The notes under the pieces are model-generated. The model was not told the origin of the DNA. It did no database searches and saw nothing but the letters and a program-made list of their open reading frames with translations. Both the position numbers and the translations under genes were made by a program. This document shows positions 1-64,000 of a stretch of 64,000 nt of DNA, one piece after another. The DNA lies in assembly GCF_021513135.1 (NCBI RefSeq), contig NZ_CP090981.1, positions 1,860,001 to 1,924,000 of the forward strand. The letters run 5' to 3'. This DNA comes from Vibrio sp. SS-MA-C1-2 (GTDB taxonomy: Bacteria > Pseudomonadota > Gammaproteobacteria > Enterobacterales > Vibrionaceae). Position 1 is the first letter of the stretch. Every line of letters begins with the position of its first letter.

Positions 1-775
1 TATCAGCAAATAGATAACCTTGATCTTCGTTAGAACGGCGATCGGGCAGGGCGTTTAAAAATGGAATTTGATGCCAGTTACGAAACCCTTGAACGCCACG
101 ACAAGTCCCAATACCTGAAGGACCATACCAGCTACTATGAGGGTGCCAATATTTCTCTAACTCCATCGCATCTCGACCCCCTTCGGCATATCGGGATAAA
201 CCAGTTAGCATCTCGATGACGGTTGTTAAACTTTTGTCAGCAAGGTCTGGAGATGGTGTTTGAGTGATGCCATCTAACGTTGCAGGCCCTGGTGGATTAA
301 CTTCTAAACCTAAGCTTGGAGACATTGGCCAACAGTTTGCTTGGTGCATAACCTGTGGGATATCCCATAAAGATTGAATCTCAACAATTTTTCCATTTTC
401 AATACAATAGAATTCATGGAAACGCATGAAAACTTGATGACCTGTTGCAGGTATATCCAACCAAGGTTCCATGAATGAACCAGTATAGTATCCCGCGCAA
501 CCAACCCACTCTCGGTTATTGGTTATTCCCGACATTGAAATGTAAGTTCGTTTTTCTAAATCAGGAATGGCTTGAAGTAATGGAGAATAGACCTCTTCGA
601 GCAAACTCTCTCTGGATTCAAGCGTTTCAAATGGGTATGCCATCTGAATGAGTGCCTGTTGAGAAATATTTTCTTCTATAAACTTCTTAAGTGTAATGCT
701 GTCAAAGTCATACATTAATGCATTAAATTGATTAATGAGTTGCTGGCTATTGGATGCTGAGTTAAGACTAAGCAT
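1..775 (-). CDS. Two-domain SnoaL/NTF2-like protein (partial, 3' end outside window)
   Basis: The reading frame starts at ATG 775-773 and stays open to the left edge, giving at least 258 residues. Residues about 40-150 look like one SnoaL/NTF2-like alpha+beta barrel (motifs GCAGYYTGSF, HEFYCIENGKIVEIQSLWD). From about residue 185 a second similar domain begins (RYAEGGRDAMELEKYWHP, SWYGPSGIGTCRG), so the protein appears to be a tandem two-domain form. The start overlaps the end of the preceding SnoaL-like gene by 8 bases, which points to translational coupling. Members of this fold include polyketide cyclases, ester cyclases and binding proteins. No catalytic assignment is possible from sequence alone. 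The family call is fairly sure, the function is unknown. Confidence 0.75.
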   Translation of the reverse strand, partial: MLSLNSASNSQQLINQFNALMYDFDSITLKKFIEENISQQALIQMAYPFETLESRESLLEEVYSPLLQAIPDLEKRTYISMSGITNNREWVGCAGYYTGSFMEPWLDIPATGHQVFMRFHEFYCIENGKIVEIQSLWDIPQVMHQANCWPMSPSLGLEVNPPGPATLDGITQTPSPDLADKSLTTVIEMLTGLSRYAEGGRDAMELEKYWHPHSSWYGPSGIGTCRGVQGFRNWHQIPFLNALPDRRSNEDQGYLFAD

Positions 776-1319
776 TTGCTTCAGCCATATCTTGCTTATA
801 TAGCGGGTTTTCTTGACTATCTTTATGTTCCCAACCAAACCCATTAAATGGATCTAAACCTAATTGCATCATTACGCCTGGGAAATCCACCATCACGTAA
901 TTATGAACGATTTTACCGTCAACAACCTTCCAAAAATCCATATAACGGATAATCACTTTTTTCCCTGTTGGCGCTAAACCCATAAATGTTCCACTGTGTG
1001 TCGCTTCTTGGCGACCGAAAGCTGCACACCATTCGCCTTGGGTTAAACGAGCTTCATCGATACAAACTTTATCAGAGAAAGCCGCTTGGAAAGGGCGTTG
1101 CCAATTATCTTGAAATTCTTTTAAATCTTTTTTAAAGCCGCAACCACCATTTCCCATCCAACGAAAAGATTCTGCAAAAAATCGTCCCATATTGTCGATA
1201 TCATGATCATTGAGTCCATCAACCATCGAGTCAATCACTGAAATCGTCTCGTCAGTTTTTGACAAATCATTATCTTGAGTTAATACGCCTTGCAGTGGGC
1301 GATTATTGTTAATATCCAT
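768..1319 (-). CDS. SnoaL/NTF2-like (ester cyclase family) protein
   Basis: A 183-residue protein forming a single NTF2-like domain: an N-terminal helix with DGLNDHDIDNMGRFFAESFRW, then strands containing GTFMGLAPTGKKV and FWKVVDGKIVHNYVMVD, the usual last strands of SnoaL-like domains. There is no signal peptide, so it is probably cytoplasmic. It is the first gene of a leftward pair; its stop codon overlaps the start of the next SnoaL-like gene. It diverges from a sodium/solute symporter across a 576-base spacer. The substrate is unknown. The pairing suggests the two proteins act together on one small molecule, perhaps one imported by the symporter, but that is inference. Confidence 0.75.
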   Translation of the reverse strand: MDINNNRPLQGVLTQDNDLSKTDETISVIDSMVDGLNDHDIDNMGRFFAESFRWMGNGGCGFKKDLKEFQDNWQRPFQAAFSDKVCIDEARLTQGEWCAAFGRQEATHSGTFMGLAPTGKKVIIRYMDFWKVVDGKIVHNYVMVDFPGVMMQLGLDPFNGFGWEHKDSQENPLYKQDMAEANA

Positions 1320-1895
1320 ATTAATCCCTCATTTTATCGTTATTTAGGTGGTTACGTTGTTTTAGATGTTTTTAATTTTCATGACGAATGCTCTGCATAC
1401 GAATTCAATATTAAATACTACAACTTAATAAGCAACTTTTTATTAACATTTTTGACTTTTCAAATATGTAATTGTGATGAACTTCAAGATTATTTGTTGA
1501 TGATGTAACACTCGTTTTGTTGAAGTAATGCACAAACTTGATAATAATAATACTATTTTATCAATGCATTAGATTAACATTGATTTAAAACAAGGATTAA
1601 TGCCTAAAAATACAGCCTTGGTTAACAGAAATTGTGTTTTGTATCATTAAATATTTGAAGTTGAGCATATCGACAGAAATAATCTGTTGACATTTATTTA
1701 ACATTAGTTAGTTTGTATAAGAAGTAATTATTATTAATTAATGGAATAAAGGAGGGGTATCGAGAAAAGTATGATACTTCTATCATATTAAAATGGATAC
1801 GTAGTCAGTGGTGGCTAGCGTAAGTATTAATATTTGGTAAGTGAAGATGACCATTTATCAAATATTGCATATCAATATATGAAGGAACATAAATA
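1320..1895. other. Intergenic region between divergent genes
   Basis: 576 bases, very AT-rich, between the leftward SnoaL-like pair and the rightward symporter; it must hold both promoters. A perfect 13-base palindrome, AAGTATGATACTT, lies at 1767-1779 and could be an operator. TGTGATGAACTTCAA near 1472 is a weak match to a CRP site. I see no convincing gene: the open frame running rightward over 1290-1508 starts inside the SnoaL gene and has no ribosome binding site. Confidence 0.5.
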
Positions 1896-3632
1896 ATGTA
1901 TGAATTTGGAGCGTTAAACTGGACTATTCTTGGGGGGTATATTGCATTAACCCTAGTTTTAGGACTATTCATTGGTCGTAAAGTGACTTCAGCAAGTCAA
2001 TTTGCATTGGGTGATAAAAGTATCCCTTGGTGGGCGATTGGTATATCCGTTGTTAGTACTTATGTTAGTGCGATGTCATTTTTAGGTGGTCCAGCATGGT
2101 CATATAAAGAAGGATTATCGGTTATTGCAATTCATCTTAATTATCCTTTGGTTATCTTATTTATCGTTGCTGTCTTTATGCCTTTTTTCTATAACACGGG
2201 TTTGACATCAATTTATGAATATCAAGAACGCCGCTTTGGTAAAACATCACGTCTGCTTCTTTCTCTTATCTTTTTAACAAAACAATCTATCAGTTCAGCC
2301 GCCGTTTTGTATGCAACCGCCTTAATCTTAGAGTTTATTACAGGGATAGATGTCGCTTACTGTATTGTTATTGTGACTTCGATAGCACTGGTTTATACCT
2401 TAATGGGCGGGATTGCTGCGGTAATCTGGACGGATGTGATTCAAGCTGCAATTTTGTTTATTGGTGCATTTATTATCATTGAAGCTGTTTGGAATGGTAT
2501 GCCAGAGCCAATGACTCAAGTGATGGCGGATCTTAAAGCGGATGGCATGACTAATGGGTTAAAAACGACCATGAATCTGAGTGAAGTCACCACAGTATGG
2601 GCGGGTGTTATCGCGATGACCATGTTCCATAGTACAGTTTACGGCGGTAACCAGATGATGGTTCAGCGTTGTATGGCAGCAAAAAGCATGGGTGATGCAA
2701 AAAAATCGATGTTAATGATGGGTTATGTTGCATTCTTTATTTATTTTGTATTTATCCTATTAGGCATTTTGTTTAATGCTTATTACGACGGCAAACCATT
2801 CGAAAATGGCAATACAATTATTCTTCATTATGCGAGTGAGTATGGGTTACCTGGTTTAATGGGGATCATTGCAGCGGCAATTTTAGCGGCAAGTATGTCA
2901 AGTCTTGATTCTGCGTTTAACTCGATGGCAACCGTTTCTGTAGAAGATTTCTACAAACGTTTCTATAAGAAAAATGAGAGTGAAGAGCACTACCTCAAAG
3001 CCTCTCGTGTCTTTACACTTATTTGGGCTGTGTTTGTTATCGTTCCTGCATTGATGTTTGCAACAAGTACTGGTTCGATACTTGAAGTACTAAGTAAAGC
3101 CGGTTCTTACTTTGTTGGAGCTAACTTCTGTATGTTTGTCCTTGGATTCTACTCTAAGCACATAACAGAGAAAGGGTTATTAATTGGTGTTGCAGCAAGT
3201 TTCTTAGCCATTATGTATACCGCAATGCAGACAGATGTATCATGGCCTTGGTATTGTGTTATTGGTGTTGTTGTGAATGCTTCCGTTGCTTATGTTGCAA
3301 GTTTACTTATCACTGGTAAACAGACAGAAATGCATCAATATACAGTAAAAGGGCAGCAAGCTGAGTATGCTCGTCTTAAGAAGCCAACAATGGAAAATGG
3401 CTGGTACTTAATTCCGGGTAAGATTGATAAAGCAAGCTACGGACTTCTTGTGATGTTTGTATTCTCGCTAGTCTTCTTATGGGGAATTAATGAGTTTGCT
3501 GATCAACCTGATAATTTAACCCTGTTTGCTAAAGTGTCAGTATTTATCGTTGCTGCGGCTATCATTGGTTACTTTGTTCGTGTTTTCTTAAACTCTAGCC
3601 AAAAGTCTCAAGTCACGGCTGATGCTAAATAA
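1896..3632 (+). CDS. Sodium/solute symporter (SSS family)
   Basis: A 578-residue inner-membrane protein with 13-14 hydrophobic segments. It belongs to the sodium/solute symporter family (SGLT/PutP-like): the N-terminal helix is followed by ASQFALGDKSIPWWAIGIS and VSAMSFLGGPAW, and AAAILAASMSSLDSAFNSMAT (residues about 325-345) is the conserved Na+ site helix. It would use the sodium gradient, typical for a marine bacterium, to import a sugar, acid or similar solute; the substrate cannot be read from sequence. AAGGA lies about 10 bases before the ATG. The following gene fragment is a hexosaminidase remnant, so an amino-sugar or sialic-acid type substrate is conceivable, but weakly supported. 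Confidence 0.88.
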   Translation: MYEFGALNWTILGGYIALTLVLGLFIGRKVTSASQFALGDKSIPWWAIGISVVSTYVSAMSFLGGPAWSYKEGLSVIAIHLNYPLVILFIVAVFMPFFYNTGLTSIYEYQERRFGKTSRLLLSLIFLTKQSISSAAVLYATALILEFITGIDVAYCIVIVTSIALVYTLMGGIAAVIWTDVIQAAILFIGAFIIIEAVWNGMPEPMTQVMADLKADGMTNGLKTTMNLSEVTTVWAGVIAMTMFHSTVYGGNQMMVQRCMAAKSMGDAKKSMLMMGYVAFFIYFVFILLGILFNAYYDGKPFENGNTIILHYASEYGLPGLMGIIAAAILAASMSSLDSAFNSMATVSVEDFYKRFYKKNESEEHYLKASRVFTLIWAVFVIVPALMFATSTGSILEVLSKAGSYFVGANFCMFVLGFYSKHITEKGLLIGVAASFLAIMYTAMQTDVSWPWYCVIGVVVNASVAYVASLLITGKQTEMHQYTVKGQQAEYARLKKPTMENGWYLIPGKIDKASYGLLVMFVFSLVFLWGINEFADQPDNLTLFAKVSVFIVAAAIIGYFVRVFLNSSQKSQVTADAK

Positions 3633-3677
3633 TCAATGACTATAAGAGACAATGTTCTCTTAACATTAATTAATTCT

Positions 3678-3803
3678 ATCTAAGATAATTAAAGTTGCTA
3701 GTTGGCGGCAAGCAAGTGAGGCCCCATGAATATAGATGTATTATATGATTGGGGCGAACAAACGTAGTCAACAACCTAGCATCTTCAAGTATGAAAGATA
3801 TAT
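3678..3803 (+). repeat. ERIC-type intergenic repeat, diverged copy
   Basis: Matches the window's ~128-base consensus: left arm GTTGCTAGTTGGCGGCAAG, centre GGCCCCATGAATATAG facing ATGATTGGGGCGAACA, right arm CAACAACCTAGCATCTTCAAG. The ends are degraded. It sits between the symporter and the hexosaminidase remnant. Confidence 0.85.
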
Positions 3804-3873
3804 AACTAAATATGCCTTGTTTTTATTCCATTATCGATTATTTAGATAGTAAGAATAAGAGCAAGGTTTTTTT

Positions 3874-4838
3874 ATGCGTGAAAATATCTTTAAACTTTTC
3901 ATCTTCTAAGTTCTTGTATCTTGTTAAAATTTCCCTTTAATGATCTAAAATTAGCTCAGGAAAGTTATCAGCTTGTGGGAAATGTCCGTTGGCCAGCAAC
4001 GGGTGAATTAGTGGCTGCAACGTCGATAAAAGGAAGTGAAATTCCGACGCCAAATGGCGGGTATCCAGTTAGTTTAACCAAGAAAGAACAAAAGTTAATT
4101 CTTGGTGGTGAAGCAGCAATCTGGGCTGAAAACTATGATGATTCAACCTTAGATAATCGTATTTGGCCGCGTAGTTATGTGGTTGCAGAGCGTTTATGGT
4201 CCAGTGAAGAATTAACAGATGAAGCAAGTATGTATCAGCGATTACAGACAATGGATCGTTGGTCTACCATTTCTGTTGGTTTGCAACAAAAAACCAGCAT
4301 TGAAAAGCAATTGTTAAGATTGGCAAATGGTCATGATGTTGCTCCTTTGCGTCAACTTGCTAACTACGCTGAACCTGCACAATATTATGCGCGCAACTGG
4401 ATTAAATTCAATCAAACGGAACCAAAAGGTGAGTTATATAGCCAAAGCGAACGTTTAAATCGTTTTGCTGATGCGCTACCCGTTGAAAGCTTTAAAGTGC
4501 TAGATATGGAGAAATTAGCAACGCAAACTACCGATCGTGCTGCAATGACAAATTTATTAGCACATTATAATCAAGTGTTAGATAGTGCAAAATTAAGTAA
4601 AATGATCTTTGCTGATAATATCGCATCTGTCGATAGCCAAGAGATAGCACAAAAGCATGTGGATGTAGCCTATGCTGCAAAACAACTTCTCGAACAATTA
4701 TTAGAGACTGGCTCAGTGTCATCTACCCAAATTGATGTAACCCGTGATGTTTTAGCAAAGAGTGCGGCGGTGTACGATGAAGTGGTTGTCGCTATCGCTA
4801 GACCAACTGAGATTTTAGTTAATACATTAAGTCGTTAA
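3874..4838 (+). pseudogene. Remnant of a GH20 beta-N-acetylhexosaminidase
   Basis: An open frame of about 305 codons (TTG 3921 to stop 4838) encodes only the C-terminal end of a GH20 enzyme. LGGEAAIWAE followed by RIWPRSYVVAERLWSS is the last part of the catalytic barrel; the rest is the helical C-terminal tail. Most of the barrel, including the catalytic Asp-Glu pair, is missing. Just upstream, ATG 3874 begins MRENIFKLFIF, then a stop, and the same frame continues VLVSC: this looks like a decayed lipoprotein signal peptide. Together they suggest a once-complete lipoprotein hexosaminidase that lost its middle and gained stops. GH20 enzymes of vibrios release GlcNAc from chitobiose. There is no plausible start or function for the fragment. 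Confidence 0.8.
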
Positions 4839-4876
4839 TAAAAAGTATTTTTTATCATTAATAGATTAAAAAATAG

Positions 4877-4931
4877 ACGCAAAATGGAGACTTTACTGAT
4901 ATTGAGTAAAGTTTCTGTTCTGCGTTTTTTT
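4877..4931 (+). terminator. Rho-independent terminator
   Basis: An imperfect hairpin whose core ACTTTACT/AGTAAAGT pairs perfectly, extended by ACGCA/TGCGT at the base and followed by seven T. It lies just after the hexosaminidase remnant. Confidence 0.8.
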
Positions 4932-5051
4932 GATCAAGATAACGAGTTGCTTAGCGGTTCAGTCTGATTTTATAGTGAAATTTATAAATTCATTAAACAC
5001 AAGGTTATAACGCTGGTAGTATATAAGTATAAAGCTAGTTGAGGACTCATA

Positions 5052-5830
5052 ATGAAAAAAAAATTACTTGCCGCCGCTATTCTATTAGCCTCGTCCACTT
5101 CTCCTGTCTATGCAGAATGGAAAGATCTTTCAGGTTCAATTTCAGATTTTGGTGACTCAGTCTCCGAAGGAGCAAAAGGGGCTTGGAAAAGCACGAAAGA
5201 GTTTTCAACTGAGACATGGCAAAGTTTTACGGATTGGGCTGATAGCGCGATCAATACCACTGGCGAGTGGACCGATGCCAGTGTAAAAAAAGTAAAGAGT
5301 GGATCGACAGTGCTGATAAAAAGATGGATGAGTTAATGAAAGGTGACACACCTGAAGAAGCACGAGAAGCCATCGATTTAATGGCAGATACTGCTTTAAT
5401 GAAGTTATTTAATGATAAAGCAGACACTAAGCAATTATATGATAAAGCCTATGGCTATGCAGTCTTTGATTCTCGTAAATTCTCACTTCTTTTAACCACT
5501 AATTCAGGTTCTGGTGTTGCGGTGGATAAAACAACAAAGAAGAGAACCTATATGGGAATGTTTGGTGCAGGTGCTTCTCTTGGTTTAGGTGGAAAGTTCT
5601 ATCAGCAAATTGTCTTTTTTGAAAATAAGAAAGATTTCGATACCTTTGTCACAGAAGGTTGGGAAGCATCAAGTGAAGCCTCTCTTGTCGCAGGGACAGA
5701 AGGGGAGGAGTTAGCGGCGGTATTTAATAATGGTATTGCAGTCTATCAGATCAACACCAAAGGACTGTTAGTTGATGCTAATATTACAGGTTCTAAATAT
5801 TGGGTGAACGAAGAGTTAACCGAGGGCTAA
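5052..5830 (+). pseudogene. SYLF-domain (YSC84-like) exported protein, interrupted by a -1 frameshift
   Basis: The 5' frame (5052-5336) encodes a signal peptide (MKKKLLAAAILLASS...VYA) and a WKSTKEFSTETWQSFTDWAD region. The 3' frame, to 5830, encodes the SYLF domain (AYGYAVFDSRKFSLLLTTNSGSGVAVD, GAGASLGLGGKF, GIAVYQI). The two join at an A7 run at 5285-5291; one more A gives a continuous protein of 259 residues. SYLF proteins bind lipids or sit in the periplasm with unclear roles. Either a base was lost from an A8 run, or ribosomes shift -1 on the slippery A-AAA-AAA. The downstream domain is otherwise intact, so decay would be recent. It could also be a sequencing error. Confidence 0.75.
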
Positions 5831-5874
5831 GAATAGTTTTTTAAATTGGATTCTGTTGATATTTTGATAATAAC

Positions 5875-5925
5875 AAAGCCTGAGTATAAATAACTATTTC
5901 TAGTTAAAAGCATACTCAGGCTTTA
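5875..5925. terminator. Bidirectional terminator between convergent genes
   Basis: AAAGCCTGAGTAT pairs with ATACTCAGGCTTT around a 25-base loop, with A- and T-rich flanks on both sides. It separates the rightward SYLF gene from the leftward dnaK. Confidence 0.85.
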
Positions 5926-5948
5926 TTTAATATTAAAGCTTATCCACT

Positions 5949-6091
5949 TATACCCGTCTTACTTGAAGCAGCTAGCTTCTTGGCTGTACGCGTTCGCCTA
6001 TCCCCTTCATACTTGAAGTCGCTAGGTTGTTGGCTTCACTCGTTCGCTCCAATCATATAGAAACCTATACTCATGGCGCCTCTGGGTATAT
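5949..6091 (-). repeat. ERIC-type repeat, composite of two partial copies
   Basis: A half copy (5949-5999, TATACCCGTCTTACTTGAAG ... CGTTCGCCTA) is followed directly by a second start of the same arm (CCCTTCATACTTGAAGTCGC) that runs into the centre and then jumps to the terminal GGGTATA. The right half is deleted. It lies just downstream of dnaK. Confidence 0.8.
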
Positions 6092-6109
6092 CTAAATGAG
6101 ATAAGGGTT

Positions 6110-8008
6110 TTACTTCATCTCTTCAAACTCAGCATCAATCACATCTTCATCTGACTTAGCGCCATTATTTGATCCTGTACTGTCACTTTGAGTGTTTTGA
6201 TTTGGTTGTGTTTGAGCTAACTTTTGAGCAGCCTTAGCCAATAATTCAACTTTTGCTTCAATATCAGCTTTGTTTTCACTGGTTTTAACCGCTTCAAGTG
6301 CTTTAATTGCATTCTCGATCTCTGCTTTATCTGTCGAAGACAATGTATCTCCAGTTTCTTCAATCTGCTTCGTCGTAGAGTGAATTAAGTGATCAGCTTG
6401 GTTTCGTATTGTCACTAACTCTTCAAATAACTTATCCGTTTCTTTGTTCGCTTCCGCTTCTTGTACCATTTGTTCAATTTCAGATTCAGTTAAGCCCCCT
6501 GAAGCTTGAATGGTAATCTTCTGCTCTTTGCCTGTGGTCTTATCTTTTGCGGTTACATTTAAGATACCATCAGCATCTAGATCAAATGAAACTTCAATTT
6601 GCGCCGTTCCACGCGGTGCTGCTTGTATACCTTCAAGGTTAAATTGCCCAAGTGACTTGTTGTAGGTCGCTTGTTTGCGTTCACCTTGTAACACATGAAT
6701 AGTCACGGCACTTTGGTTATCTTCAGCCGTTGAGAAAACCTGCTCAGCCTTGGTTGGAATCGTCGTATTCTTCTCAATCAGCTTAGTCATTACTCCCCCC
6801 ATGGTTTCGATACCAAAGGAGAGTGGCGTGACATCTAACAATAATACATCTTTTACATCACCAGCAAGAACAGCCCCTTGAACGGCGGCACCCATAGCAA
6901 CAGCTTCATCTGGGTTAACATCTTTACGTGGCTCTTGACCAAAGAATGCAGACATTTTTTCTTGAACCATCGGCATTCGAGTCTGACCACCGACAAGAAT
7001 AACATCAGTAATATCAGAGATTTGAAGATCAGCATCGGCAAGTGCAATTTTCAATGGTTCTAAAGAGCGATCAATTAAATCCTCAACTAAAGACTCTAAT
7101 TTTGCCCGAGTAACTTTAATGTTCAGGTGTTTAGGTCCAGTCGCATCTGCCGTCACATAAGGTAAATTGACATCCGTTTGCATCGCAGAAGAGAGCTCAA
7201 TTTTAGCTTTTTCAGCCGCTTCTTTAACGCGTTGCATCGCGAGTGGATCTTGCTTCAGATCAATGCCTTGCTCTGCTTTAAAAGTATCAATAAGGAAATT
7301 AATTAATCGATTATCGAAATCTTCACCGCCAAGGTGAGTATCACCATTTGTCGACAATACCTCGAATGTTTTATCACCTTCAACTTGATCGATCTCGATG
7401 ATCGAGATATCAAATGTTCCACCACCTAAATCATAAACAGCAATGGTACGTTCGCCATCTTGTTTATCTAAACCATAGGCAAGTGCTGCTGCTGTAGGTT
7501 CATTAATAATACGTTTAACTTCTAAACCTGCAATTCGTCCTGCATCTTTGGTTGCTTGGCGTTGTGCATCATTGAAGTAAGCAGGAACAGTAATGACGGC
7601 TTCAGACACGCTTTCGCCAAGAAACTCTTCTGCTGTCTTCTTCATTTTCTTTAAGATTTCAGCTGAAACTTGAGGTGCTGCCATTTTTTGACCTTTAGCT
7701 TCAACCCAAGCATCACCGTTATCCGCTTTGATAATATTGAATGGCATAATCTCAATATCACGCTGAACTTCTTTATCTTCGAAACGACGACCAATTAAAC
7801 GCTTAATTGCAAATAACGTATTTTCAGGGTTTGTGACAGCCTGACGTTTTGCTGGTTGACCGACAAGGGTTTCACCATCGGTATAAGCAATGACTGATGC
7901 AGTGGTACGTTCGCCTTCTGCATTTTCAATAACTCTAGGAGTGTCTCCATCTAATACAGAGACACATGAATTTGTTGTTCCTAAATCGATACCAATAATC
8001 TTACTCAT
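6110..8008 (-). CDS. dnaK: Hsp70 chaperone DnaK (second, ibpA-linked copy)
   Basis: A 632-residue full-length DnaK. The ATPase domain starts [12 protein letters not shown] and has the phosphate loop [13 protein letters not shown] and adenosine motif [11 protein letters not shown]; the substrate-binding domain has [14 protein letters not shown], and the lid is followed by a Q/N/S-rich tail ending [11 protein letters not shown]. It refolds and holds client proteins in the cytoplasm with a J-protein and GrpE. No dnaJ or grpE adjoins it; instead it lies 131 bases downstream of ibpA in the same direction. It is therefore probably a paralogue of the usual dnaK-dnaJ locus. Photobacterium profundum is annotated with two DnaK proteins (known from memory). 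IbpA holding clients for DnaK would explain the pairing. Confidence 0.93.
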
Positions 8009-8053
8009 AATATAAACCTTATTTTATTCATTATTTTTTCTAATGAACTTAAT

Positions 8054-8098
8054 GATGTCAGAGAGTGTGAGTGATATGTTTGAGAAACACACTCTGAT
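8054..8098 (-). other. Hairpin in the ibpA-dnaK spacer
   Basis: CAGAGTGTG and CACTCTCTG arms flank an 18-base loop. There is no T tract, so it is more likely an mRNA stability or processing hairpin, or a partial attenuator, between the two heat-shock genes than a full terminator. Confidence 0.45.
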
Positions 8099-8139
8099 AA
8101 TAATAAAAACGAAGTTGTATCCTTAGATAACAAGGGTAA

Positions 8140-8559
8140 CTATTTGTTAATCGTGATCTGTCGAGGCTTCATCGCTTCTGGCACTTCACGGACTAGATCA
8201 ATGTGTAATAGTCCATTTTCCATACTTGCGCTAGAGACTCTTACATAGTCAGCAAGTTGAAATTTTCGCTCAAAGTTGCGTTCAGCAATGCCTTGATAGA
8301 CATAATTTCGCTTAGTTTTATCAGGGGTTAATTCACCTGATACGATCAACATATTTTCATTTTGAGTAAGGTTTAAATCACTTTTAGAGAAACCGGCTAC
8401 AGCCATGGTTATTCTGTAGTTATTTTCATCTTTTTGTTCGATGTTATAGGGAGGATATCCACCTGATGTCGATTTTTTAGCATTAGTTTCTGCTAAATTA
8501 AACAGGCGATCAAAGCCAATTGCATGGCGATATAGGGGAGAAAGATCTACATTTCGCAT
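8140..8559 (-). CDS. ibpA: Small heat shock protein IbpA (Hsp20)
   Basis: A 139-residue Hsp20 protein. It starts [20 protein letters not shown], nearly the same as enterobacterial IbpA, followed by an alpha-crystallin domain ([49 protein letters not shown]) and a short C-terminal tail. An upstream in-frame start at 8583 is possible, but AAAGGA 7 bases before ATG 8559 and the family N-terminus favour 8559. IbpA coats unfolding proteins in the cytoplasm and hands them to DnaK/ClpB; dnaK lies next downstream. The ribosome binding site is inside a ROSE-like hairpin (8564-8586), so translation is probably temperature controlled. Confidence 0.95.
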
Positions 8560-8563
8560 AATA

Positions 8564-8586
8564 CTATCCTTTTTGATAAGCAATAG
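8564..8586 (-). promoter_or_regulatory. ROSE-like RNA thermometer hairpin over the ibpA ribosome binding site
   Basis: In the ibpA mRNA, CUAUUGCUU pairs with AAGGAUAG across a short AUCAAA loop: CUAU/AUAG, U-G, a bulged G, then CUU/AAG. A UUGCU strand facing the Shine-Dalgarno with an unpaired G is the hallmark of ROSE elements known in ibpA leaders of other gammaproteobacteria. The AAGGA would be masked at low temperature and freed on heating. Position next to ibpA supports the call. Confidence 0.65.
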
Positions 8587-8789
8587 TTCTTAGGTAAACT
8601 AAGAATGAAGTGATATTCCATACGGACATATCCTTCTATTTAAAAAATTGGACTGTGAATCAGTATTCATTATGTCCAGTATTTAAGATATCTACTTTTT
8701 ATAAATATCTGGTTTTGATATTCCATATCTTCCCTTTAATAGGCGAAGAGGATTATCAATATGAACTCCATAAGGCAGTTCGTGTAATT

Positions 8790-8818
8790 AATATATGCTT
8801 CCGGAGTTAAACTGTCAA
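8790..8818 (-). promoter_or_regulatory. Strong sigma-70-type promoter candidate upstream of ibpA
   Basis: Leftward TTGACA (8818-8813), a 17-base spacer and TATATT (8795-8790). A start near 8782 would give a leader of about 220 nt before ibpA, long enough to fold into a multi-stem ROSE element. I saw no good sigma-32 promoter in the same spacer. Confidence 0.55.
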
Positions 8819-8879
8819 TAGATTATTTAAAGTAATTTGATTTTTATGGAAATGATAAATTGTTAACATAAGTGCTATA

Positions 8880-9006
8880 GATAAAATAATTGGCGTTGCT
8901 AGAAGACGGCAAGTGAGTGATGCTTCATGAGTACAGATGTACTAAATGGCTGGGGCGAACGAGTATAGCCAACAACCTAGCGACTTCAAGTATAAAGGGT
9001 CTAGAT
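8880..9006 (+). repeat. ERIC-type intergenic repeat
   Basis: A near full-length copy: AATTGGCGTTGCTAGAAG, centre TTCATGAGTACAG / GGCTGGGGCGAACGAG, right end CAACCTAGCGACTTCAAG. It lies between the ibpA leader and the lyase gene end. Confidence 0.87.
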
Positions 9007-9282
9007 AACAGTCCACTGATTCGACTTAATTCATTACAAACTTATATATAGGGATGTAGAGGTGAATTTTCAAGATGTTGGGTTTATTTTTTTGTTTAAA
9101 ATGAGGCGGTGAAAGTGGTGATGCGGAGGAAGAGGAGGGGAGTTTAAGATAAAGAATAATATGGTGTTGGTTAATAGAATTCCTGATATGTGTTGAGCTC
9201 CCTTAAATATCAAAGATTTTTCATAGGTTATTGAAATATTGGATATTTAAGGAAAGATTGGATTAAATTATTACTTTATGAC

Positions 9283-10641
9283 TTAAGTTCTAACGCTTAG
9301 ATAGCCCGCTAGCGTTTCATCAATAAGCTGATCATTACAGCCTAAGTAATGGTCAGGATTACAAGCTTGAGTAATTTCATCTGGAGATAAGATCGCTAAT
9401 ACAGCTTCTGATGTTAATAAAATCTCTTTTAAGTTTGCTGAATGAGCAGTATTTGCCAATGCTTGTTTAATCGCGGCATACCCTTCACCACGACCGACTT
9501 TTTCTGCGGCTTTCATCATGACCGCTTCTGACATAATGAAATGTCGAGAGTGAGCGAAATTTTCACGCATTTGTTCTTTATTAACGATTAAATTAGCCAT
9601 TAAACGGGTTGCGCGATCTAATGATGTTGAGATAGCAAGCGAGGCTTCAGGCACCACTGTCCAGTTCAATACTCGCATTGATGCTGAACGCACATCTTGC
9701 TGATCCATTAAATTCGGCGCACCACTGGCGTACATCCAGCCCATTCGAGATAAGGTTTGAATCATATTGGATGCACGTGGATTAGCTTTATGTGGCATGG
9801 TACTTGAACCACCACCGCCTTCACCTTCGCGAACTTCAGCTGTTGATGCACGACCCATGGTTTCAACATCATTAGCGATTCGACACATTGAACCATGAAT
9901 GAGGGCAAAAAATTGAACCGTTTCTGCAATATGATCAAGACTCGCATTCCCTAATCCTTTAGGTTCAGTCAGGGCTAATTTTTTGAAAAGCGCTGAACGA
10001 ACTTGCAAACCTTGCTTACCTAACGAAGAAAAATTACCCACCGCACCACCATAGAGGCCAGTTATTGCTCTTGGGTAGAGTTGATCTAAACGAACCAGAT
10101 GACGGGTGACTTCTTGCAGGTAAGAGCTGACTTGTAATCCCCAAGTGGTGGGTAGCGCATCCATTGAATTGGTTCGAGCAACCATCACGGTATTTCGGTG
10201 AGTCTCGACCATCTTGACTAGCTCATCAGCTAATTCAACCAATTGTTTGCGTAACAGTTGTAAGCTACTTTTTAAACGCATCGCTAAACTGGTATCAAGC
10301 AGGTCTTGGGTGGTACAGCCCCAATGAATATATTTTTTCACCTCCGCATTGCCTTGATCGCTTAATTGATCAATCAAAGGCTTAATCGCCATCCCGACAG
10401 TTTGTGTCTCTTGCGACAAGCGAGTCCAATCAATATTTTCAGGCTGACAAACGGCATGGATCGCATCGATAGCATCTGAGGGGATTAAGCCTAGATCAGC
10501 TTGGACTTCAGCAATTGATTTCTCAAACGTTAGCCAGCAATTAATTAGGTTTTCATCAGACCAGATCTGCTTCATCTCTTTTTGAGTGAACAGCGGTGAA
10601 TATAGTACGGAATCAAACACGGACACGGTTAATTTGGACAT
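9283..10641 (-). CDS. Fumarase/aspartase superfamily lyase (adenylosuccinate lyase or PcaB-like)
   Basis: A 452-residue soluble enzyme. The signature GGGGSSTMPHKANP (about residues 265-280) is the mobile catalytic loop of the argininosuccinate/adenylosuccinate lyase, fumarase and 3-carboxymuconate cycloisomerase superfamily; HWGCTTQDLLDT is the first catalytic region. The family eliminates fumarate from a succinyl adduct, or acts as cycloisomerase. The start at 10641 is chosen because AAGGAGAG precedes it; an upstream in-frame ATG at 10671 lacks one and overlaps the ERIC repeat. It follows a DcuC-type dicarboxylate carrier in the same direction and does not sit in a purine context, so a catabolic lyase releasing fumarate is plausible. 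The exact substrate is unknown. Confidence 0.82.
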   Translation of the reverse strand: MSKLTVSVFDSVLYSPLFTQKEMKQIWSDENLINCWLTFEKSIAEVQADLGLIPSDAIDAIHAVCQPENIDWTRLSQETQTVGMAIKPLIDQLSDQGNAEVKKYIHWGCTTQDLLDTSLAMRLKSSLQLLRKQLVELADELVKMVETHRNTVMVARTNSMDALPTTWGLQVSSYLQEVTRHLVRLDQLYPRAITGLYGGAVGNFSSLGKQGLQVRSALFKKLALTEPKGLGNASLDHIAETVQFFALIHGSMCRIANDVETMGRASTAEVREGEGGGGSSTMPHKANPRASNMIQTLSRMGWMYASGAPNLMDQQDVRSASMRVLNWTVVPEASLAISTSLDRATRLMANLIVNKEQMRENFAHSRHFIMSEAVMMKAAEKVGRGEGYAAIKQALANTAHSANLKEILLTSEAVLAILSPDEITQACNPDHYLGCNDQLIDETLAGYLSVRT

Positions 10642-10672
10642 CAATCTCTCCTTACCAAAAAATAGGTGCATT

Positions 10673-10800
10673 TATACCCTTCTTACTTGAAGTTGCGAGG
10701 TTGTTGGCAATGCTCGTTCGCCCCAATCATATAGCGCACCTATACTCATGGGCCTCACTTGCTTGCCGCCTATTAGCAACGTCAATTACTTTGGGTATAG
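10673..10800 (-). repeat. ERIC-type intergenic repeat between dcuC-like gene and lyase
   Basis: Full length, from TATACCCTTCTTACTTGAAG to CAATTACTTTGGGTATA. It fills most of the 197-base gap between two co-directional genes that look like one operon, so it would be transcribed as an RNA hairpin inside the message. Confidence 0.92.
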
Positions 10801-10838
10801 TAAGCACCTATTTATAACATTATTGATTAACTAAACAG

Positions 10839-12200
10839 TTAGGCACCGATGAAAGTAACAACTAACACGGTTAATAAACCACCTAACATTGGAATAGCAG
10901 TACGTTTTACTAATGCCATTGGTGGAATATTTGCTACACCTGCACACGCGATAACTACACCAGCAACTGGTGAGAACGAACGGAAGATACCCGCAGATAA
11001 CTGCATAGGTAGTGCCAGCGCCGCGGTTGAAACGCCCACGTGAGTTGCTACATCGGGAGCAAGGTTTGAAAAGCTAAAGAATGCCGCATTACCCGAACCT
11101 GACATTAATGCTGTCGCACCGATAATTGCCACTAACATAACGACCATCAGGGTATAACCGAAGCCTAAGTGAGTCGCTAGACCCAGAAGACCAGAGATAA
11201 AACCAATCGCTTTTAAGCCAACAACAAAGGTTTGTGCAGCAATGATTAATGATACAACACCAGCGAAGACATCACCCATACCTTGAAGGTACACTTTTAA
11301 TGATGCCGCTACTTTCTTGCCATCTTTAGAATAGATGTAATCACATAGCATTGCGACAGCTAAACTGATGAACATCGCAGTGACAACATCAATTTTAATT
11401 GAAGTGACAACAAACTTACTGAACGTTAAGAGTAAAAATAGCGGTAAAACAGGTAAGAATGCAAACCAAGCGGGTACTTTAGGTGCTTCAACTGTTTTGG
11501 TGTTTAATTCATAGTTAACGCCATTTTCTTCATCTCGCTTATCGAACCACTTTTGACAAACAAAGTGCAATATAGCGATGACAATTGCGGCACAAATACC
11601 CACAAATAACTGATGTTCAACAAAATAAGAGGCTGCATCAATACCAATGATTTCTGCTGCTTTATTTGATGCCCCAGATGCTGGACCTAAATCCAAACAT
11701 GCAGTGGTTGCAAGTACTGCAGCGACTGCTGCTGGATTACAACCGATCCCGACAAGGATAGGGTAGAGTGCAACCAATAGTAGCATCGCTAAACCTACAG
11801 CACTTGGGATGAATATATTTAGTGTTTGTCCCAAAATATAGGTAAAGGCAAGAATGAGGTACGGGTTTTTGATCACCGATAAAGGTTTAGTGGCCACTTG
11901 CACAAGTGCATTTGCAGCACCGATGTGTCCCATATATTTAGAGAAACCACCCACAGCCATGATGATTAAACCTAGTTTTGCTAATGTTGATGAACTGATT
12001 GATTTAATCACAAGGAACAGGTCAACAGCCGTCGAGCCTGAAGAGTTTACGCCTTTTGGTAGAAATGAAGGATCACCGACAACCACACCAATAAAGATCA
12101 TCAATAGTCCGGCACCAAAAAGTACCGCCTGAGTGTTATATTTTTTGATAATCAAAGCACCAGCAATGACTACAATAGGAAGTGCGAGTAAAGCGAACAT
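10839..12200 (-). CDS. DcuC-family C4-dicarboxylate carrier
   Basis: A 453-residue inner-membrane protein with about 12 hydrophobic segments, matching the DcuC family (anaerobic C4-dicarboxylate exchangers and succinate exporters): GLIIMAVGGFSKYMGHIG, LDLGPASGASNKAAE, ALMSGSGNAAFFSFSNLAP, GIFRSFSPVAGVVIA. The family moves fumarate, succinate or malate. It heads a leftward unit with a lyase predicted to produce fumarate, and diverges from an RpiR-type regulator. A perfect palindrome lies about 33 bases before its start (12233-12248). The substrate may not be a classical C4-dicarboxylate, since the family is broad. Confidence 0.85.
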   Translation of the reverse strand: MFALLALPIVVIAGALIIKKYNTQAVLFGAGLLMIFIGVVVGDPSFLPKGVNSSGSTAVDLFLVIKSISSSTLAKLGLIIMAVGGFSKYMGHIGAANALVQVATKPLSVIKNPYLILAFTYILGQTLNIFIPSAVGLAMLLLVALYPILVGIGCNPAAVAAVLATTACLDLGPASGASNKAAEIIGIDAASYFVEHQLFVGICAAIVIAILHFVCQKWFDKRDEENGVNYELNTKTVEAPKVPAWFAFLPVLPLFLLLTFSKFVVTSIKIDVVTAMFISLAVAMLCDYIYSKDGKKVAASLKVYLQGMGDVFAGVVSLIIAAQTFVVGLKAIGFISGLLGLATHLGFGYTLMVVMLVAIIGATALMSGSGNAAFFSFSNLAPDVATHVGVSTAALALPMQLSAGIFRSFSPVAGVVIACAGVANIPPMALVKRTAIPMLGGLLTVLVVTFIGA

Positions 12201-12605
12201 TATTTTGTCCTTAAATGTTTGAATTAACGCTATTGTTCAATTGAACAAGCTCAAAGGCTATGGGAAAACCTTTTTCTCACTCAAAAGTGTGATTACCGTA
12301 AAAATTTGGTATTTAAAAAGCGAGAGAGTTGATAATTATCGATATACTCCTTTTTAGATAGGGGGAGATATCTTTCTGTATGGATTTTTCGATCAATACC
12401 TAAACAGATTTAGGCAGGAACTGACAGTCTATCTTGATTAAAAAAGCATTGTTGAGAAAAAAGAATTCCCTTGAGTTGAAATGGCTCGATGATTTCTATA
12501 TTGGATACCAATGGGTAACTAATATAAAATATTTAAACTTAGGTATTGTTTCTTTTGATCTAGCGATGTTCTAAGTCTGATTAATATAAGAATTTAAACT
12601 ATAAA
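12201..12605. other. Divergent control region, dcuC-like gene / rpiR-type gene
   Basis: 405 AT-rich bases between the leftward carrier and the rightward regulator. Besides the palindrome at 12233-12248 I see no further gene or strong hairpin. Confidence 0.5.
12233..12248. promoter_or_regulatory. Candidate operator, perfect 16-bp palindrome
   Basis: TTGTTCAATTGAACAA is perfectly symmetrical and lies 33 bases before the carrier's start codon. RpiR-family regulators bind palindromes, and one is encoded divergently next to it, so it is the obvious candidate ligand. Confidence 0.55.
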
Positions 12606-13505
12606 ATGAGTATTAAGATGAATAATAAGTTGGATCTCCATTACTATATGGAACTCTCAGAATTAGTAAAAAAGAAAACGGATTCCGAATTGAAGCTTCA
12701 TCAATTCATTTGTGATAATTTTGAGCAACTTTCATTTTATGGCATTATCGATATTGCAGAGCGCACCAATATTAGTAAAGCAACGGTTGGTCGATATCTA
12801 CAAAAGATAGGGTTTACTGGATTCTTAGCTTTTAAATCCGCGATCAAACAGAAACACAACTCTATTTCAATGCCTATTCCTGCGACTATTTCTAAAAAAA
12901 GTGTTAGCTCTAGTCAAAGAAAAACTGATTCAACAGAACAGGTGAATAGATATATTCAAAAAATCACTAAATTATTTGAACAGTTTTCGAATAGCTTAAA
13001 TATTCAAGATATTGATCGATTAGTTGAACTGATCGCAGATCCTAAGAGAAAAGTGTATGTTGTTGGCCCAGCATCATCAGGTGCATTAGCGTTACACTTT
13101 ACGACGTTACTTAAGTACTACAATGCCAACATCCAATTGTTACCATTAGATTATGGTGAACTGCCAAAAGCGCTACTGAATGTTTCTCATGATTCATTAC
13201 TGGTTGTATTTTCTTATTATCGATTTAGTTCTACTGCATTAAAAATAACTGAATATTTTCATAGTAAAAAAGCAAATGTAGCGGTAATCACTAACACTTA
13301 CTCACATCCTTATGGTAAATATTGTCAGTTGCAATATATAATGCCAAGCCATACTCAGAGTGTTTTCCATAGCCGAATGGCCGGCTTTTTATTTATAGAG
13401 TTGTTACTCGACTTAATACAAATTAAGATAGGAAAAGAGAGTAATTTTGATGAATTAGAGACACTATTCTCTTTTTTTAATTCATTTTCAACGTTGGATA
13501 AATAG
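12606..13505 (+). CDS. RpiR/MurR-family transcriptional regulator
   Basis: 299 residues. The N-terminal helix-turn-helix (residues about 20-90) includes the typical LSFYGIIDIAERTNISKATVGRYLQKIGFTGF; a SIS domain (about 125-265) has VYVVGPASSGALALHF and SHDSLLVVFSYYRFSSTALK. SIS domains sense sugar phosphates or related ligands. It is flanked by the divergent dcuC-like unit and, 178 bases downstream, the TAXI-TRAP system, so it probably controls one or both. An alternative start at 12618 is possible; neither has a strong ribosome binding site. Confidence 0.88.
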   Translation: MSIKMNNKLDLHYYMELSELVKKKTDSELKLHQFICDNFEQLSFYGIIDIAERTNISKATVGRYLQKIGFTGFLAFKSAIKQKHNSISMPIPATISKKSVSSSQRKTDSTEQVNRYIQKITKLFEQFSNSLNIQDIDRLVELIADPKRKVYVVGPASSGALALHFTTLLKYYNANIQLLPLDYGELPKALLNVSHDSLLVVFSYYRFSSTALKITEYFHSKKANVAVITNTYSHPYGKYCQLQYIMPSHTQSVFHSRMAGFLFIELLLDLIQIKIGKESNFDELETLFSFFNSFSTLDK

Positions 13506-13683
13506 TCACAGATTACTTCTTTAACATTTAGTATTGATAAATGATCTGTAGTTTATTGATTTAAAATATATAATTTTTATTGTTAATCAGTTCAAAGTAA
13601 TAACTTGTGTTAATTGATATTTCCTCGTGACTTCTATATTATTCCGCTGTTAATAAATCTAGTTGATTTCAAAGGATGATATC

Positions 13684-14607
13684 ATGATTAAACGTAAGTT
13701 ATTAATATTGGCATGTCTTTTATTGCCATCATTAAGTTTTGCTAATAATTACTCAATTGGTACGGGTGGACAAAGTGGGATCTATTATCCCTTTGGTGGC
13801 GCATTAGCTAAAGTTTGGAGTGATAATATTCCTGACGTTAATGTGAAAGCTGAAGTCACTGCGGCCTCTGTCGAAAATACCATTAAAGTTGTTCGTGGGG
13901 ATATGATTGCTGGAATTGCAATGGGCAATGTCGTGCTTGATGCCTATGAAGGTAAAGGTAAATTTCCAAAGCCGATGCCAGTGAACACACTTTTTGCCCT
14001 TTATCCTAACTTAGTGCATGCGCTAACCCTAAAGGATTCAGGAATTACATCGTTAAACCAGCTAAAAGGTAAGCGCATTTCTTTAGGTGCCCCAGCAAGT
14101 GGTACAGCAGTGACATCTGCTGCGCTTCTTGAATCAATGGGAATCGATGTTAAAAATGATATTGACGCTGTTTACTTAAATTATTCTGAAACAACTAATG
14201 CATTAGCCAATGGTCAAATTGATGCTGGCTTTATTGTTGGTGGTCAAGGTGTTGGCGCTGTTTCACAAGTTGCACTAACTCATGATATTCGTATTCTTCC
14301 TGTTACCGCAGAAGAGAGCGCGAAGTTCATTAAGCAGTATCCTGCGTACAGTACTTATACTATCCCTGCTGATATTTATAATGGTGTTAGCCCAGTTAAT
14401 ACGATTAGTATCTGGAATGTCTTGGTTGTTAATCAAAAGATGACCGAAGACATGGCGTTTAATTTAACCAAAGCTGCATTTGAAAATATCGGCAACATTC
14501 AAAAAGTGGTTAAAATGGCAAATATGACAACGCCGGAGAATGCGACAAGATTACAAGGTGTACCTTTACACCCTGGAGCAAAAAAATACTTCGATTCAAT
14601 TAAATAA
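13684..14607 (+). CDS. TAXI-family TRAP transporter solute-binding protein
   Basis: 307 residues starting MIKRKLLILACLLLPSLSFA, a clear signal peptide, so periplasmic. The mature protein begins YSIGTGGQSGIYYPFGGALA, the TAXI N-terminal strand; LKGKRISLGAPASGTAVTS lines the ligand cleft, and PENATRLQGVPLHPGAKKYF ends the protein as in the family. AAAGGA seven bases before ATG 13684 decides the start over a TTG at 13663. It captures the substrate for the fused permease 55 bases downstream. TAXI ligands are mostly organic acids, such as alpha-ketoglutarate or glutamate; the ligand here is unknown. Confidence 0.92.
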   Translation: MIKRKLLILACLLLPSLSFANNYSIGTGGQSGIYYPFGGALAKVWSDNIPDVNVKAEVTAASVENTIKVVRGDMIAGIAMGNVVLDAYEGKGKFPKPMPVNTLFALYPNLVHALTLKDSGITSLNQLKGKRISLGAPASGTAVTSAALLESMGIDVKNDIDAVYLNYSETTNALANGQIDAGFIVGGQGVGAVSQVALTHDIRILPVTAEESAKFIKQYPAYSTYTIPADIYNGVSPVNTISIWNVLVVNQKMTEDMAFNLTKAAFENIGNIQKVVKMANMTTPENATRLQGVPLHPGAKKYFDSIK

Positions 14608-14662
14608 AATAATAATGATTATAGGTGGCTAATTTAGTCACCTTTCTTTTTAGGTGAACTCT

Positions 14663-16588
14663 ATGCCTCAAATTTCTGATTCTAATACCTCAGTTACTAA
14701 GAATAATAATAAAAAAGTTGATAAGAACATTTCACTATTTGGTCATTTCATCGCTTTTGTTGCTATCTGTTTATCCATATTTCAAATCTGGCAGGGGTTA
14801 CATTCTAGTATTTCTGCTACGTATTTTAGACCTATACATTTAAGTTGGGTACTGATCCTTATCTTCTTGCATACGCCATTAATAAAGAATTGTGAGCATA
14901 GATTATTTATTCCTGCACGACTATTCGATATATTTCTTTCATTAGTTGCACTGTTCTGTGCTTATCGGATGTATCATTTTGATTATAATGATATAGATTA
15001 TCTATTTTACGGTTTAAAGCCTGAAGATCTGTATGCAGGAACAGCATTAGTTATTCTACTTATGGAAGCATGTCGTCGTACCGTTGGCTGGATCATGGTT
15101 TTTATTTCTTTGCTATTTTTAAGTTACAGCGCATTTGGTGATTTATTACCAAGTGGAATAGCGATTAAAGCTTACTCATTTGAAGAGTTAATTCAATTTC
15201 AGATATTTTCTTCCAATGGTGTTTTTGGTTCTGCGTTAGGTATTGCCGCGACAACGGTGTTTATTTTTGTTCTATTTGGTGCATTTCTAGAAGTAACTGG
15301 TGCTGGTAAGTTCTTTATTGATCTCTCTTTTGCAATCGCTGGAAAATATCGAGGAGGTCCTGCAAAAGCGGCGGTCTTAGCATCAGCGGGTTTAGGTTCG
15401 ATTTCTGGATCAGCCATAGCCAATACCGTCACAACGGGGTCGATTACTATCCCAATGATGAAAAAGCTCGGATATAAACCAGAGCAAGCGGCTGGAATTG
15501 AAGCTGCTGCTTCTACAGGTGGGCAAATTATGCCACCAATAATGGGAGCCGGGGCGTTTGTGATGGCTCAATTTACAGGGTTGCCCTATAGCCAAATTAT
15601 GTTGGCTTCTATTGCGCCGGCCATTTTATACTTCTTTTGTACTATTTTTTACGTCCACCTTATGGCGTGTAAGCTGAATCTTAAAACGGTCAGCCGAACA
15701 CAAGCGACATGGGAAGTAATGAAAGAAGGCGCTCATCATCTTATCCCGCTGGTTATTATCACTTTACTATTAATGATCGGTTATTCGCCATTAATGGTTG
15801 GGATTATTGGTTGTGCAGCTATTATTATTACTAGCTTTTTGCGTAAAGAGAGCCGAATTAATATTCAACAGTTCTTTGAGGCATTAAAAAGTGGGGCATT
15901 AATGGCGCTTCCAATCTCTGCCGCTTGTGGGGCTGCTGGGATTATTGTTGGCGTGGTGGGACAAACTGGAATTGGTTTACAATTTACCCAGTTTGTAATG
16001 GATTTTTCTGGCGGTTCGATGTTTATCGCATTGCTATTAATCAGTTTAGTGGCATTAGTTTTAGGTATGGGTTTGCCTGTAACCGCAGCCTATATTGTTT
16101 TAGCTATCATGGTTGTTCCTATGTTGGGTGATTTTGGTTTACCGGTACTAACTGCTCACTTAATTGTATTTTGGTTATCTCAAACCTCTAATGTGACTCC
16201 ACCAATAGCACTTGCGGCCTTTGCAGGTGCAGGTGTTGCCAATGCAAACCCTGTTAAATCATCCATTGAAGCGTTTAAATTAGCGGGTGGGTTGTTTATT
16301 ATTCCAATTATGATGGCTTACACAGATTTGGTTGATTTTAATGCACCGTTACTTTCTTTCGTGATGGCAATTGCAGAAACCTTGGTCGTTATTATTGCGG
16401 TCGCGATTTCTGTCGAGGGCTTTTTTACTCGTAAAATTCCAATTATTACAAGGTTGGTTGTTTTTGCTGCGGTACCTTGGATATTATTGAGTCCTTTTGA
16501 TTTTGGATATTTAGGACTTGTTGTTATCGTGTTATTTATTATCAAAGAATTACGCGTATCTAAATCATTGGATAAAGTAGAACATTAA
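14663..16588 (+). CDS. TRAP transporter fused DctQM permease (TAXI type)
   Basis: 641 residues. The first ~150 carry four membrane helices (the small DctQ-like part); the remainder is the large DctM part with the duplicated motifs GKYRGGPAKAAVLASAGLGSISGSAIANTVTTGS and EAAASTGGQIMPPIMGAGAF, then GMGLPVTAAYIVLA and SQTSNVTPPIALAAFAGAG. These are the elevator-domain hairpins of TRAP permeases. It imports the ligand of the upstream binding protein by sodium symport. ATG 14663 is preferred because TAGGTG precedes it; GTG 14654 is the alternative. Downstream it meets a convergent MFS gene across a nested inverted repeat. Confidence 0.92.
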   Translation: MPQISDSNTSVTKNNNKKVDKNISLFGHFIAFVAICLSIFQIWQGLHSSISATYFRPIHLSWVLILIFLHTPLIKNCEHRLFIPARLFDIFLSLVALFCAYRMYHFDYNDIDYLFYGLKPEDLYAGTALVILLMEACRRTVGWIMVFISLLFLSYSAFGDLLPSGIAIKAYSFEELIQFQIFSSNGVFGSALGIAATTVFIFVLFGAFLEVTGAGKFFIDLSFAIAGKYRGGPAKAAVLASAGLGSISGSAIANTVTTGSITIPMMKKLGYKPEQAAGIEAAASTGGQIMPPIMGAGAFVMAQFTGLPYSQIMLASIAPAILYFFCTIFYVHLMACKLNLKTVSRTQATWEVMKEGAHHLIPLVIITLLLMIGYSPLMVGIIGCAAIIITSFLRKESRINIQQFFEALKSGALMALPISAACGAAGIIVGVVGQTGIGLQFTQFVMDFSGGSMFIALLLISLVALVLGMGLPVTAAYIVLAIMVVPMLGDFGLPVLTAHLIVFWLSQTSNVTPPIALAAFAGAGVANANPVKSSIEAFKLAGGLFIIPIMMAYTDLVDFNAPLLSFVMAIAETLVVIIAVAISVEGFFTRKIPIITRLVVFAAVPWILLSPFDFGYLGLVVIVLFIIKELRVSKSLDKVEH

Positions 16589-16589
16589 A

Positions 16590-16666
16590 TTGATTTTTAA
16601 TGACTAAATTGGCTTGAAGTTGCAATTATGGTGGTTGTAACTTCAAGCCATTAACTTAAAAATCAA
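16590..16666. terminator. Nested inverted repeat, probable bidirectional terminator
   Basis: Outer arms TTGATTTTTAA / TTAAAAATCAA and inner arms GGCTTGAAGTT / AACTTCAAGCC are both perfect 11-base pairs, with a 17-base loop. The element sits exactly between the convergent TRAP permease and MFS genes. The double-tier structure is larger than a usual terminator. Confidence 0.7.
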
Positions 16667-16677
16667 CTAAACGATTA

Positions 16678-17879
16678 TTAACTATTTTGAGCTAAAGATG
16701 ATCGATATTGAATTGTTTTATGTAATTTAAATATCAATAAATACAAGATGAAATAAAAAACCACACCAACAGAGAAAACGCCAGCCCAATTGAAATGCTG
16801 CCAGCTAAATAACAGAATAAATCCCCCAACACTTCCTCCCATATAATAGTGGACTAGATAAAGTGCAGTAGCTGTCGCTTTTCCTTTTGTTGCATGACGA
16901 CCTACCCAAGAGTAGGCGAGCGCATGGACAAAAAACGTCCCTAAGCTCATTAATAATAAACCAATAAAAATGATAGCAAGGTGCTCATAAGCGGTAATCG
17001 CGAAACCTAAAAGAGAAAAACTTATTCCGACATTCATGCCTGATATTGGCGTGAAATAGCGGCACCATTTACCACTTAAAGTTGAACTAACGGTTCCAGC
17101 TAAATAGCAAAGAAATATCATAGAAAGCAAACCAATGGGTAAATTAAACGGTTCTAAAGAGAGACGAAACCCCATCACAGAATAAGTATTGATAAAAATG
17201 GCAAAGTTAACACCACCGATAAGCATCGCAACCCAAATAATAGGAGTAGAAAAGTGAGTCATTGCTTCACGATTATGGTGGCTAAGTCGGCTACGTTTTT
17301 GCGTGAAATTAAGCTGATTGGGTAAGTAATAAGCGACAAGTAACGCGCCAAATAACGTCAAAAAAGAGAGAATATAAAACGTCGTTTGCCAGTCATAGAA
17401 TTCTGTTAACCAACCACCGAATAATCGCCCAATAATCCCCCCTAATGAATTCGCGGCTATATATATTCCAATTGCCGTATGGAATGCCTCTTTGGATAAC
17501 TCTTCTGCCATGTATGCGACAGCAACAGAAATAAAAGCAGCAATGCCTATCCCTAATAAGATTCGAATGAAAATCATAAAAAAAGAGATTGAGTTTGAGT
17601 CAATAATAGGGTTAAAAATGGCAGCGAAATTAACCCTATCAACATGACTTTTTTACGTCCCATTGATTCAGAGGTGACAGCCCAAGGAACTAAACTGATG
17701 GCAATAGCAAATGTGGAGGCAACAAAAAGCCAATTAACTTGAGTTTCAGATACTTGAAGAATATTGCTTAATAAAGGAAGCATCGGTTGCATGCTATAAA
17801 GATTACAAAAAACCAGAAAAGACCCGAAGGCAAGAGATATTACAATTTGGTAGTACGCTTTACTATTTTCGGCAATCAT
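16678..17879 (-). pseudogene. MFS transporter split by a -1 frameshift
   Basis: The 5' frame (17879-17574) encodes the first three helices of a major facilitator (SFLVFCNLYSMQPMLPLLS; loop 2-3 motif SESMGRKKVMLIG); the 3' frame (17577-16678) supplies the other nine (motif GRLFGGWLTEFYDWQTTFY). Each alone is incomplete. They meet at a T7 run (17579-17585); an eighth T would join them into one protein of about 400 residues. The zero-frame codons TTT TTA TGA form T-TTT-TTA, a classical slippery heptamer, and the downstream ATG overlaps the stop as ATGA. It could be a mutation, programmed slippage, or a sequencing error. The substrate is unknown; YnfM-type drug or sugar efflux is the nearest resemblance. 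Confidence 0.78.
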
Positions 17880-18292
17880 CCTTTGCTCCTGTTATTGACG
17901 TTATCCATTCTGTGCCAATTGACCTAACCAGTGTCTCATTTACTGATTTGTCCATCATAGAGACTTTTTAAATAATCGCGATAATTTTGAGGTTAAAATT
18001 AAACGTTACTTTTAAATTGGTAGATATCTTCTATTTGCCTGCCTCCTGCTAGTGATTTGAATGACATTAACATAGTTATTTCATTTTGATAATAGCCTCA
18101 TTTTGATAGTATTTAGTGTATTTGTCATCAAATAAAGTGTGAAGCACCAAATATGAACAACCAGTTAAGTGTACATTGTTACTCATGAAACTTTAATATC
18201 GTATACAGATTAAATAGTAATAAGAATGATTTTAGTAATATGGAATAACAATTGCATTTTATTTCCTACTTTTAATAAGAAGGATAAAAAAA
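17880..18292. other. Intergenic region between divergent MFS and SSS genes
   Basis: 413 AT-rich bases containing the promoters of both genes. AGGAG precedes the MFS start and AAGGAT the symporter start. No gene, repeat or strong hairpin seen. Confidence 0.5.
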
Positions 18293-19777
18293 ATGGAGAA
18301 TAATTTAATTGTTATTACGATTGTTGTTGGATATTTACTCTTTTTAGTGAGTGTTGGGATTTACTCTTCAAAGAAAATTGGTGATTCAGAAGACTTCTTA
18401 GTTGCAGGACGACGTCTAGGTCCTTTTTTAATTGCTGGTACATTAGCGGCCACTGAAATTGGTGGTGGCTCCTCACTCGGAGTGGTTGAAAAAGCTTACG
18501 GTGATTGGGGGATTTCATCGTTGTGGTATGTTGCAACAATGGGAATAACATTTACTATCATTGCTATCGTCGCCCCGATGTTGAGAGGGGCAATGGTTAA
18601 AACGATTCCTGAGTTTTTTAGACGACGTTACGACAAACCATCTGCGCTATTTACGTCGATTATTATGATCATGCCACTTATTGGTTTAACTGCGGTTCAG
18701 TTTATCGCATCAGGTGTTATTCTTTCAGTGATTATGGGCTGGGATTATACAACCTCTGTTATTATAATCTCTAGTGTTGTTATTATTTATTCAATGTTAG
18801 GTGGATTGTGGTCTGTATCACTGACAGATTTTGCCCAAATGTTGATGATAGTCTTCGGTATGTTAGCGGTAGTGCCATTCTCACTTAATACAGTAGGTGG
18901 TTTAGATGTAGTCATTGCAAACACTCCAACAGAAAAGCTATCGATGACTAAGGGAATAGGTTGGCCAACTATTTTTAGTTTAGTGTTTATTTATACGGCA
19001 TCATTTATTTGTGGACAAGAAGTGACACAACGACTTTATGCGGCTAAATCTGGAAAAACAGCTCTTATTGGTAGCTTATTAACCGCCGTTGTTTTCTTTG
19101 CATTTGCAATGATTCCGGCATTATTGGGCATTATTACTCGAGTAATGGTAGATACAGGGATTATTGATGGGACGGCTATTATTGAGAATGGTGCAAGGTA
19201 TGCTTTACCAACCTTAGCATCTCAAGTCATGCCACCGGTCTTAGTTGGTATTTTATTTGCAGGTATATCGTCTGCGACTATGTCATCTGCTTCTTCAGAT
19301 CTACTAGGAGCCGGTTCTATTTTTGCTAATGATCTATATAAGATATATATCAACCCTGAAGCAGATCAAACCAAATTATTACTCGTCGCAAGGATTACAA
19401 TTGTTGTTATTGGTCTCTTTGCTATTGGTGTTGCAGTACTAAATACCAGTGCGATTATTTCTATATTGATGTTCTCATTTAGTTTAAGGGCTGGAGGAAC
19501 ATTAATACCTTATTTGTTTGGCCATTTTTATCCCAAAGGTAGTCGTCAAGGAACTTGGGCTTCTTTATTACTAGGGACGTTAGGAATCTTAGCCGTTCAG
19601 TATGAGTGGATTAATTTTTTCGGGTTAGATGGGATATTCTTAGGCTTGTTACTTAGTGTGGTTGGTTATTTCTCATTTAGTTACCTATTTCCGAATAGAA
19701 GTAACTCCGTCATATTAACTGATGAAGTGATACCTGAATCAGAAGGGAAGAAAGAGCTTATTGAAGTATTAAAATAA
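18293..19777 (+). CDS. Sodium/solute symporter (SSS family)
   Basis: 494 residues, about 13 membrane helices. DSEDFLVAGRRLGPFLIAGTLAATEIGGGSSLG is the typical SSS N-terminal region, and FAGISSATMSSASSDLLGAGSI (about 320-340) the conserved sodium-site helix. It is a different subgroup from the other symporter in this window and resembles the pantothenate/proline-like and archaeal branches. AGAAGGAT precedes the start. It stands alone: a terminator follows, then a convergent universal stress gene. Substrate unknown; sodium-driven uptake fits a marine host. Confidence 0.88.
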   Translation: MENNLIVITIVVGYLLFLVSVGIYSSKKIGDSEDFLVAGRRLGPFLIAGTLAATEIGGGSSLGVVEKAYGDWGISSLWYVATMGITFTIIAIVAPMLRGAMVKTIPEFFRRRYDKPSALFTSIIMIMPLIGLTAVQFIASGVILSVIMGWDYTTSVIIISSVVIIYSMLGGLWSVSLTDFAQMLMIVFGMLAVVPFSLNTVGGLDVVIANTPTEKLSMTKGIGWPTIFSLVFIYTASFICGQEVTQRLYAAKSGKTALIGSLLTAVVFFAFAMIPALLGIITRVMVDTGIIDGTAIIENGARYALPTLASQVMPPVLVGILFAGISSATMSSASSDLLGAGSIFANDLYKIYINPEADQTKLLLVARITIVVIGLFAIGVAVLNTSAIISILMFSFSLRAGGTLIPYLFGHFYPKGSRQGTWASLLLGTLGILAVQYEWINFFGLDGIFLGLLLSVVGYFSFSYLFPNRSNSVILTDEVIPESEGKKELIEVLK

Positions 19778-19784
19778 TTAAAGT

Positions 19785-19821
19785 GATAAAAAGCCAATAT
19801 TAATAAGGTTGGCTTTTTATC
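19785..19821. terminator. Bidirectional terminator
   Basis: GATAAAAAGCCAA pairs perfectly with TTGGCTTTTTATC around an 11-base loop, between the convergent symporter and universal stress protein genes. Confidence 0.9.
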
Positions 19822-19843
19822 CTATTATAGAAAGGTCAACAGG

Positions 19844-20314
19844 TTAATTATTTTGAGAAATATACAGAATATCTTTATTTGAATCATTTAGTATCTGTTT
19901 AGCGACACTGTGGTGAATATGGAAGTGATGCTCAGATTGTCCCAAAATAATTAATGAGGCTTCAATCGAATTGGAAAACTCGATAATAGATTGAGCTATA
20001 TCACCATGTAAAACATGTATGTGTTCAATATCAAAATCGATATGGTCAAGAATCATCTGTTTTATCGCTTTATCACTCTCTTCTTTACTGACACTGCCTT
20101 CTAACTCGATATTGACTAAACTTTGAAGCTGAGGCCATGAGTCGTAAGCTACTGCACATAAGTAACCACTTTTTTCTGGGATAGAGTAAACAAGGTGTAG
20201 TTCAGCTGAGAAATTTTTAGCTAAAGCGACAGCTTGTTCGATAATATTCACGCTATTGAACTCAAAGACATTTATCGCAGCAACGATTTTATTATTATAT
20301 TTTGAAGTTGACAT
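19844..20314 (-). CDS. Universal stress protein, UspA family
   Basis: 156 residues, single Usp domain: KIVAAINVFEFNSVNIIEQAVALA at the N-terminus, then VLHGDIAQSIIEFSNSIEASLIILGQSEHH near the C-terminus. The usual nucleotide motif GxxGxxS is reduced here (ILGQSEHHFHIHHSVAKQIL), so ATP binding is uncertain. AAGAGAG precedes ATG 20314; an upstream in-frame ATG at 20377 would add an unlikely 21 residues. It diverges from a TRAP permease gene. In Halomonas a Usp protein (TeaD) regulates the TeaABC TRAP transporter, so a regulatory tie to the neighbouring TRAP system is a reasonable inference. Confidence 0.85.
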   Translation of the reverse strand: MSTSKYNNKIVAAINVFEFNSVNIIEQAVALAKNFSAELHLVYSIPEKSGYLCAVAYDSWPQLQSLVNIELEGSVSKEESDKAIKQMILDHIDFDIEHIHVLHGDIAQSIIEFSNSIEASLIILGQSEHHFHIHHSVAKQILNDSNKDILYISQNN

Positions 20315-20588
20315 AAAGTGCTCTCTTAAAGGCAGTAGATTATTTGTTTTACTGTTAGCTAATCTACCATCAAACAATCGCCTTAACCGATGATCAAATT
20401 TTTAAAATAAGTTTACATTTGTTGCTTAAAGAGTTGGCATCGGGTGAGATCGTAAGGTGACAAACAAATAAGCCATTGAATTTAATCATTCATATAATTG
20501 TTATCAACATCACTATTTTGCATTTTTGTCAAATATCATCGCATACTGTGTGTTGTATTTTCGCTGATTGTTAAAAGTAGATGTAACA

Positions 20589-23030
20589 ATGAAAGCAATA
20601 AAACAGTTTACTTATGGGGGAATTATCGCTGCTTCGATGTTAAGCGCTTCGGTAATGGCAAATGAAATGCCAACTAGCTTTACAGTAGGAACAGCTAGCC
20701 AAGGTGGGACTTACTTTACCTATGGTTCTGGTTGGGCAAATATGAACAAAGATTTTGTTTATGACGTCGTGAAAACAGTTATGGGGGACCATGACGATAT
20801 GATGAGAATTCATAAAGCAGCAAAATCTACTATTCCTGAGAACTATGTACATAACACTGCGATCAAGTGGCACCTCGGTGCGGTACAGTGGTTTGAAGAG
20901 AATGTTGATTCTGACATTATTATTGATAATCAACGTTTGTTGTCCAACTGGTCAAAAAAATTAGTTTTTATTGGTGCTATTTTTTATGCACTATTTCATA
21001 TTGTTGTTTTAAACCTTTATCCAATTGAGAGTTGGACTTATCGTATTTTGCATGTCATGGGAGCTTTAATTTTAGGTTATGCAATTTATAATGCCAAAAG
21101 TTTTAACTCAAAAACTGAGACAAATACTCAAAGCCATCATCAGTTAACTACGACCAATAAAGTTGCTAAATTTTTGGCTATTGTTGCAGTGGCATGTACC
21201 GCATTGTCTCTATTTAATGTCTTAAATATTTACTTATCATTACAAGATAAAATATACCCCAAACCTGATTATGAACTTTATTATTATGGTATTCCGCTTG
21301 TTGTTGGGACAATATTAGGGGTTATTAGTAGCTGGTTAGATAACGCTAAACGTAACAGTATTAATATGGCTGACATAGCATTAATTTTTGCTGTGGTTGC
21401 TAGTTCCAGCTATTTATTGGTTAATTTAGATACAACAGCATTACGAATGCGCGCTGGAACTAATTTTGTGACAATCGGTAATGTTTATGCAGCCTTAACA
21501 GGGATGCTACTGTTATTAGAGTTAACTCGTCGTTTAACAGGGAATGCACTCGTTGTTATTATTCTTGGTTTTATCGCTTATGGATTCTGTGGTCCTTATT
21601 TACCGAGCTTTTTAAGTCATAATGGTTTTCAGTTTAATCGATTCATTACTTACCTTTACACCGATAAAGGTATTTTAGGAACGACAACGGCGGTCTCTTC
21701 GACCTATATTATTTTGTTTATTATTTTTGCCGCTTTCTTACAGGTATCAAAAGTTGGGGAGTATTTTGTTAATTTCTCATTTGCACTTGCAGGTAAAGCA
21801 CGTGGTGGCCCAGCAAAAGTCGCTGTTTTTTCATCGGGTTTAATGGGGATGATTAATGGAACGAGTGCCGGGAATGTGGTTGCAACAGGCTCGTTAACTA
21901 TTCCATTGATGAAAAAAGTGGGCTATCGTCCAAAGATGGCAGCAAGTATCGAAGCTGCGGCATCAACTGGCGGACAAATTATGCCACCGATTATGGGTGC
22001 CGGCGCTTTCATTATGGCTGAGATCACTGGGATCCCTTATACAGAGATTGTGATTGCCGCATTAATTCCTGCGATTTTTTACTTCTTCTCTATCTACTTT
22101 ATGGTTGATATGGAAGCGGCAAGAGAGAATATGCATGGTATACCCAAAGATCAGTTACCGACTTTTGCTAAGGTATTTAGTCAAATTTATCTATTTATAC
22201 CTATTTTGATTTTAATATTATCGTTATTCTTTGGTTATTCAGTGATTCGCTCAGGAACATTAGCAATCGTTGCAGCAATTGTTGTAAGTTGGCTGACGCC
22301 TCATAAAGTTGGCTTAAATAAGATTATCCATGCGCTTAACTCTGCATCGGTGATGGCAGTTCAGATTATTATCGTTTGTGCAGCCGCAGGGATGATTGTG
22401 GGAAGTATTGCTTTAACTGGTGTTGGGGCACGCTTCTCTTCAATGTTACTGACAATTGCTGAGAATTCTCAAATTTTAGCTTTGTTTTTTGCGATGGTTA
22501 TTTCCATTATTTTGGGAATGGGAATGCCAACGACCGCGGCTTATGCCATTGCTGCATCTGTGGTTGCGCCAGGTTTGATTGATATCGGTATTACTCCGCT
22601 AACAGCACACTTCTTTGTGTTCTATTTTGCGGTTGTATCAGCCATTACTCCACCTGTAGCACTAGCAAGCTATGCTGCTGCAGGTATTGCTGGATCTAAC
22701 CCAATGGCAACCTCGATTCACTCCTTTAAAGTTGGTTTAACGGCATTTATTGTTCCGTTTATGGCTTATTTTAATCCAGCTGTATTGATGCAAGGAGATA
22801 TGGTTTCAATTGGTTATAGTTTTGCCTTAGGTCTGGTTGGTATCTATATTCTCATCGGTAGCTTACAAGGCTGGTTATTCGGTCGAATTAATAAAGCGAC
22901 ACGTATTGGATTTTTCTTTATTGCACTGGCATTAGTTTTAGGGATTGATTACTTAGAGCTAGTTGCTCTGGCAGTGAGTGTTGTCTTTATGGTGATGCAG
23001 CGCAAGAAAAATAATCTAGTTACTATTTAA
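20589..23030 (+). CDS. Fused TRAP permease carrying a gutted TAXI binding domain
   Basis: 813 residues. A signal peptide (MKAIKQFTYGGIIAASMLSASVMA) is followed by FTVGTASQGGTYFTYGSGWANM, the first strand of a TAXI binding protein, and then at once by DFVYDVVKTVMG ... HKAAKSTIPEN ... HLGAVQWFEENV, its last helices. Compared with the intact TAXI protein at 13684, about 208 central residues, including most of the ligand cleft, are missing in frame. The chain continues from residue ~115 into a complete fused DctQM permease (AGKARGGPAKVAVFSSG, EAAASTGGQIMPPIMGAGAF, GMGMPTTAAYAIAASVV, SAITPPVALASYAAAG). Binding function is surely lost; transport might use another binding protein. Such a binding-protein-permease fusion is itself unusual. 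It diverges from a Usp gene. Confidence 0.85.
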   Translation: MKAIKQFTYGGIIAASMLSASVMANEMPTSFTVGTASQGGTYFTYGSGWANMNKDFVYDVVKTVMGDHDDMMRIHKAAKSTIPENYVHNTAIKWHLGAVQWFEENVDSDIIIDNQRLLSNWSKKLVFIGAIFYALFHIVVLNLYPIESWTYRILHVMGALILGYAIYNAKSFNSKTETNTQSHHQLTTTNKVAKFLAIVAVACTALSLFNVLNIYLSLQDKIYPKPDYELYYYGIPLVVGTILGVISSWLDNAKRNSINMADIALIFAVVASSSYLLVNLDTTALRMRAGTNFVTIGNVYAALTGMLLLLELTRRLTGNALVVIILGFIAYGFCGPYLPSFLSHNGFQFNRFITYLYTDKGILGTTTAVSSTYIILFIIFAAFLQVSKVGEYFVNFSFALAGKARGGPAKVAVFSSGLMGMINGTSAGNVVATGSLTIPLMKKVGYRPKMAASIEAAASTGGQIMPPIMGAGAFIMAEITGIPYTEIVIAALIPAIFYFFSIYFMVDMEAARENMHGIPKDQLPTFAKVFSQIYLFIPILILILSLFFGYSVIRSGTLAIVAAIVVSWLTPHKVGLNKIIHALNSASVMAVQIIIVCAAAGMIVGSIALTGVGARFSSMLLTIAENSQILALFFAMVISIILGMGMPTTAAYAIAASVVAPGLIDIGITPLTAHFFVFYFAVVSAITPPVALASYAAAGIAGSNPMATSIHSFKVGLTAFIVPFMAYFNPAVLMQGDMVSIGYSFALGLVGIYILIGSLQGWLFGRINKATRIGFFFIALALVLGIDYLELVALAVSVVFMVMQRKKNNLVTI

Positions 23031-23067
23031 TTGATTCCGGTAATATAAGTAAATAGGCCACTAAGGT

Positions 23068-23112
23068 AAAACAGCCAATGACTTAATGATGCAAGTCATT
23101 GGCTGTTTTTTT
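23068..23112. terminator. Bidirectional terminator
   Basis: AAACAGCCAATGACTT pairs with AAGTCATTGGCTGTTT around a short loop and is followed by T's; between the convergent TRAP permease and antiporter genes. Confidence 0.9.
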
Positions 23113-23163
23113 AATGGGACTCTCTAATAATCGAGAACTTTGCAGGATCAGAAATGAGGGAGA

Positions 23164-24618
23164 CTATAAAATCAATGCCGCCGCCCATGCAAAGATAACC
23201 ATACCAAAGTTCGCATGGGTAAAGGTTGGAATAACTGAATCTCTAATATGGTCATGTTGTCCATCCGCATTTAAACCAGATGTAACACCAAGAGAGATCG
23301 TTGAAGCAGGTGAACCAGCGTCACCTAGCGCAGCTGAGGCACCTAAAAGTGCTATAGTTGCTGCGGGTGAGAAGCCTAAAGAGAGAGCTAAAGGGACATA
23401 GATAGGTGCTAGAATAGGAACACTAGCAAATGAATCTCCAAATCCAATGGTGATAAATAGGCCGACTAAAAGCATTAACAAAGCCGCAATTGCTTTGTTG
23501 TGACCAATTAATTCCGCTGTACTTTCGACTAAAGATGGAATTGAGCCTGTTGCAGTTAATACACCAGCAAATCCAGCTGCAATCGTAATGATGACTGCGA
23601 TTTGTACCATCATTCGCATCCCTTCAGTGAAAACATCATCTTGCTGTTTCCAATTAAAAACGCCTGAGAGTGTCAGTAAGATAAAACCGACCATCGAGCC
23701 GAGTAATAAAGAATCAAATTTAACCTGAAAAATTAATGCAACAGCAATGGCTGCCAATACAAAGAAAAGCTCTTTAAAATTCAACTTTGCTTCATGATTA
23801 TTTACCACTAACTGTTCGGTCTTTTGCGTGTCGTATTGACGAGGCTTTCGGTAACTAAAAAAGACAGCAACAAACATCCCAGCAACAATTCCCATTACAG
23901 GTAAAAACATGGCTTGAGGAACTTGATCTGTCGTGATTGAAACATTGAACTCCGCAGCCGTCGCATTGACATTAGGAAGAAGAATTTCAAATAGATAAAT
24001 TGCACCGAAGCCTGTAGGTAATAACAGATAACTGACACTAATCGAGCAGGCAATAATACAAGCAACAGCACGACGATCTATGTGTAATTTGTTAAATATA
24101 ACCAATAACGGTGGGATCATCACCGGAATAAATGCGATATGCACGGGAATAATGTTTTGAGACATCACAGATGCAATAATAAAAAGAGTAAATAGTAACC
24201 ACTTTATTGATTTTATGGATTGATTATTATTGACGGTATTTGTGCATTTCTTCGCTAAAAGATCTAACAAACCACTGCGTGCTAAAGCGACGGCAAATGC
24301 CCCAATCATAATATATGTCATTCCAACTTGAGCACCAGAAGCTAAGTTCTCATTAACGGCTCCAATTGCTTGATGTGCCGTCATTCCGCTATGAATTGCA
24401 CCAACCATGGCAGCGGCAATAAGGGCAACGGCAACAGGCATGCGAATCAAACACATAGCAATCATTAATGCGATTGATAGTATAACTGAATTGACTGGCA
24501 ATACACTTGGCTGAACAATAGCTAGCAAGCTGATAAATGCAGTACATATAATGGCTATTTTTAAGGTGAGTGATGTCTCAGTATTTGGAGTTGAGGTAGA
24601 GAGGTTAGCTTGTGCCAT
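23164..24618 (-). CDS. Na+/H+ antiporter (NhaC superfamily, YuiF-like)
   Basis: 484 residues with about 12 membrane segments. The N-terminal part (SLLAIVQPSVLPVNSVILSIALMIAMCLIRMPVAVAL) and the C-terminal part (FITIGFGDSFASVPILAPIYVPLALSLGF, LLGASAALGDAGSPASTISLGVTSGLN) fit the Na_H_antiport_2/NhaC arrangement. Members exchange Na+ for H+ or import amino acids such as histidine. AAGGAAAA precedes the ATG. It ends the transporter-rich region and is monocistronic, with a terminator shared with the convergent TRAP gene. Confidence 0.82.
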   Translation of the reverse strand: MAQANLSTSTPNTETSLTLKIAIICTAFISLLAIVQPSVLPVNSVILSIALMIAMCLIRMPVAVALIAAAMVGAIHSGMTAHQAIGAVNENLASGAQVGMTYIMIGAFAVALARSGLLDLLAKKCTNTVNNNQSIKSIKWLLFTLFIIASVMSQNIIPVHIAFIPVMIPPLLVIFNKLHIDRRAVACIIACSISVSYLLLPTGFGAIYLFEILLPNVNATAAEFNVSITTDQVPQAMFLPVMGIVAGMFVAVFFSYRKPRQYDTQKTEQLVVNNHEAKLNFKELFFVLAAIAVALIFQVKFDSLLLGSMVGFILLTLSGVFNWKQQDDVFTEGMRMMVQIAVIITIAAGFAGVLTATGSIPSLVESTAELIGHNKAIAALLMLLVGLFITIGFGDSFASVPILAPIYVPLALSLGFSPAATIALLGASAALGDAGSPASTISLGVTSGLNADGQHDHIRDSVIPTFTHANFGMVIFAWAAALIL

Positions 24619-24725
24619 TAATTTTCCTTTTATCGGCTTTATTTATCATGATTTTTTTGATTGTAACCTTTGAAGTACGCTGTGTCACGATTCTGTTACA
24701 TGTTGTATCTTATTTAAAATGATGA

Positions 24726-24998
24726 TTATTTATTAGATAAATATTTACTATGAATGGTCAATGTGATCACAAATAAAGAAATCGATATGATAAAAATAAA
24801 GCAAGTGAGCCTATATTCAGAATCATTAGATAAACAGATGATTGCCGCATAGAAAGTTTTTGGTATCAAGAAGAGAGTGAATATAAAATGTAAGCGTTTA
24901 AACTCTATGATGACAAAAATAATATTGTAAAGAATAAAGCTCAATAACATATTCCAATCATTCATGGCTACATCAAATAAAATATGTAACACAGGCAT
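24726..24998 (-). CDS. Small hypothetical membrane protein
   Basis: 90 residues with three predicted membrane helices (MLLSFILYNIIFVIIEF, FTLFLIPKTFYAAIICL, TCFIFIISISLFVITLTI). I recognise no family. The same frame stays open for another 17 codons upstream without an ATG, and there is no good ribosome binding site, so it may be a remnant of a larger gene or not be expressed. Neighbours give no hint. Confidence 0.35.
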   Translation of the reverse strand: MPVLHILFDVAMNDWNMLLSFILYNIIFVIIEFKRLHFIFTLFLIPKTFYAAIICLSNDSEYRLTCFIFIISISLFVITLTIHSKYLSNK

Positions 24999-25500
24999 AG
25001 ATAAAAAACCATTAAAGAACAGGATATAGCGACAAGATAGGATTGAAATTTAAAGCTAAACATGAATACCCCCGAAAAAATGCTGGTTATCAAAGTTATT
25101 TAGCTATTAATAAGCGATAGCAGAAGCTTTAACGATTTGAGTTAATATTTCCTTGTTAATGTCATTATTAATCAATATACATTGAGCCAATCGATCGGTT
25201 AGCGTGCAATTATCAGGCAATCTCGAAGGAGAGATAAATGGGTCTTGATCCAGTAGAACTAAAAAAGAGATTATTGAGATCTCTATCAAGCTTTTTAATT
25301 AAAATTAAAATCTGATAAATATTTCTATTGTCTTGAAAAAGTGAGTATGAAAGAATTTTCATGTTACTTAACCATAGTAATACAAGAAGAATTAATTGAG
25401 TGGCAGGAAGTGGTTGATTTTGCCAATCTTGTTGGAACGTTGTTTTTACTCAATGATGAGCAATGGATACGATTCCAACATTACAAGAAGTAAAGGCAAA
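24999..25500. other. Intergenic region upstream of the sucrose hydrolase gene
   Basis: About 500 bases with no confident gene. A 48-codon frame at 25347-25493 (+), starting MKEFSCYLTIVIQEEL and ending QWIRFQHYKK, stops 7 bases before the hydrolase start; its composition looks protein-like, so it could be the tail of a lost upstream gene or a short leader peptide. A leftward 60-codon frame at 25107-25289 has no support. I see no obvious LacI-type operator. Confidence 0.35.
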
Positions 25501-26955
25501 ATGATGAGTCAAACACTACTTTCAGATGCAGATCAGGTCATTAAAAATTTTAAACCGAATCAAAAATTAGATGACCCATTTCGTCAATGTTTTCATATAA
25601 CACCACCACAAGGCTTACTTAATGATCCTAATGGCTTTGTCTTCCATCAAGGACGCTATCATCTATTCTATCAGTGGAATCCTTTTTCCTGTGATCACAG
25701 CAATAAATTTTGGGCGCATTTAAGTAGTGATAATTTAGTCAATTGGCAACAACATAATACGGCTTTAGCACCCGATGCATCTTATGATAAACAAGGTTGT
25801 TATTCTGGAAGCGGATTTATTGTTGATGGTAAATTGATGCTATTTTATACCGGAAATGTAAAAGACCAAGATAATCAACGATTCTCAACTCAATGTTTAG
25901 CCGAGTATACCCCTGAAAATGACAGCTTTATTAAATTAGGTCCTGCTATTTCAGAACAGCCTGAAGGCTATACATCTCATTTTCGTGACCCTAAAATTTG
26001 GCAATATCAAGGCGTTTGGTATGCCGTTGTCGGCGGTCAGAGAAGCTCTTTACAAGGTTGCGTGTTACTTTATTGCTCACTTGAATTGAAAGATTGGGAT
26101 TTTTTAGGCGAGCTTGCAGGAAGTCAACGTCATGGACTCGATGATTTTGGCTTTATGTGGGAATGCCCAGATTTTTTTGAGTTAGATGACCAAGATATTC
26201 TCCTCTGTTCACCACAAGGATTAGAGCCTCAAGGTGATAAGTATCATAATCGCTATCAGGCGGGTTATTTTATTGGAAAGTTTGATTATCAAACAAAAAA
26301 TTATCAGCATGGCGACTTTAAAGAACTCGACCGTGGATTTGAGTTTTATGCTCCACAAACAACCATTGATAATAAAGGCAGACGATTAATGACCGCATGG
26401 ATGGGCATGCCTGAAGAAGAAGATCAACCAACGGTTAATTACGGTTGGCTCCACGGTTTAACATTAACCAGAGAACTGAAATATAAAAATAGTAAGCTTT
26501 ATCAATACCCTGTTGAAGAATTAAAACAACTTCGTAGTGACGTTGTCACTTATAATGATGTGCCAGTAGCAAAGGGAGATAGCTTTAACGATATTTCTGG
26601 AAATTGTTGTGAAATTATTCTTAATCTAACGGACATTAATGGGTTGTGCGGAATTCGTCTTTGTCAGTATGATGATTACTATATTGATATTTCATATTGC
26701 CCTGAGACTCAACGTTTAACATTTGATCGCAATAATACTGAAAATCAAACAGGAATAAGAGCTTGCCAGTTAAACAGTGGAGCGAATTTATCACTACAGA
26801 TATTTATTGATCGGTCATCAATTGAATGTTTTGTTAATCATGGTGAAGAAGTGTTCACCAGTCGTATTTTTCCTACCCAACTTGCTGAGGGTATTCAGAT
26901 TTATAGTCAAGGTTCATGTATTATAAATAAATTATTGAAGTATTATCTTAACTAG
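25501..26955 (+). CDS. GH32 sucrose-6-phosphate hydrolase / invertase
   Basis: 484 residues, cytoplasmic (no signal peptide). The five-bladed propeller carries all three catalytic motifs: LLNDPNG (nucleophile Asp) near residue 45, FRDPK near 165 and WECPDFF (acid/base Glu) near 220. The C-terminal beta-sandwich ends with FIDRSSIECFVNHGE. It hydrolyses sucrose-6-phosphate, sucrose or a short fructan. AAAGG lies 4 bases before ATG 25501 and 7 before ATG 25504, so 25504 may be the true start; translation from 25396 is unlikely. No sucrose PTS enzyme, permease, fructokinase or ScrR regulator adjoins it, so it is an orphan here and must rely on a transporter elsewhere. Confidence 0.9.
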   Translation: MMSQTLLSDADQVIKNFKPNQKLDDPFRQCFHITPPQGLLNDPNGFVFHQGRYHLFYQWNPFSCDHSNKFWAHLSSDNLVNWQQHNTALAPDASYDKQGCYSGSGFIVDGKLMLFYTGNVKDQDNQRFSTQCLAEYTPENDSFIKLGPAISEQPEGYTSHFRDPKIWQYQGVWYAVVGGQRSSLQGCVLLYCSLELKDWDFLGELAGSQRHGLDDFGFMWECPDFFELDDQDILLCSPQGLEPQGDKYHNRYQAGYFIGKFDYQTKNYQHGDFKELDRGFEFYAPQTTIDNKGRRLMTAWMGMPEEEDQPTVNYGWLHGLTLTRELKYKNSKLYQYPVEELKQLRSDVVTYNDVPVAKGDSFNDISGNCCEIILNLTDINGLCGIRLCQYDDYYIDISYCPETQRLTFDRNNTENQTGIRACQLNSGANLSLQIFIDRSSIECFVNHGEEVFTSRIFPTQLAEGIQIYSQGSCIINKLLKYYLN

Positions 26956-27097
26956 ATTTCAATTAAGCCAAAATTAAGACGACCTCGTCAGGTGAAAATA
27001 TGATAGTGATTGACCGTTATTTTTCTAAACTAGTCGTGTTTACCGATTATAAGTTGTTGATACGAGAAAGTTCTTGTAAGCGATAAAGTAGCAACGA

Positions 27098-27448
27098 TCA
27101 ATCTCTGCTTAGATTGAGTCTATTCGCTTTTGGAGTAGTCCGAGTTTCACTTTTTGCTTGGATATACAACATAATACCTTCGACTTTGACTATCTCGATT
27201 ACTGTACCTGATTGGATTGCCTGCTCTGAGTAGGCGAGCCATGAGGTATCATTGACTTGAATTCTATTTTTTCCTTGATGACTATTGTATTTTAATATCA
27301 ATGATTGAGGGATTAACTGTTGTTTTTTAGGTTTAGAGTTTCGTTTTCTTCTGCATCACGATCCTGTTTTTATCGAAGAAAAAAGTACGAAAAGAATTAA
27401 TATCGTGAAAATAGCAATCACAGTAACAGGCATGTACTCAGTGGGCAT
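27098..27448 (-). pseudogene. NfeD-like membrane protein interrupted by an in-frame TGA
   Basis: ATG 27448, preceded by GGAG, opens MPTEYMPVTVIAIFTILILFVLF, a membrane helix. Codon 31 is TGA (27358-27356). The same frame continues with a basic linker and the OB-fold of NfeD C-terminal domains (RIQVNDTSWLAYSEQ, GTVIEIVKVEGIMLYIQA). With TGA read as Trp (one substitution from TGG) it would be one protein of about 116 residues. NfeD proteins partner with SPFH/stomatin proteins in membrane quality control; no SPFH gene is present here. It is also shorter than usual (about 150), so it was probably already reduced. Confidence 0.65.
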
Positions 27449-27649
27449 CGTATAACTCCAATTATATTTTTAATAAAAACCTGGAGTCAGTGTAAAAATC
27501 AAAATCCCAAGGAAGAAGTTTAAGATTAAGAAATGGGTATAATTTGACATTAAGTTGGTGATTATAAGTTATAATCCTAAATATAAGACTACCTTGTCAT
27601 CGCTTAATGACAAACTAAGATAATACCTCTCTTTTTATTGGAATTTAAA

Positions 27650-28390
27650 ATGAAAAAAATTGCACTATTACTGCTCCCACTCTTTTTATTGGGTTGTGGA
27701 GAAAGCTTTGTTGAAAAAAATCCTGACCTCTCAATAGAGTATTTTCAGTCAGTTATGACGGTTAAGCAACAGGTTAACAAGATAGACGAGAAGTATAACA
27801 AAGCTGAGAATAGTGAGCATGCGTATCAGGAATATCAAAAAGAGATGACTGATTATCAAACGCAAGTGGCAAAAATTGATAAAGAAAATAGCGCAGAACA
27901 ACAGAGGGTAGATGCGATTAATGAGCCACTTGAACATGGGTATAAAGAGCAGGTGACCAATGCGGTAACTGCGTATTATAATGTAAAAGCACAGCATGCA
28001 AGTAATGGTTTTGAGCGCATCACTGTGCGAACTAAAGAGAAATTTGCGATGTCAGACTTTGACTATCATCAAGATTTTGCATTAGGTGGTAAGACGATAA
28101 GTAAACCAGATTATGAGCAAGGGCGATTTAATACTTACCCTGCAAAACCCGTCGAAGTAAAAAACGTTAGTGAAGAGCAGTTAGCAACCCTTAAAATCAA
28201 GAAGGAGCAAGAAGAAGATAAGCTTGCTCGTTTAATGAAAAAAACACAAGAATCTGGACTAGAAGTTGATTGGAATAAAGTATTTAGCCAGTATCAAGAT
28301 AAAGAAGAATTGATGGCCAGTGATCTATTAACGGCTCAAGATGCTGCCACTAAACAACAGATCCTATTGATTCTAAAAGAGAGTGAATAG
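27650..28390 (+). CDS. Putative lipoprotein with coiled-coil segments
   Basis: 246 residues. MKKIALLLLPLFLLGCGES is a lipoprotein signal with lipobox LLGC, Cys at residue 16. The mature protein is charged and helical, with likely coiled coils around residues 40-95 (VKQQVNKIDEKYNKAENSE) and 175-205 (TLKIKKEQEEDKLARLMKK). It would be anchored to the inner or outer membrane facing the periplasm. I recognise no named family. ATG 27650 is chosen because the signal peptide begins there. It is monocistronic, with the ERIC element at 28520 downstream. Confidence 0.75.
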   Translation: MKKIALLLLPLFLLGCGESFVEKNPDLSIEYFQSVMTVKQQVNKIDEKYNKAENSEHAYQEYQKEMTDYQTQVAKIDKENSAEQQRVDAINEPLEHGYKEQVTNAVTAYYNVKAQHASNGFERITVRTKEKFAMSDFDYHQDFALGGKTISKPDYEQGRFNTYPAKPVEVKNVSEEQLATLKIKKEQEEDKLARLMKKTQESGLEVDWNKVFSQYQDKEELMASDLLTAQDAATKQQILLILKESE

Positions 28391-28519
28391 TTACTTTAGA
28401 TAAGATAGTTATTTTAGATAAAATAGTTGCTTAAACATTAAGTTATAGAACTAAATTCATGACAGTGACTTTGCTATTATTAAGTCACCATTACTTTAGT
28501 GACCGTGGTAACTGATATT

Positions 28520-28648
28520 TATACCCAAAGTAATTGGAGTTGCTAGTCGGCGACAACTGAATGAAGCCCCATGAGTATAGGTTTTCTATATGATTGGGGC
28601 GAATGAATATCGCCAACAACCTAGCAACTTCAAGTAAGAAGGGGATAT
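28520..28648 (+). repeat. ERIC-type intergenic repeat
   Basis: Full length, from TATACCCAAAGTAATTGGAG to CAAGTAAGAAGGGGATAT. Its right end touches the stop codon of the leftward hypothetical gene at 28648-28650, so the repeat may supply the 3' end of that message. Confidence 0.92.
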
Positions 28649-29019
28649 TACTCTGCGTGATCCGTTATTGGACATTCACATTTAACCACTTTTTGAATCA
28701 TCTCAAAATCGATAGTTAATTTGCTCTTTTGAATAATCATCGCAATACCAGCTGCTTTTAAAGTACCAATAATCATCATCACGCGAGCGCATAATTCATT
28801 ATCATCTTCAATGCATTCTGCAATCTGCTCGGTCAGTTTTTTTATGAAGCACTGTTTACACGTACGTTCAGGGTATTGAATTAAATATTGTTGATAAAAA
28901 TAATCACAAGTATCAAAAAAATCCTTCGAAGTCATATCCGAAATATCAATAGATAAGGGAGAAGGGATTTCTTCATTGAATTGATTAGCGTTATTAAAGA
29001 TGATTTGAAAACTACTCAA
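28648..29019 (-). CDS. Hypothetical cysteine-containing cytoplasmic protein
   Basis: 123 residues, acidic, no membrane segment or signal peptide. Cysteines occur in CDYFYQQ, RTCKQCF, CIEDDNELC and VKCECP, so a metal site is possible. I recognise no family. The only available start is TTG 29019 without a ribosome binding site, as the frame is closed just upstream; a start at an internal codon cannot be excluded. Its stop lies at the edge of an ERIC element. Confidence 0.5.
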   Translation of the reverse strand: MSSFQIIFNNANQFNEEIPSPLSIDISDMTSKDFFDTCDYFYQQYLIQYPERTCKQCFIKKLTEQIAECIEDDNELCARVMMIIGTLKAAGIAMIIQKSKLTIDFEMIQKVVKCECPITDHAE

Positions 29020-29202
29020 GGGCGGTACCTATAGATTTTTTAGTAAAGGCCAAAATCAATGTCGATTAATTTGACCGGTAAAGTCATTGCCGCGATTATA
29101 GCATTAAACCATACATTGAAGTTGAATCTCTTTCTGGTCAATTTAACTGTTTTTGTTTAAATAGAGCCAATTTCGATAATATAACGATTAAAAGTTAGAT
29201 GA

Positions 29203-29709
29203 TTAATGTTTTAGTAAAAGAGCGGTTGATATCCCCGATGCAATAATGATGGTAATAAACTCCCCTTTACCACTCTTAAATAAATTAAGTGCAAAGCCAT
29301 CCTTTAAGGTGAAAATGGGGATGGGCTGTTTGTTTTGAATATCCCCTAAAAGGTGTAAACAACCACCAACAGCAAAGCCGAATAACATATAATCGTATAT
29401 TCTCTCATATTGAAATTGCCAAGGAAGTAGGGGGGTATCGGCAAGTTGACAATAAGAGAAATAGAGTAACATTAGCCATAGTGAAGCGACATGTGTAATG
29501 GTTCGATGTTTTATCACTCGGCGAATAATCACCTTTTTACCTTTTTTTTGTTTAATCGGTATTTCTAACCAATCTGGAGCCGTTGAACCCAACAAACAAA
29601 ATATAGTGCTGAGCATAGCCATAGGAATAGAATGGTCAAATTGATAAGTCATGTAACCCAAACCGGGAGCCATTGCCATTGCTGATAAAATATGACCTTT
29701 ACCTGTCAT
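29203..29709 (-). CDS. YdjM-like inner-membrane metal-dependent hydrolase (DUF457 family)
   Basis: 168 residues. MTGKGHILSAMAMAPGLGY at the N-terminus, GSTAPDWLEIP with an acidic residue, and RTITHVASLWLMLL are the conserved His/Asp motifs of the YdjM/DUF457 family; FAVGGCLHLLGDIQNKQP adds the second HLxxD motif. Four hydrophobic stretches make it an inner-membrane protein. The E. coli member is induced in the SOS response; I did not find an evident LexA box here. AGGGC precedes the start. Substrate unknown. Confidence 0.8.
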   Translation of the reverse strand: MTGKGHILSAMAMAPGLGYMTYQFDHSIPMAMLSTIFCLLGSTAPDWLEIPIKQKKGKKVIIRRVIKHRTITHVASLWLMLLYFSYCQLADTPLLPWQFQYERIYDYMLFGFAVGGCLHLLGDIQNKQPIPIFTLKDGFALNLFKSGKGEFITIIIASGISTALLLKH

Positions 29710-29840
29710 TATAATGCCCTAATTAAAATGTAACGAGCTGAATAATATACACTTAATAGTTTTTGTGCAACTGGATTGGTATTTAAGTTTAGGCTTATTT
29801 TTAAAGTGATTTAAGTTACATGTTAGTGATATCTTTACCG

Positions 29841-29922
29841 TATATACCCTTCATGCTTTAAGTTGCTAAGTTGTTGGCTGTACTCGTTTGCCGAGTAGCG
29901 ACTCCAATTATTTTAGGTATAT
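29841..29922 (-). repeat. ERIC-type repeat, internally deleted
   Basis: Both ends are present (TATATACCCTTCATGCTTTAAG and TCCAATTATTTTAGGTATA) but about 45 central bases are missing, leaving an 82-base element that can still fold on itself. Confidence 0.8.
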
Positions 29923-30034
29923 AAAATTAAAACATAGAGTGATCCTATATATAGAATATCAAGTTCCATAAACGATACTAGCGGTTTATTGGCGGGGTAT
30001 TTATAATTATCCTAATATTTTACTATTCAAAATC

Positions 30035-30088
30035 TAGTTATTAGTTATTAGTTATTAGTTATTAGTTATTAGTTATTAGTTATTAGTT
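30035..30088 (+). repeat. Heptanucleotide microsatellite (TAGTTAT)n
   Basis: 54 bases of perfect TAGTTAT repeats, 7.7 copies, ending 137 bases before the start codon of the V/P-repeat gene. Arrays of this kind change length by slipped-strand mispairing, and a 7-base unit shifts helical phase, so it could tune the downstream promoter. Confidence 0.9.
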
Positions 30089-30225
30089 CGTTGTTTATTA
30101 AATGTTAATATTTTAATGTTGAGAGATATTTTTCACCATAATTTGCAAATTTAACAGTTAGCTGTCATTGGTTTTTGACTGTTTAAATACAATAAAGTCG
30201 ATTATTAAAAAGTAGGAAAACCCAG

Positions 30226-30567
30226 ATGTCGAATAAATTTGTTTTAGCTGCAATTGCTGTTGCTTCCCTTGTGACTGCTACCGCTTCTCAAGCCGCTGTT
30301 GTTGTTAATAACCATCATAATAATGCAGTCGTTGTAAGACCTGCACGTACCGTTGTGGTTAAGCCTGCTCCAGTTGTTGTTAGACCCGCTCCGGTTGTTG
30401 TTGCACCTAGACCTGTCGTTGTTGCACCTAGACCTGTCGTTATTGTACCGACGGCTGCTTGGGGGCGTCGTGTTGTTTGGATTGATGGTCGTCGTATCGT
30501 TTTACGTGTATCACCAGTCGGCGTGCCTTATATCCACCGTGGCGGCTCTTGGGTTGTTTATCGCTAA
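30226..30567 (+). CDS. Exported valine/proline-repeat protein
   Basis: 113 residues. A signal peptide (MSNKFVLAAIAVASLVTATASQA) leads to a histidine/asparagine patch (NNHHNN) and repeats of the type PxPVVVxP over residues 40-75. A compact, basic C-terminus follows (GRRVVWIDGRRIVLRVS, YIHRGGSWVVYR). A 21-bp DNA unit is tandemly duplicated exactly at 30397-30438, showing recent repeat growth. It is probably periplasmic or surface-associated; similar V/P-rich proteins are poorly characterised. The heptanucleotide array lies upstream and a terminator downstream. Confidence 0.8.
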   Translation: MSNKFVLAAIAVASLVTATASQAAVVVNNHHNNAVVVRPARTVVVKPAPVVVRPAPVVVAPRPVVVAPRPVVIVPTAAWGRRVVWIDGRRIVLRVSPVGVPYIHRGGSWVVYR

Positions 30568-30625
30568 ACGAAACTATCTTATTGTAATACAATAAATTCC
30601 TTTCTGTTTGATGCAGAAAGTAGAT

Positions 30626-30670
30626 AAGCTCTATTTGTTCAGTCTCTGATTGTAGCAATAGAGCTTTTTT
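30626..30670 (+). terminator. Rho-independent terminator
   Basis: AAGCTCTAT pairs with ATAGAGCTT, followed by a T tract, 60 bases after the V/P-repeat gene. Confidence 0.85.
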
Positions 30671-30764
30671 ATTGCTTGTTATCTTTGTTTTAATTAGATG
30701 TTTCTTATAACTTTGCTATATTTAGTAAATAATTGACAATTAATTAACAGGTTAACAATAACTG

Positions 30765-33161
30765 ATGGAAAGACCTTTTAAGCGTTATCGACATTTAATC
30801 ACCGCAACCTTTATTCTGATCTTATCAGGTTGTGCCATTTATGCTGGAGTTAACTATGACTCTTTGTACGGTAAAGCTAAACCCCAACCCCGAATTGTTG
30901 AGTTAAATAATAGCGCTGCAGAACATTATTTAACGGAAGTTAAACCGATTATTGATAAACGATGTGTAGTTTGTCATGCCTGTTATGATGCTCCATGTCA
31001 ATTGAAGTTATCTTCTCCGGAAGGTATTGATCGTGGCTCTGATAAGAATAAGATTTACCATGGTACTCGTTTAACCGAAGCTGAATTAACTCGACTTTTT
31101 ATTGATGCACAATCAACAGAAGAATGGCGTAATAAAGGTTTTTCTCCTGTATTGAATGAACGTTTACAAGTTGAAGAGGCGAACACACAAGCTGCAGTAT
31201 TAGCCAGAATGTTAACGTTGAAGCAAAATAATCCATTACCTGAAGAGAAAATCTTAAAACAAGATGAATGGGACTTTTCATTAGACCGTAATCAACAATG
31301 TCCAACGATGGATGAAATGGCAAAGTATGAGCAAGAAAAGCTATTGTGGGGCATGCCATATGGATTGCCGCAAGTCGATGACCATGAAAATGAAGTGCTA
31401 ATGAACTGGGTTGCGGCAGGCGGTATTATGGCTGATTCCGTCGTTGTCACGAATCTTGAAAAAATTGAGATAGAAAAATGGGAGAGTTTCTTAAATGGTG
31501 ATTCTTTAAAACAACAAGTTACAAGTCGATATATCTTTGAACATCTGTATGTTTCTAATATTTACTTCAGCGATTTAATCCCAGAAGGAAATAAAAAACA
31601 ACCTAATTTCTTTAAATTAGTTCGTTCAACAACACCACCTGGTCAGGCTGTGGACATTATTGCTACACGTCGACCTTATAATGATCCGGGGGTTGAGCGT
31701 GTCTATTATCGATTAATTCCAGTATTAAGCACGATTGTCGATAAAACGCACATGCCTTATCGTTTCAGTAATGAAAAACTATCTCGTATTAATGAGCTAT
31801 TCTTCGAGACAAAATATGAAGTGACTAAGTTACCGAGCTATGAGAGTAAAGTTGCCGCTAATCCACTTACTGCATTCACTGAATTGCCTATTGAAGCCCG
31901 TTATCGTTTTATGCTGGATGAAGCACAAAATACTATTATGGCATATATTAAAGGGCCAGTTTGTCGTGGGCAGTTAGCGTTAAATGTCATTAATGATCGC
32001 TTTTGGGTTTTCTTTATTGACCCCGCTAATTCTAATATGTCTACCGTTAATAAGTTTTTCACGTCTCAAGAAAAGAATCTCCGTTTACCCGCTGAAAAGC
32101 AGTCTATAGTCCTTCCTATCACGACTTGGACTGGATATGCAAAAGAAGTCGCTGAATATATTGAAGCTAAAAATACATTTCTTGATCAGCAGTTTAAAGA
32201 GGGGAACTACTTAACGCCTTATTTAATTTGGGATGGAGATGGTAATAATAGTAATGCTGCATTAACTGTTTTTCGTCATTTTGATAGTGCTACTGTGACT
32301 AAAGGTTTAGTGGGTGATTCACCAAAAACGGCTTGGATTATTGATTATTCATTAATTGAGCGTATTCATTATTTATTGGTCGCTGGGTTTGATGTTTATG
32401 GTAACTATGGCCATCAATTAGTGACCCGTATGTATATGGATTTTTTACGTATGGAAGGTGAATCTAACTTTTTAGTTCTGTTACCGCCAGAAGAGCGAAC
32501 AAAAGAGTTAACGGATTGGTATCAAGATGCAGATTTGACCTTAACAAAATTTATTGGTCGTAATATTGCTCCGATTAAGCAGCCACCTAATATTGAATAT
32601 TCAACGGATAATCCAAAAGAGGAATTATTCCATTTACTTAAAGCGCGAGTCGCTCCTGTACATATGAATCGTTATGATCTAAATGAAACAGAATTAAGTG
32701 AAAACGCAATTGAAGAGTTAAATAAACTTAATCAACTTAAGGGTAAATCAGCTTCGATATTTCCTGAAATCACCTCAATTATGGTGATGCCGACGGATAA
32801 AAATGTTGAACCTCAGCTTTTTACACTGCTAAGAAATAGTGCTCATAAAAATATTTCTAGCCTCTTTGATGAAAAGAAAAATAGATTGTACAACAGAGAT
32901 ACAGTGACGTTAGTTCGCGGTGTTTTAGGCAGTTATCCGGAAGCCTTTTGGTTGATAGATGAATCTGATTTGCCAAAATTAACACAAAAAGTATTATCCG
33001 TGACAAATGAAACACAATACTCAGAGTTATTGGATGAGTTCGGCATTCGTAGAACTAATCCCGATTTCTGGTCGTTTAGTGATCAATATAATGAGCAGTA
33101 TAAAAAGAACCACCCAATTAGTTCTGGCCTATTAGATTATAATCGTTTACAGAATAGATAA
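30765..33161 (+). CDS. cti: Fatty acid cis/trans isomerase, heme c type
   Basis: 798 residues, matching the Cti family. An N-terminal hydrophobic segment with LSGC (ATFILILSGCA) suggests a lipoprotein or anchored signal; the mature N-terminus carries the heme-c motif CVVCH (about residue 66), and most of the protein is the Cti domain (MPYGLP, FNGxxL-like region SFLNGDS, HMNRYDLNE). Cti turns cis- into trans-unsaturated phospholipid acyl chains in the periplasm without energy input, stiffening the membrane under solvent or temperature stress. It is monocistronic. Symbol given by family recognition. Confidence 0.88.
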   Translation: MERPFKRYRHLITATFILILSGCAIYAGVNYDSLYGKAKPQPRIVELNNSAAEHYLTEVKPIIDKRCVVCHACYDAPCQLKLSSPEGIDRGSDKNKIYHGTRLTEAELTRLFIDAQSTEEWRNKGFSPVLNERLQVEEANTQAAVLARMLTLKQNNPLPEEKILKQDEWDFSLDRNQQCPTMDEMAKYEQEKLLWGMPYGLPQVDDHENEVLMNWVAAGGIMADSVVVTNLEKIEIEKWESFLNGDSLKQQVTSRYIFEHLYVSNIYFSDLIPEGNKKQPNFFKLVRSTTPPGQAVDIIATRRPYNDPGVERVYYRLIPVLSTIVDKTHMPYRFSNEKLSRINELFFETKYEVTKLPSYESKVAANPLTAFTELPIEARYRFMLDEAQNTIMAYIKGPVCRGQLALNVINDRFWVFFIDPANSNMSTVNKFFTSQEKNLRLPAEKQSIVLPITTWTGYAKEVAEYIEAKNTFLDQQFKEGNYLTPYLIWDGDGNNSNAALTVFRHFDSATVTKGLVGDSPKTAWIIDYSLIERIHYLLVAGFDVYGNYGHQLVTRMYMDFLRMEGESNFLVLLPPEERTKELTDWYQDADLTLTKFIGRNIAPIKQPPNIEYSTDNPKEELFHLLKARVAPVHMNRYDLNETELSENAIEELNKLNQLKGKSASIFPEITSIMVMPTDKNVEPQLFTLLRNSAHKNISSLFDEKKNRLYNRDTVTLVRGVLGSYPEAFWLIDESDLPKLTQKVLSVTNETQYSELLDEFGIRRTNPDFWSFSDQYNEQYKKNHPISSGLLDYNRLQNR

Positions 33162-33495
33162 GTAAACGCACGGCTAAAAAAGCTAGCATTTTGATTATAA
33201 AAGATTAAATGTTGGCTTTTCTTATTCATAAATTAAGTGGTTAAACAGTTGCTGCCGAATCTTATTTGAGGTAACTGAAATATCCCCCAGACTGAATAAG
33301 GTGGTCTACACTAAAGTGTGTGATATGTAATTGGGAGTAAAATATTGATCTGGATGATATGTAGCAATTCAGTTAAGTTATTTCTGTTATGGAAGGCATA
33401 CCGCAGACGGAAAGCTGCATTAGAAACGCAATAAACTAAAAGCCCACTTAGATCTTTATTAAACGTCTAGAAGTGTAAGGTCTAAGTGGGTATTT
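33162..33495. terminator. Convergent spacer with two hairpin terminators
   Basis: 334 bases between cti and the leftward DUF547 gene. Near 33176-33220 an imperfect hairpin (AAAAGCTAGCATTT / AAATGTTGGCTTTT) fits cti termination. At 33442-33491 GCCCACTTAGA pairs with TCTAAGTGGGT and fits termination of the DUF547 gene. No other content seen. Confidence 0.7.
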
Positions 33496-34278
33496 TTATT
33501 TTATGTCGTTGAGATTCCAATCATATTCATATTCGATATTTTTAGGGAAAGGTTTTATCGTTGGTTTATATTGTTTTAAGTGTTTAAAAAGTTGCTGTTG
33601 AGAGCCAAAGTCAACACTAAACCATTCATAAATTGATGATAATTGAATTTCATCTTCTTTTTCTAAAACACCTTTTTTACTATTAATAAATTCAGCCGCA
33701 GCCTTGTCTAATAAAGCTTCACTATTATTAGCCGTAAATACTTTATTTTGTAAATTTGGGCAACCTAAGCTGGCACAATTCACGGCGTAATGCGTTCTTG
33801 GATCTTGCCATATAGGCCTCAGAATTCGATGTTCAATATCATTTAATGTTAACTTTTTTCCTTCTACGGTTAGTTGCTCCTCATCCCAAGGTCCAAAGCT
33901 AAAGAAGCCACCAATTTTTGTTATAGATTTAACTGGATAATTATCAAGAATAACTTTAACTGTCGTGGCATTGTATAAATTGACCCAATAAGCATATTGT
34001 TCTTGTCTATTGAGTTGACGAGGATCTTGTTCTTGTAAGCTTTTTAAATAGTTATTTAATTTTTTGTTATCTGTTTTGGTTACGGCATGATAATCAAATA
34101 ATGTATATTCACCTTGTTGGTGTAAATAAGTATCGAGCAGATCTTGGTAAGATTGATGTGAAATTATCGTGGCATTGGTTGGATCTGAGTGGTCCCAAAA
34201 AGCCCATAATTCTGACTTTTGAGCGGCAAAGCTCTGAAATGAAAGTAAGGTGAGTAACACGGCGAAAAAATATTTCAT
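33496..34278 (-). CDS. DUF547 family exported protein
   Basis: 260 residues. MKYFFAVLLTLLSFQSFA is a signal peptide. The DUF547 domain has YAYWVNLYNATTVKVILDNYPVKSI, FGPWDEEQLTVEGKKLTLNDIEHRILRP and the conserved HYAVNCASLGCPNL. These proteins are found in many bacteria and plants; a papain-like or glutathione-linked activity has been proposed but is unproven. ATG 34278 is 7 bases after AAAGG; the ATG at 34284 directly abuts that site and is less likely. Two ERIC elements lie upstream. Confidence 0.85.
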   Translation of the reverse strand: MKYFFAVLLTLLSFQSFAAQKSELWAFWDHSDPTNATIISHQSYQDLLDTYLHQQGEYTLFDYHAVTKTDNKKLNNYLKSLQEQDPRQLNRQEQYAYWVNLYNATTVKVILDNYPVKSITKIGGFFSFGPWDEEQLTVEGKKLTLNDIEHRILRPIWQDPRTHYAVNCASLGCPNLQNKVFTANNSEALLDKAAAEFINSKKGVLEKEDEIQLSSIYEWFSVDFGSQQQLFKHLKQYKPTIKPFPKNIEYEYDWNLNDIK

Positions 34279-34346
34279 AAACATCCTTTATTAAAATTGA
34301 CTCCTTTATTGATAATAAACCATATTGATAACAATTGTTTGATAAA

Positions 34347-34473
34347 TATACCCTTCTTACTTGACGCTGCTAGGTTGTTGACGGCATTCATTCGCCTAAT
34401 CATATAGAACATCGATACTCATGGGATCTCATTCACTTGTCGCCTACTAACAACTCCAATTACTTTGGGTATA
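34347..34473 (-). repeat. ERIC-type repeat, first of a direct pair
   Basis: Full length (TATACCCTTCTTACTTGACG to CAATTACTTTGGGTATA). Separated by about 70 bases and a hairpin from a second copy in the same orientation. Confidence 0.92.
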
Positions 34474-34509
34474 AACGAAGAATGAATAACAGTAAAACAT
34501 TCTTCGTTT
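34473..34509 (-). terminator. Terminator hairpin between two ERIC copies
   Basis: AAACGAAGAATG and CATTCTTCGTTT form a perfect 12-bp stem around a 13-base loop, ending in TTTATA on the minus strand. It probably terminates the leftward peptidase/DMT unit. Confidence 0.75.
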
Positions 34510-34542
34510 CTAATATTTTTTGTTGTAAAAACAATGACTATT

Positions 34543-34667
34543 TATCACCTTCTACTTTAAGCTGCTAGTTGTTGGCTGTATTCGTTCGCCCCAACTATAT
34601 AGAACATCGATACTCATGGGGCTCACTCACTTGCCGCCTACTAACAACGCCAATTATTTTAGGTATA
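34543..34667 (-). repeat. ERIC-type repeat, second of a direct pair
   Basis: Full length, ending CAATTATTTTAGGTATA; its first arm reads CACCTTCTACTTTAAGCTGC, slightly shortened. It lies between the DMT transporter end and the hairpin at 34473. Confidence 0.88.
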
Positions 34668-34720
34668 GAAGTAGAAGGCGACTGATTATTGTGCTGGGAA
34701 GATTAATTAAATAAAGATAA

Positions 34721-35701
34721 TTAAGCGTTACTGGTTTCTAATGCTTTTTTCTCTTCTTTTGTCTCTGTTTTCGATTCATATTTAGTGAATACATACAATG
34801 CGACTACAATCAGAGAAACAATAATGGTTTTACCAAAGTGTAGTTCTTCACCTAGTGTAGCAACAGCGACAACATAACCAACTAATGGCATTAAATTTAG
34901 TGCCATTGTGGCTTTCTCTACACCAATTTGTTTGAATGAATAGAGTTGAACTAAGTAACTACCCCCTGAGATACCTGTACCTAAGAAGATAAGTAAACCA
35001 ATTAATAAAGGACTTGATAAGATAATATTGATTTGGGAAAGATCCAAATCCATGGCAAATACAACGATGATACCCAATGCCGCTACAGAGATGTACTGGA
35101 ATAACATTGAAACAACAGAACCATACTTATCTGCAAGACTGGCACGTAAATGAGCTGTCCAAGCAAGAGCAAGCATAGAGCAAGTTACATAAACATAACC
35201 AAGGATTGGAGTACCACCTTCAATTTGAGTTGTTGGTCCAACACTCATTGCGTAGATACACACCGCAGAAGCAATAAATGCACCCCATTGAACTTTATTC
35301 ATTTTGAAATTCATGAACATCATGCCAAAGAAGACAGTTGCAAAAGGCTGCATCCCTTGAATGACGCCATTCTCTGTTGCACCAATATGGGACAATGATA
35401 AAAAATTGAATAGAGAAAAGACACCTTGTCCAACAATGCCACAGAAAGCTATTTTCAAATAATCTTGCTTTTCAATTTTTAGTTTACCCCCTAAATCCTT
35501 ACTTAGACTTTCACTTTTCGATGTAAAGAAGAAAATAATGGAAAGACCAATAACCGCAGTGACATATCTAAAAAAGACTAAAGTCATTGGGTCGACAGCC
35601 ATTGATAAAGGCTTGGATACAACACCGGTTACACCCCAAATAACGGCAACGGCAATCGCTGCAACCCAACCCAAAAATACATTCTTATTACTTGTGTTCA
35701 T
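34721..35701 (-). CDS. EamA/DMT-family transporter (paralogue 1 of 2)
   Basis: 326 residues, ten membrane helices in two EamA repeats (IWGVTGVVSKPL; GIVGQGVFSLFNFLSLSHIGATENGVIQG; GVEKATMALNLMPLVGYVVAV). The drug/metabolite superfamily exports amino acids and related small metabolites, a few import. It follows the M24 peptidase gene by 84 bases in the same direction, so the two are likely cotranscribed. Aligned motifs show it is a paralogue of the transporter at 38705-39664 in the neighbouring unit. It may export a by-product of the peptidase reaction. Confidence 0.88.
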   Translation of the reverse strand: MNTSNKNVFLGWVAAIAVAVIWGVTGVVSKPLSMAVDPMTLVFFRYVTAVIGLSIIFFFTSKSESLSKDLGGKLKIEKQDYLKIAFCGIVGQGVFSLFNFLSLSHIGATENGVIQGMQPFATVFFGMMFMNFKMNKVQWGAFIASAVCIYAMSVGPTTQIEGGTPILGYVYVTCSMLALAWTAHLRASLADKYGSVVSMLFQYISVAALGIIVVFAMDLDLSQINIILSSPLLIGLLIFLGTGISGGSYLVQLYSFKQIGVEKATMALNLMPLVGYVVAVATLGEELHFGKTIIVSLIVVALYVFTKYESKTETKEEKKALETSNA

Positions 35702-35785
35702 ACATATCCTTATATTTTTATTATGATTTTTAGCTGTTTATTCATTTTCTATAATAAACAGCTATGATTTTTGGAAATTTATTGA

Positions 35786-36952
35786 TTAAAGAATGATTAG
35801 TTCAGGCTCGGCACGCTCAGATAGCCATTCAGCACCATTTTCTGTAATAACAATATTTTCTTCATGAACCATCGATTTGCCCGGAGCATAAACCATTCCA
35901 GGCTCTAATGTTAATACCATTCCGGGTTCCAGTAGTGTGTTATCAGTTGCTGTGTTTGATGGACGTTCTGTTAACTCCATACCTAAACCATGACCAAGAC
36001 GACCGACATCATTACCTAAAGCGCCATTTGCTTCTAACACACCCCACATAGCGTTATAAATATCAGTTGTTGTTGCGCCGGGTTTTGCTGCTTCAAAGCC
36101 TTTGGTTGTTGCTTCATACGTTGCTCGATAAGCAGCTTTAGTCTGCTCACTGGCATGACCAAAAGCCCAATTACGATCAAAATCTGAGAAGTAACCATCA
36201 CGAACAGCACCAGTATCGATAATTAAGACATCACCGTCTTCAATAATACGGTCTGTTGGACCCATAATAATACTGTCATAACCATCAGGACCTGAACCTG
36301 CGATGATATATGGGCACTCATCAGCACCTGCTAATAACATATCAACGCGGAATTGTTTACAAATTTCACGCTCAGTCATACCAGCTTTTGCATATTCAGG
36401 GATTTTATTAAAACCGATATTAGTGATACGACAGATTTCACGCGTTTTTTCGATTTCTGCTTGAGATTTGATTTGACGAAGACCATGCATTTCTAAAGAA
36501 ACATCAACAAACTCTTTTTTAACCATGGTTGTTAAGGCGAGATAATTATTAATTGGCATACGTAAGTGTGACTCTATACCGAGAGTTGCACCGACACGAC
36601 CATGACGACAAGGTAATGAGTTTAATGCACTGGCGACTAAACTAATGCCATCATCTTCAGGGCGTGGTGATGGCCATGTGATAATATTATCTACCCATGT
36701 TGATGCCATACCGCTTGCACCAATCTCAGGAATGATGGCAATAGGTTTACCTTCAGCAGGGATGATCACAAACCAAGGACGAGTAGGGCTATGCCAAAAT
36801 TGAGTATGGAAGCCGGTAAAATAACGAACGTTAGGCTCAGTAGTAAATATCATCGCATCGAGATTTTTATCGTGCATGACTTTTTGAGCTCGAGCTGTTC
36901 TATTTTCAAATTCAGAAATCTCAAAGCCACGTTGTAGGTAATCATTTATCAT
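35786..36952 (-). CDS. M24-family metallopeptidase (Xaa-Pro/creatinase/ectoine hydrolase type)
   Basis: 388 residues: an N-terminal creatinase-like domain (RAQKVMHDKNLDAMIFTTEPNVRYFTGF) and a C-terminal pita-bread fold with all metal ligands (IDTGAVRDGYFSDFDR, GHGLGME, LEPGMVY, HEENIVI). Family members cleave Xaa-Pro bonds, creatine, or the ring of ectoine (DoeA/EutD). The second ATG at 36952 is favoured since AAGGA lies 8 bases away from it but touches the first ATG at 36961. It heads a two-gene leftward unit with a DMT exporter. Its promoter region carries the 51-bp block shared with the EutA-like gene. The substrate is probably the same compound that the M20 enzyme next door processes. Confidence 0.85.
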   Translation of the reverse strand: MINDYLQRGFEISEFENRTARAQKVMHDKNLDAMIFTTEPNVRYFTGFHTQFWHSPTRPWFVIIPAEGKPIAIIPEIGASGMASTWVDNIITWPSPRPEDDGISLVASALNSLPCRHGRVGATLGIESHLRMPINNYLALTTMVKKEFVDVSLEMHGLRQIKSQAEIEKTREICRITNIGFNKIPEYAKAGMTEREICKQFRVDMLLAGADECPYIIAGSGPDGYDSIIMGPTDRIIEDGDVLIIDTGAVRDGYFSDFDRNWAFGHASEQTKAAYRATYEATTKGFEAAKPGATTTDIYNAMWGVLEANGALGNDVGRLGHGLGMELTERPSNTATDNTLLEPGMVLTLEPGMVYAPGKSMVHEENIVITENGAEWLSERAEPELIIL

Positions 36953-37041
36953 GTTAATCATCCTTGTCGTTATGATTTAAGTTATATAAAAAGTGGTTAT
37001 TAATAATTATTATCTGATGGAAATTATACTAATTCATTTCT

Positions 37042-37092
37042 TAGTTAAATAATGTGACCTTCATCTCACGGTTAACTTTAGTTTACTTTTGG
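37042..37092. promoter_or_regulatory. Conserved 51-bp block, copy A
   Basis: Begins TAGTTAAATAATGTGACCT, then TCTCA, GGTTA and GTTTACT at fixed spacing. 42 of 51 bases match copy B at 40761 (counted by hand). It contains TGTGA-N6-TCTCA, close to a CRP site, followed by repeated TTAACT/TTTACT motifs. It lies 90 bases upstream of the M24 start. Confidence 0.7.
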
Positions 37093-37308
37093 TGTGGGTG
37101 ATTACTCTTAAAGTGAGGCTGTAATCTCTAATCTGCTGTTTTTTAGATTTATTCTTCTATTTTCTGCGGGGTGTAAGTGGTCTGATAAGTTAACTATTTT
37201 TAATTTTAGTATTAATTTCTACATTAGCCATTTTTGGTTAACTTTAGTTGACTATCTGTACTGTTCATGTTTGTCACCAAGTTAAATAATTTTAATGGTG
37301 AAATAAAA

Positions 37309-37340
37309 AACCGCAGAGATGCATGAACACCTCTGCGGTT
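37309..37340 (-). terminator. Rho-independent terminator after the M20 gene
   Basis: AACCGCAGAG pairs with CTCTGCGGTT; on the minus strand six T's follow. It lies 17 bases after the M20 gene and separates the two leftward units. Confidence 0.9.
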
Positions 37341-37356
37341 AACTATTTTTTATTTA

Positions 37357-38505
37357 TTAGTTTAGTTGTTGCTCTACGAGTGTTTGCCAATAGTTCACAC
37401 CGGGCATTAAAATATTATCATTAAAGTCATATTTAGGGTTATGCAGAGCCGTGCCACCACACTCTCCTTGGCCATTTCCAACTAAGATATAGCAACCTTT
37501 AACTTCCCTTAACATAAAAGAGAAATCTTCACTAATAGTAAACGGTTGGCACGCGCCATTAACATTCTCTTTGCCAGCGACTTTTTCAGCGGCTTTCACT
37601 GCGTTTGCTGTCTCTTCTGGTGTGTTAATCGTGGATAGGAAGGTGTTTGTAAATTGATACTTATAATCAACACCAGCAGACATACATTGACCCGCGACAA
37701 CACGTTCAATGGCTTTTTCAATTTTATGAAGTGCTTGATCGGTGAAGCTTCGAGTATCACCTTTTATCTTAACCTGTGATGGAATGACATTGACAGTACC
37801 ATTTGTTGCAAACTCCGTGACAGAGATAACGGCTGTTTCATCTATGGCACTTAAATTTCTTGATACTATCGTTTGCATTGCAGTGACAATTTGAGCACCG
37901 ACAACAATTGGATCTGTACCCATATGAGGCATAGCTGCGTGACCACCTGTAGCAATGACATCTATTTCAAAACTACTTTCACTTGCCATCAGAGAGTGGG
38001 GACGAGTGGCAAATTGACCGGCTGGGATACCAGGTAAATTATGCATTGCATAAATTTCATCAATCTGCCATTTAGTAAATAAACCATCTTCGATCATGGC
38101 TTTAGCACCAAGCCCATGCTCTTCACATGGTTGGAAAATAAAGTAAACAGTACCATCGAAGTTTAGAGTTTGTGAAAGTTGATAAGCTGCACCAAGTAAC
38201 ATCGCTGTGTGACCATCATGTCCGCAAGCATGCATAACACCTTTGTTAACTGAGGCGTGGCTAAAACAATTTTGCTCTTCGATATGTAACGCATCCATAT
38301 CAGCTCTTAATCCAATAGAGCGACGACTATCACCACATTTCAATATGCCAAGCACACCTGTTTTTCCGATATTACGATGAACCTCTATTCCGAAGCTTTC
38401 AAGTTTATCTGCAACTAGCTCAGAAGTTAAAACCTCTTCAAATCCAAATTCTGGGTTTTTGTGAATATGGTGACGCCAATTAATAACTTCTTGTGTAATG
38501 TCCAT
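37357..38505 (-). CDS. M20-family amidohydrolase (N-acyl amino acid hydrolase type)
   Basis: 382 residues. Metal-binding motifs are intact: RADMDALHIEE and HACGHDGHTAMLLGAAY, then FQPCEEHGLGAKAMIEDG with the catalytic Glu, and a dimerisation domain (about 180-290, FEIDVIATGGHAAMPHMGTDPI). The family hydrolyses N-acyl amino acids or hippurate, or acts as a peptidase. It is the last gene of a leftward unit after the EutA-like protein and a DMT exporter. E. coli also has an M20 enzyme (YgeY) beside diaminopropionate ammonia-lyase, which fits the nearby lyase gene. The acyl substrate is unknown. Confidence 0.87.
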   Translation of the reverse strand: MDITQEVINWRHHIHKNPEFGFEEVLTSELVADKLESFGIEVHRNIGKTGVLGILKCGDSRRSIGLRADMDALHIEEQNCFSHASVNKGVMHACGHDGHTAMLLGAAYQLSQTLNFDGTVYFIFQPCEEHGLGAKAMIEDGLFTKWQIDEIYAMHNLPGIPAGQFATRPHSLMASESSFEIDVIATGGHAAMPHMGTDPIVVGAQIVTAMQTIVSRNLSAIDETAVISVTEFATNGTVNVIPSQVKIKGDTRSFTDQALHKIEKAIERVVAGQCMSAGVDYKYQFTNTFLSTINTPEETANAVKAAEKVAGKENVNGACQPFTISEDFSFMLREVKGCYILVGNGQGECGGTALHNPKYDFNDNILMPGVNYWQTLVEQQLN

Positions 38506-38569
38506 GTTAGTTTCTCTATTCTCTATTTAATAAACGCAAGCAAATAAAGAGGAACGATCTTTATTCGCT

Positions 38570-38698
38570 TTATATCCTTCATACTTGAAGTTGCTCGGTT
38601 GTTGGCTGCATTCGTTCGCCCCAATCATATAATTCACCTATACTCATGGGGCCTCACTCACTTGCCGCCTAATAGCAACGCCAATTATTTTAGGTATA
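38570..38698 (-). repeat. ERIC-type repeat inside a putative operon
   Basis: Full length, from TATATCCTTCATACTTGAAG to CAATTATTTTAGGTATA, between the DMT transporter and M20 genes. Confidence 0.92.
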
Positions 38699-38704
38699 AT
38701 CTCA

Positions 38705-39664
38705 TTATATCTCTGTAGCAAGTTTTGGTTTTGACGCTTTTTCAGCAGGTTTACCAAACTTCATAAATAGCACCATCGACCCAATAACAACAACAATAGC
38801 AAGTAACCGCATTGGTGTTACCGCTTCACCTAAGGCAAATATAGCAAGAACAAATGATGATAAAGGCATTAAGTTAAGTGCCATACCAGTACCATCTACA
38901 CCAACACGTTCCATCGCAAAGATATAAATTAAGTAACTTGTACCAGAAATACCCACACCAAGGATCACGATACATAAAATGCGTAATGGAGAACTAAATA
39001 CATTTAGTGCTGATGAGAAGTCTGCACCAGAGAAGAGTAGGTAGATACCAAACCCTAATGAAGCAAAAATAAACTGATGGAACATGGTTGCAACAGAACC
39101 ATATTTCTCTGCTAATTTAGCACGAGCATAAGCAGTACATGAGAAACTAGCGGCACTTCCTAAACAAATTAAGTGACCAATATTAAATCCATTTGTTTCT
39201 GAGTTTGGGTCCATAACAAGAATAGCAACACCGATAAATGCACCAACGGCAGCACCAATTTGTAATAGAGTAAATCGTGCATTATGACGAAAGAAGCCAA
39301 CAGTTAAAATTAGAATTGGAATTAATCCCTGTATTACGCCATTTTCAGATGCGGTAATATAATCAAGTGATAAAAATGATAAGAAGCTAAAAGCACCTTG
39401 TCCAATAATACCACAAGCAGCCGTCCAGAATACGTCAGAACGATTTTGCCAATTGATCTTAAAGTCAGTCTTCTTTTTCATTTTTCCAGTCGATAAGCCA
39501 ATATTAAAGACTAGGCCTAATGTAATAAATGCGACTGTATAGCGTAACCAAACAAGTACTTTTGCATCCATGACTTCAAGAATGGGCGTACCAACAATCC
39601 ATGGTATACCCCAAAGTAAACCAATAAATATAGCCGCAGCCCAACCTTTTTTTGTGTTATCCAT
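38705..39664 (-). CDS. EamA/DMT-family transporter (paralogue 2 of 2)
   Basis: 319 residues, ten membrane helices. GIIGQGAFSFLSFLSLDYITASENGVIQG and MERVGVDGTGMALNLMPLSSFV align closely with the transporter at 34721, so the pair arose by duplication and both serve this cluster. AAAGGA is 7 bases before the ATG. It is flanked on both sides by ERIC elements and sits between the EutA-like and M20 genes. Import or export of the substrate or a product is inferred from position. Confidence 0.88.
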   Translation of the reverse strand: MDNTKKGWAAAIFIGLLWGIPWIVGTPILEVMDAKVLVWLRYTVAFITLGLVFNIGLSTGKMKKKTDFKINWQNRSDVFWTAACGIIGQGAFSFLSFLSLDYITASENGVIQGLIPILILTVGFFRHNARFTLLQIGAAVGAFIGVAILVMDPNSETNGFNIGHLICLGSAASFSCTAYARAKLAEKYGSVATMFHQFIFASLGFGIYLLFSGADFSSALNVFSSPLRILCIVILGVGISGTSYLIYIFAMERVGVDGTGMALNLMPLSSFVLAIFALGEAVTPMRLLAIVVVIGSMVLFMKFGKPAEKASKPKLATEI

Positions 39665-39687
39665 GGTAATTCCTTTTATTATTTTAT

Positions 39688-39814
39688 TGATACCTTTATT
39701 ACTAGAAGTTGCTAGGTTGTTGGCGTTATTTGCTTCTTCAATCAGATAGTATATCTATACTCATGAGGCTTCGCGCAGTTGCCGTCTACTAGTCACTCCC
39801 ATTACTTTAGGTAT
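39688..39814 (-). repeat. ERIC-type repeat inside a putative operon, diverged
   Basis: Recognisable over its length (GATACCTTTATTACTAGAAG to CCATTACTTTAGGTATG) with several substitutions; between the EutA-like and DMT genes. Confidence 0.85.
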
Positions 39815-39834
39815 GATTGAATGATTTGTTCTCT

Positions 39835-40653
39835 TTATTTTATTTTTGATGTGTCTGTTAGTAAGGTTCCATATCCCGGACAATGGGCTTTTTTACCAGC
39901 TAAATGCATTGCATGCCAAAACATAGCAGAATTACTGCAAACAACAGGGAGGTTAAATTTTTGTTCAATTTCTTCTATATGATCAAGCACTCTTAAGTTG
40001 GTACAAGACATAAAGACGAGATCGGCTCCAGAGTTAGGCAGAATTTCACCAAGAGCGGTCAACATTGATGTTTTAGATACTGTTGTAATGTCAGTATCTT
40101 TCTCTATTCCTAATGAACCTAATACAACCACGTCAAAACCTGCATGAGTCAATTGTTGATATAACGGGAAATTAACATCGGTAGGGTAAGGAGAGAAAAT
40201 CGCTATTTTCTTAGCATTTAGGTGTTTAAATGCTGACTGTGCGGCTGTCCATGGGTTTGTCGCTGGAATATTCCCACGATTTTTTGTTAACAAGCTGGCG
40301 ACTTTTCCTTCACCAATCACTATCGAAGCCGATGTACAACCGAACGCCATCACGTCCATAGGAAGGCCTGTTGCAATAAGATCTGAAGCGTCACTAATCC
40401 CCGTCGCTATTCTATCTAAGGCTTCTGGGGTCATCTCACTACTATAATAAACACGAGAACTGAACATGCCGGCTTGAGTACCAAGTAGTTTAGCCCAATC
40501 CATTTCTAAAGAGTGATCAGTACTAAGTTGAACTAAACCAATATGTACGCGATTTATTCGCTCTTCTTGTTTATGTGCTAATGGGTACTCAAATTTTTTA
40601 AAGTCTTCAATATTATTAATCATTGAAGGAGCTAGGCAATCAGTCGTCATCAT
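39835..40653 (-). CDS. EutA-like Asp/Glu racemase-superfamily protein (maleate isomerase type)
   Basis: 272 residues. Two conserved cysteines lie in FGCTSASIVIGEG (about residue 102) and FMSCTNLRVLDHI (about 215), the catalytic pair of the Asp/Glu racemase, maleate isomerase and arylmalonate decarboxylase superfamily. SCTNLR is especially like EutA of ectoine/hydroxyectoine utilisation clusters, though the partner genes eutB, eutC and eutE are absent. AAGGA precedes two adjacent ATGs (40653 and 40650). It heads a leftward unit and is divergent from the PAS/HTH regulator; the shared 51-bp block lies between. It may racemise or isomerise the substrate before hydrolysis. Confidence 0.78.
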   Translation of the reverse strand: MMTTDCLAPSMINNIEDFKKFEYPLAHKQEERINRVHIGLVQLSTDHSLEMDWAKLLGTQAGMFSSRVYYSSEMTPEALDRIATGISDASDLIATGLPMDVMAFGCTSASIVIGEGKVASLLTKNRGNIPATNPWTAAQSAFKHLNAKKIAIFSPYPTDVNFPLYQQLTHAGFDVVVLGSLGIEKDTDITTVSKTSMLTALGEILPNSGADLVFMSCTNLRVLDHIEEIEQKFNLPVVCSNSAMFWHAMHLAGKKAHCPGYGTLLTDTSKIK

Positions 40654-40760
40654 AACATCCTTGTTTTATACTTTTTAATAAAAGGTCTGTCGTCAACCTA
40701 TTTGAATTATTTATGTTTAATTATTATTAAATTTTGTTGTCAGTATAATAACTATAAGTA

Positions 40761-40811
40761 TAGTTAAATAATGTGACCTGAGTCTCATGGTTACATATTG
40801 TTTACTATTGG
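40761..40811. promoter_or_regulatory. Conserved 51-bp block, copy B
   Basis: Begins TAGTTAAATAATGTGACCT and continues TCTCA, GGTTA, GTTTACT as in copy A at 37042. It lies about 110 bases before the EutA-like gene and 216 before the divergent regulator, so it could control both. The divergent regulator is the likely binder; CRP is an alternative for the TGTGA-N6-TCTCA part. Confidence 0.7.
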
Positions 40812-41026
40812 TTGGTTTGGATGCCATTGAGTTAACTGCTATCTTGTTGGTCGTTTTTGCTTTTAACTTATTGTTTTTCATGTGATCCAATGGTTATTCT
40901 TATGTTGTTTATATTTTAACACCCTTCTTATAGTTAACATTTTTTATTTTTACTTCTATTTTTAATTGTTTTTTTATATTCATCAGTTACAATGGGTACA
41001 CCAAAAGTTCACTATATTGCACTGAA

Positions 41027-41716
41027 ATGAAAGAGACGAAATTTAGCGTATTTAATGGAACATTTACAGAGCAGGATAAATTGTCATTAGCTACTCATTT
41101 TAGAGTGGCTGAAACCATGGCTGAATTAATTGGTCCTCATTGTGAGATCGTTATTCATTCATTTGAGAGTTTAGAACGTTCAGTGGTTAAGATTGTTAAT
41201 GGGCACCATACCGGTCGTAAGGTAGGATCACCGATTACAGATGTTGGCTTAAAAATGTTAAGTCAAATTGAGTCTACAGGTGAAATGTCTTTAAATAGCT
41301 ACTTTACTCATACAAAAGATGGTCGCTTATTAAAGTCAACGACCTGTATGTTGACTGATGTTGCAGGTAAGCCAATTGGCCTGTTTTGTGTCAATATTAA
41401 TTTATCTCACCCATTTCCAGAAATAATGAAAACATTAATGCCTGATAGCTCTACTACCACTGTCACCATTAATGAGAACTTTAGTTCATCAACGACAGAG
41501 ATTATAAAACACGCTTTAGAACAAGCCGTTGAAGAAGTTGATAACGATCCAACGGTCACAATTAAGGGTAGAAAGAAGACAATTACTCAGATCCTATTTC
41601 AAAATGGTATTTTTGAATTGAAAGAGTCAACGGCGATGGTTTCTGCTCATTTAGGGATCACACGCCATGCTATTTATAAATATATTCGTGAATTTAAATC
41701 TGAATTAATAACATAA
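41027..41716 (+). CDS. PAS-domain / HTH transcriptional regulator (YheO/DauR-like)
   Basis: 229 residues. The N-terminal half (about 20-130) is a YheO-like PAS domain (VAETMAELIGPHCEIVIHSFESLERSVVKI, DGRLLKSTTCMLTDVAGKPIGLFCVNIN). The C-terminal half is the matching HTH (KKTITQILFQNGIFELKESTAMVSAHLGITRHAIYKYIREF). DauR of this family controls D-amino acid catabolism and senses amino acids. RidA follows after 9 bases, then diaminopropionate ammonia-lyase, so it likely controls this unit and the divergent ones. No strong ribosome binding site. Confidence 0.85.
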   Translation: MKETKFSVFNGTFTEQDKLSLATHFRVAETMAELIGPHCEIVIHSFESLERSVVKIVNGHHTGRKVGSPITDVGLKMLSQIESTGEMSLNSYFTHTKDGRLLKSTTCMLTDVAGKPIGLFCVNINLSHPFPEIMKTLMPDSSTTTVTINENFSSSTTEIIKHALEQAVEEVDNDPTVTIKGRKKTITQILFQNGIFELKESTAMVSAHLGITRHAIYKYIREFKSELIT

Positions 41717-41725
41717 GGAATTGAA

Positions 41726-42109
41726 ATGAAAAAGCTAATACATACAGAGCAAGCACCTGCGGCAATTGGTCCATATTCTCAAGGGTTGATTTTTAAAGAT
41801 ATGGTATTCACTTCTGGCCAATTACCATTAGATCCCAAAACGATGGCATTTGTTGAAGGTGGCATTAAAGAGCAAGCATATCAATCGTTAGCAAACTTAA
41901 AAGCCGTATTGGAAGAGAGTGGAGCGGGTTTAGATTCAGTTTTAAAAACGACGTGTTTCTTATCCGATATGGAAAACTTTGTTGCATTTAATGAGGTTTA
42001 TACTGAAATCTTTGGTGAAGATGTAGCACCAGCACGATCTTGTGTCGAGGCTGCACGTTTACCTAAAGACGCACTTGTTGAAATTGAAGCGATTGCTTAT
42101 ATCAAGTAA
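41726..42109 (+). CDS. ridA: RidA-family enamine/imine deaminase
   Basis: 127 residues, a complete YjgF/YER057c/UK114 trimer subunit. [26 protein letters not shown] at the N-terminus and [26 protein letters not shown] with the catalytic Arg near residue 105. It hydrolyses 2-aminoacrylate and other enamines/imines to the keto acid and ammonia, protecting PLP enzymes. AAGGAATT precedes the start. It sits between the regulator and diaminopropionate ammonia-lyase, whose reaction makes 2-aminoacrylate, so the functional match is direct. This may be a dedicated paralogue rather than the housekeeping ridA. Confidence 0.92.
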
Positions 42110-42128
42110 ATAAAGAGATTGAACCATC

Positions 42129-42256
42129 TATACCTAAAGTAATTGGACTTGCTAGTAGGCGGCAAGTGAGTGAGGCCCCATGAGTATAGGTGTACTCTAT
42201 GATTGGGGCGAACGAATACAGCCAACAACCTAGCAACTTCAAGTAAGAAGGGTATA
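42129..42256 (+). repeat. ERIC-type repeat between ridA and the ammonia-lyase gene
   Basis: Full length, from TATACCTAAAGTAATTGGAC to CTTCAAGTAAGAAGGGTATA. By hand alignment it differs from the copy at 62091 at only four positions, the closest pair in the window. Confidence 0.95.
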
Positions 42257-42280
42257 TAACCATTTTTAAAGGGACGTATT

Positions 42281-43468
42281 ATGCTTAATGCAGAGTTGAA
42301 TAGTTTTTATACTGGCGAAATTTCACCTATTTTTAATAATAAATTAGCAAAAAAAGCACGATCTTTTCATCAGCAAATTGAGGCTTATCAAGCAACACCA
42401 TTAGTCTCGTTGCCAAATTTAGCAAAACAGTTAGGTGTAAAAGAGATTTTAATAAAAGATGAATCTCATCGTTTTGGTTTAAATGCATTCAAGGTTCTTG
42501 GTGGTTCATACGCTTTAGGTCGTTTATTAGCGAACTTTTTAGATGTTGATATCTCTGAAATTGATTTAAAAACAGTTGCCGCTAAATTAGACAAACCGTT
42601 AGTTTTCACCACTGCAACTGCAGGTAATCACGGTACAGGTGTTGCTTGGGCTGCGAGAGAAATGGGACAAAAAGCGGTTGTTTATATGCCAAAAGGCTCT
42701 TCACAAGTGAGTGTTGAGCGAATTCGTGGCTTAGGTGCTGAATGTATTGTTACAGATGTTAATTATGATGATACGGTTCGTTTAGCAAGTAAAACAGCGG
42801 ATGAGAATAACTGGACCTTAGTACAAGATACTGCTTGGGAAGGTTATGAAGAGATCCCTACTTGGATTTCTCAAGGTTATATGACGATGGCAGATGAAGC
42901 TATTGAGCAAATCTCAGAAGGCGATTTTAACTCTCCGAGCCATATTATGCTGCAAGCTGGTGTTGGTGCAATGGCGGGCGGTATTTTAGGATATTTTTCT
43001 GATACATTAGGCCCATCTACCTTTAAAGCGGTTATTTCTGAGCCTGAAGCTGCAAACTGTATTTTGCGTTCTGGTAGCAGTGAGCAGGGGATAATGACTA
43101 GTGTTGAGGGGGATCTGAATTCGATAATGGCTGGTTTAGCTTGTGGTGAACCTAACCCTATAACTTGGCCAATACTTCGTGATTGTTCTTCATTATTTGC
43201 GTCTGTAACTGATCAGGTTTCAGCAACGGGAATGCGTATTTTAGGTAATCCTTTAAAAGGTGACCCAGCGATTATTAGTGGTGAGTCCGGTGCGATTAAT
43301 ATGGGATTACTCTATCTTTTAGCGACAACAGAGAAAGGAAAAGAGATTGCTAAGTCGATTGGTTTAAATAGTGACTCTACGATATTAATTTTTAATACTG
43401 AAGGCGATACTAATGCGGATCGTTATCGTAAAGTGGTTTGGGAAGGACTATTACCTTTAGAAAGTTAA
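42281..43468 (+). CDS. dpaL: Diaminopropionate ammonia-lyase (PLP fold type II)
   Basis: 395 residues, matching YgeX/DpaL. RFGLNAFKVLGGSYALG (about residue 68) contains the PLP-binding Lys; TTATAGNHGTGVAWAAREMGQKAVVYMP and QAGVGAMAGGI bind the cofactor phosphate; IISGESGAINMG is near the end. The enzyme splits 2,3-diaminopropionate to pyruvate and two ammonia through 2-aminoacrylate. AAAGGGA precedes the start. ridA lies upstream across an ERIC repeat. D-serine or other beta-substituted amino acids are also substrates in the family. Confidence 0.9.
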   Translation: MLNAELNSFYTGEISPIFNNKLAKKARSFHQQIEAYQATPLVSLPNLAKQLGVKEILIKDESHRFGLNAFKVLGGSYALGRLLANFLDVDISEIDLKTVAAKLDKPLVFTTATAGNHGTGVAWAAREMGQKAVVYMPKGSSQVSVERIRGLGAECIVTDVNYDDTVRLASKTADENNWTLVQDTAWEGYEEIPTWISQGYMTMADEAIEQISEGDFNSPSHIMLQAGVGAMAGGILGYFSDTLGPSTFKAVISEPEAANCILRSGSSEQGIMTSVEGDLNSIMAGLACGEPNPITWPILRDCSSLFASVTDQVSATGMRILGNPLKGDPAIISGESGAINMGLLYLLATTEKGKEIAKSIGLNSDSTILIFNTEGDTNADRYRKVVWEGLLPLES

Positions 43469-43523
43469 TTGATAAAATTAGCTAACTGAAAAATAATTAT
43501 AATTGATTGTTAATTCGTTTAAA

Positions 43524-43572
43524 AAAAGCCATTAAGAAGCCTATGTTATTACTAGTTTCTTAGTGGCTTTTC
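43524..43572 (+). terminator. Rho-independent terminator after dpaL
   Basis: AAAAGCCATTAAGAA pairs with TTCTTAGTGGCTTTT around a 17-base loop. It lies 60 bases after dpaL, so the homocysteine methyltransferase gene may have its own promoter. Confidence 0.8.
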
Positions 43573-43588
43573 TGTATACGGCAAATCT

Positions 43589-43718
43589 TATATCCCCTTC
43601 ATACTAGAAGCTGCTAGGTTGTTGACGTCATTCATTCGCCCCAATCATATAGAACATCGATACTCATGGGATCTCACTCACTTGCCGCCTAGTATCGACG
43701 CCAATTATTTTAGGTATA
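43589..43718 (-). repeat. ERIC-type repeat
   Basis: Full length (TATATCCCCTTCATACTAGAAG to CAATTATTTTAGGTATA), orientation opposite to the surrounding genes, directly after the dpaL terminator. Confidence 0.92.
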
Positions 43719-43813
43719 TTCATATGTTAATTTAGAAAATTGTATGATAAAAAAGATATTCAATAGATTTAGACGATTTTTTATAGAAAACAATAATAAC
43801 AAAGGACGTTAGA

Positions 43814-44725
43814 ATGGCTAATGTAACAATTTTAGATGGTGGTCTTGGACGAGAACTTCAACGTATGGGAGCACCGTTTGCTCAGCCAGAGTGGTCAGCT
43901 TTAGCATTAATGGAAGCGCCACATTACGTGGAAAAAGCTCACGATGAATTTGTGGAATCGGGTGCAAAGGTAATAACCACTAATGCTTATGCCGTTGTCC
44001 CTTTTCATATTGGTCAAGAAAGATTTGAAGAAAAAGGTGCCGCGTTGTGTCAATTAGCGGCTAAATTGGCACGGAAATCTGCTGATAAAGGTGAAAACAT
44101 TAGCGTTGCAGCTTCTATTCCACCTCTGTTTGGCTCATATTCACCAGCGCTTTTTGATAAGTTGGTTGCTAAAGAGATTCTGGCAACATTAATTGAAAAT
44201 CAAAAAGAGTATGTGGATCTTTTTATCATTGAGACGGTTTCTTCTATTGAAGAAGCTTTATTTGCTATCAATGAGCTAAAAAATATAGATAAACCTATTT
44301 GGCTCTCATTTTCTATTGATGATGATCTCTCTCCACTGGCAGTCAATAACGTTTTAGAAAATCAAACGACAACAAAACTCCGTTCTGGTGAGCTACTTAG
44401 TGATGCGTTGAAGCTCCTTCCAAGTCAATCTATTTCAGCGTTACTCTTTAATTGTAGTTGTGCTGAAGTCATGGAAAATGCGATTGTTGAGGCGTCGACT
44501 TACTATCAAAATGAAGAGATTGAAATCGGTGTTTATGCCAATAGCTTTTTAGATCAAGCTGACGATATTTCCGCAAATGAAGGATTGTCAGAGTTAAGAG
44601 CCGATTTAACGCCTCAGCGCTATTTAGATTTTGCTAAACAATGGCAAGCGGCTGGTGCAACGATTATTGGGGGATGTTGTGGCATTACACCTAAACATAT
44701 AAAGAGTCTAGCTGAAGAGTTATAA
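43814..44725 (+). CDS. Homocysteine S-methyltransferase family protein
   Basis: 303 residues, a complete TIM-barrel HMT domain. ILDGGLGRELQRMG starts the barrel; the three zinc-binding cysteines are in LLFNCSC (about 215) and IIGGCCG (about 287-288). The family moves a methyl group from S-methylmethionine, betaine or a similar donor to homocysteine. AAAGGACG precedes the start. It ends the rightward unit. Its presence suggests that the unit's substrate or by-product carries a methyl group, or that sulfur amino acids are involved, but it may be independent because a terminator lies upstream. Confidence 0.85.
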   Translation: MANVTILDGGLGRELQRMGAPFAQPEWSALALMEAPHYVEKAHDEFVESGAKVITTNAYAVVPFHIGQERFEEKGAALCQLAAKLARKSADKGENISVAASIPPLFGSYSPALFDKLVAKEILATLIENQKEYVDLFIIETVSSIEEALFAINELKNIDKPIWLSFSIDDDLSPLAVNNVLENQTTTKLRSGELLSDALKLLPSQSISALLFNCSCAEVMENAIVEASTYYQNEEIEIGVYANSFLDQADDISANEGLSELRADLTPQRYLDFAKQWQAAGATIIGGCCGITPKHIKSLAEEL

Positions 44726-44730
44726 TGAAT

Positions 44731-44842
44731 TGGATATCTTGAAGTTACTAGGTTGTTAGCACCCTAAACATAGAACTAAGATATACTCATTTGGCCTCAC
44801 TCACTTGCCGCCTACTAGCAACGCCAATTATTTTAGGTATAT
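44731..44842 (-). repeat. ERIC-type repeat, truncated at one end
   Basis: The right part is well kept (GGCCTCACTCACTTGCCGCC to CAATTATTTTAGGTATA); the left end begins at TATCTTGAAGTTACTAGG and the centre is altered (CACCCTAAACATAGAAC). It abuts the methyltransferase stop. Confidence 0.85.
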
Positions 44843-44855
44843 ATATTTAATAATA

Positions 44856-44884
44856 AGCCTCGTGACACTTAATGTGACGAGGCT
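44856..44884. terminator. Bidirectional terminator between convergent genes
   Basis: AGCCTCGT pairs with ACGAGGCT around CACTTAATGTG, which can extend the stem as CAC/GTG. Between the methyltransferase and the Crp-family regulator. Confidence 0.8.
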
Positions 44885-44896
44885 GTTTGCCTCTAT

Positions 44897-45538
44897 TTAG
44901 ATATTCTCCGTATACAACACTTCTTCTTTTAGTGCTTTTTCATTGATTAATTTAAACTCATTTCCTTCTTTGATGAGTTTATTTTCTTTTTCTAAAATTT
45001 GTAATATTTGACGATAACACCGTGTTGTTACGCCTAATTGTTTCGCTTTTAAAGTGACTGGGATCTTAAATAAATCGTTATTAGCATATTGATGTAATTC
45101 TAAAATTTGCTCAATGACATTAATTCTTGCCGATAACGTAATGTTATTCATTAACTTAGTCACATTTTTATTATATCTTGTAGAAATAGTTTCTAGCAGT
45201 AGAATAGCTAAATCGGGATTCTGTCTTAATAATTCCTGTAACTTTAATTTTGGTATTTTGTAAAGATATCCAGCTTTATTGGCTTTAACATTTAATGTGG
45301 AACATGGGTTCTGCTGAAAGAACTCCATTTCACCTAAAGGACCAACATAATGAGTATCAATGCCTAAAATGAACTCTTTACCGTGCTCATTGATATGGTA
45401 AATGGTTAAATCGGCATCTTGACAGAATAGTAAGGAATTAATTGGCGAAGATTGCTGTAAAAGAAGCTCATTTTTTACATAAGAGATTTTAGGTAAATTA
45501 AGCTCTAAAATTAATTTTCTAAACAGATCCATTTTCAT
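44897..45538 (-). CDS. Crp/Fnr-family regulator, YeiL-like
   Basis: 213 residues. A cNMP-binding-type beta barrel (LFCQDADLTIYHINEHGKEFILGID, VGPLGEMEFFQQNPCSTL) is linked to a C-terminal HTH (KIPVTLKAKQLGVTTRCYRQILQILEKENKLI). It lacks an Fnr-type N-terminal cysteine cluster. Overall form matches E. coli YeiL, encoded near nucleoside genes; here guanine deaminase, DeoD and NupC lie directly upstream in the same direction, across an ERIC repeat, so purine nucleoside use is the likely target. The start could be 45541 (GTG), 45538 or 45532. Confidence 0.75.
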   Translation of the reverse strand: MKMDLFRKLILELNLPKISYVKNELLLQQSSPINSLLFCQDADLTIYHINEHGKEFILGIDTHYVGPLGEMEFFQQNPCSTLNVKANKAGYLYKIPKLKLQELLRQNPDLAILLLETISTRYNKNVTKLMNNITLSARINVIEQILELHQYANNDLFKIPVTLKAKQLGVTTRCYRQILQILEKENKLIKEGNEFKLINEKALKEEVLYTENI

Positions 45539-45613
45539 CACTACATTATTTTAGGTAGTTATATGGTAATGGTTTTATAAAAAAAAGCGATAATAAAAAG
45601 AGCAAGCAATCTA

Positions 45614-45742
45614 ATATACCCAAAGTAATTGGCGTTGCTAGTAGGCGATAAGTGAAAGAGACCCCATGAGTATAGATGTTCTATATGATTGGGGCGAATG
45701 AATGCCGTCAACAACCTAGCAGCTTCAAATAAGAAGGGGATA
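45614..45742 (+). repeat. ERIC-type repeat
   Basis: Full length, from TATACCCAAAGTAATTGGCG to CAAATAAGAAGGGGATAA, between the guanine deaminase and Crp-family genes. Confidence 0.92.
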
Positions 45743-45793
45743 AAAACCTATTTGATTACTTGCTAGATTGAACGTATTGAATGATAAGTCAGT

Positions 45794-47146
45794 TTAGTTT
45801 ACTTTATCACCATCAACCCAAATATGACGAATATTACTTCTCGTGGTATGAGTGATGATTTTTTCTAGTGTATCCTGTGGTGAGTCTAACTCTGGACAGA
45901 TTAATAAGTTAGAGTCTTCCACATCAGTATCAATGACCAAAGCATCAAAACAATAACCTGCTTTAAATTGACCGACGGGCAACTTTAAGAGTTCTCCACC
46001 ACCGGTAGTTGCCATCCAATAAGCTTCAAGTAATGAGACACGGCTCTCTGCCTCACCTCTAATTTCAGGAGGTAATTTTGTATTTGTTCCACATTCCCTT
46101 GCTCTAGAATGAAGTACTGCATCTGAACAAGCCATAAACAGAGAAGGTAGTGGGCCTCCTGCAATATCTGAGCCTAAGCCTAAATGAATGTTTTGATCTA
46201 AATATTCACGTAGTGGAAGCGCTGCATTTGCAAAGTAGATGTTTGATCTTGGACAATGTGCAATACCGGCACCTTTTTTCTTGATGGTTTCAAGATCAGA
46301 ATCGGTTAAAAATATAGAATGAGCCAAGATAGTTCTCTCACCAAGCAGACCCGCTTGATCATAGATTTCGATGTCTGTTTTACCATACTTTTCTTTACTG
46401 AAATCTCGTGCCCAATCACTTTCAGATGCATGAGTTTGAACGGCACATTGATATTTTTTCGCTAAATCCCCTAAACCTTTTAATGCTTCTAATGTGCAGG
46501 TTGGGATAAATCTAGGTGTAATGATTGGCTCGACAAGGTGATTGTTATTCGGAAGTTGCGCTAAAGCTTGGATAAAGTTCTCAGCTTGTTGAATTGAGTG
46601 TGCTGCACTCTCTTCAACATAATAATCAGGGCACATCTCTTGGTCATCCATGGAGACTTTACCGACTAATGCACGTTGACCAAGTTGAATACACGTTTCG
46701 GCTAAGTAAAGAGATGATGGCGTATCGATGGTCGCAAAATAAGCTGCAGTTGTTGTGCCATTCGCTAAATAAGTTTTAACAAGGTGAGGGTAGTATTGTT
46801 CCGCAAATGTTCTATCACTAAATTTATGTTCTAGAGGAAAAGTGTAATGGTCAAGCCATTCATTGAGAGGAAGGTCTAATCCTTTACCAGCTTGAGGCCA
46901 TTGCGGAGCATGAATATGTAGGTCAACCATCCCGGGCAATAAATATTGCTTGGCCGTTAATTGTTGCAAACAGTCATTTTTTTTCAAAAGAGAAAGTGTA
47001 TTTGAATAATTAGGGTCTGAAGGTTGAAGAATGTCAGAAATTTTACCGTGCTGATCAATAGTAATTAACCCATTTTCATAGTATTTGAACTCGCCTTTGA
47101 TCGGACAATGAAAGATCTTACCGACGATGCCTTTTTTTATATTCAT
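45794..47146 (-). CDS. guaD: Guanine deaminase
   Basis: 450 residues, an amidohydrolase with the guanine deaminase hallmarks: LLPGMVDLHIHAPQWPQAGKGLDLPLNEWLDHYTFPLEHKF, then HASESDW, AHSIFLTDSDL, HCPRSNIYFANAALP and GLGSDIAGG, which hold the zinc ligands and catalytic Asp. It converts guanine to xanthine in the cytoplasm. GAGG six bases before ATG 47146 decides that start over GTG 47149. It is the third gene of a leftward unit nupC-deoD-guaD, a complete route from nucleoside uptake to the free base and its deamination. Confidence 0.93.
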   Translation of the reverse strand: MNIKKGIVGKIFHCPIKGEFKYYENGLITIDQHGKISDILQPSDPNYSNTLSLLKKNDCLQQLTAKQYLLPGMVDLHIHAPQWPQAGKGLDLPLNEWLDHYTFPLEHKFSDRTFAEQYYPHLVKTYLANGTTTAAYFATIDTPSSLYLAETCIQLGQRALVGKVSMDDQEMCPDYYVEESAAHSIQQAENFIQALAQLPNNNHLVEPIITPRFIPTCTLEALKGLGDLAKKYQCAVQTHASESDWARDFSKEKYGKTDIEIYDQAGLLGERTILAHSIFLTDSDLETIKKKGAGIAHCPRSNIYFANAALPLREYLDQNIHLGLGSDIAGGPLPSLFMACSDAVLHSRARECGTNTKLPPEIRGEAESRVSLLEAYWMATTGGGELLKLPVGQFKAGYCFDALVIDTDVEDSNLLICPELDSPQDTLEKIITHTTRSNIRHIWVDGDKVN

Positions 47147-47201
47147 CACTTGCCTCTATAAATGAGAAAGAGACCAATAAAAATTGGCCTCAAATTAGTC
47201 T

Positions 47202-47921
47202 TTATTCAGTGGGTAGTTTTAATGCTACATTCAATGCCACATTAATCATTTCATGAAGCTCAGTTCGACGCTCATCCGCAGTTAAATGCTGGTGGTTTTT
47301 AATATGATCAGTGACAGTACATAAGGCAACGGCATTACATTTATTTTCTGCCGCTGCGGTATAGAGTGCGTTAACTTCCATCTCCACACCTAAAATGCCA
47401 TAACGAGCCATCAAATCGTAATACTCTTCATCTGGACGGTAGAATAGATCAGATGAAAAAACATTTCCTACGAGGTAGTTGATGTCTGTTGTCTTTAATG
47501 TATTAACACACTCATTTAACATATTATAATTTGCAGTGGCAGCAAAATCATGGTCTTTAAAACGGATACGATTCATTTTAGAGTCTGTTGAAGCACCAAT
47601 GGCAACAATAAGATCTTTCAATTTCACATCATCGTGAATTGCACCACAACTACCGATTCGAATAAAGTTTTTAACTTTATAGGTCGTCATCAACTCATGG
47701 AAGTAGATAGAAGCAGATGGTGCCCCCATCCCGTGTCCCATCACAGAAATTTTTCGACCCTTAAATTCCCCAGTAAAACCTAACATACCACGGACATCTG
47801 TAATCTGAACAACATTGTCGAGGTATGTTTCTGCGATTAACTTAGCTCTAAGTGGATCACCTGGCATTAAAATGGTATCAGCAAATGCGTCAAGCGGTGC
47901 ATTAATATGTGGAGTTGTCAT
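47202..47921 (-). CDS. deoD: Purine nucleoside phosphorylase, DeoD type
   Basis: 239 residues, full length. MTTPHINAPLDAFADTILMPGDPLRAK, GHGMGAPSASIYFHEL, RIGSCGAI and VEMEVNALYTAAAENKCNAVALCTVTDHI are the DeoD signatures for phosphate, ribose and base binding. It phosphorolyses purine (deoxy)ribonucleosides to base and (deoxy)ribose-1-phosphate as a hexamer. It lies 25 bases downstream of nupC and 55 upstream of guaD. A second deoD in the deoxynucleoside operon is common in vibrios, so this may be the nucleoside-salvage paralogue. Confidence 0.95.
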   Translation of the reverse strand: MTTPHINAPLDAFADTILMPGDPLRAKLIAETYLDNVVQITDVRGMLGFTGEFKGRKISVMGHGMGAPSASIYFHELMTTYKVKNFIRIGSCGAIHDDVKLKDLIVAIGASTDSKMNRIRFKDHDFAATANYNMLNECVNTLKTTDINYLVGNVFSSDLFYRPDEEYYDLMARYGILGVEMEVNALYTAAAENKCNAVALCTVTDHIKNHQHLTADERRTELHEMINVALNVALKLPTE

Positions 47922-47946
47922 AGTTAATCCTTATTAATATGAATAT

Positions 47947-49167
47947 TTAAGAGAATGAAAGAAGTGCACCAGCGATGGTACCTGACATTAAGTTTGCAAG
48001 AATTGCAGCCACTAAGACTCGGGGCCCAATTTCAGAAAGAATATGGCGTTTATTCGGACACATTGCACCAAGACCACCAATAACCATGGCTAAAGAACCG
48101 ATGTTGGCAAAGCCACATAGACTAAATACAACAATCGCTTGAGTCTTTGGTGATAATGTTTCTGCTATCTCGATAAAATTGATGTAAGCCACGAATTCGT
48201 TAATTGCTATTTTTTGACCAATTAATGATGCTGCAGTTACAGCTTCACTCCATGGAACTCCCATTAAAAAAGCGAGAGGAGATAATAAATATCCGATAAT
48301 GAGTTCTAAACTGAGACCATCAATAGATATTAAGTCGCCAATCCCACCCACTAAACTATTTACTAGTGCAATTAAAGCAACAAAAGAGATAAGTAAAGCA
48401 GTGACTGTTGCAACTTGATTCATCCCCATAATCGAGCCATCTGTGATCGCATCTAATAATGATTTAGGGCTGGTTTCTTCATCAATTTCTATTTCACTGG
48501 TCACTTTTTCTTGTTCTGTTTGTGGGCAAAGTAATTTAGCGAACAGAAGTCCAGCTGGAGCTGTCATGAAACAGGCTGTTAAAATATATTTTGGATCGAT
48601 ACCTAAATTAATGTAACCAATCATTGTACCGCCAGCAACACTGGCTAATCCTCCGGTCATCACGGCAAATAGTTCTGAACGAGTCATCTTTTTAATTAAT
48701 GGTCGAACCATCGAAGGTGCTTCAATCGGACCAACAAATATATTGGCTGTCGCAGACATTGATTCCGCTTTACTGGTCCCTAATAACTTAGAAAGTACGC
48801 CGCCAATAAGATTAATGACAAACTGCATAATTTTGAGGTAGTAAAGAACAGAGATTAATGCAGAGATAAAGATAACGACACAAAGAACATTAATGACAAA
48901 AACGAAGCCGACTTTATAATTAGCAAGATCTCCGAATACAAAAGTTAGTCCTTCATTTGAAAAATTGATAATGTGATTAACACCGTCACTCATCATTTGT
49001 AGAATTGCTTGACCGAGTGGTACATACATGACAAATGCACCAAAAGAAATTTGAGCAATCAGGGCGATAATAATCGTTTTTACATTAATAGATTTCTTAT
49101 TCTCGGACAGCAAAAATCCAATGAACAATAACACTGATATTCCAACACAACTCATGACAAATGACAT
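47947..49167 (-). CDS. nupC: NupC-family concentrative nucleoside transporter
   Basis: 406 residues, about ten membrane segments. NEGLTFVFGDL, GTSKAESMSATANIFVGPIEAPSMVRPLIKKMTRSELFAVMTGGLASVAGG and the C-terminal LCGFANIGSLAMVIGGLG are the CNT-family core. It imports nucleosides with H+ or Na+. GGAG six bases before ATG 49167 fixes the start; the longer TTG reading from 49179 would overlap that site. First gene of nupC-deoD-guaD. A CRP-like box and a PurR-like half site lie upstream. Confidence 0.92.
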   Translation of the reverse strand: MSFVMSCVGISVLLFIGFLLSENKKSINVKTIIIALIAQISFGAFVMYVPLGQAILQMMSDGVNHIINFSNEGLTFVFGDLANYKVGFVFVINVLCVVIFISALISVLYYLKIMQFVINLIGGVLSKLLGTSKAESMSATANIFVGPIEAPSMVRPLIKKMTRSELFAVMTGGLASVAGGTMIGYINLGIDPKYILTACFMTAPAGLLFAKLLCPQTEQEKVTSEIEIDEETSPKSLLDAITDGSIMGMNQVATVTALLISFVALIALVNSLVGGIGDLISIDGLSLELIIGYLLSPLAFLMGVPWSEAVTAASLIGQKIAINEFVAYINFIEIAETLSPKTQAIVVFSLCGFANIGSLAMVIGGLGAMCPNKRHILSEIGPRVLVAAILANLMSGTIAGALLSFS

Positions 49168-49198
49168 GAAATACTCCAAAAAAGGGCTTTAAAATGTT

Positions 49199-49287
49199 AC
49201 GCAAACGATACCATTGTTGATAAATGAAAAAGCGGAAATTTTTCCTTATCTTATCAATAATGGAAATGTAGTATGATATGTATCACA
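49199..49287 (-). promoter_or_regulatory. nupC upstream control region: PurR-like half site and CRP-like box
   Basis: ACGCAAACG (49200-49208, in ACGCAAACGATACCAT) matches one half of a PurR box; the other half is weak. TATGA-TATGTA-TCACA (49272-49287) matches 9 of 10 key bases of a CRP site. Both fit control of nucleoside uptake in gammaproteobacteria but are unproven. Confidence 0.45.
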
Positions 49288-49360
49288 AAATTAATGGTAG
49301 TAAGGCTATTTTCTATAACAAAAAAGCTAGCCTAGAAACTATAAAATTTAAATTTGATAT

Positions 49361-49552
49361 ATAGAAAATCATTGGAATGGCTCGTCGGCGGAAAATGAGG
49401 GAGACTTACATGAGTATCAATGTTCTATAACCTAAAGTAATTGGAGTTGCTAGTCGGCGACAAATGAGTGAGGCTCATGAGTCTAGGTTTTCTATATGGT
49501 TGGGTGAACGAGTACAGAAAACAACCTAGTGGCTTCAAATAAGAAGGGGATA
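49361..49552 (+). repeat. ERIC-type repeats: half copy followed by a full copy
   Basis: 49361-49428 is a degraded left half (GGAATGGCTCGTCGGCGGA ... ACATGAGTATCAATGTTCTAT). It is cut by a full copy from 49429 (CCTAAAGTAATTGGAGTTGC to CAAATAAGAAGGGGATAA). The second element seems to have inserted into the centre of the first. Confidence 0.85.
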
Positions 49553-49575
49553 AATGTTTTTAGGAGGAGAGAAAT

Positions 49576-49620
49576 AGCGCAATAAGCAAATCTCTGTTAA
49601 CAGAGAAGAGTTATTGCGCT
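49576..49620. terminator. Large hairpin downstream of the sugar-binding protein gene
   Basis: AGCGCAATAA pairs perfectly with TTATTGCGCT; inside lies TCTCTGTTAACAGAGA, itself a perfect 16-bp palindrome. There is no clear T tract. It may terminate the leftward gene at 49712 or stabilise its message. Confidence 0.6.
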
Positions 49621-49640
49621 GCTGATAATCAATTCTTTCG

Positions 49641-49694
49641 TTATATACCTTTCATATTTGCCATCTACTAGCCAATTGAATTACTTTAGGTATA
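49641..49694 (-). repeat. ERIC-type repeat, short internal-deletion derivative
   Basis: About 54 bases: TTATATACCTTTCATA joined to TTGCCATCTACTAGCC and ATTACTTTAGGTATAG. About 75 central bases are absent, leaving only the two ends. Confidence 0.7.
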
Positions 49695-49711
49695 GATGAA
49701 GTCATTAATAT

Positions 49712-50962
49712 TTATCGAATTTGATATTTGAGTTGAGCTTCGATATTTTGAAGTGCTTTCTCTACTGGCATACCTTGGATTACTCCTGGCATTTGAGCTG
49801 CAATGGCTGAATCTACTTCATATGTGTACATGCCGTAGTTTACATTCGGGATCTCTGAAACCCACTTGTTAAAGTCGGCATAGATTTTTTGACCATTAAA
49901 GAATGGGCTTTCGAATTGATAAGCTTCAGTCGTACCTGCTGGAATATATGAACCTACCGCACCGCGTTCTTTAAGAATTTCACCGTAAAACTCAGTATCT
50001 GAACCAAACGTTTTTGCTAGGAAATCGATCGCTTGATCTTTTTCTTCTGAGCTGTTTAACACATACCAGCTAGAGCCACCTAAATTTGAACTATTTTTAG
50101 CACCAGGAAGATCAAGGCGTGGCGTAGGTGCAATAGCCCACTTGCCAGATTGATCTGGAGCAGCTTCTACCGATGGTGTAATCCAAACACCAGCTGTAAT
50201 ACTTGCAACATTACCTTTTGTTAATACGCCAACCCACTCAGACCAACCTACAGTCGGGCGAGCAATTTTAGTGCTATGAAGTTGAGCAAAGCGTTCAATA
50301 CCGAGTGCTAGCGCTTTGTTATCTTTAATGTCCAATTTGCCACTTTCATCAAAATACCAAGAACCGGCACTTTGAATCATAATACGTAACAGACCCATAT
50401 CTGATGGATCATTACCCAGCATCTCAATGCCAGTTTTCTCTTTCACTTGCTGACCGATTTCGATAAAACGTTTCCACGTGATATTTTCTAAGTCTTTTGC
50501 TTCAAAACCGGCTTGCGCTAGAATATCAGTACGGTAATAGAAACCGGTAACACCCGTATCAAAAGGTAGGCCATAAACCTCTTTATCAATGGTCATTAAG
50601 TTAACTTTATAAGGGGCAAAGTTATTGTAATCTACTTTACCTGTCATTGGTGCAAATGAGCCAGGATATGATTGAAGGTACTTTTGTGAATTATAATCTT
50701 CAATTAATACAATATCAGGAAGAGAACTGGTTACGCCAGACGCTAGCATTGTGTGTAGTTTTTGTTCAACATCTGCTTTTGCAAAATCAATAATTTTAAA
50801 TGTGGTATCAGGATGAGTTTGTTTATATGATTCAGCGGCTTTTTCCATAATAGCGATATTAAAGTTAGGATCCCACGCCCAAACGGTAATTTCTTCTGCC
50901 ATTGCGTTTGCAGCCATTAATGTTGAAGCTGCTATCATTCCTTTAACAATCTTATTCTTCAT
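49712..50962 (-). CDS. Extracellular solute-binding protein, family 1 (sugar ABC type)
   Basis: 416 residues. MKNKIVKGMIAASTLMAANAMA is a signal peptide; the mature protein begins EEITVWAWDPNFNIAIMEKAAESY, and VYGLPFDTGVTGFYYRTDILAQAG and GNVASITAGVWITP are typical of the MalE-like family 1. It binds a sugar or oligosaccharide in the periplasm for an ABC importer. No permease or ATPase gene adjoins it: upstream is a small rightward gene, downstream are ERIC elements and nupC. It is therefore an orphan. ATG 50962 is preceded by AGAG; a TTG at 50965 is the alternative. Confidence 0.87.
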   Translation of the reverse strand: MKNKIVKGMIAASTLMAANAMAEEITVWAWDPNFNIAIMEKAAESYKQTHPDTTFKIIDFAKADVEQKLHTMLASGVTSSLPDIVLIEDYNSQKYLQSYPGSFAPMTGKVDYNNFAPYKVNLMTIDKEVYGLPFDTGVTGFYYRTDILAQAGFEAKDLENITWKRFIEIGQQVKEKTGIEMLGNDPSDMGLLRIMIQSAGSWYFDESGKLDIKDNKALALGIERFAQLHSTKIARPTVGWSEWVGVLTKGNVASITAGVWITPSVEAAPDQSGKWAIAPTPRLDLPGAKNSSNLGGSSWYVLNSSEEKDQAIDFLAKTFGSDTEFYGEILKERGAVGSYIPAGTTEAYQFESPFFNGQKIYADFNKWVSEIPNVNYGMYTYEVDSAIAAQMPGVIQGMPVEKALQNIEAQLKYQIR

Positions 50963-51227
50963 CAATTCGATTCTCTATTTTATCAATTATATTATTTGTC
51001 TTACATATGGTTACCTCTCTTATCCTAGTGGAGAAATGAGAAGATAAAGAATAGATTTGTATAAAAGTGTGACTTAAGTTTGAATTAATGTCTGTTTTTG
51101 AGACTGATATTTTACTTATTATCCATTTTGATTACAAATGTTACAAAATAAATAGACTTAATAGCTGAAGCTCTAAGGTATAATTTAATTAGAACTTAAA
51201 TCAACATATAAAATAAGGGTATATAGA

Positions 51228-51419
51228 ATGAGAAAACAAGCTTATTTATGGGGCATAATTAGTTCAATTATTGCGCTATTCTCACTATTTTTTAATCTCT
51301 GGGATAGCCCAAAAACTAAACAGTTTGATTGGAGTCTATTAATAAGCACACCATCAGGTCTATTTTTCTTACTCTGCTTAATCATTTCATTAAAATACCA
51401 TTTTAAAGCGAAGTCATAA
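51228..51419 (+). CDS. Small two-helix membrane protein
   Basis: 63 residues with two membrane segments (GIISSIIALFSLFFNLW and LLISTPSGLFFLLCLIISL) joined by a short charged loop (DSPKTKQFDW) and a basic C-terminus (KYHFKAKS). AAGGG precedes the ATG by 8 bases, supporting translation. I recognise no family. It stands alone between the divergent sugar-binding protein and a minus-strand RNA gene. Confidence 0.55.
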   Translation: MRKQAYLWGIISSIIALFSLFFNLWDSPKTKQFDWSLLISTPSGLFFLLCLIISLKYHFKAKS

Positions 51420-51604
51420 TTAAGGTTAATCTTTATGTGTTTATACGCTTTATGCTTAAAAATGAAGGGTTGCTGGTATCGCTTATTTTTACCAATCATG
51501 TAGTTAGCCTACTAACTTCCATTGTTTTAAGTATTTACTGTGCTTTATTAAAGATGGGAGCTTATTTAGATTGTAATATCAACCATTTAGGCTGGATTTT
51601 AGAC

Positions 51605-51719
51605 AAAAAAAAGCCATCGATCCTCGATGGCCAAATTAGTGTTGTTTAACCTATCGGGGAGATAAGTTAAAATTTAATAGCGCATGACGTCAACGATAGA
51701 CAGCACTGCTAACCACTAT
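51605..51719 (-). ncRNA. Candidate small regulatory RNA, about 115 nt
   Basis: On the minus strand a promoter (TTGTGG, 16-base spacer, TATACT at 51731-51726) is followed by about 115 bases with no reading frame and then a perfect terminator: GCCATCGA-GGA-TCGATGGC and eight T's (51612-51605). No leftward gene ends here, so the terminator has no other explanation. Upstream of it CUAUCG/CGAUAG can pair, enclosing ACUUAUCUCCCC, a CU-rich stretch complementary to ribosome binding sites. This layout (promoter, seed region, terminator) is typical of Hfq-dependent sRNAs. I do not recognise it as a named RNA. Confidence 0.6.
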
Positions 51720-51797
51720 AATTTCAGTATAGTCAGGATTTTTCTATCCACAAATAAAAGATCAAAAATAATTAAAATTAACTTTCTTTCCGCAACA

Positions 51798-51912
51798 TAT
51801 ACCTAAAATAATTGAAGTGGTAGTCGACTCGAAGCGAGTGATGTCTCATCAGTATGATTAGGGCGAAGGCGTGTAGTTAATATCCTAGCTACTTCAATTA
51901 TCGAGGGGATAC
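51798..51912 (+). repeat. ERIC-type repeat, degraded
   Basis: ATATACCTAAAATAATTGAAG at the left, GATTAGGGCGAAGGCGTGTAG in the centre and CCTAGCTACTTCAATTATCG at the right; about a dozen bases lost. The most decayed long copy here. Confidence 0.75.
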
Positions 51913-52071
51913 CTAGAGAACTTGAATCTTCAGTTTACATCTTGTCTATAAAGATTATTTAACTTTAAAATTATTCTTGTTTACTAGAGTGTCTGCTAGC
52001 ATTGTTTTAAAGTGACTTCGTAACTAGTAACTCATTGATAGTTTAATAATTATTAATTTAACGAGGTTGTG

Positions 52072-53787
52072 ATGTATAAAAGTAAATTAACGTTTGTAGC
52101 AATAAGTATCTCAGTATTGCTTGCAGGTTGTGACACTCATTCAAAAGATTTTGCCGATAAAGTTTATTCTGGAGGCACTATTTTAACTATGGTCGGTGAT
52201 ACCCCAAATTATGTAGATACAATCGCGATTAAAGATGGAAAAATTATCTTTGCCGGCGAGGAGGAGCAACTTTCTGATTTGGTAGATGATAAAACAGAAC
52301 AGATCGATTTAGAAGGCAAAACCTTATTACCGGGATTTATTGATGCGCATGGTCATGCATTCAACTCTGGTTTCCAAAGCACTTCTGCTAATTTATTTGC
52401 GCCACCAGATGGTGAAGGGAAGAGTATCTCTGAGGTTATCTCTATTTTAAAGCAATGGACAATAGATAATCCTAAAACAGTTGAAGAATTTGGGATGATT
52501 ATTGGCTATGGTTATGATGACTCCCAATTAGCTGAAAAAAGACACCCTACAGCTAAAGATCTCGACAAAGTATCAACAGAATTACCTGTTATTATCATTC
52601 ATCAGTCTGGTCATTTAGGTTCAATGAACAGTAAAGCGATGACCCTGTTTAATTATGATAAAAATATTAAAGATCCACTTGGCGGTGTAATTCGTCGAAA
52701 GAATGACAATGTAACGCCTAATGGTGTCATGGAAGAGATGGCACTCTTTAATGTACTTATTCCTTATATGGCGAAGTTTCCCGTTGAAGTGAATGAACAG
52801 CTAGCCCTTGCCGGTATCGATAATTATGTACAATTTGGTTATACAACGGCTCAAGAAGGCAGAGCAAGTGCAGAAAATAGTGAAACATGGCGCAAACTGG
52901 CTAAAGATAACAAGCTTCCTATCGATGTCGCTGTTTATCCAGATATCCAAGCTGCGTTTGATTACATGAAAGAAAGTGGTGTTCAAAAAGAGTATGATAA
53001 TCATTTCAGAATTGCGGGTGTAAAGTTAAGCCTAGATGGTTCACCTCAAGGAAAAACAGCTTGGTTAACTGAACCGTATTATAAAGTGCCTGAAGGTATG
53101 CCAGATGATTATAAAGGTTACCCCGCTATTGAAGATCCTGAAGAACGTCAAAAATATTTCGATATTGCTTTTGATAATAATTGGCAAATGTTAATTCATG
53201 GGAATGGCGATGCGGCTCAAGATGCGATTATTGAAGGGGTAAAAAAGGCGGGAGAAAAGTTTGGCAGTGATGATCGTCGTTCAGTGATGATACATGCTCA
53301 AATGTTAAGAGAAGACCAGTTAGATCAAATGAAAGAGCTTGAGATTATTCCTTCTTTTTATTCCCTTCATACGTTCTATTGGGGAGATTGGCATAGAGAT
53401 GAGGTTTTAGGATCAAAACGAGCAGAGCGAATTTCACCAACAGGTTCAGCATTAAAACGTGGTATGAGATTTACTGAACATCATGATGCCCCTGTTTTGC
53501 CGCCAAATGCGATCATGATTTTAGACACAACCGTTAATCGAACAACCCGATCAGGAGATGTGTTAGGCGAAGATCAACGAGTTTCACCTTATATTGCCCT
53601 TAAATCGATAACTGATTGGGCTGCATGGCAGTATTTTGAGGAAGAGAGTAAAGGAACTTTAGAAGTTGGAAAATTAGCTGACTTAGTTATTTTAGATAAC
53701 AACCCTTTGACTGTAAATAAAAAATCAATAAAAGATATAAAAGTCCTTGAAACAATAAAAGAAGGTATAACTGTTTATAAAAAGTGA
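52072..53787 (+). CDS. Lipoprotein amidohydrolase (YtcJ-like, Amidohydro_3)
   Basis: 571 residues. MYKSKLTFVAISISVLLAGCDTH is a lipoprotein signal with lipobox LLAGC. The metal motif DAHGHAFNSG lies near residue 95; later His ligands are in LIHGNGDAAQDAI and MIHAQMLREDQL, and EVGKLADLVILDNNPLTV closes the composite domain. YtcJ-like enzymes hydrolyse amide or N-acyl substrates that are mostly unknown. It would be anchored at the cell envelope, acting in the periplasm. GAGG precedes ATG 52072 by 6 bases. Monocistronic, with a hairpin downstream. Confidence 0.85.
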   Translation: MYKSKLTFVAISISVLLAGCDTHSKDFADKVYSGGTILTMVGDTPNYVDTIAIKDGKIIFAGEEEQLSDLVDDKTEQIDLEGKTLLPGFIDAHGHAFNSGFQSTSANLFAPPDGEGKSISEVISILKQWTIDNPKTVEEFGMIIGYGYDDSQLAEKRHPTAKDLDKVSTELPVIIIHQSGHLGSMNSKAMTLFNYDKNIKDPLGGVIRRKNDNVTPNGVMEEMALFNVLIPYMAKFPVEVNEQLALAGIDNYVQFGYTTAQEGRASAENSETWRKLAKDNKLPIDVAVYPDIQAAFDYMKESGVQKEYDNHFRIAGVKLSLDGSPQGKTAWLTEPYYKVPEGMPDDYKGYPAIEDPEERQKYFDIAFDNNWQMLIHGNGDAAQDAIIEGVKKAGEKFGSDDRRSVMIHAQMLREDQLDQMKELEIIPSFYSLHTFYWGDWHRDEVLGSKRAERISPTGSALKRGMRFTEHHDAPVLPPNAIMILDTTVNRTTRSGDVLGEDQRVSPYIALKSITDWAAWQYFEEESKGTLEVGKLADLVILDNNPLTVNKKSIKDIKVLETIKEGITVYKK

Positions 53788-53807
53788 TCAAGATAATAAG
53801 TGAAATA

Positions 53808-53840
53808 ATTAAGCCGCTTATGTTATTAAGTGGCTTAATG
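53808..53840 (+). terminator. Hairpin terminator
   Basis: ATTAAGCCGCTTA pairs with TTAAGTGGCTTAAT around a short loop, 20 bases after the amidohydrolase gene; the T tract is weak. Confidence 0.7.
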
Positions 53841-54023
53841 TCATTAATTTAATTCAACCCCTAAAACCAGCGCTTTTAATGTGGCGGAGTTGTTAGTAAA
53901 TGTTTGGTTAGATGTTTAAAATGTCGCACTTTTGATTGTTTATAAATAATTGAATATACAAATTGCTTAGTACCGTGCATAATAAAAAGGAAATTTTAAA
54001 TATTATCTATAGGTATTACAAGG

Positions 54024-54371
54024 ATGAGTAATAAAATAGTAAAAAGGGAAGTGTTACTGACTTCTATTATCATTGTTGTAATGATATTTATCACAAACTT
54101 TGGTGATCAACCGTTATCAAAGAATTTGGCTGTTGTTGAAATACTAGTTATTATCAGTGGTTTATCTCTTCTACTGATATTTGAATCATTGGTCGCTTCT
54201 ATTGTTTTAGGTGGTGTATTAATGCTTAAATATTTCTATGAACTTTATTTAGGTATTAAATTTTCATTACTGTTTGAAATGCAATCTATTTTATTGCTGT
54301 CCATCTTTACAATAACACTTACTGTTATTATCTATGATAAATTAAAAAATAGAGATAAATTAATTAAGTAG
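54024..54371 (+). CDS. Hypothetical membrane protein
   Basis: 115 residues, four hydrophobic segments (VLLTSIIIVVMIFITNF, VVEILVIISGLSLLLIF, LVASIVLGGVLMLKYFY, SILLLSIFTITLTVIIY) and a basic tail. I recognise no family and there is no strong ribosome binding site (ACAAGG about 4 bases before the ATG is fair). It is convergent with anmK. Either a genuine small integral membrane protein or a recent orphan. Confidence 0.5.
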   Translation: MSNKIVKREVLLTSIIIVVMIFITNFGDQPLSKNLAVVEILVIISGLSLLLIFESLVASIVLGGVLMLKYFYELYLGIKFSLLFEMQSILLLSIFTITLTVIIYDKLKNRDKLIK

Positions 54372-54424
54372 TCATCATCCTTACTATATTTATGTAATGA
54401 CTACTCTGTAGATGTGCTTATTTT

Positions 54425-55594
54425 TTAATCGTTAGGGTAGATAACACCTAATGATGCAAGTTTCTTGGCGCCTGTCACCTCAGGAAGGTTACTTGATAGG
54501 TGATTAATTCTTCGATGAGCTAACCAAGCAAATGCCATTGCTTCCATATTATCAATATCGACACCTTTATCCTCTGTTGTTAATACGTTCCAATTGGGTA
54601 ACAGTTCAATAAGGCGTTGCATAATTAATGGGTTATGAGCTCCGCCACCACAAACTAATAATTCAGGTTTATCGCCAAACGTATATTTTTTGACATCATT
54701 AGCAATAGTCAAAGCAGTATATTCTGTTAATGTTCTTTGAATATCTGGCGCTGAGTAATGGCCAGTTTTTAAATGTGTCTCTAACCATTCTGGATTAAAC
54801 AGTTCTCTTCCTGTACTTTTGGGTGGTTGAAGTGATAAATAAGATTCAGATAATAAAGAATCTAGAAGTTGTTGATTAACCTTACCTTGTTTTGCTAATG
54901 TCGCGCTTTTATCGAAACTATTTCCTGTGATTTTTTGGCACCAGCTATCTAATAACATGTTACCGACACCGGTGTCATAACCAATGACGGGTTCATTTGG
55001 ACGAAGGACTGAGATATTTGCAATACCACCGATATTAAGTACAACGATAGATGAATCGATAGATTGAAATAGTGTTTGATGAAATGCAGGTACGAGAGGC
55101 GCACCTTGACCACCTAATGCCATATCTTTACGTCTGAAATCGGCTACGGTAGTAATGCCTGTTTGGGCTGCAATAATGTTAGCATCACCAAGTTGAATCG
55201 TGAATGGTGTTTGCCCCGTCGGTTGATGAAAAACAGTCTGTCCGTGATTACCTATAGCAGTAATATCAGCAGCTTGATAACCTGAATGTTTTAATAAAGC
55301 ATGAATCGCATCAGCATAAAGTTGACCCAGTAAATGGTCAATTTTTCCAATTGTCGGTAAGTCTGTCGGTTGACCAGTACAAATAGCAAGAAGTTGCTCT
55401 TTTAGGGCATCTGGCATAGGGTAATCTAGATTAGCAATAAGTCTTATTTGTTCATTTTCGACAGAGTCAGTAATTTGAGCTGAGTTCTTTTCTACCTCTT
55501 TATCAGGCTTTTGGTCACTGATCTCAGTTAAAACACAATCAACACCATCCATGCTAGTTCCAGACATAATACCGATATAAAGTTGTTTATCCAT
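54425..55594 (-). CDS. anmK: Anhydro-N-acetylmuramic acid kinase
   Basis: 389 residues, a complete AnmK. GIMSGTSMDGVDCVL is the N-terminal ATP loop, AIGNHGQTVFHQP and VADFRRKDMALGGQGAPLVPAFH contain the catalytic Asp region, and LNIGGIANISVL and LLVCGGGAHNPLIMQRL complete the sugar-kinase fold. It converts 1,6-anhydro-MurNAc from cell-wall turnover to MurNAc-6-phosphate in the cytoplasm. GGAG is 7 bases before the start. No murQ gene is beside it. It follows sdaA in the same direction, 222 bases away. Confidence 0.95.
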   Translation of the reverse strand: MDKQLYIGIMSGTSMDGVDCVLTEISDQKPDKEVEKNSAQITDSVENEQIRLIANLDYPMPDALKEQLLAICTGQPTDLPTIGKIDHLLGQLYADAIHALLKHSGYQAADITAIGNHGQTVFHQPTGQTPFTIQLGDANIIAAQTGITTVADFRRKDMALGGQGAPLVPAFHQTLFQSIDSSIVVLNIGGIANISVLRPNEPVIGYDTGVGNMLLDSWCQKITGNSFDKSATLAKQGKVNQQLLDSLLSESYLSLQPPKSTGRELFNPEWLETHLKTGHYSAPDIQRTLTEYTALTIANDVKKYTFGDKPELLVCGGGAHNPLIMQRLIELLPNWNVLTTEDKGVDIDNMEAMAFAWLAHRRINHLSSNLPEVTGAKKLASLGVIYPND

Positions 55595-55816
55595 TTCAAA
55601 TCTCCATCTTTTATTAACGACGTTTATTAACTGACTGTTGTTAAATCAATAATATAACTATTTTTAAGTCTAAATAAACTATAACAGGAGATCTTGATAA
55701 AAGGTATATACTCCAAAGGCTTTGGATATATAAAAAAATACCGCTCGCTTTTCTTAATGAATAAGAACTGAGAGTGGTATTAAAAATATATTATCGTTTA
55801 AAGGAGTTTATCAGCG

Positions 55817-57178
55817 TTAGCAGATAACCTTGATTGCTAACCCACCTTGAGAGGTTTCACGGTATTTTGCATTCATATCTTTACCTGTCTCTAACATAGT
55901 CTCAATCACTTTATCTAAAGAGACTCGAGGGCTAGAGGTACGACGTAACGCCATCCGTGATGAGTTAATTGCCTTCACTGCTGCAATACCATTTCGCTCA
56001 ATACATGGAACTTGCACTTGTCCTGCTACGGGATCACAGGTTAAGCCTAAGTTATGCTCCATCCCGATTTCAGCAGCAATACAGACTTGCTCAGGGCTTC
56101 CTCCCATTAATTCAGCTAAACCTGCAGCTGCCATTGAACAAGCAACTCCAACTTCACCCTGACAGCCGACTTCTGCACCTGAGATGGAAGCATTACGTTT
56201 GTATAAGGTTCCAATGGCGCCTGATGCTGCAAAATAACGGATATATTCTTGCTCTGTAACAGGGTGAATAAACTTGTTGTAATAAGCTAATACCGCAGGA
56301 ATAATCCCACAAGCACCATTAGTTGGTGCGGTAACAACACGTCCGCCTGCTGCATTTTCTTCATTGATTGCAAAAGCATACATATTAACCCAATCAATAA
56401 CTGCCATTGGATCGGTGGTTTGATGTTCGGTCGCTTTTAATTGTTGGAATAACGTCGGTGCGCGACGAGGGACTCTTAATGGCCCCGGCAATACGCCTTC
56501 TGTGGTTAAACCACGTTCTAAACATTCATTCATCGTCTGCCAAATGGCGGCAAAACGTTGTTTTAATTCTTTTCCACAATTAACAGACTCTTCATTTTTC
56601 ATCACAAGAGTACTAATTGATAACCCACTTTCATGACATTGAGCTAGAAGTTCGTCAGCAGTGGTGAATGGGTAGGGGATATCGCCATTAGTTGTTGTAC
56701 TTTTACCAAAATTCTCTTCATCTACAATAAAACCACCACCGATTGAGTAGTAAGTCTTAGAGTAGACAACTTGGTCATCGATCCAAGCGTGGATCTGCAT
56801 GCCATTTTCATGAAGTGAAAGATTAGAGTTGTGGAACTTCACTCCCTCTTCTATGGGAAACTCAACACTGTGTTGATAGCAAGTAATCTCTAGCTTCTGT
56901 TGTTGCTCAACACGCTTGATGATTGAGGGGATCTCATCAATCACAACAGATTCAGGGGTATTTCCAGCTAAACCAAGAATTGTTGCAATATCCGTATGGT
57001 GACCTTTACCCGTGAGAGAAAGTGAACCATAAATATCTGAAGTAATTTTAGTTATTTGAGTTAAACGTCCTTGATGATGCAGATCATCAATAAACTGTTT
57101 GCCTGCTTTCATAGGTCCGACAGTGTGTGAACTTGAAGGGCCGACACCAATTTTATATATATCAAATACGCTTATCAT
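55817..57178 (-). CDS. sdaA: L-serine dehydratase, iron-sulfur type
   Basis: 453 residues, single-chain form. The N-terminal domain begins [20 protein letters not shown]; the C-terminal catalytic domain carries [37 protein letters not shown] and [19 protein letters not shown] with the cysteines that hold the 4Fe-4S cluster. It deaminates L-serine to pyruvate through 2-aminoacrylate. It lies 104 bases downstream of the serine transporter sdaC in the same direction; a hairpin between them may reduce readthrough. Confidence 0.96.
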
Positions 57179-57197
57179 TTTATTACCTAATCAATAA

Positions 57198-57231
57198 AGC
57201 CTCTTAACTCATCTTTGAAAGCTAAGAGGCT
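57198..57231 (-). terminator. Hairpin between sdaC and sdaA
   Basis: AGCCTCTTA pairs perfectly with TAAGAGGCT, followed on the minus strand by TTTATT. A partial terminator or processing hairpin within the sdaC-sdaA unit. Confidence 0.65.
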
Positions 57232-57282
57232 GGATAATATTCTTATTTTATTTATTTAACTAGCTGACTGACTAATATGTCA

Positions 57283-58536
57283 TTATAGCGCGCCGTAAAT
57301 AACCGAAGTGATTGCGCCGATACCACATAGAACCGTAAAGATTTGTACAGGTTTAGATGTCTTGAGTTTCGCCATTGCAGGGACTTTATTCATTGCAAAT
57401 ATAGGCAGTAAGAACAAGATTGCCGCAATCATTGGTGCGCCCATTGTCTCAATCATACCTAGGATGCTTGGGTTGATGATAGCAACAATCCAAGTTGTAA
57501 GAACGATGAAGATTAATGAACCTTTCTGAATTTTACTTACTGGCATTGCTGAGCGAGATTTAATTAGCCCCGTTAGACCTTCATGAGCACCAAGGAAATG
57601 ACCAAAGTAGCTTGAAGTAATCGCAGCAAGTGCAACGATAGGACCCAAGTAAGAGATAACGCCAGAATCATGAACGTTAGCTAAGTAAGAAAGAATACTA
57701 ATGTTTTGAGCTTTTGCTTCAGCAAGTTGAGCTGGGTTTAAAGACAATACAACAGAGAATACAAAGAACATCACGAAAACCATCAGCATAAGTGCAGCAC
57801 CGCCAGTAATACGGTCTGTTTTTTCTGCTGCTTGCTCACCATATTTTAGGCGTTGTTCTTTTGCGAACTGGCTGATGATTGGGCTGTGGTTAAATGAGAA
57901 CACAATGATTGGAATTGATAACCAAATAACGCTTGGCATTGTTGACCAGTCTGGTGCAACTTCCATCATTGAGGTGTTCCAATCTGGAATTAAGAATACA
58001 GAAAGTGCTAAAAGGATAAAGACAAGTGGATATACCATTGCTGACGTTGCTTTCAGCATCAGTTCTTTACCGAATAGAACACCCATTGTCATTAGTGCAA
58101 TTAAACCACCAGATAATAACCAACGAGGAATTGATTCCATACCGAACTGGTTAACTAAAAAAGAATCAACTGTGTTAGTGATACCTACACCGTAAATTAA
58201 AACAATTGGATAAATGGCAAAAAAGTATGCGAAAGTAATAATGTTTGCGCCAGTTTTTCCAAAATGTTCTTCAACAGTATCCGTGATATCTGCATTTTTA
58301 TCTTTAGCGGATAAAACGAAACGAGCCAATGATTTATGAGAGAACCATGTCATCGGAGCTGCGATTAGAGCAAGAATAACTAATGGCCAAAAACCACCTG
58401 CGCCCGCTTTAATTGGTAAGAAAAGAACACCAGCACCGACAGCGGTACCAAATAATGATAGACACCAAGTGATATCTTGATAGTTCCATTTGCTCGACTT
58501 TGCCGTTGAGTTAATAGTTGAAGTTGTAGAATTCAT
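57283..58536 (-). CDS. sdaC: Serine/H+ symporter SdaC (HAAAP family)
   Basis: 417 residues, eleven membrane helices. DITWCLSLFGTAVGAGVLFLPIKAGAGGFWPLVILALIAAPMTW is the diagnostic N-terminal helix of hydroxy/aromatic amino acid permeases of the SdaC/TdcC type; LSIPIIVFSFNHSPIISQFAKEQR and SYFGHFLGAHEG follow. It imports L-serine with protons for SdaA, encoded next downstream. No strong ribosome binding site is visible. Confidence 0.93.
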   Translation of the reverse strand: MNSTTSTINSTAKSSKWNYQDITWCLSLFGTAVGAGVLFLPIKAGAGGFWPLVILALIAAPMTWFSHKSLARFVLSAKDKNADITDTVEEHFGKTGANIITFAYFFAIYPIVLIYGVGITNTVDSFLVNQFGMESIPRWLLSGGLIALMTMGVLFGKELMLKATSAMVYPLVFILLALSVFLIPDWNTSMMEVAPDWSTMPSVIWLSIPIIVFSFNHSPIISQFAKEQRLKYGEQAAEKTDRITGGAALMLMVFVMFFVFSVVLSLNPAQLAEAKAQNISILSYLANVHDSGVISYLGPIVALAAITSSYFGHFLGAHEGLTGLIKSRSAMPVSKIQKGSLIFIVLTTWIVAIINPSILGMIETMGAPMIAAILFLLPIFAMNKVPAMAKLKTSKPVQIFTVLCGIGAITSVIYGAL

Positions 58537-59057
58537 AAATTGATTCTCGTTTGAGGTTGATTACTTAACAGGTGCGGATTTTTGCACTTAATTGCGTATA
58601 AAAATGGGATCTTAGTCACATGAAATGTTCAGTGATTAAATTTAAAAGAAAAGCGCTGCTTAAGTCACACAATAGCCCTAGCTGAACTGATTTTAAGTAT
58701 TAGAAAAACTAATTCGATATTTTCTGTTTTGATTTCTTGTTGTCGTGTGTGAATAAGGGTGTTGCAATGTTAAAATTATGATTTTTATCTTTTTAGACTA
58801 AAAGATAAAAACTCGATAATAAGAGTGAAAACTTAGTTATTATTTATACGAGGGGAAAATAAGTCAATTTAGGTTAATTTTCGAACGAAATAACGGTATT
58901 AAAAGTAAGGTTACCTATAAAGAGTAGTGCGAGTTTATAACAAAATATATTAATATAGCGGTGGTAAAACAGACAGTTTGAAAGGTAGATTGCTATTCAT
59001 ATTTAAAGTCTACTTATATGATCTTTAATTTCTATATATTTTATATTTGAGGCTTTG
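58537..59057. other. Intergenic region between divergent sdaC and D-lactate dehydrogenase-type gene
   Basis: 521 AT-rich bases that must contain both promoters. I see no gene, repeat or clear operator. Note ATCTTTTTAGACTAAAAGAT near 58786-58805, an almost perfect palindrome that may be an operator. Confidence 0.45.
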
Positions 59058-61868
59058 ATGACAAATTCAATTCTTGCCAACACGTTAAAAAGTGTCTTGC
59101 CAGCTAATTCTGTAGAAGACAGCTACTCTCGCCGTTATGCATGGTCTACGGATGCCAGTTATTTTCGAATTGTGCCTGAAGTTGTGGTTACAGCGAATTC
59201 CCCAGAAGATATTTTAAAGCTGTTACGCGTTGCTAACCGTTTTGAAAAAGGGGTAACATTCCGAGCTGCGGGGACCAGTCTTTCTGGTCAAGCGATTGGT
59301 GAAGGTATTTTAGCTCGTTTAGGTTACGATGGCTTCCGCAAGATTGAGATGAATGACGATGCATCGATGGTTTCATTAGGCCCTGCAGTGATTGGCAATG
59401 AAGCAAATATAGCACTTGCACCATTTGGTAAAAAAATTGGCCCAGATCCAGCGACATTAAAAGCGTGTATGATCGGGGGTATTGTCTCTAACAATGCGTC
59501 TGGTATGTGTTGTGGGACTCACCAAAACAGTTATCAAACCATCGCATCATTAAAATTAATTTTTGCCGATGGATCGCGTTTAGATACCGGAAATGAGCGT
59601 TCAAAACTGCATTTTGCACAACGTCATCCTCAATTACTGACTCAATTAGTCACGTTAGCTAAAAACGTTAAATCAGATCCTGAACTTACGGCTCGTATTG
59701 CGAAAAAATTCTCAATCAAAAATACCACCGGTTATAGTATTAATGCATTAATCGACTTTACCGATCCTTTTGATATCTTAAACCATTTAATTATCGGTTC
59801 AGAAGGGACATTAGCATTTGTCGAAGAAGCAACCTATAACACCGTTGAAGACGCGCCTTATAAAGCAACAGCACTAGCAGTTTTTGATTCAATGGAATTA
59901 GCATGTAGTGCAGTACCATTCTTAAAGAAAACACCTGTTGCAGCAGTAGAACTACTGGATTGGCCATCTATTGTGGGTGTGATGGGCAAAGATGGAATGC
60001 CCGATTGGTTAGATACATTACCAGAAGGTTCAACGGTACTATTAATTGAAACCCGAGGTAATGCACTCGTCGAAATTAAACAACAAACGAAAGAGATTCT
60101 AGCATCTATCGATCAAATTCCAGTATTACGTCCGACTGAGTTTAGTGATGATCCTGATGTTTACACACCGTACTGGGCTATGCGTTCAGGTATTTTTCCA
60201 ATCGTCGGTGCTGAACGTCCACTTGGTAGTTCAGTGATTATTGAAGATATTGCTTTCCAAGTTGAGCATCTTGCAGCTGCAGCAAAAGATCTTGCTGAAC
60301 TGTTTGAGAAGTATGGCTACCACGGTGGTTGTATGTATGGACATGCGCTAGCGGGTAACTTCCATTTTATTATTACACCAAGCTTTAATACAAAAGCCGA
60401 TCAAGAAAATTTTGACCAATTTATGCAAGAAGTGGCAACGATCGTTATTGATAAATATGATGGTTCAATGAAAGCTGAACATGGAACAGGTCGTGCAGTA
60501 GCCCCTTTTGTGGAGCAAGAGTGGGGAGAAAAAGCTTATCAAATCATGCAGAAAATTAAAAATATCTTTGATCCTAAGGGTATTTTAAATCCGGGTGTTA
60601 TTTTAAATAATGATCCTAAATTGCATGTGAAAAATATGAAATTAACAGGAATTGTTGATGAGCTGGTGGATAAATGTATTGAGTGTGGATTTTGTGAATC
60701 AAATTGTCCAACGCGCGCATTTACCATGACGCCTCGCCAACGTATTACCACGTTACGTGAAATCAACCGTCTTAAACAAGAGGGGCTGCACAGTGAAGCA
60801 GAGGCACTCGCCAGTGAATCACACTATGATGTTGTTGATACTTGCGTTGGTTGCCAGCTTTGTTTTACCCACTGTCCCGTCGATAACAATACGGGACAAC
60901 TTGTTCGTACATTAAAACAGGTTGAATTAGAGAACAAACCTGTACAACAGAAGTCGTTGGATCTTCAAGCTAAGCATTATAACTTAGTCAATACAGCAAC
61001 CAATGTTGGCTTTAAAGCGATCAGAGGAGTGCACTCTGTATTAGGTGATAATGCAACCGATCAGTTGATGAAATTAGCTCGCTCTGTTTCTAGTGGTGTT
61101 CCCGCGTGGACCGCTGACTTCCCAACAGGAAGCGTTGTACCAAAATCATCAGTAACAGGAGAGAATAAACCGGTTGTTGTTTATTTCCCATCTTGTGGTA
61201 CTCGCACTTTTGGGGCGACTAAAAAAGATAAAGATAATCGCGCTCTGCCCGAAGTGATGGTTAATTTAATGGAACGTGCAGGTTATGAGGTTCGTGTGAT
61301 CGATAATGCACGTAAACTATGCTGTGGCCAGATTTGGGAATCAAAAGGTGACTTTACTAATGCTGACTTGAAGCGCGATGAGTTAATGGATCAATTTGAA
61401 CGCCAAACGGAAAGTGGGCGCTACCCGGTGGTGATTGATGCAGCATCTTGTACTCATAGTGCGTTAAAAAAACATCGTGAAAATCTTGTGGTATTAGATG
61501 CCGTTGAATTCTTACACGATCACTTGTTAGATAAGTTAATGATAACACCGAGAAACACGGCTATTTCCATGCATATTGGTTGTTCTGCTCAACATTTAAA
61601 TCTGGAGAGTAAACTCATGGAAATTGCGAATCGTTGTACGGATTCTATCTTTAGACCGAAAGGGATTTCTTGTTGTGGCTTTGCTGGAGAGAAGGGATTT
61701 TATCAACCTGAAATCAACGCAAATGCTCTTCGGACACTCAAAGCGCAGTTACCTAAAGAGGTGAAAGAGGGATACTACGCTAACCGTATGTGTGAATTAG
61801 GGTTAACTCATCACTCAGGCATCTCTTATCGCCATATCGCCTATCTTCTTGACGAGTGTAGTCAATAA
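59058..61868 (+). CDS. FAD/Fe-S oxidoreductase, D-lactate dehydrogenase (Dld-II) type
   Basis: 936 residues in three parts: a VAO-type FAD domain (FRAAGTSLSGQAIGEGIL, IVSNNASGMCCGTHQNS, LIIGSEGTLAFVEEATY), an 8Fe-8S ferredoxin module (CIECGFCESNCP about 535; CVGCQLCFTHCPVDN about 600), and a C-terminal CCG domain pair (PSCGTRTFG, CCGQIWESKG, CCGFAGEKGF). This matches the Dld-II enzyme of Shewanella and relatives, which oxidises D-lactate to pyruvate and feeds electrons to the quinone pool at the inner membrane. Other members oxidise D-2-hydroxyglutarate. GAGG precedes ATG 59058. It is divergent from sdaC. Confidence 0.88.
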   Translation: MTNSILANTLKSVLPANSVEDSYSRRYAWSTDASYFRIVPEVVVTANSPEDILKLLRVANRFEKGVTFRAAGTSLSGQAIGEGILARLGYDGFRKIEMNDDASMVSLGPAVIGNEANIALAPFGKKIGPDPATLKACMIGGIVSNNASGMCCGTHQNSYQTIASLKLIFADGSRLDTGNERSKLHFAQRHPQLLTQLVTLAKNVKSDPELTARIAKKFSIKNTTGYSINALIDFTDPFDILNHLIIGSEGTLAFVEEATYNTVEDAPYKATALAVFDSMELACSAVPFLKKTPVAAVELLDWPSIVGVMGKDGMPDWLDTLPEGSTVLLIETRGNALVEIKQQTKEILASIDQIPVLRPTEFSDDPDVYTPYWAMRSGIFPIVGAERPLGSSVIIEDIAFQVEHLAAAAKDLAELFEKYGYHGGCMYGHALAGNFHFIITPSFNTKADQENFDQFMQEVATIVIDKYDGSMKAEHGTGRAVAPFVEQEWGEKAYQIMQKIKNIFDPKGILNPGVILNNDPKLHVKNMKLTGIVDELVDKCIECGFCESNCPTRAFTMTPRQRITTLREINRLKQEGLHSEAEALASESHYDVVDTCVGCQLCFTHCPVDNNTGQLVRTLKQVELENKPVQQKSLDLQAKHYNLVNTATNVGFKAIRGVHSVLGDNATDQLMKLARSVSSGVPAWTADFPTGSVVPKSSVTGENKPVVVYFPSCGTRTFGATKKDKDNRALPEVMVNLMERAGYEVRVIDNARKLCCGQIWESKGDFTNADLKRDELMDQFERQTESGRYPVVIDAASCTHSALKKHRENLVVLDAVEFLHDHLLDKLMITPRNTAISMHIGCSAQHLNLESKLMEIANRCTDSIFRPKGISCCGFAGEKGFYQPEINANALRTLKAQLPKEVKEGYYANRMCELGLTHHSGISYRHIAYLLDECSQ

Positions 61869-61917
61869 TCAACTTAAATTAAGCGGTGTTATTCACTGCT
61901 TTTAGATTTGGATTTAG

Positions 61918-61976
61918 ATAAACCCATTGCTTATTGATCTTAAGTTAGTCATAAGTTGTGGGTTTATATTTTTTTG
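61918..61976 (+). terminator. Rho-independent terminator
   Basis: ATAAACCCA pairs with TGGGTTTAT across a 32-base loop, which can itself fold, followed by a run of T's. 50 bases after the dehydrogenase stop. Confidence 0.75.
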
Positions 61977-62090
61977 TCAGATTTAAATGACATCTTTATT
62001 TTTTGAAGTGAATAATTATTGATAATTTTCTTTTTGAATTAGTGTGTATATGTAATGGATGAAAATAAACGTTATTTAAGGCAAATACAC

Positions 62091-62219
62091 TATACCTAAA
62101 GTAATTGGAGTTGCTAGTAGGCGGCAAGTGAGTGAGGCCCCATGAGTATAGGTGTACTCTATGATTGGGGCGAACGAATACAGCCAACAACCTAGCGACT
62201 TCAAGTTTGAAGGGTATAT
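62091..62219 (+). repeat. ERIC-type repeat, near-consensus copy
   Basis: Full length (TATACCTAAAGTAATTGGAG to CTTCAAGTTTGAAGGGTATA). Differs from the copy at 42129 at four positions by hand count. Confidence 0.95.
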
Positions 62220-62460
62220 ATAACTAATTGCTGATATAACGATTGAATTATGGTTAATTATATAGCATGTCGTCTAATTAATCAGCGATATTGACCTTGT
62301 TTTGTTATTTATATGCTATTTTGTTGTTATTGTAAAAATGATGTGGTAAAAGTAATTATTAAAAATAAATTCAATTATTATGAATAGTTAATCGAAATAG
62401 ATCTGATGACCGATCTCATTTAGTTAGCAATTTTAATCAATTGGAAAACAACATGTTTAA

Positions 62461-64000
62461 ATGGAATTTGAAGTTATGGATTACTTTTTACCTTTGGCGC
62501 CTTCTCTACTGGCGTTATTTTTAGCGTTTACTACTAGGCGAGTGATATTATCCTTGTTTAGTGCTGTATTATTAGGTTCTTTGATTGTACACGGCTTTGA
62601 CCCTGTTCCTTCTGTGGTTGGGGTTTATAAAGAGGGGATCTTTAATCAACTGAATGGCAGTAATGCTCAAATCGTGATCGTGATTACGATTATTTCTGGT
62701 TTTGTCTATCTTTTAGAATCTTCAAAATCGATGACTGCGTTCTCTTCTGTAATTACTAAATATGTCAGTACCCCAGCTAAATTAAAGTTTGGCACTTTCT
62801 TTTCTGGTCTTGCTATCTTCTTTACCGATTCAGGAAACTCGCTCATTCTAGGGCCGATTTATCGTCCAATTTATGACAAAATGAAAATCTGTCGTGAAAA
62901 GTTGGCATTAATTATTGATTCTACATCATCTCCTGTTTGTGTTTTGATCCCGATTATTAGTTGGGGTGTTTACTCGATGGGATTAATGGAAAAGGCGTAT
63001 AGCAGCGTTGGGTTAGAAAAAGATGGTTTAACCCTCTTTAAAGAAGTGTGGCTATTCCAGTTCTATCCTCTATTAACTCTAGTCGGCATTTTCTTCATTA
63101 TTCTTTTTGGTGTGAACCTTGGGAAAATGCGAGATGCACAAAAAGTTACTGATAGTGGTGAATTAGATTTAGATAAAGTGATGAATGCGAAAAGTGGCAA
63201 TAAAGTTGCAGAGAAAGATCCTGCAATTAACTACTCGGCAGTCGCACATTCTGGTGCAAAAACCATTGCAATTGCCCTTGGCTCGTTGTTCGTCTCTATG
63301 TTGGTGATGTTTATCTACTTTACCCAAGGTGAACCGGGTTCAAGTGAAGCAAGATTGGTTGGTTCTGAAATTCGTACTTCACTTGCTATCTCATATTCAC
63401 TGGCTTCTTTAATTACGATTGCAACACTATCTTATTTCAAGATTCAATCGATGGCTCACTCTTCTGAAAAGTTTTTCAAAGGAATGGGGAATATCATTAC
63501 AATTATCTGTATCTTAATTTTGGCATGGACATTAAGTGATATTCTAAAAGAGTTAGACACAGGCGCGGTAATTGCTACGATGCTTAAAGCGCTGCAATTT
63601 CCACCGTGGTTATTAGCGAGTACAATCTTTATTATTGGTGCATTTTTGTCAATAGCGACAGGCTCATCGTGGGGAACGTTTGCTATCTTGATCCCAATTG
63701 TTGCGCCGATTGCTTATCATATTGATGCCAGTATTATTATCTGTTTTGGTGCCGCGTTAAGTGGAGGACTGTTTGGTGATCACTGTTCACCTATTTCAGA
63801 TACAACCGTCTTATCATCAATGTCATCGGGTGTTTCACATATTAGTCATGTAGAGACGCAAATGCCCTATGCGTTAACAACCGCATTTTTCAGTTTTATC
63901 GGCTTTATTGTTGCCTCTTTAACCAATTCAACAATGACAGTGGCCATCATGGCGGTTTTACTTGGTAGTTTCTACTTCTTCTATTCTAAAATTAAAAATC
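62461..64000 (+). CDS. NhaC-family Na+/H+ antiporter (partial, 3' end outside window)
   Basis: Open from ATG 62461 (or ATG 62476, MDYFLPLAPSLLALFLAF) to the right edge, at least 513 residues. The conserved NhaC features are present: FTDSGNSLILGPIYRPIYD, DSTSSPVCVLIPIISWGVYS, ATGSSWGTFAILIPIVAPIAYH and GALSGGLFGDHCSPISDTTVLSSMSS with the charged residues expected in the transport path. Family members exchange Na+ for H+ or are amino acid or malate/lactate antiporters. Its position after a D-lactate dehydrogenase-type gene allows a role in organic acid transport, but an ERIC element and a terminator separate the two. Confidence 0.85.
   Translation, partial: MEFEVMDYFLPLAPSLLALFLAFTTRRVILSLFSAVLLGSLIVHGFDPVPSVVGVYKEGIFNQLNGSNAQIVIVITIISGFVYLLESSKSMTAFSSVITKYVSTPAKLKFGTFFSGLAIFFTDSGNSLILGPIYRPIYDKMKICREKLALIIDSTSSPVCVLIPIISWGVYSMGLMEKAYSSVGLEKDGLTLFKEVWLFQFYPLLTLVGIFFIILFGVNLGKMRDAQKVTDSGELDLDKVMNAKSGNKVAEKDPAINYSAVAHSGAKTIAIALGSLFVSMLVMFIYFTQGEPGSSEARLVGSEIRTSLAISYSLASLITIATLSYFKIQSMAHSSEKFFKGMGNIITIICILILAWTLSDILKELDTGAVIATMLKALQFPPWLLASTIFIIGAFLSIATGSSWGTFAILIPIVAPIAYHIDASIIICFGAALSGGLFGDHCSPISDTTVLSSMSSGVSHISHVETQMPYALTTAFFSFIGFIVASLTNSTMTVAIMAVLLGSFYFFYSKIKN

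Follow-up and report, generated by a model that had tools for sequence, protein, structure and literature searches.

TRAP permeases take their substrate only from a P subunit (PMC10942642, as far as the available text goes), and their binding site is described as exposed to the periplasm only while they interact with the binding protein, with P subunits being specific to their permeases (available sections of PMC5812351). P subunits can be exchanged between the TRAP systems of H. influenzae and A. actinomycetemcomitans (PMC10942642, same part of the text), while more distant P subunits were non-functional upon exchange (available portions of PMC10942642 and PMC5812351). In TAXI systems, the membrane protein is stated to be invariably fused (PMC12344293, available part). 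The system VcGluP/VcGluQM of Vibrio cholerae (VC0430/VC0429; PDB 8S4J) belongs to this TAXI-TRAP family; both of its components are intact, and the model of VcGluQM includes a claw domain at the C-terminus (PMC11574862, in the part available to us). A TAXI domain at the N-terminus of a membrane transporter is known from the TAXI-GltS fusions of Lachnospiraceae, where the TAXI domain is present, the permease is of another family, and the protein is proposed to be functional (same part of PMC12344293). Within the open-access literature that we searched, we came across neither a DctQM permease fused to a TAXI or DctP protein nor a TRAP transporter described as SBP-independent, and the accessible portion of the Psychromonas paper describes no DctP-permease fusion.

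Here, we describe a TAXI-TRAP locus of Vibrio sp. SS-MA-C1-2 in which the remains of a binding protein with the fold of VcGluP are joined in frame to a complete permease. The window, the whole 64,000-nucleotide stretch of DNA that was analysed, belongs to a 4.33-Mb genome, assembled into 3 contigs, that is the sole representative of its genus in our comparison. On its forward strand, a single open frame runs from TTG 20568 or ATG 20589 to the stop codon at 23028-23030, comprising 813 amino acids when counted from the ATG, with no internal stop among its 813 codons. Its first 24 residues (20589..20660) make up the putative signal peptide that the TAXI binding protein once carried, as recognised from the sequence and from the alignment of orthologue N-termini, with a candidate cleavage site between VMA and NEM that was placed by eye on the same grounds. 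An N-terminal TAXI remnant follows (20661..20741, residues 25-51), which ends in PTSFTVGTASQGGTYFTYGSGWAN; in the alignment with 16 intact orthologous TAXI proteins, the retained segment runs to YGSGWAN at residue 51 and corresponds to the first strand. The C-terminal TAXI remnant (20742..20903, residues 52-105) retains about 50 residues, from DFVYDVV (residue 55) to FEEN (residue 105), and was found by the profiles NMT1_3 and TIGR02122 as well as by this alignment.

Profile searches delimited the two halves of the frame. Pfam NMT1_3 (TAXI fold, PF16868) covered residues 50-104 only and narrowly passed its cut-off (30.7 versus 27 bits), with the match confined to profile positions 233-287 of 289, and TRAP_TAXI TIGR02122 covered residues 51-105 only (profile 265-319 of 320) and reached 30.2 bits where its cut-off is 84.35, so that the frame does not score as a full-length TAXI domain. 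Against the TAXI protein of the same-family genome G158, the C-terminal remnant matched at E 8.6e-24. The permease (20904..23030, residues 106-813 plus the stop) matched TRAP_fused TIGR02123 over residues 197-808 with 621 bits against a cut-off of 320.65 (E 2.5e-186), covering profile positions 3-612 of 615 and thus qualifying as DctQM along its whole length; Pfam DctM (PF06808) matched residues 305-735 with 287 bits. Hence, profiles and the 16-orthologue alignment bear out the architecture given in a preliminary description of this DNA, namely one frame that encodes a signal peptide, the first TAXI strand, the C-terminal part of the binding protein and a complete DctQM permease. Promoter and terminator scans yielded about as many hits as in shuffled sequence.

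Upon searching 329 genomes of the family with the stub and the first permease helices, we obtained matches in 11 genomes. Besides the genome itself, two matched strongly (G158 and G177, both from one other genus of the family), and in 8 of the 11 the match was weak and limited to the TAXI C-terminus. A class-level sample of 369 genomes, limited to matches at E 1e-150 or better, added 7 further genomes with 8 close permeases. One of these loci (L055, genome G379) lies at a contig end where the permease appears to be cut, and one genome (G586; loci L054 and L056) holds two paralogous copies of the TAXI and DctQM pair. Eight plasmid records matched at a query coverage of at least 80%, of which we examined H1, H2, H3, H6, H7 and H10, with H4 and H5 outside this set; H10, at 36% identity to the G158 permease, was excluded as too distant and also has two separate genes. 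The resulting 16 orthologous loci comprise G158, G177, the 8 from the class sample, Roseicyclus mahoneyensis, which came from a scan of contigs of named genomes, and 5 plasmids, and in all 16 a TAXI gene (317-428 amino acids from the first start codon) lies directly 5' of a separate permease gene, across a spacer of 15-237 nucleotides.

The operons of G158 and G177 (L033 and L032) are the most similar, with permeases that are 66.8% and 65.8% identical to that of the fusion and TAXI segments that are 84.0% and 85.3% identical over the 75 retained TAXI columns; they differ in that the TAXI gene (317-318 amino acids) and the permease gene (713-721 amino acids) are separate and intact, 132 and 49 nucleotides apart. 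Roseicyclus mahoneyensis (L031) and the plasmids of Tateyamaria, Qingshengfaniella, Peteryoungia, Chelatococcus and Fuscovulum carry the same permease subfamily at 53-56% identity, yet each of these six systems has separate TAXI and DctQM genes.

Candidate fusions elsewhere did not hold up. A 1080-amino-acid open frame in G158 contains, at the DNA level, the TAXI stop and more stops before the permease start; a very long frame of 1244 amino acids in G1050 consists of two genes, with TAXI apart from the permease; and a frame of 546 amino acids in G848 likewise contains a TAXI gene that is apart from its permease. TAXI matches were present in 189 of 398 genomes of the phylum, and among the best ones, which are those listed, we saw no TAXI-permease fusion. 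The ancestral fusion of about 1000 residues that the preliminary description implied can hence be rejected, since the genes are separate in 16 of 16 orthologous loci and no fusion appears among the listed phylum matches. The same description had named separate genes in all relatives, together with an assembly artefact, as the outcome that would overturn its reading; the former is what we observe in all relatives examined, while nothing shows the latter.

As TAXI and permease are separate neighbouring genes in all 16 orthologous loci, two deletions occurred at the fusion locus. At the first junction (20739..20753), 212 residues in each of the two same-family orthologues are represented by 3 residues here, which amounts to a net loss of 209 codons, or 627 nucleotides, from the TAXI centre, where the figure of 212 is composed of 211 residues read from the sequence and 1 from the hand alignment at the junction. 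This matches the earlier estimate of about 208 missing binding-domain residues. At the second junction (20901..20909), the loss extends from the end of the TAXI gene, stop codon included, across the spacer into the first codons of the permease gene, and the frame is kept; by hand count, this deletion measures roughly 192 nucleotides relative to G158 and 118 relative to G177, an apparent size that depends on a spacer of variable length. The chance that both deletions kept the frame is about 1 in 9. No long direct repeat flanking the junctions was seen by eye in the orthologous DNA, and brief stretches of similar sequence around them (GCAAAT-like and GAAGA-like, noticed by eye) would fit slippage between very short repeats.

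The retained parts of the binding protein are well conserved. None of the 17 invariant columns in the stub is broken, and because the remnants are still 84-85% identical to the G158 and G177 proteins, the loss of the TAXI protein appears recent on the scale of the family. One mark of relaxation in the sequence is the change of HPGA to HLGA in the C-terminal remnant, at a proline that is kept in 15 of the 16 orthologues and is a lysine in the remaining one. Six ligand-site residues have been given for VcGluP (Y45, S75, Q93, E125, Y200 and M201, in the part of PMC11574862 at hand). When these were mapped by eye through the alignments, only the Y45 position fell into the retained segments and those of S75, Q93, E125, Y200 and M201 fell within the deleted part, so that the stub does not retain the ligand site. 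A structure prediction of the fusion from a five-row alignment (mean pLDDT 39.4, pTM 0.33) was uninformative for the stub.

The permease, by contrast with this truncated binding protein, is complete. It differs at 2 of the 222 columns that are invariant in the 16 orthologues, as compared to 0 to 11 when each of the other 16 was left out in turn, and all hydrophobic segments of its nearest orthologue recur in the fusion. In a crude hydropathy scan at a threshold of 1.5, we counted 17 segments in the fusion versus 16 for the permease of G158; the difference is due to residues 294-312, whose aligned counterpart in G158 has a lower score, and the likely second Q helix stays below the threshold in both (1.14 in the fusion and 1.13 in G158). 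In the Roseicyclus permease (L031, 6021-8573), about 100 residues are inserted between the first two Q helices, a position at which several orthologues have a shorter insertion. Overall, the alignment, the matched hydrophobic segments and the invariant columns uphold the view of a clean in-frame loss of the ligand cleft next to an intact permease. In the tree, the permease forms a fully supported group with G158 and G177, and its terminal branch measures 0.31, less than those of its sisters from the same node (0.57-0.61, that is, 0.51 plus 0.06 to 0.10), where the tree program flagged the letter make-up of the window row as unusual. Synonymous sites were saturated relative to G158 and G177 (pS 0.77 and 0.81), which left the dN/dS ratio unreadable. 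Judged from its sequence, the permease was thus under constraint during most of its history, and there is no sign of a long decay.

The fusion would also raise a conflict of topology. The C-terminus of DctQ is cytoplasmic and the N-terminus of DctM periplasmic (PMC5812351, in its available sections), and because DctQ ends in the cytoplasm and has four helices, the N-terminus of the permease is expected inside. The first membrane segment of the Q part (20961..21017, residues 125-143, from the hydropathy scan) is immediately preceded by R and K, and the alignment contains no inserted sequence between the stub and this helix; with no added sequence and with K/R before the first Q helix, nothing appears to have been acquired that reverses the topology. 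A Sec signal peptide followed by the stub would place the stub in the periplasm and reverse the first helix, so that a signal peptide ahead of a permease with a cytoplasmic N-terminus, and with no added helix, would be in conflict with this topology, unless the signal is ignored or translation starts further in. The best 19-residue hydropathy mean of the signal peptide is a moderate 1.16, versus 2.36 for the first Q helix, and downstream of the first remnant there are internal ATGs in frame, at residues 52, 65, 71 and 72.

We examined whether another binding protein in the genome could serve the permease, as the preliminary description had proposed. Apart from the fusion, three permeases of the genome match strongly, all above the TIGR02123 cut-off (598, 710 and 501 bits), and three intact TAXI proteins are encoded. 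One pair lies within the window, where an intact TAXI binding protein (13684..14607, forward strand; TIGR02122, 279 bits) is followed by its DctQM permease (14654..16588, forward strand; TIGR02123, 598 bits), and a second TAXI gene and permease lie together at locus L040. The third TAXI protein (L038), a closer relative of VcGluP at a locus other than that of the fusion, scores 470 bits to the VcGluP structure 8S4J and has no recognised permease beside it, and the third permease (L039) has argR and mdh as neighbours and no TAXI gene alongside. Although unlinked, these two are probably partners, a pairing drawn by homology: the V. cholerae genes for VcGluP and VcGluQM are direct neighbours and lie close to argR and mdh (PMC11574862, as far as seen in its available text). 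The likely counterparts here (L038 at 7159-8136, around 1524 kb of contig C2; L039 at 5306-7867, around 861-864 kb) are located some 660 kb apart, whereas the V. cholerae genes are adjacent.

No TAXI protein is left over, since the three intact ones are matched by the three other TAXI-type permeases; we thus found no unpaired TAXI gene that could be the cognate partner of the fusion, one of the pairings being by homology. This speaks against a binding protein encoded elsewhere. Moreover, a search of the genome with the G158 TAXI protein revealed no displaced TAXI centre, and the identity between the protein at 13684 and the G158 orthologue of the lost one amounts to only 26-28%. A 637-amino-acid permease on contig C1, with a weak match, was excluded from the TAXI type as it adjoins a DctP-type binding protein (recognised by eye). 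A DctM match containing a TAA (C2:1849594) was considered as a second broken permease and dropped, as the match seems by eye to overrun the normal end.

Directly beside the fusion, a divergent universal stress protein gene lies on the reverse strand (19844..20377, PF00582). UspA genes are known to occur next to TRAP transporters (PMC11574862, in the part available), and a universal stress protein gene is likewise found near the orthologous TAXI/permease pair of Tateyamaria. Further upstream, an MFS gene on the reverse strand (16678-17879) is split into two frames at a run of seven T, with the MFS_1 profile divided into positions 1-83 and 88-346, which reflects either a truly broken gene or a homopolymer read error.

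We consider it likely, with a probability of roughly two in three, that the fusion is a recently inactivated TAXI-TRAP uptake system in early decay. Its ancestor would have been an operon of two genes, the first for a periplasmic TAXI binding protein and the second for a DctQM permease. Through one deletion, the TAXI protein lost its two-lobed body, which binds the ligand; the other deletion took the TAXI tail, stop codon, spacer and start of the permease gene and by chance left a single frame. The product would have no transport activity, and the gene would be in early decay, with the recent date of the event explaining why the permease frame is still clean. We infer the lack of transport from the dependence of TRAP permeases on their binding protein and from the leftover signal peptide and stub, which are at odds with a cytoplasmic N-terminus. 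That an intact binding protein was lost recently is indicated by the conservation of the stub, which stands at the level of a binding protein, above that of the permease. Some observations run against decay: invariant columns of the permease are not changed more often than in its orthologues, and its branch is shorter than those of its sisters; a signal peptide of moderate hydrophobicity may not dictate the topology; and a frame that stayed open after both deletions also fits, weakly, a permease that is still translated, an argument of little weight because an out-of-frame case would have escaped notice as a fusion.

These same observations would be accommodated if the permease were still made and working, either free of an SBP or with the TAXI protein of another system (the nearest being that at 13684), and the stub were a passive leader. 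Translation might then start within the stub, at one of the four ATGs after the first remnant, or the signal peptide, being less hydrophobic than the first Q helix, might be ignored, leaving the stub in the cytoplasm and the topology normal. The complete and conserved frame, preserved through both deletions, and the exchange of P subunits between the H. influenzae and A. actinomycetemcomitans systems (PMC10942642, available text) agree with such an activity. We nevertheless regard it as unlikely, as substrate is accepted only from a P subunit and distant P subunits failed (PMC10942642 and PMC5812351, in their available parts), each intact TAXI protein of the genome has its own permease, the one at 13684 is far from the lost protein in sequence, and we found no open-access paper that joins 'TRAP transporter' and 'SBP-independent'. 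The stronger statement that this is a natural TRAP permease freed from its own binding protein, acting by itself or with a TAXI protein borrowed from another system and keeping the remnant as an N-terminal tail, seems to us less probable again.

An error of assembly or sequencing is improbable, even though the arrangement rests on one assembly of the single genome of its genus and the nearby MFS gene shifts frame at its seven-T run, possibly through a read error. The assembly has 3 contigs and is 100% complete and 3.64% contaminated; two clean losses (627 nucleotides net and, hand-counted, about 118-192 nucleotides) with the frame kept are atypical of homopolymer error, and the orthologous DNA showed by eye no long direct repeat at the junctions. 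Least credible of all is that the stub is under selection as a docking or gating domain of the permease. The in-frame fusion and the well-conserved remnants could be read that way, but this conservation is explained by their past in an intact TAXI protein; the remnants are two domain ends that have lost the centre on which they packed, a periplasmic position would probably invert the first permease helix, and the architecture occurs in no relative examined, neither in the 16 loci nor among the listed phylum matches. The suggestion that the stub has taken on a new job thus finds no support, given remnants with TAXI-like conservation and a P-to-L change in HPGA.

If the gene is dead, as the preferred reading of a recently inactivated uptake system would have it, the locus would offer a snapshot of how a TRAP transporter is lost, with the binding protein going first and the permease frame outliving it. 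If the permease works after all, it would contradict the rule that substrate is accepted from the P subunit only, and would be a natural starting point for studying this dependence.
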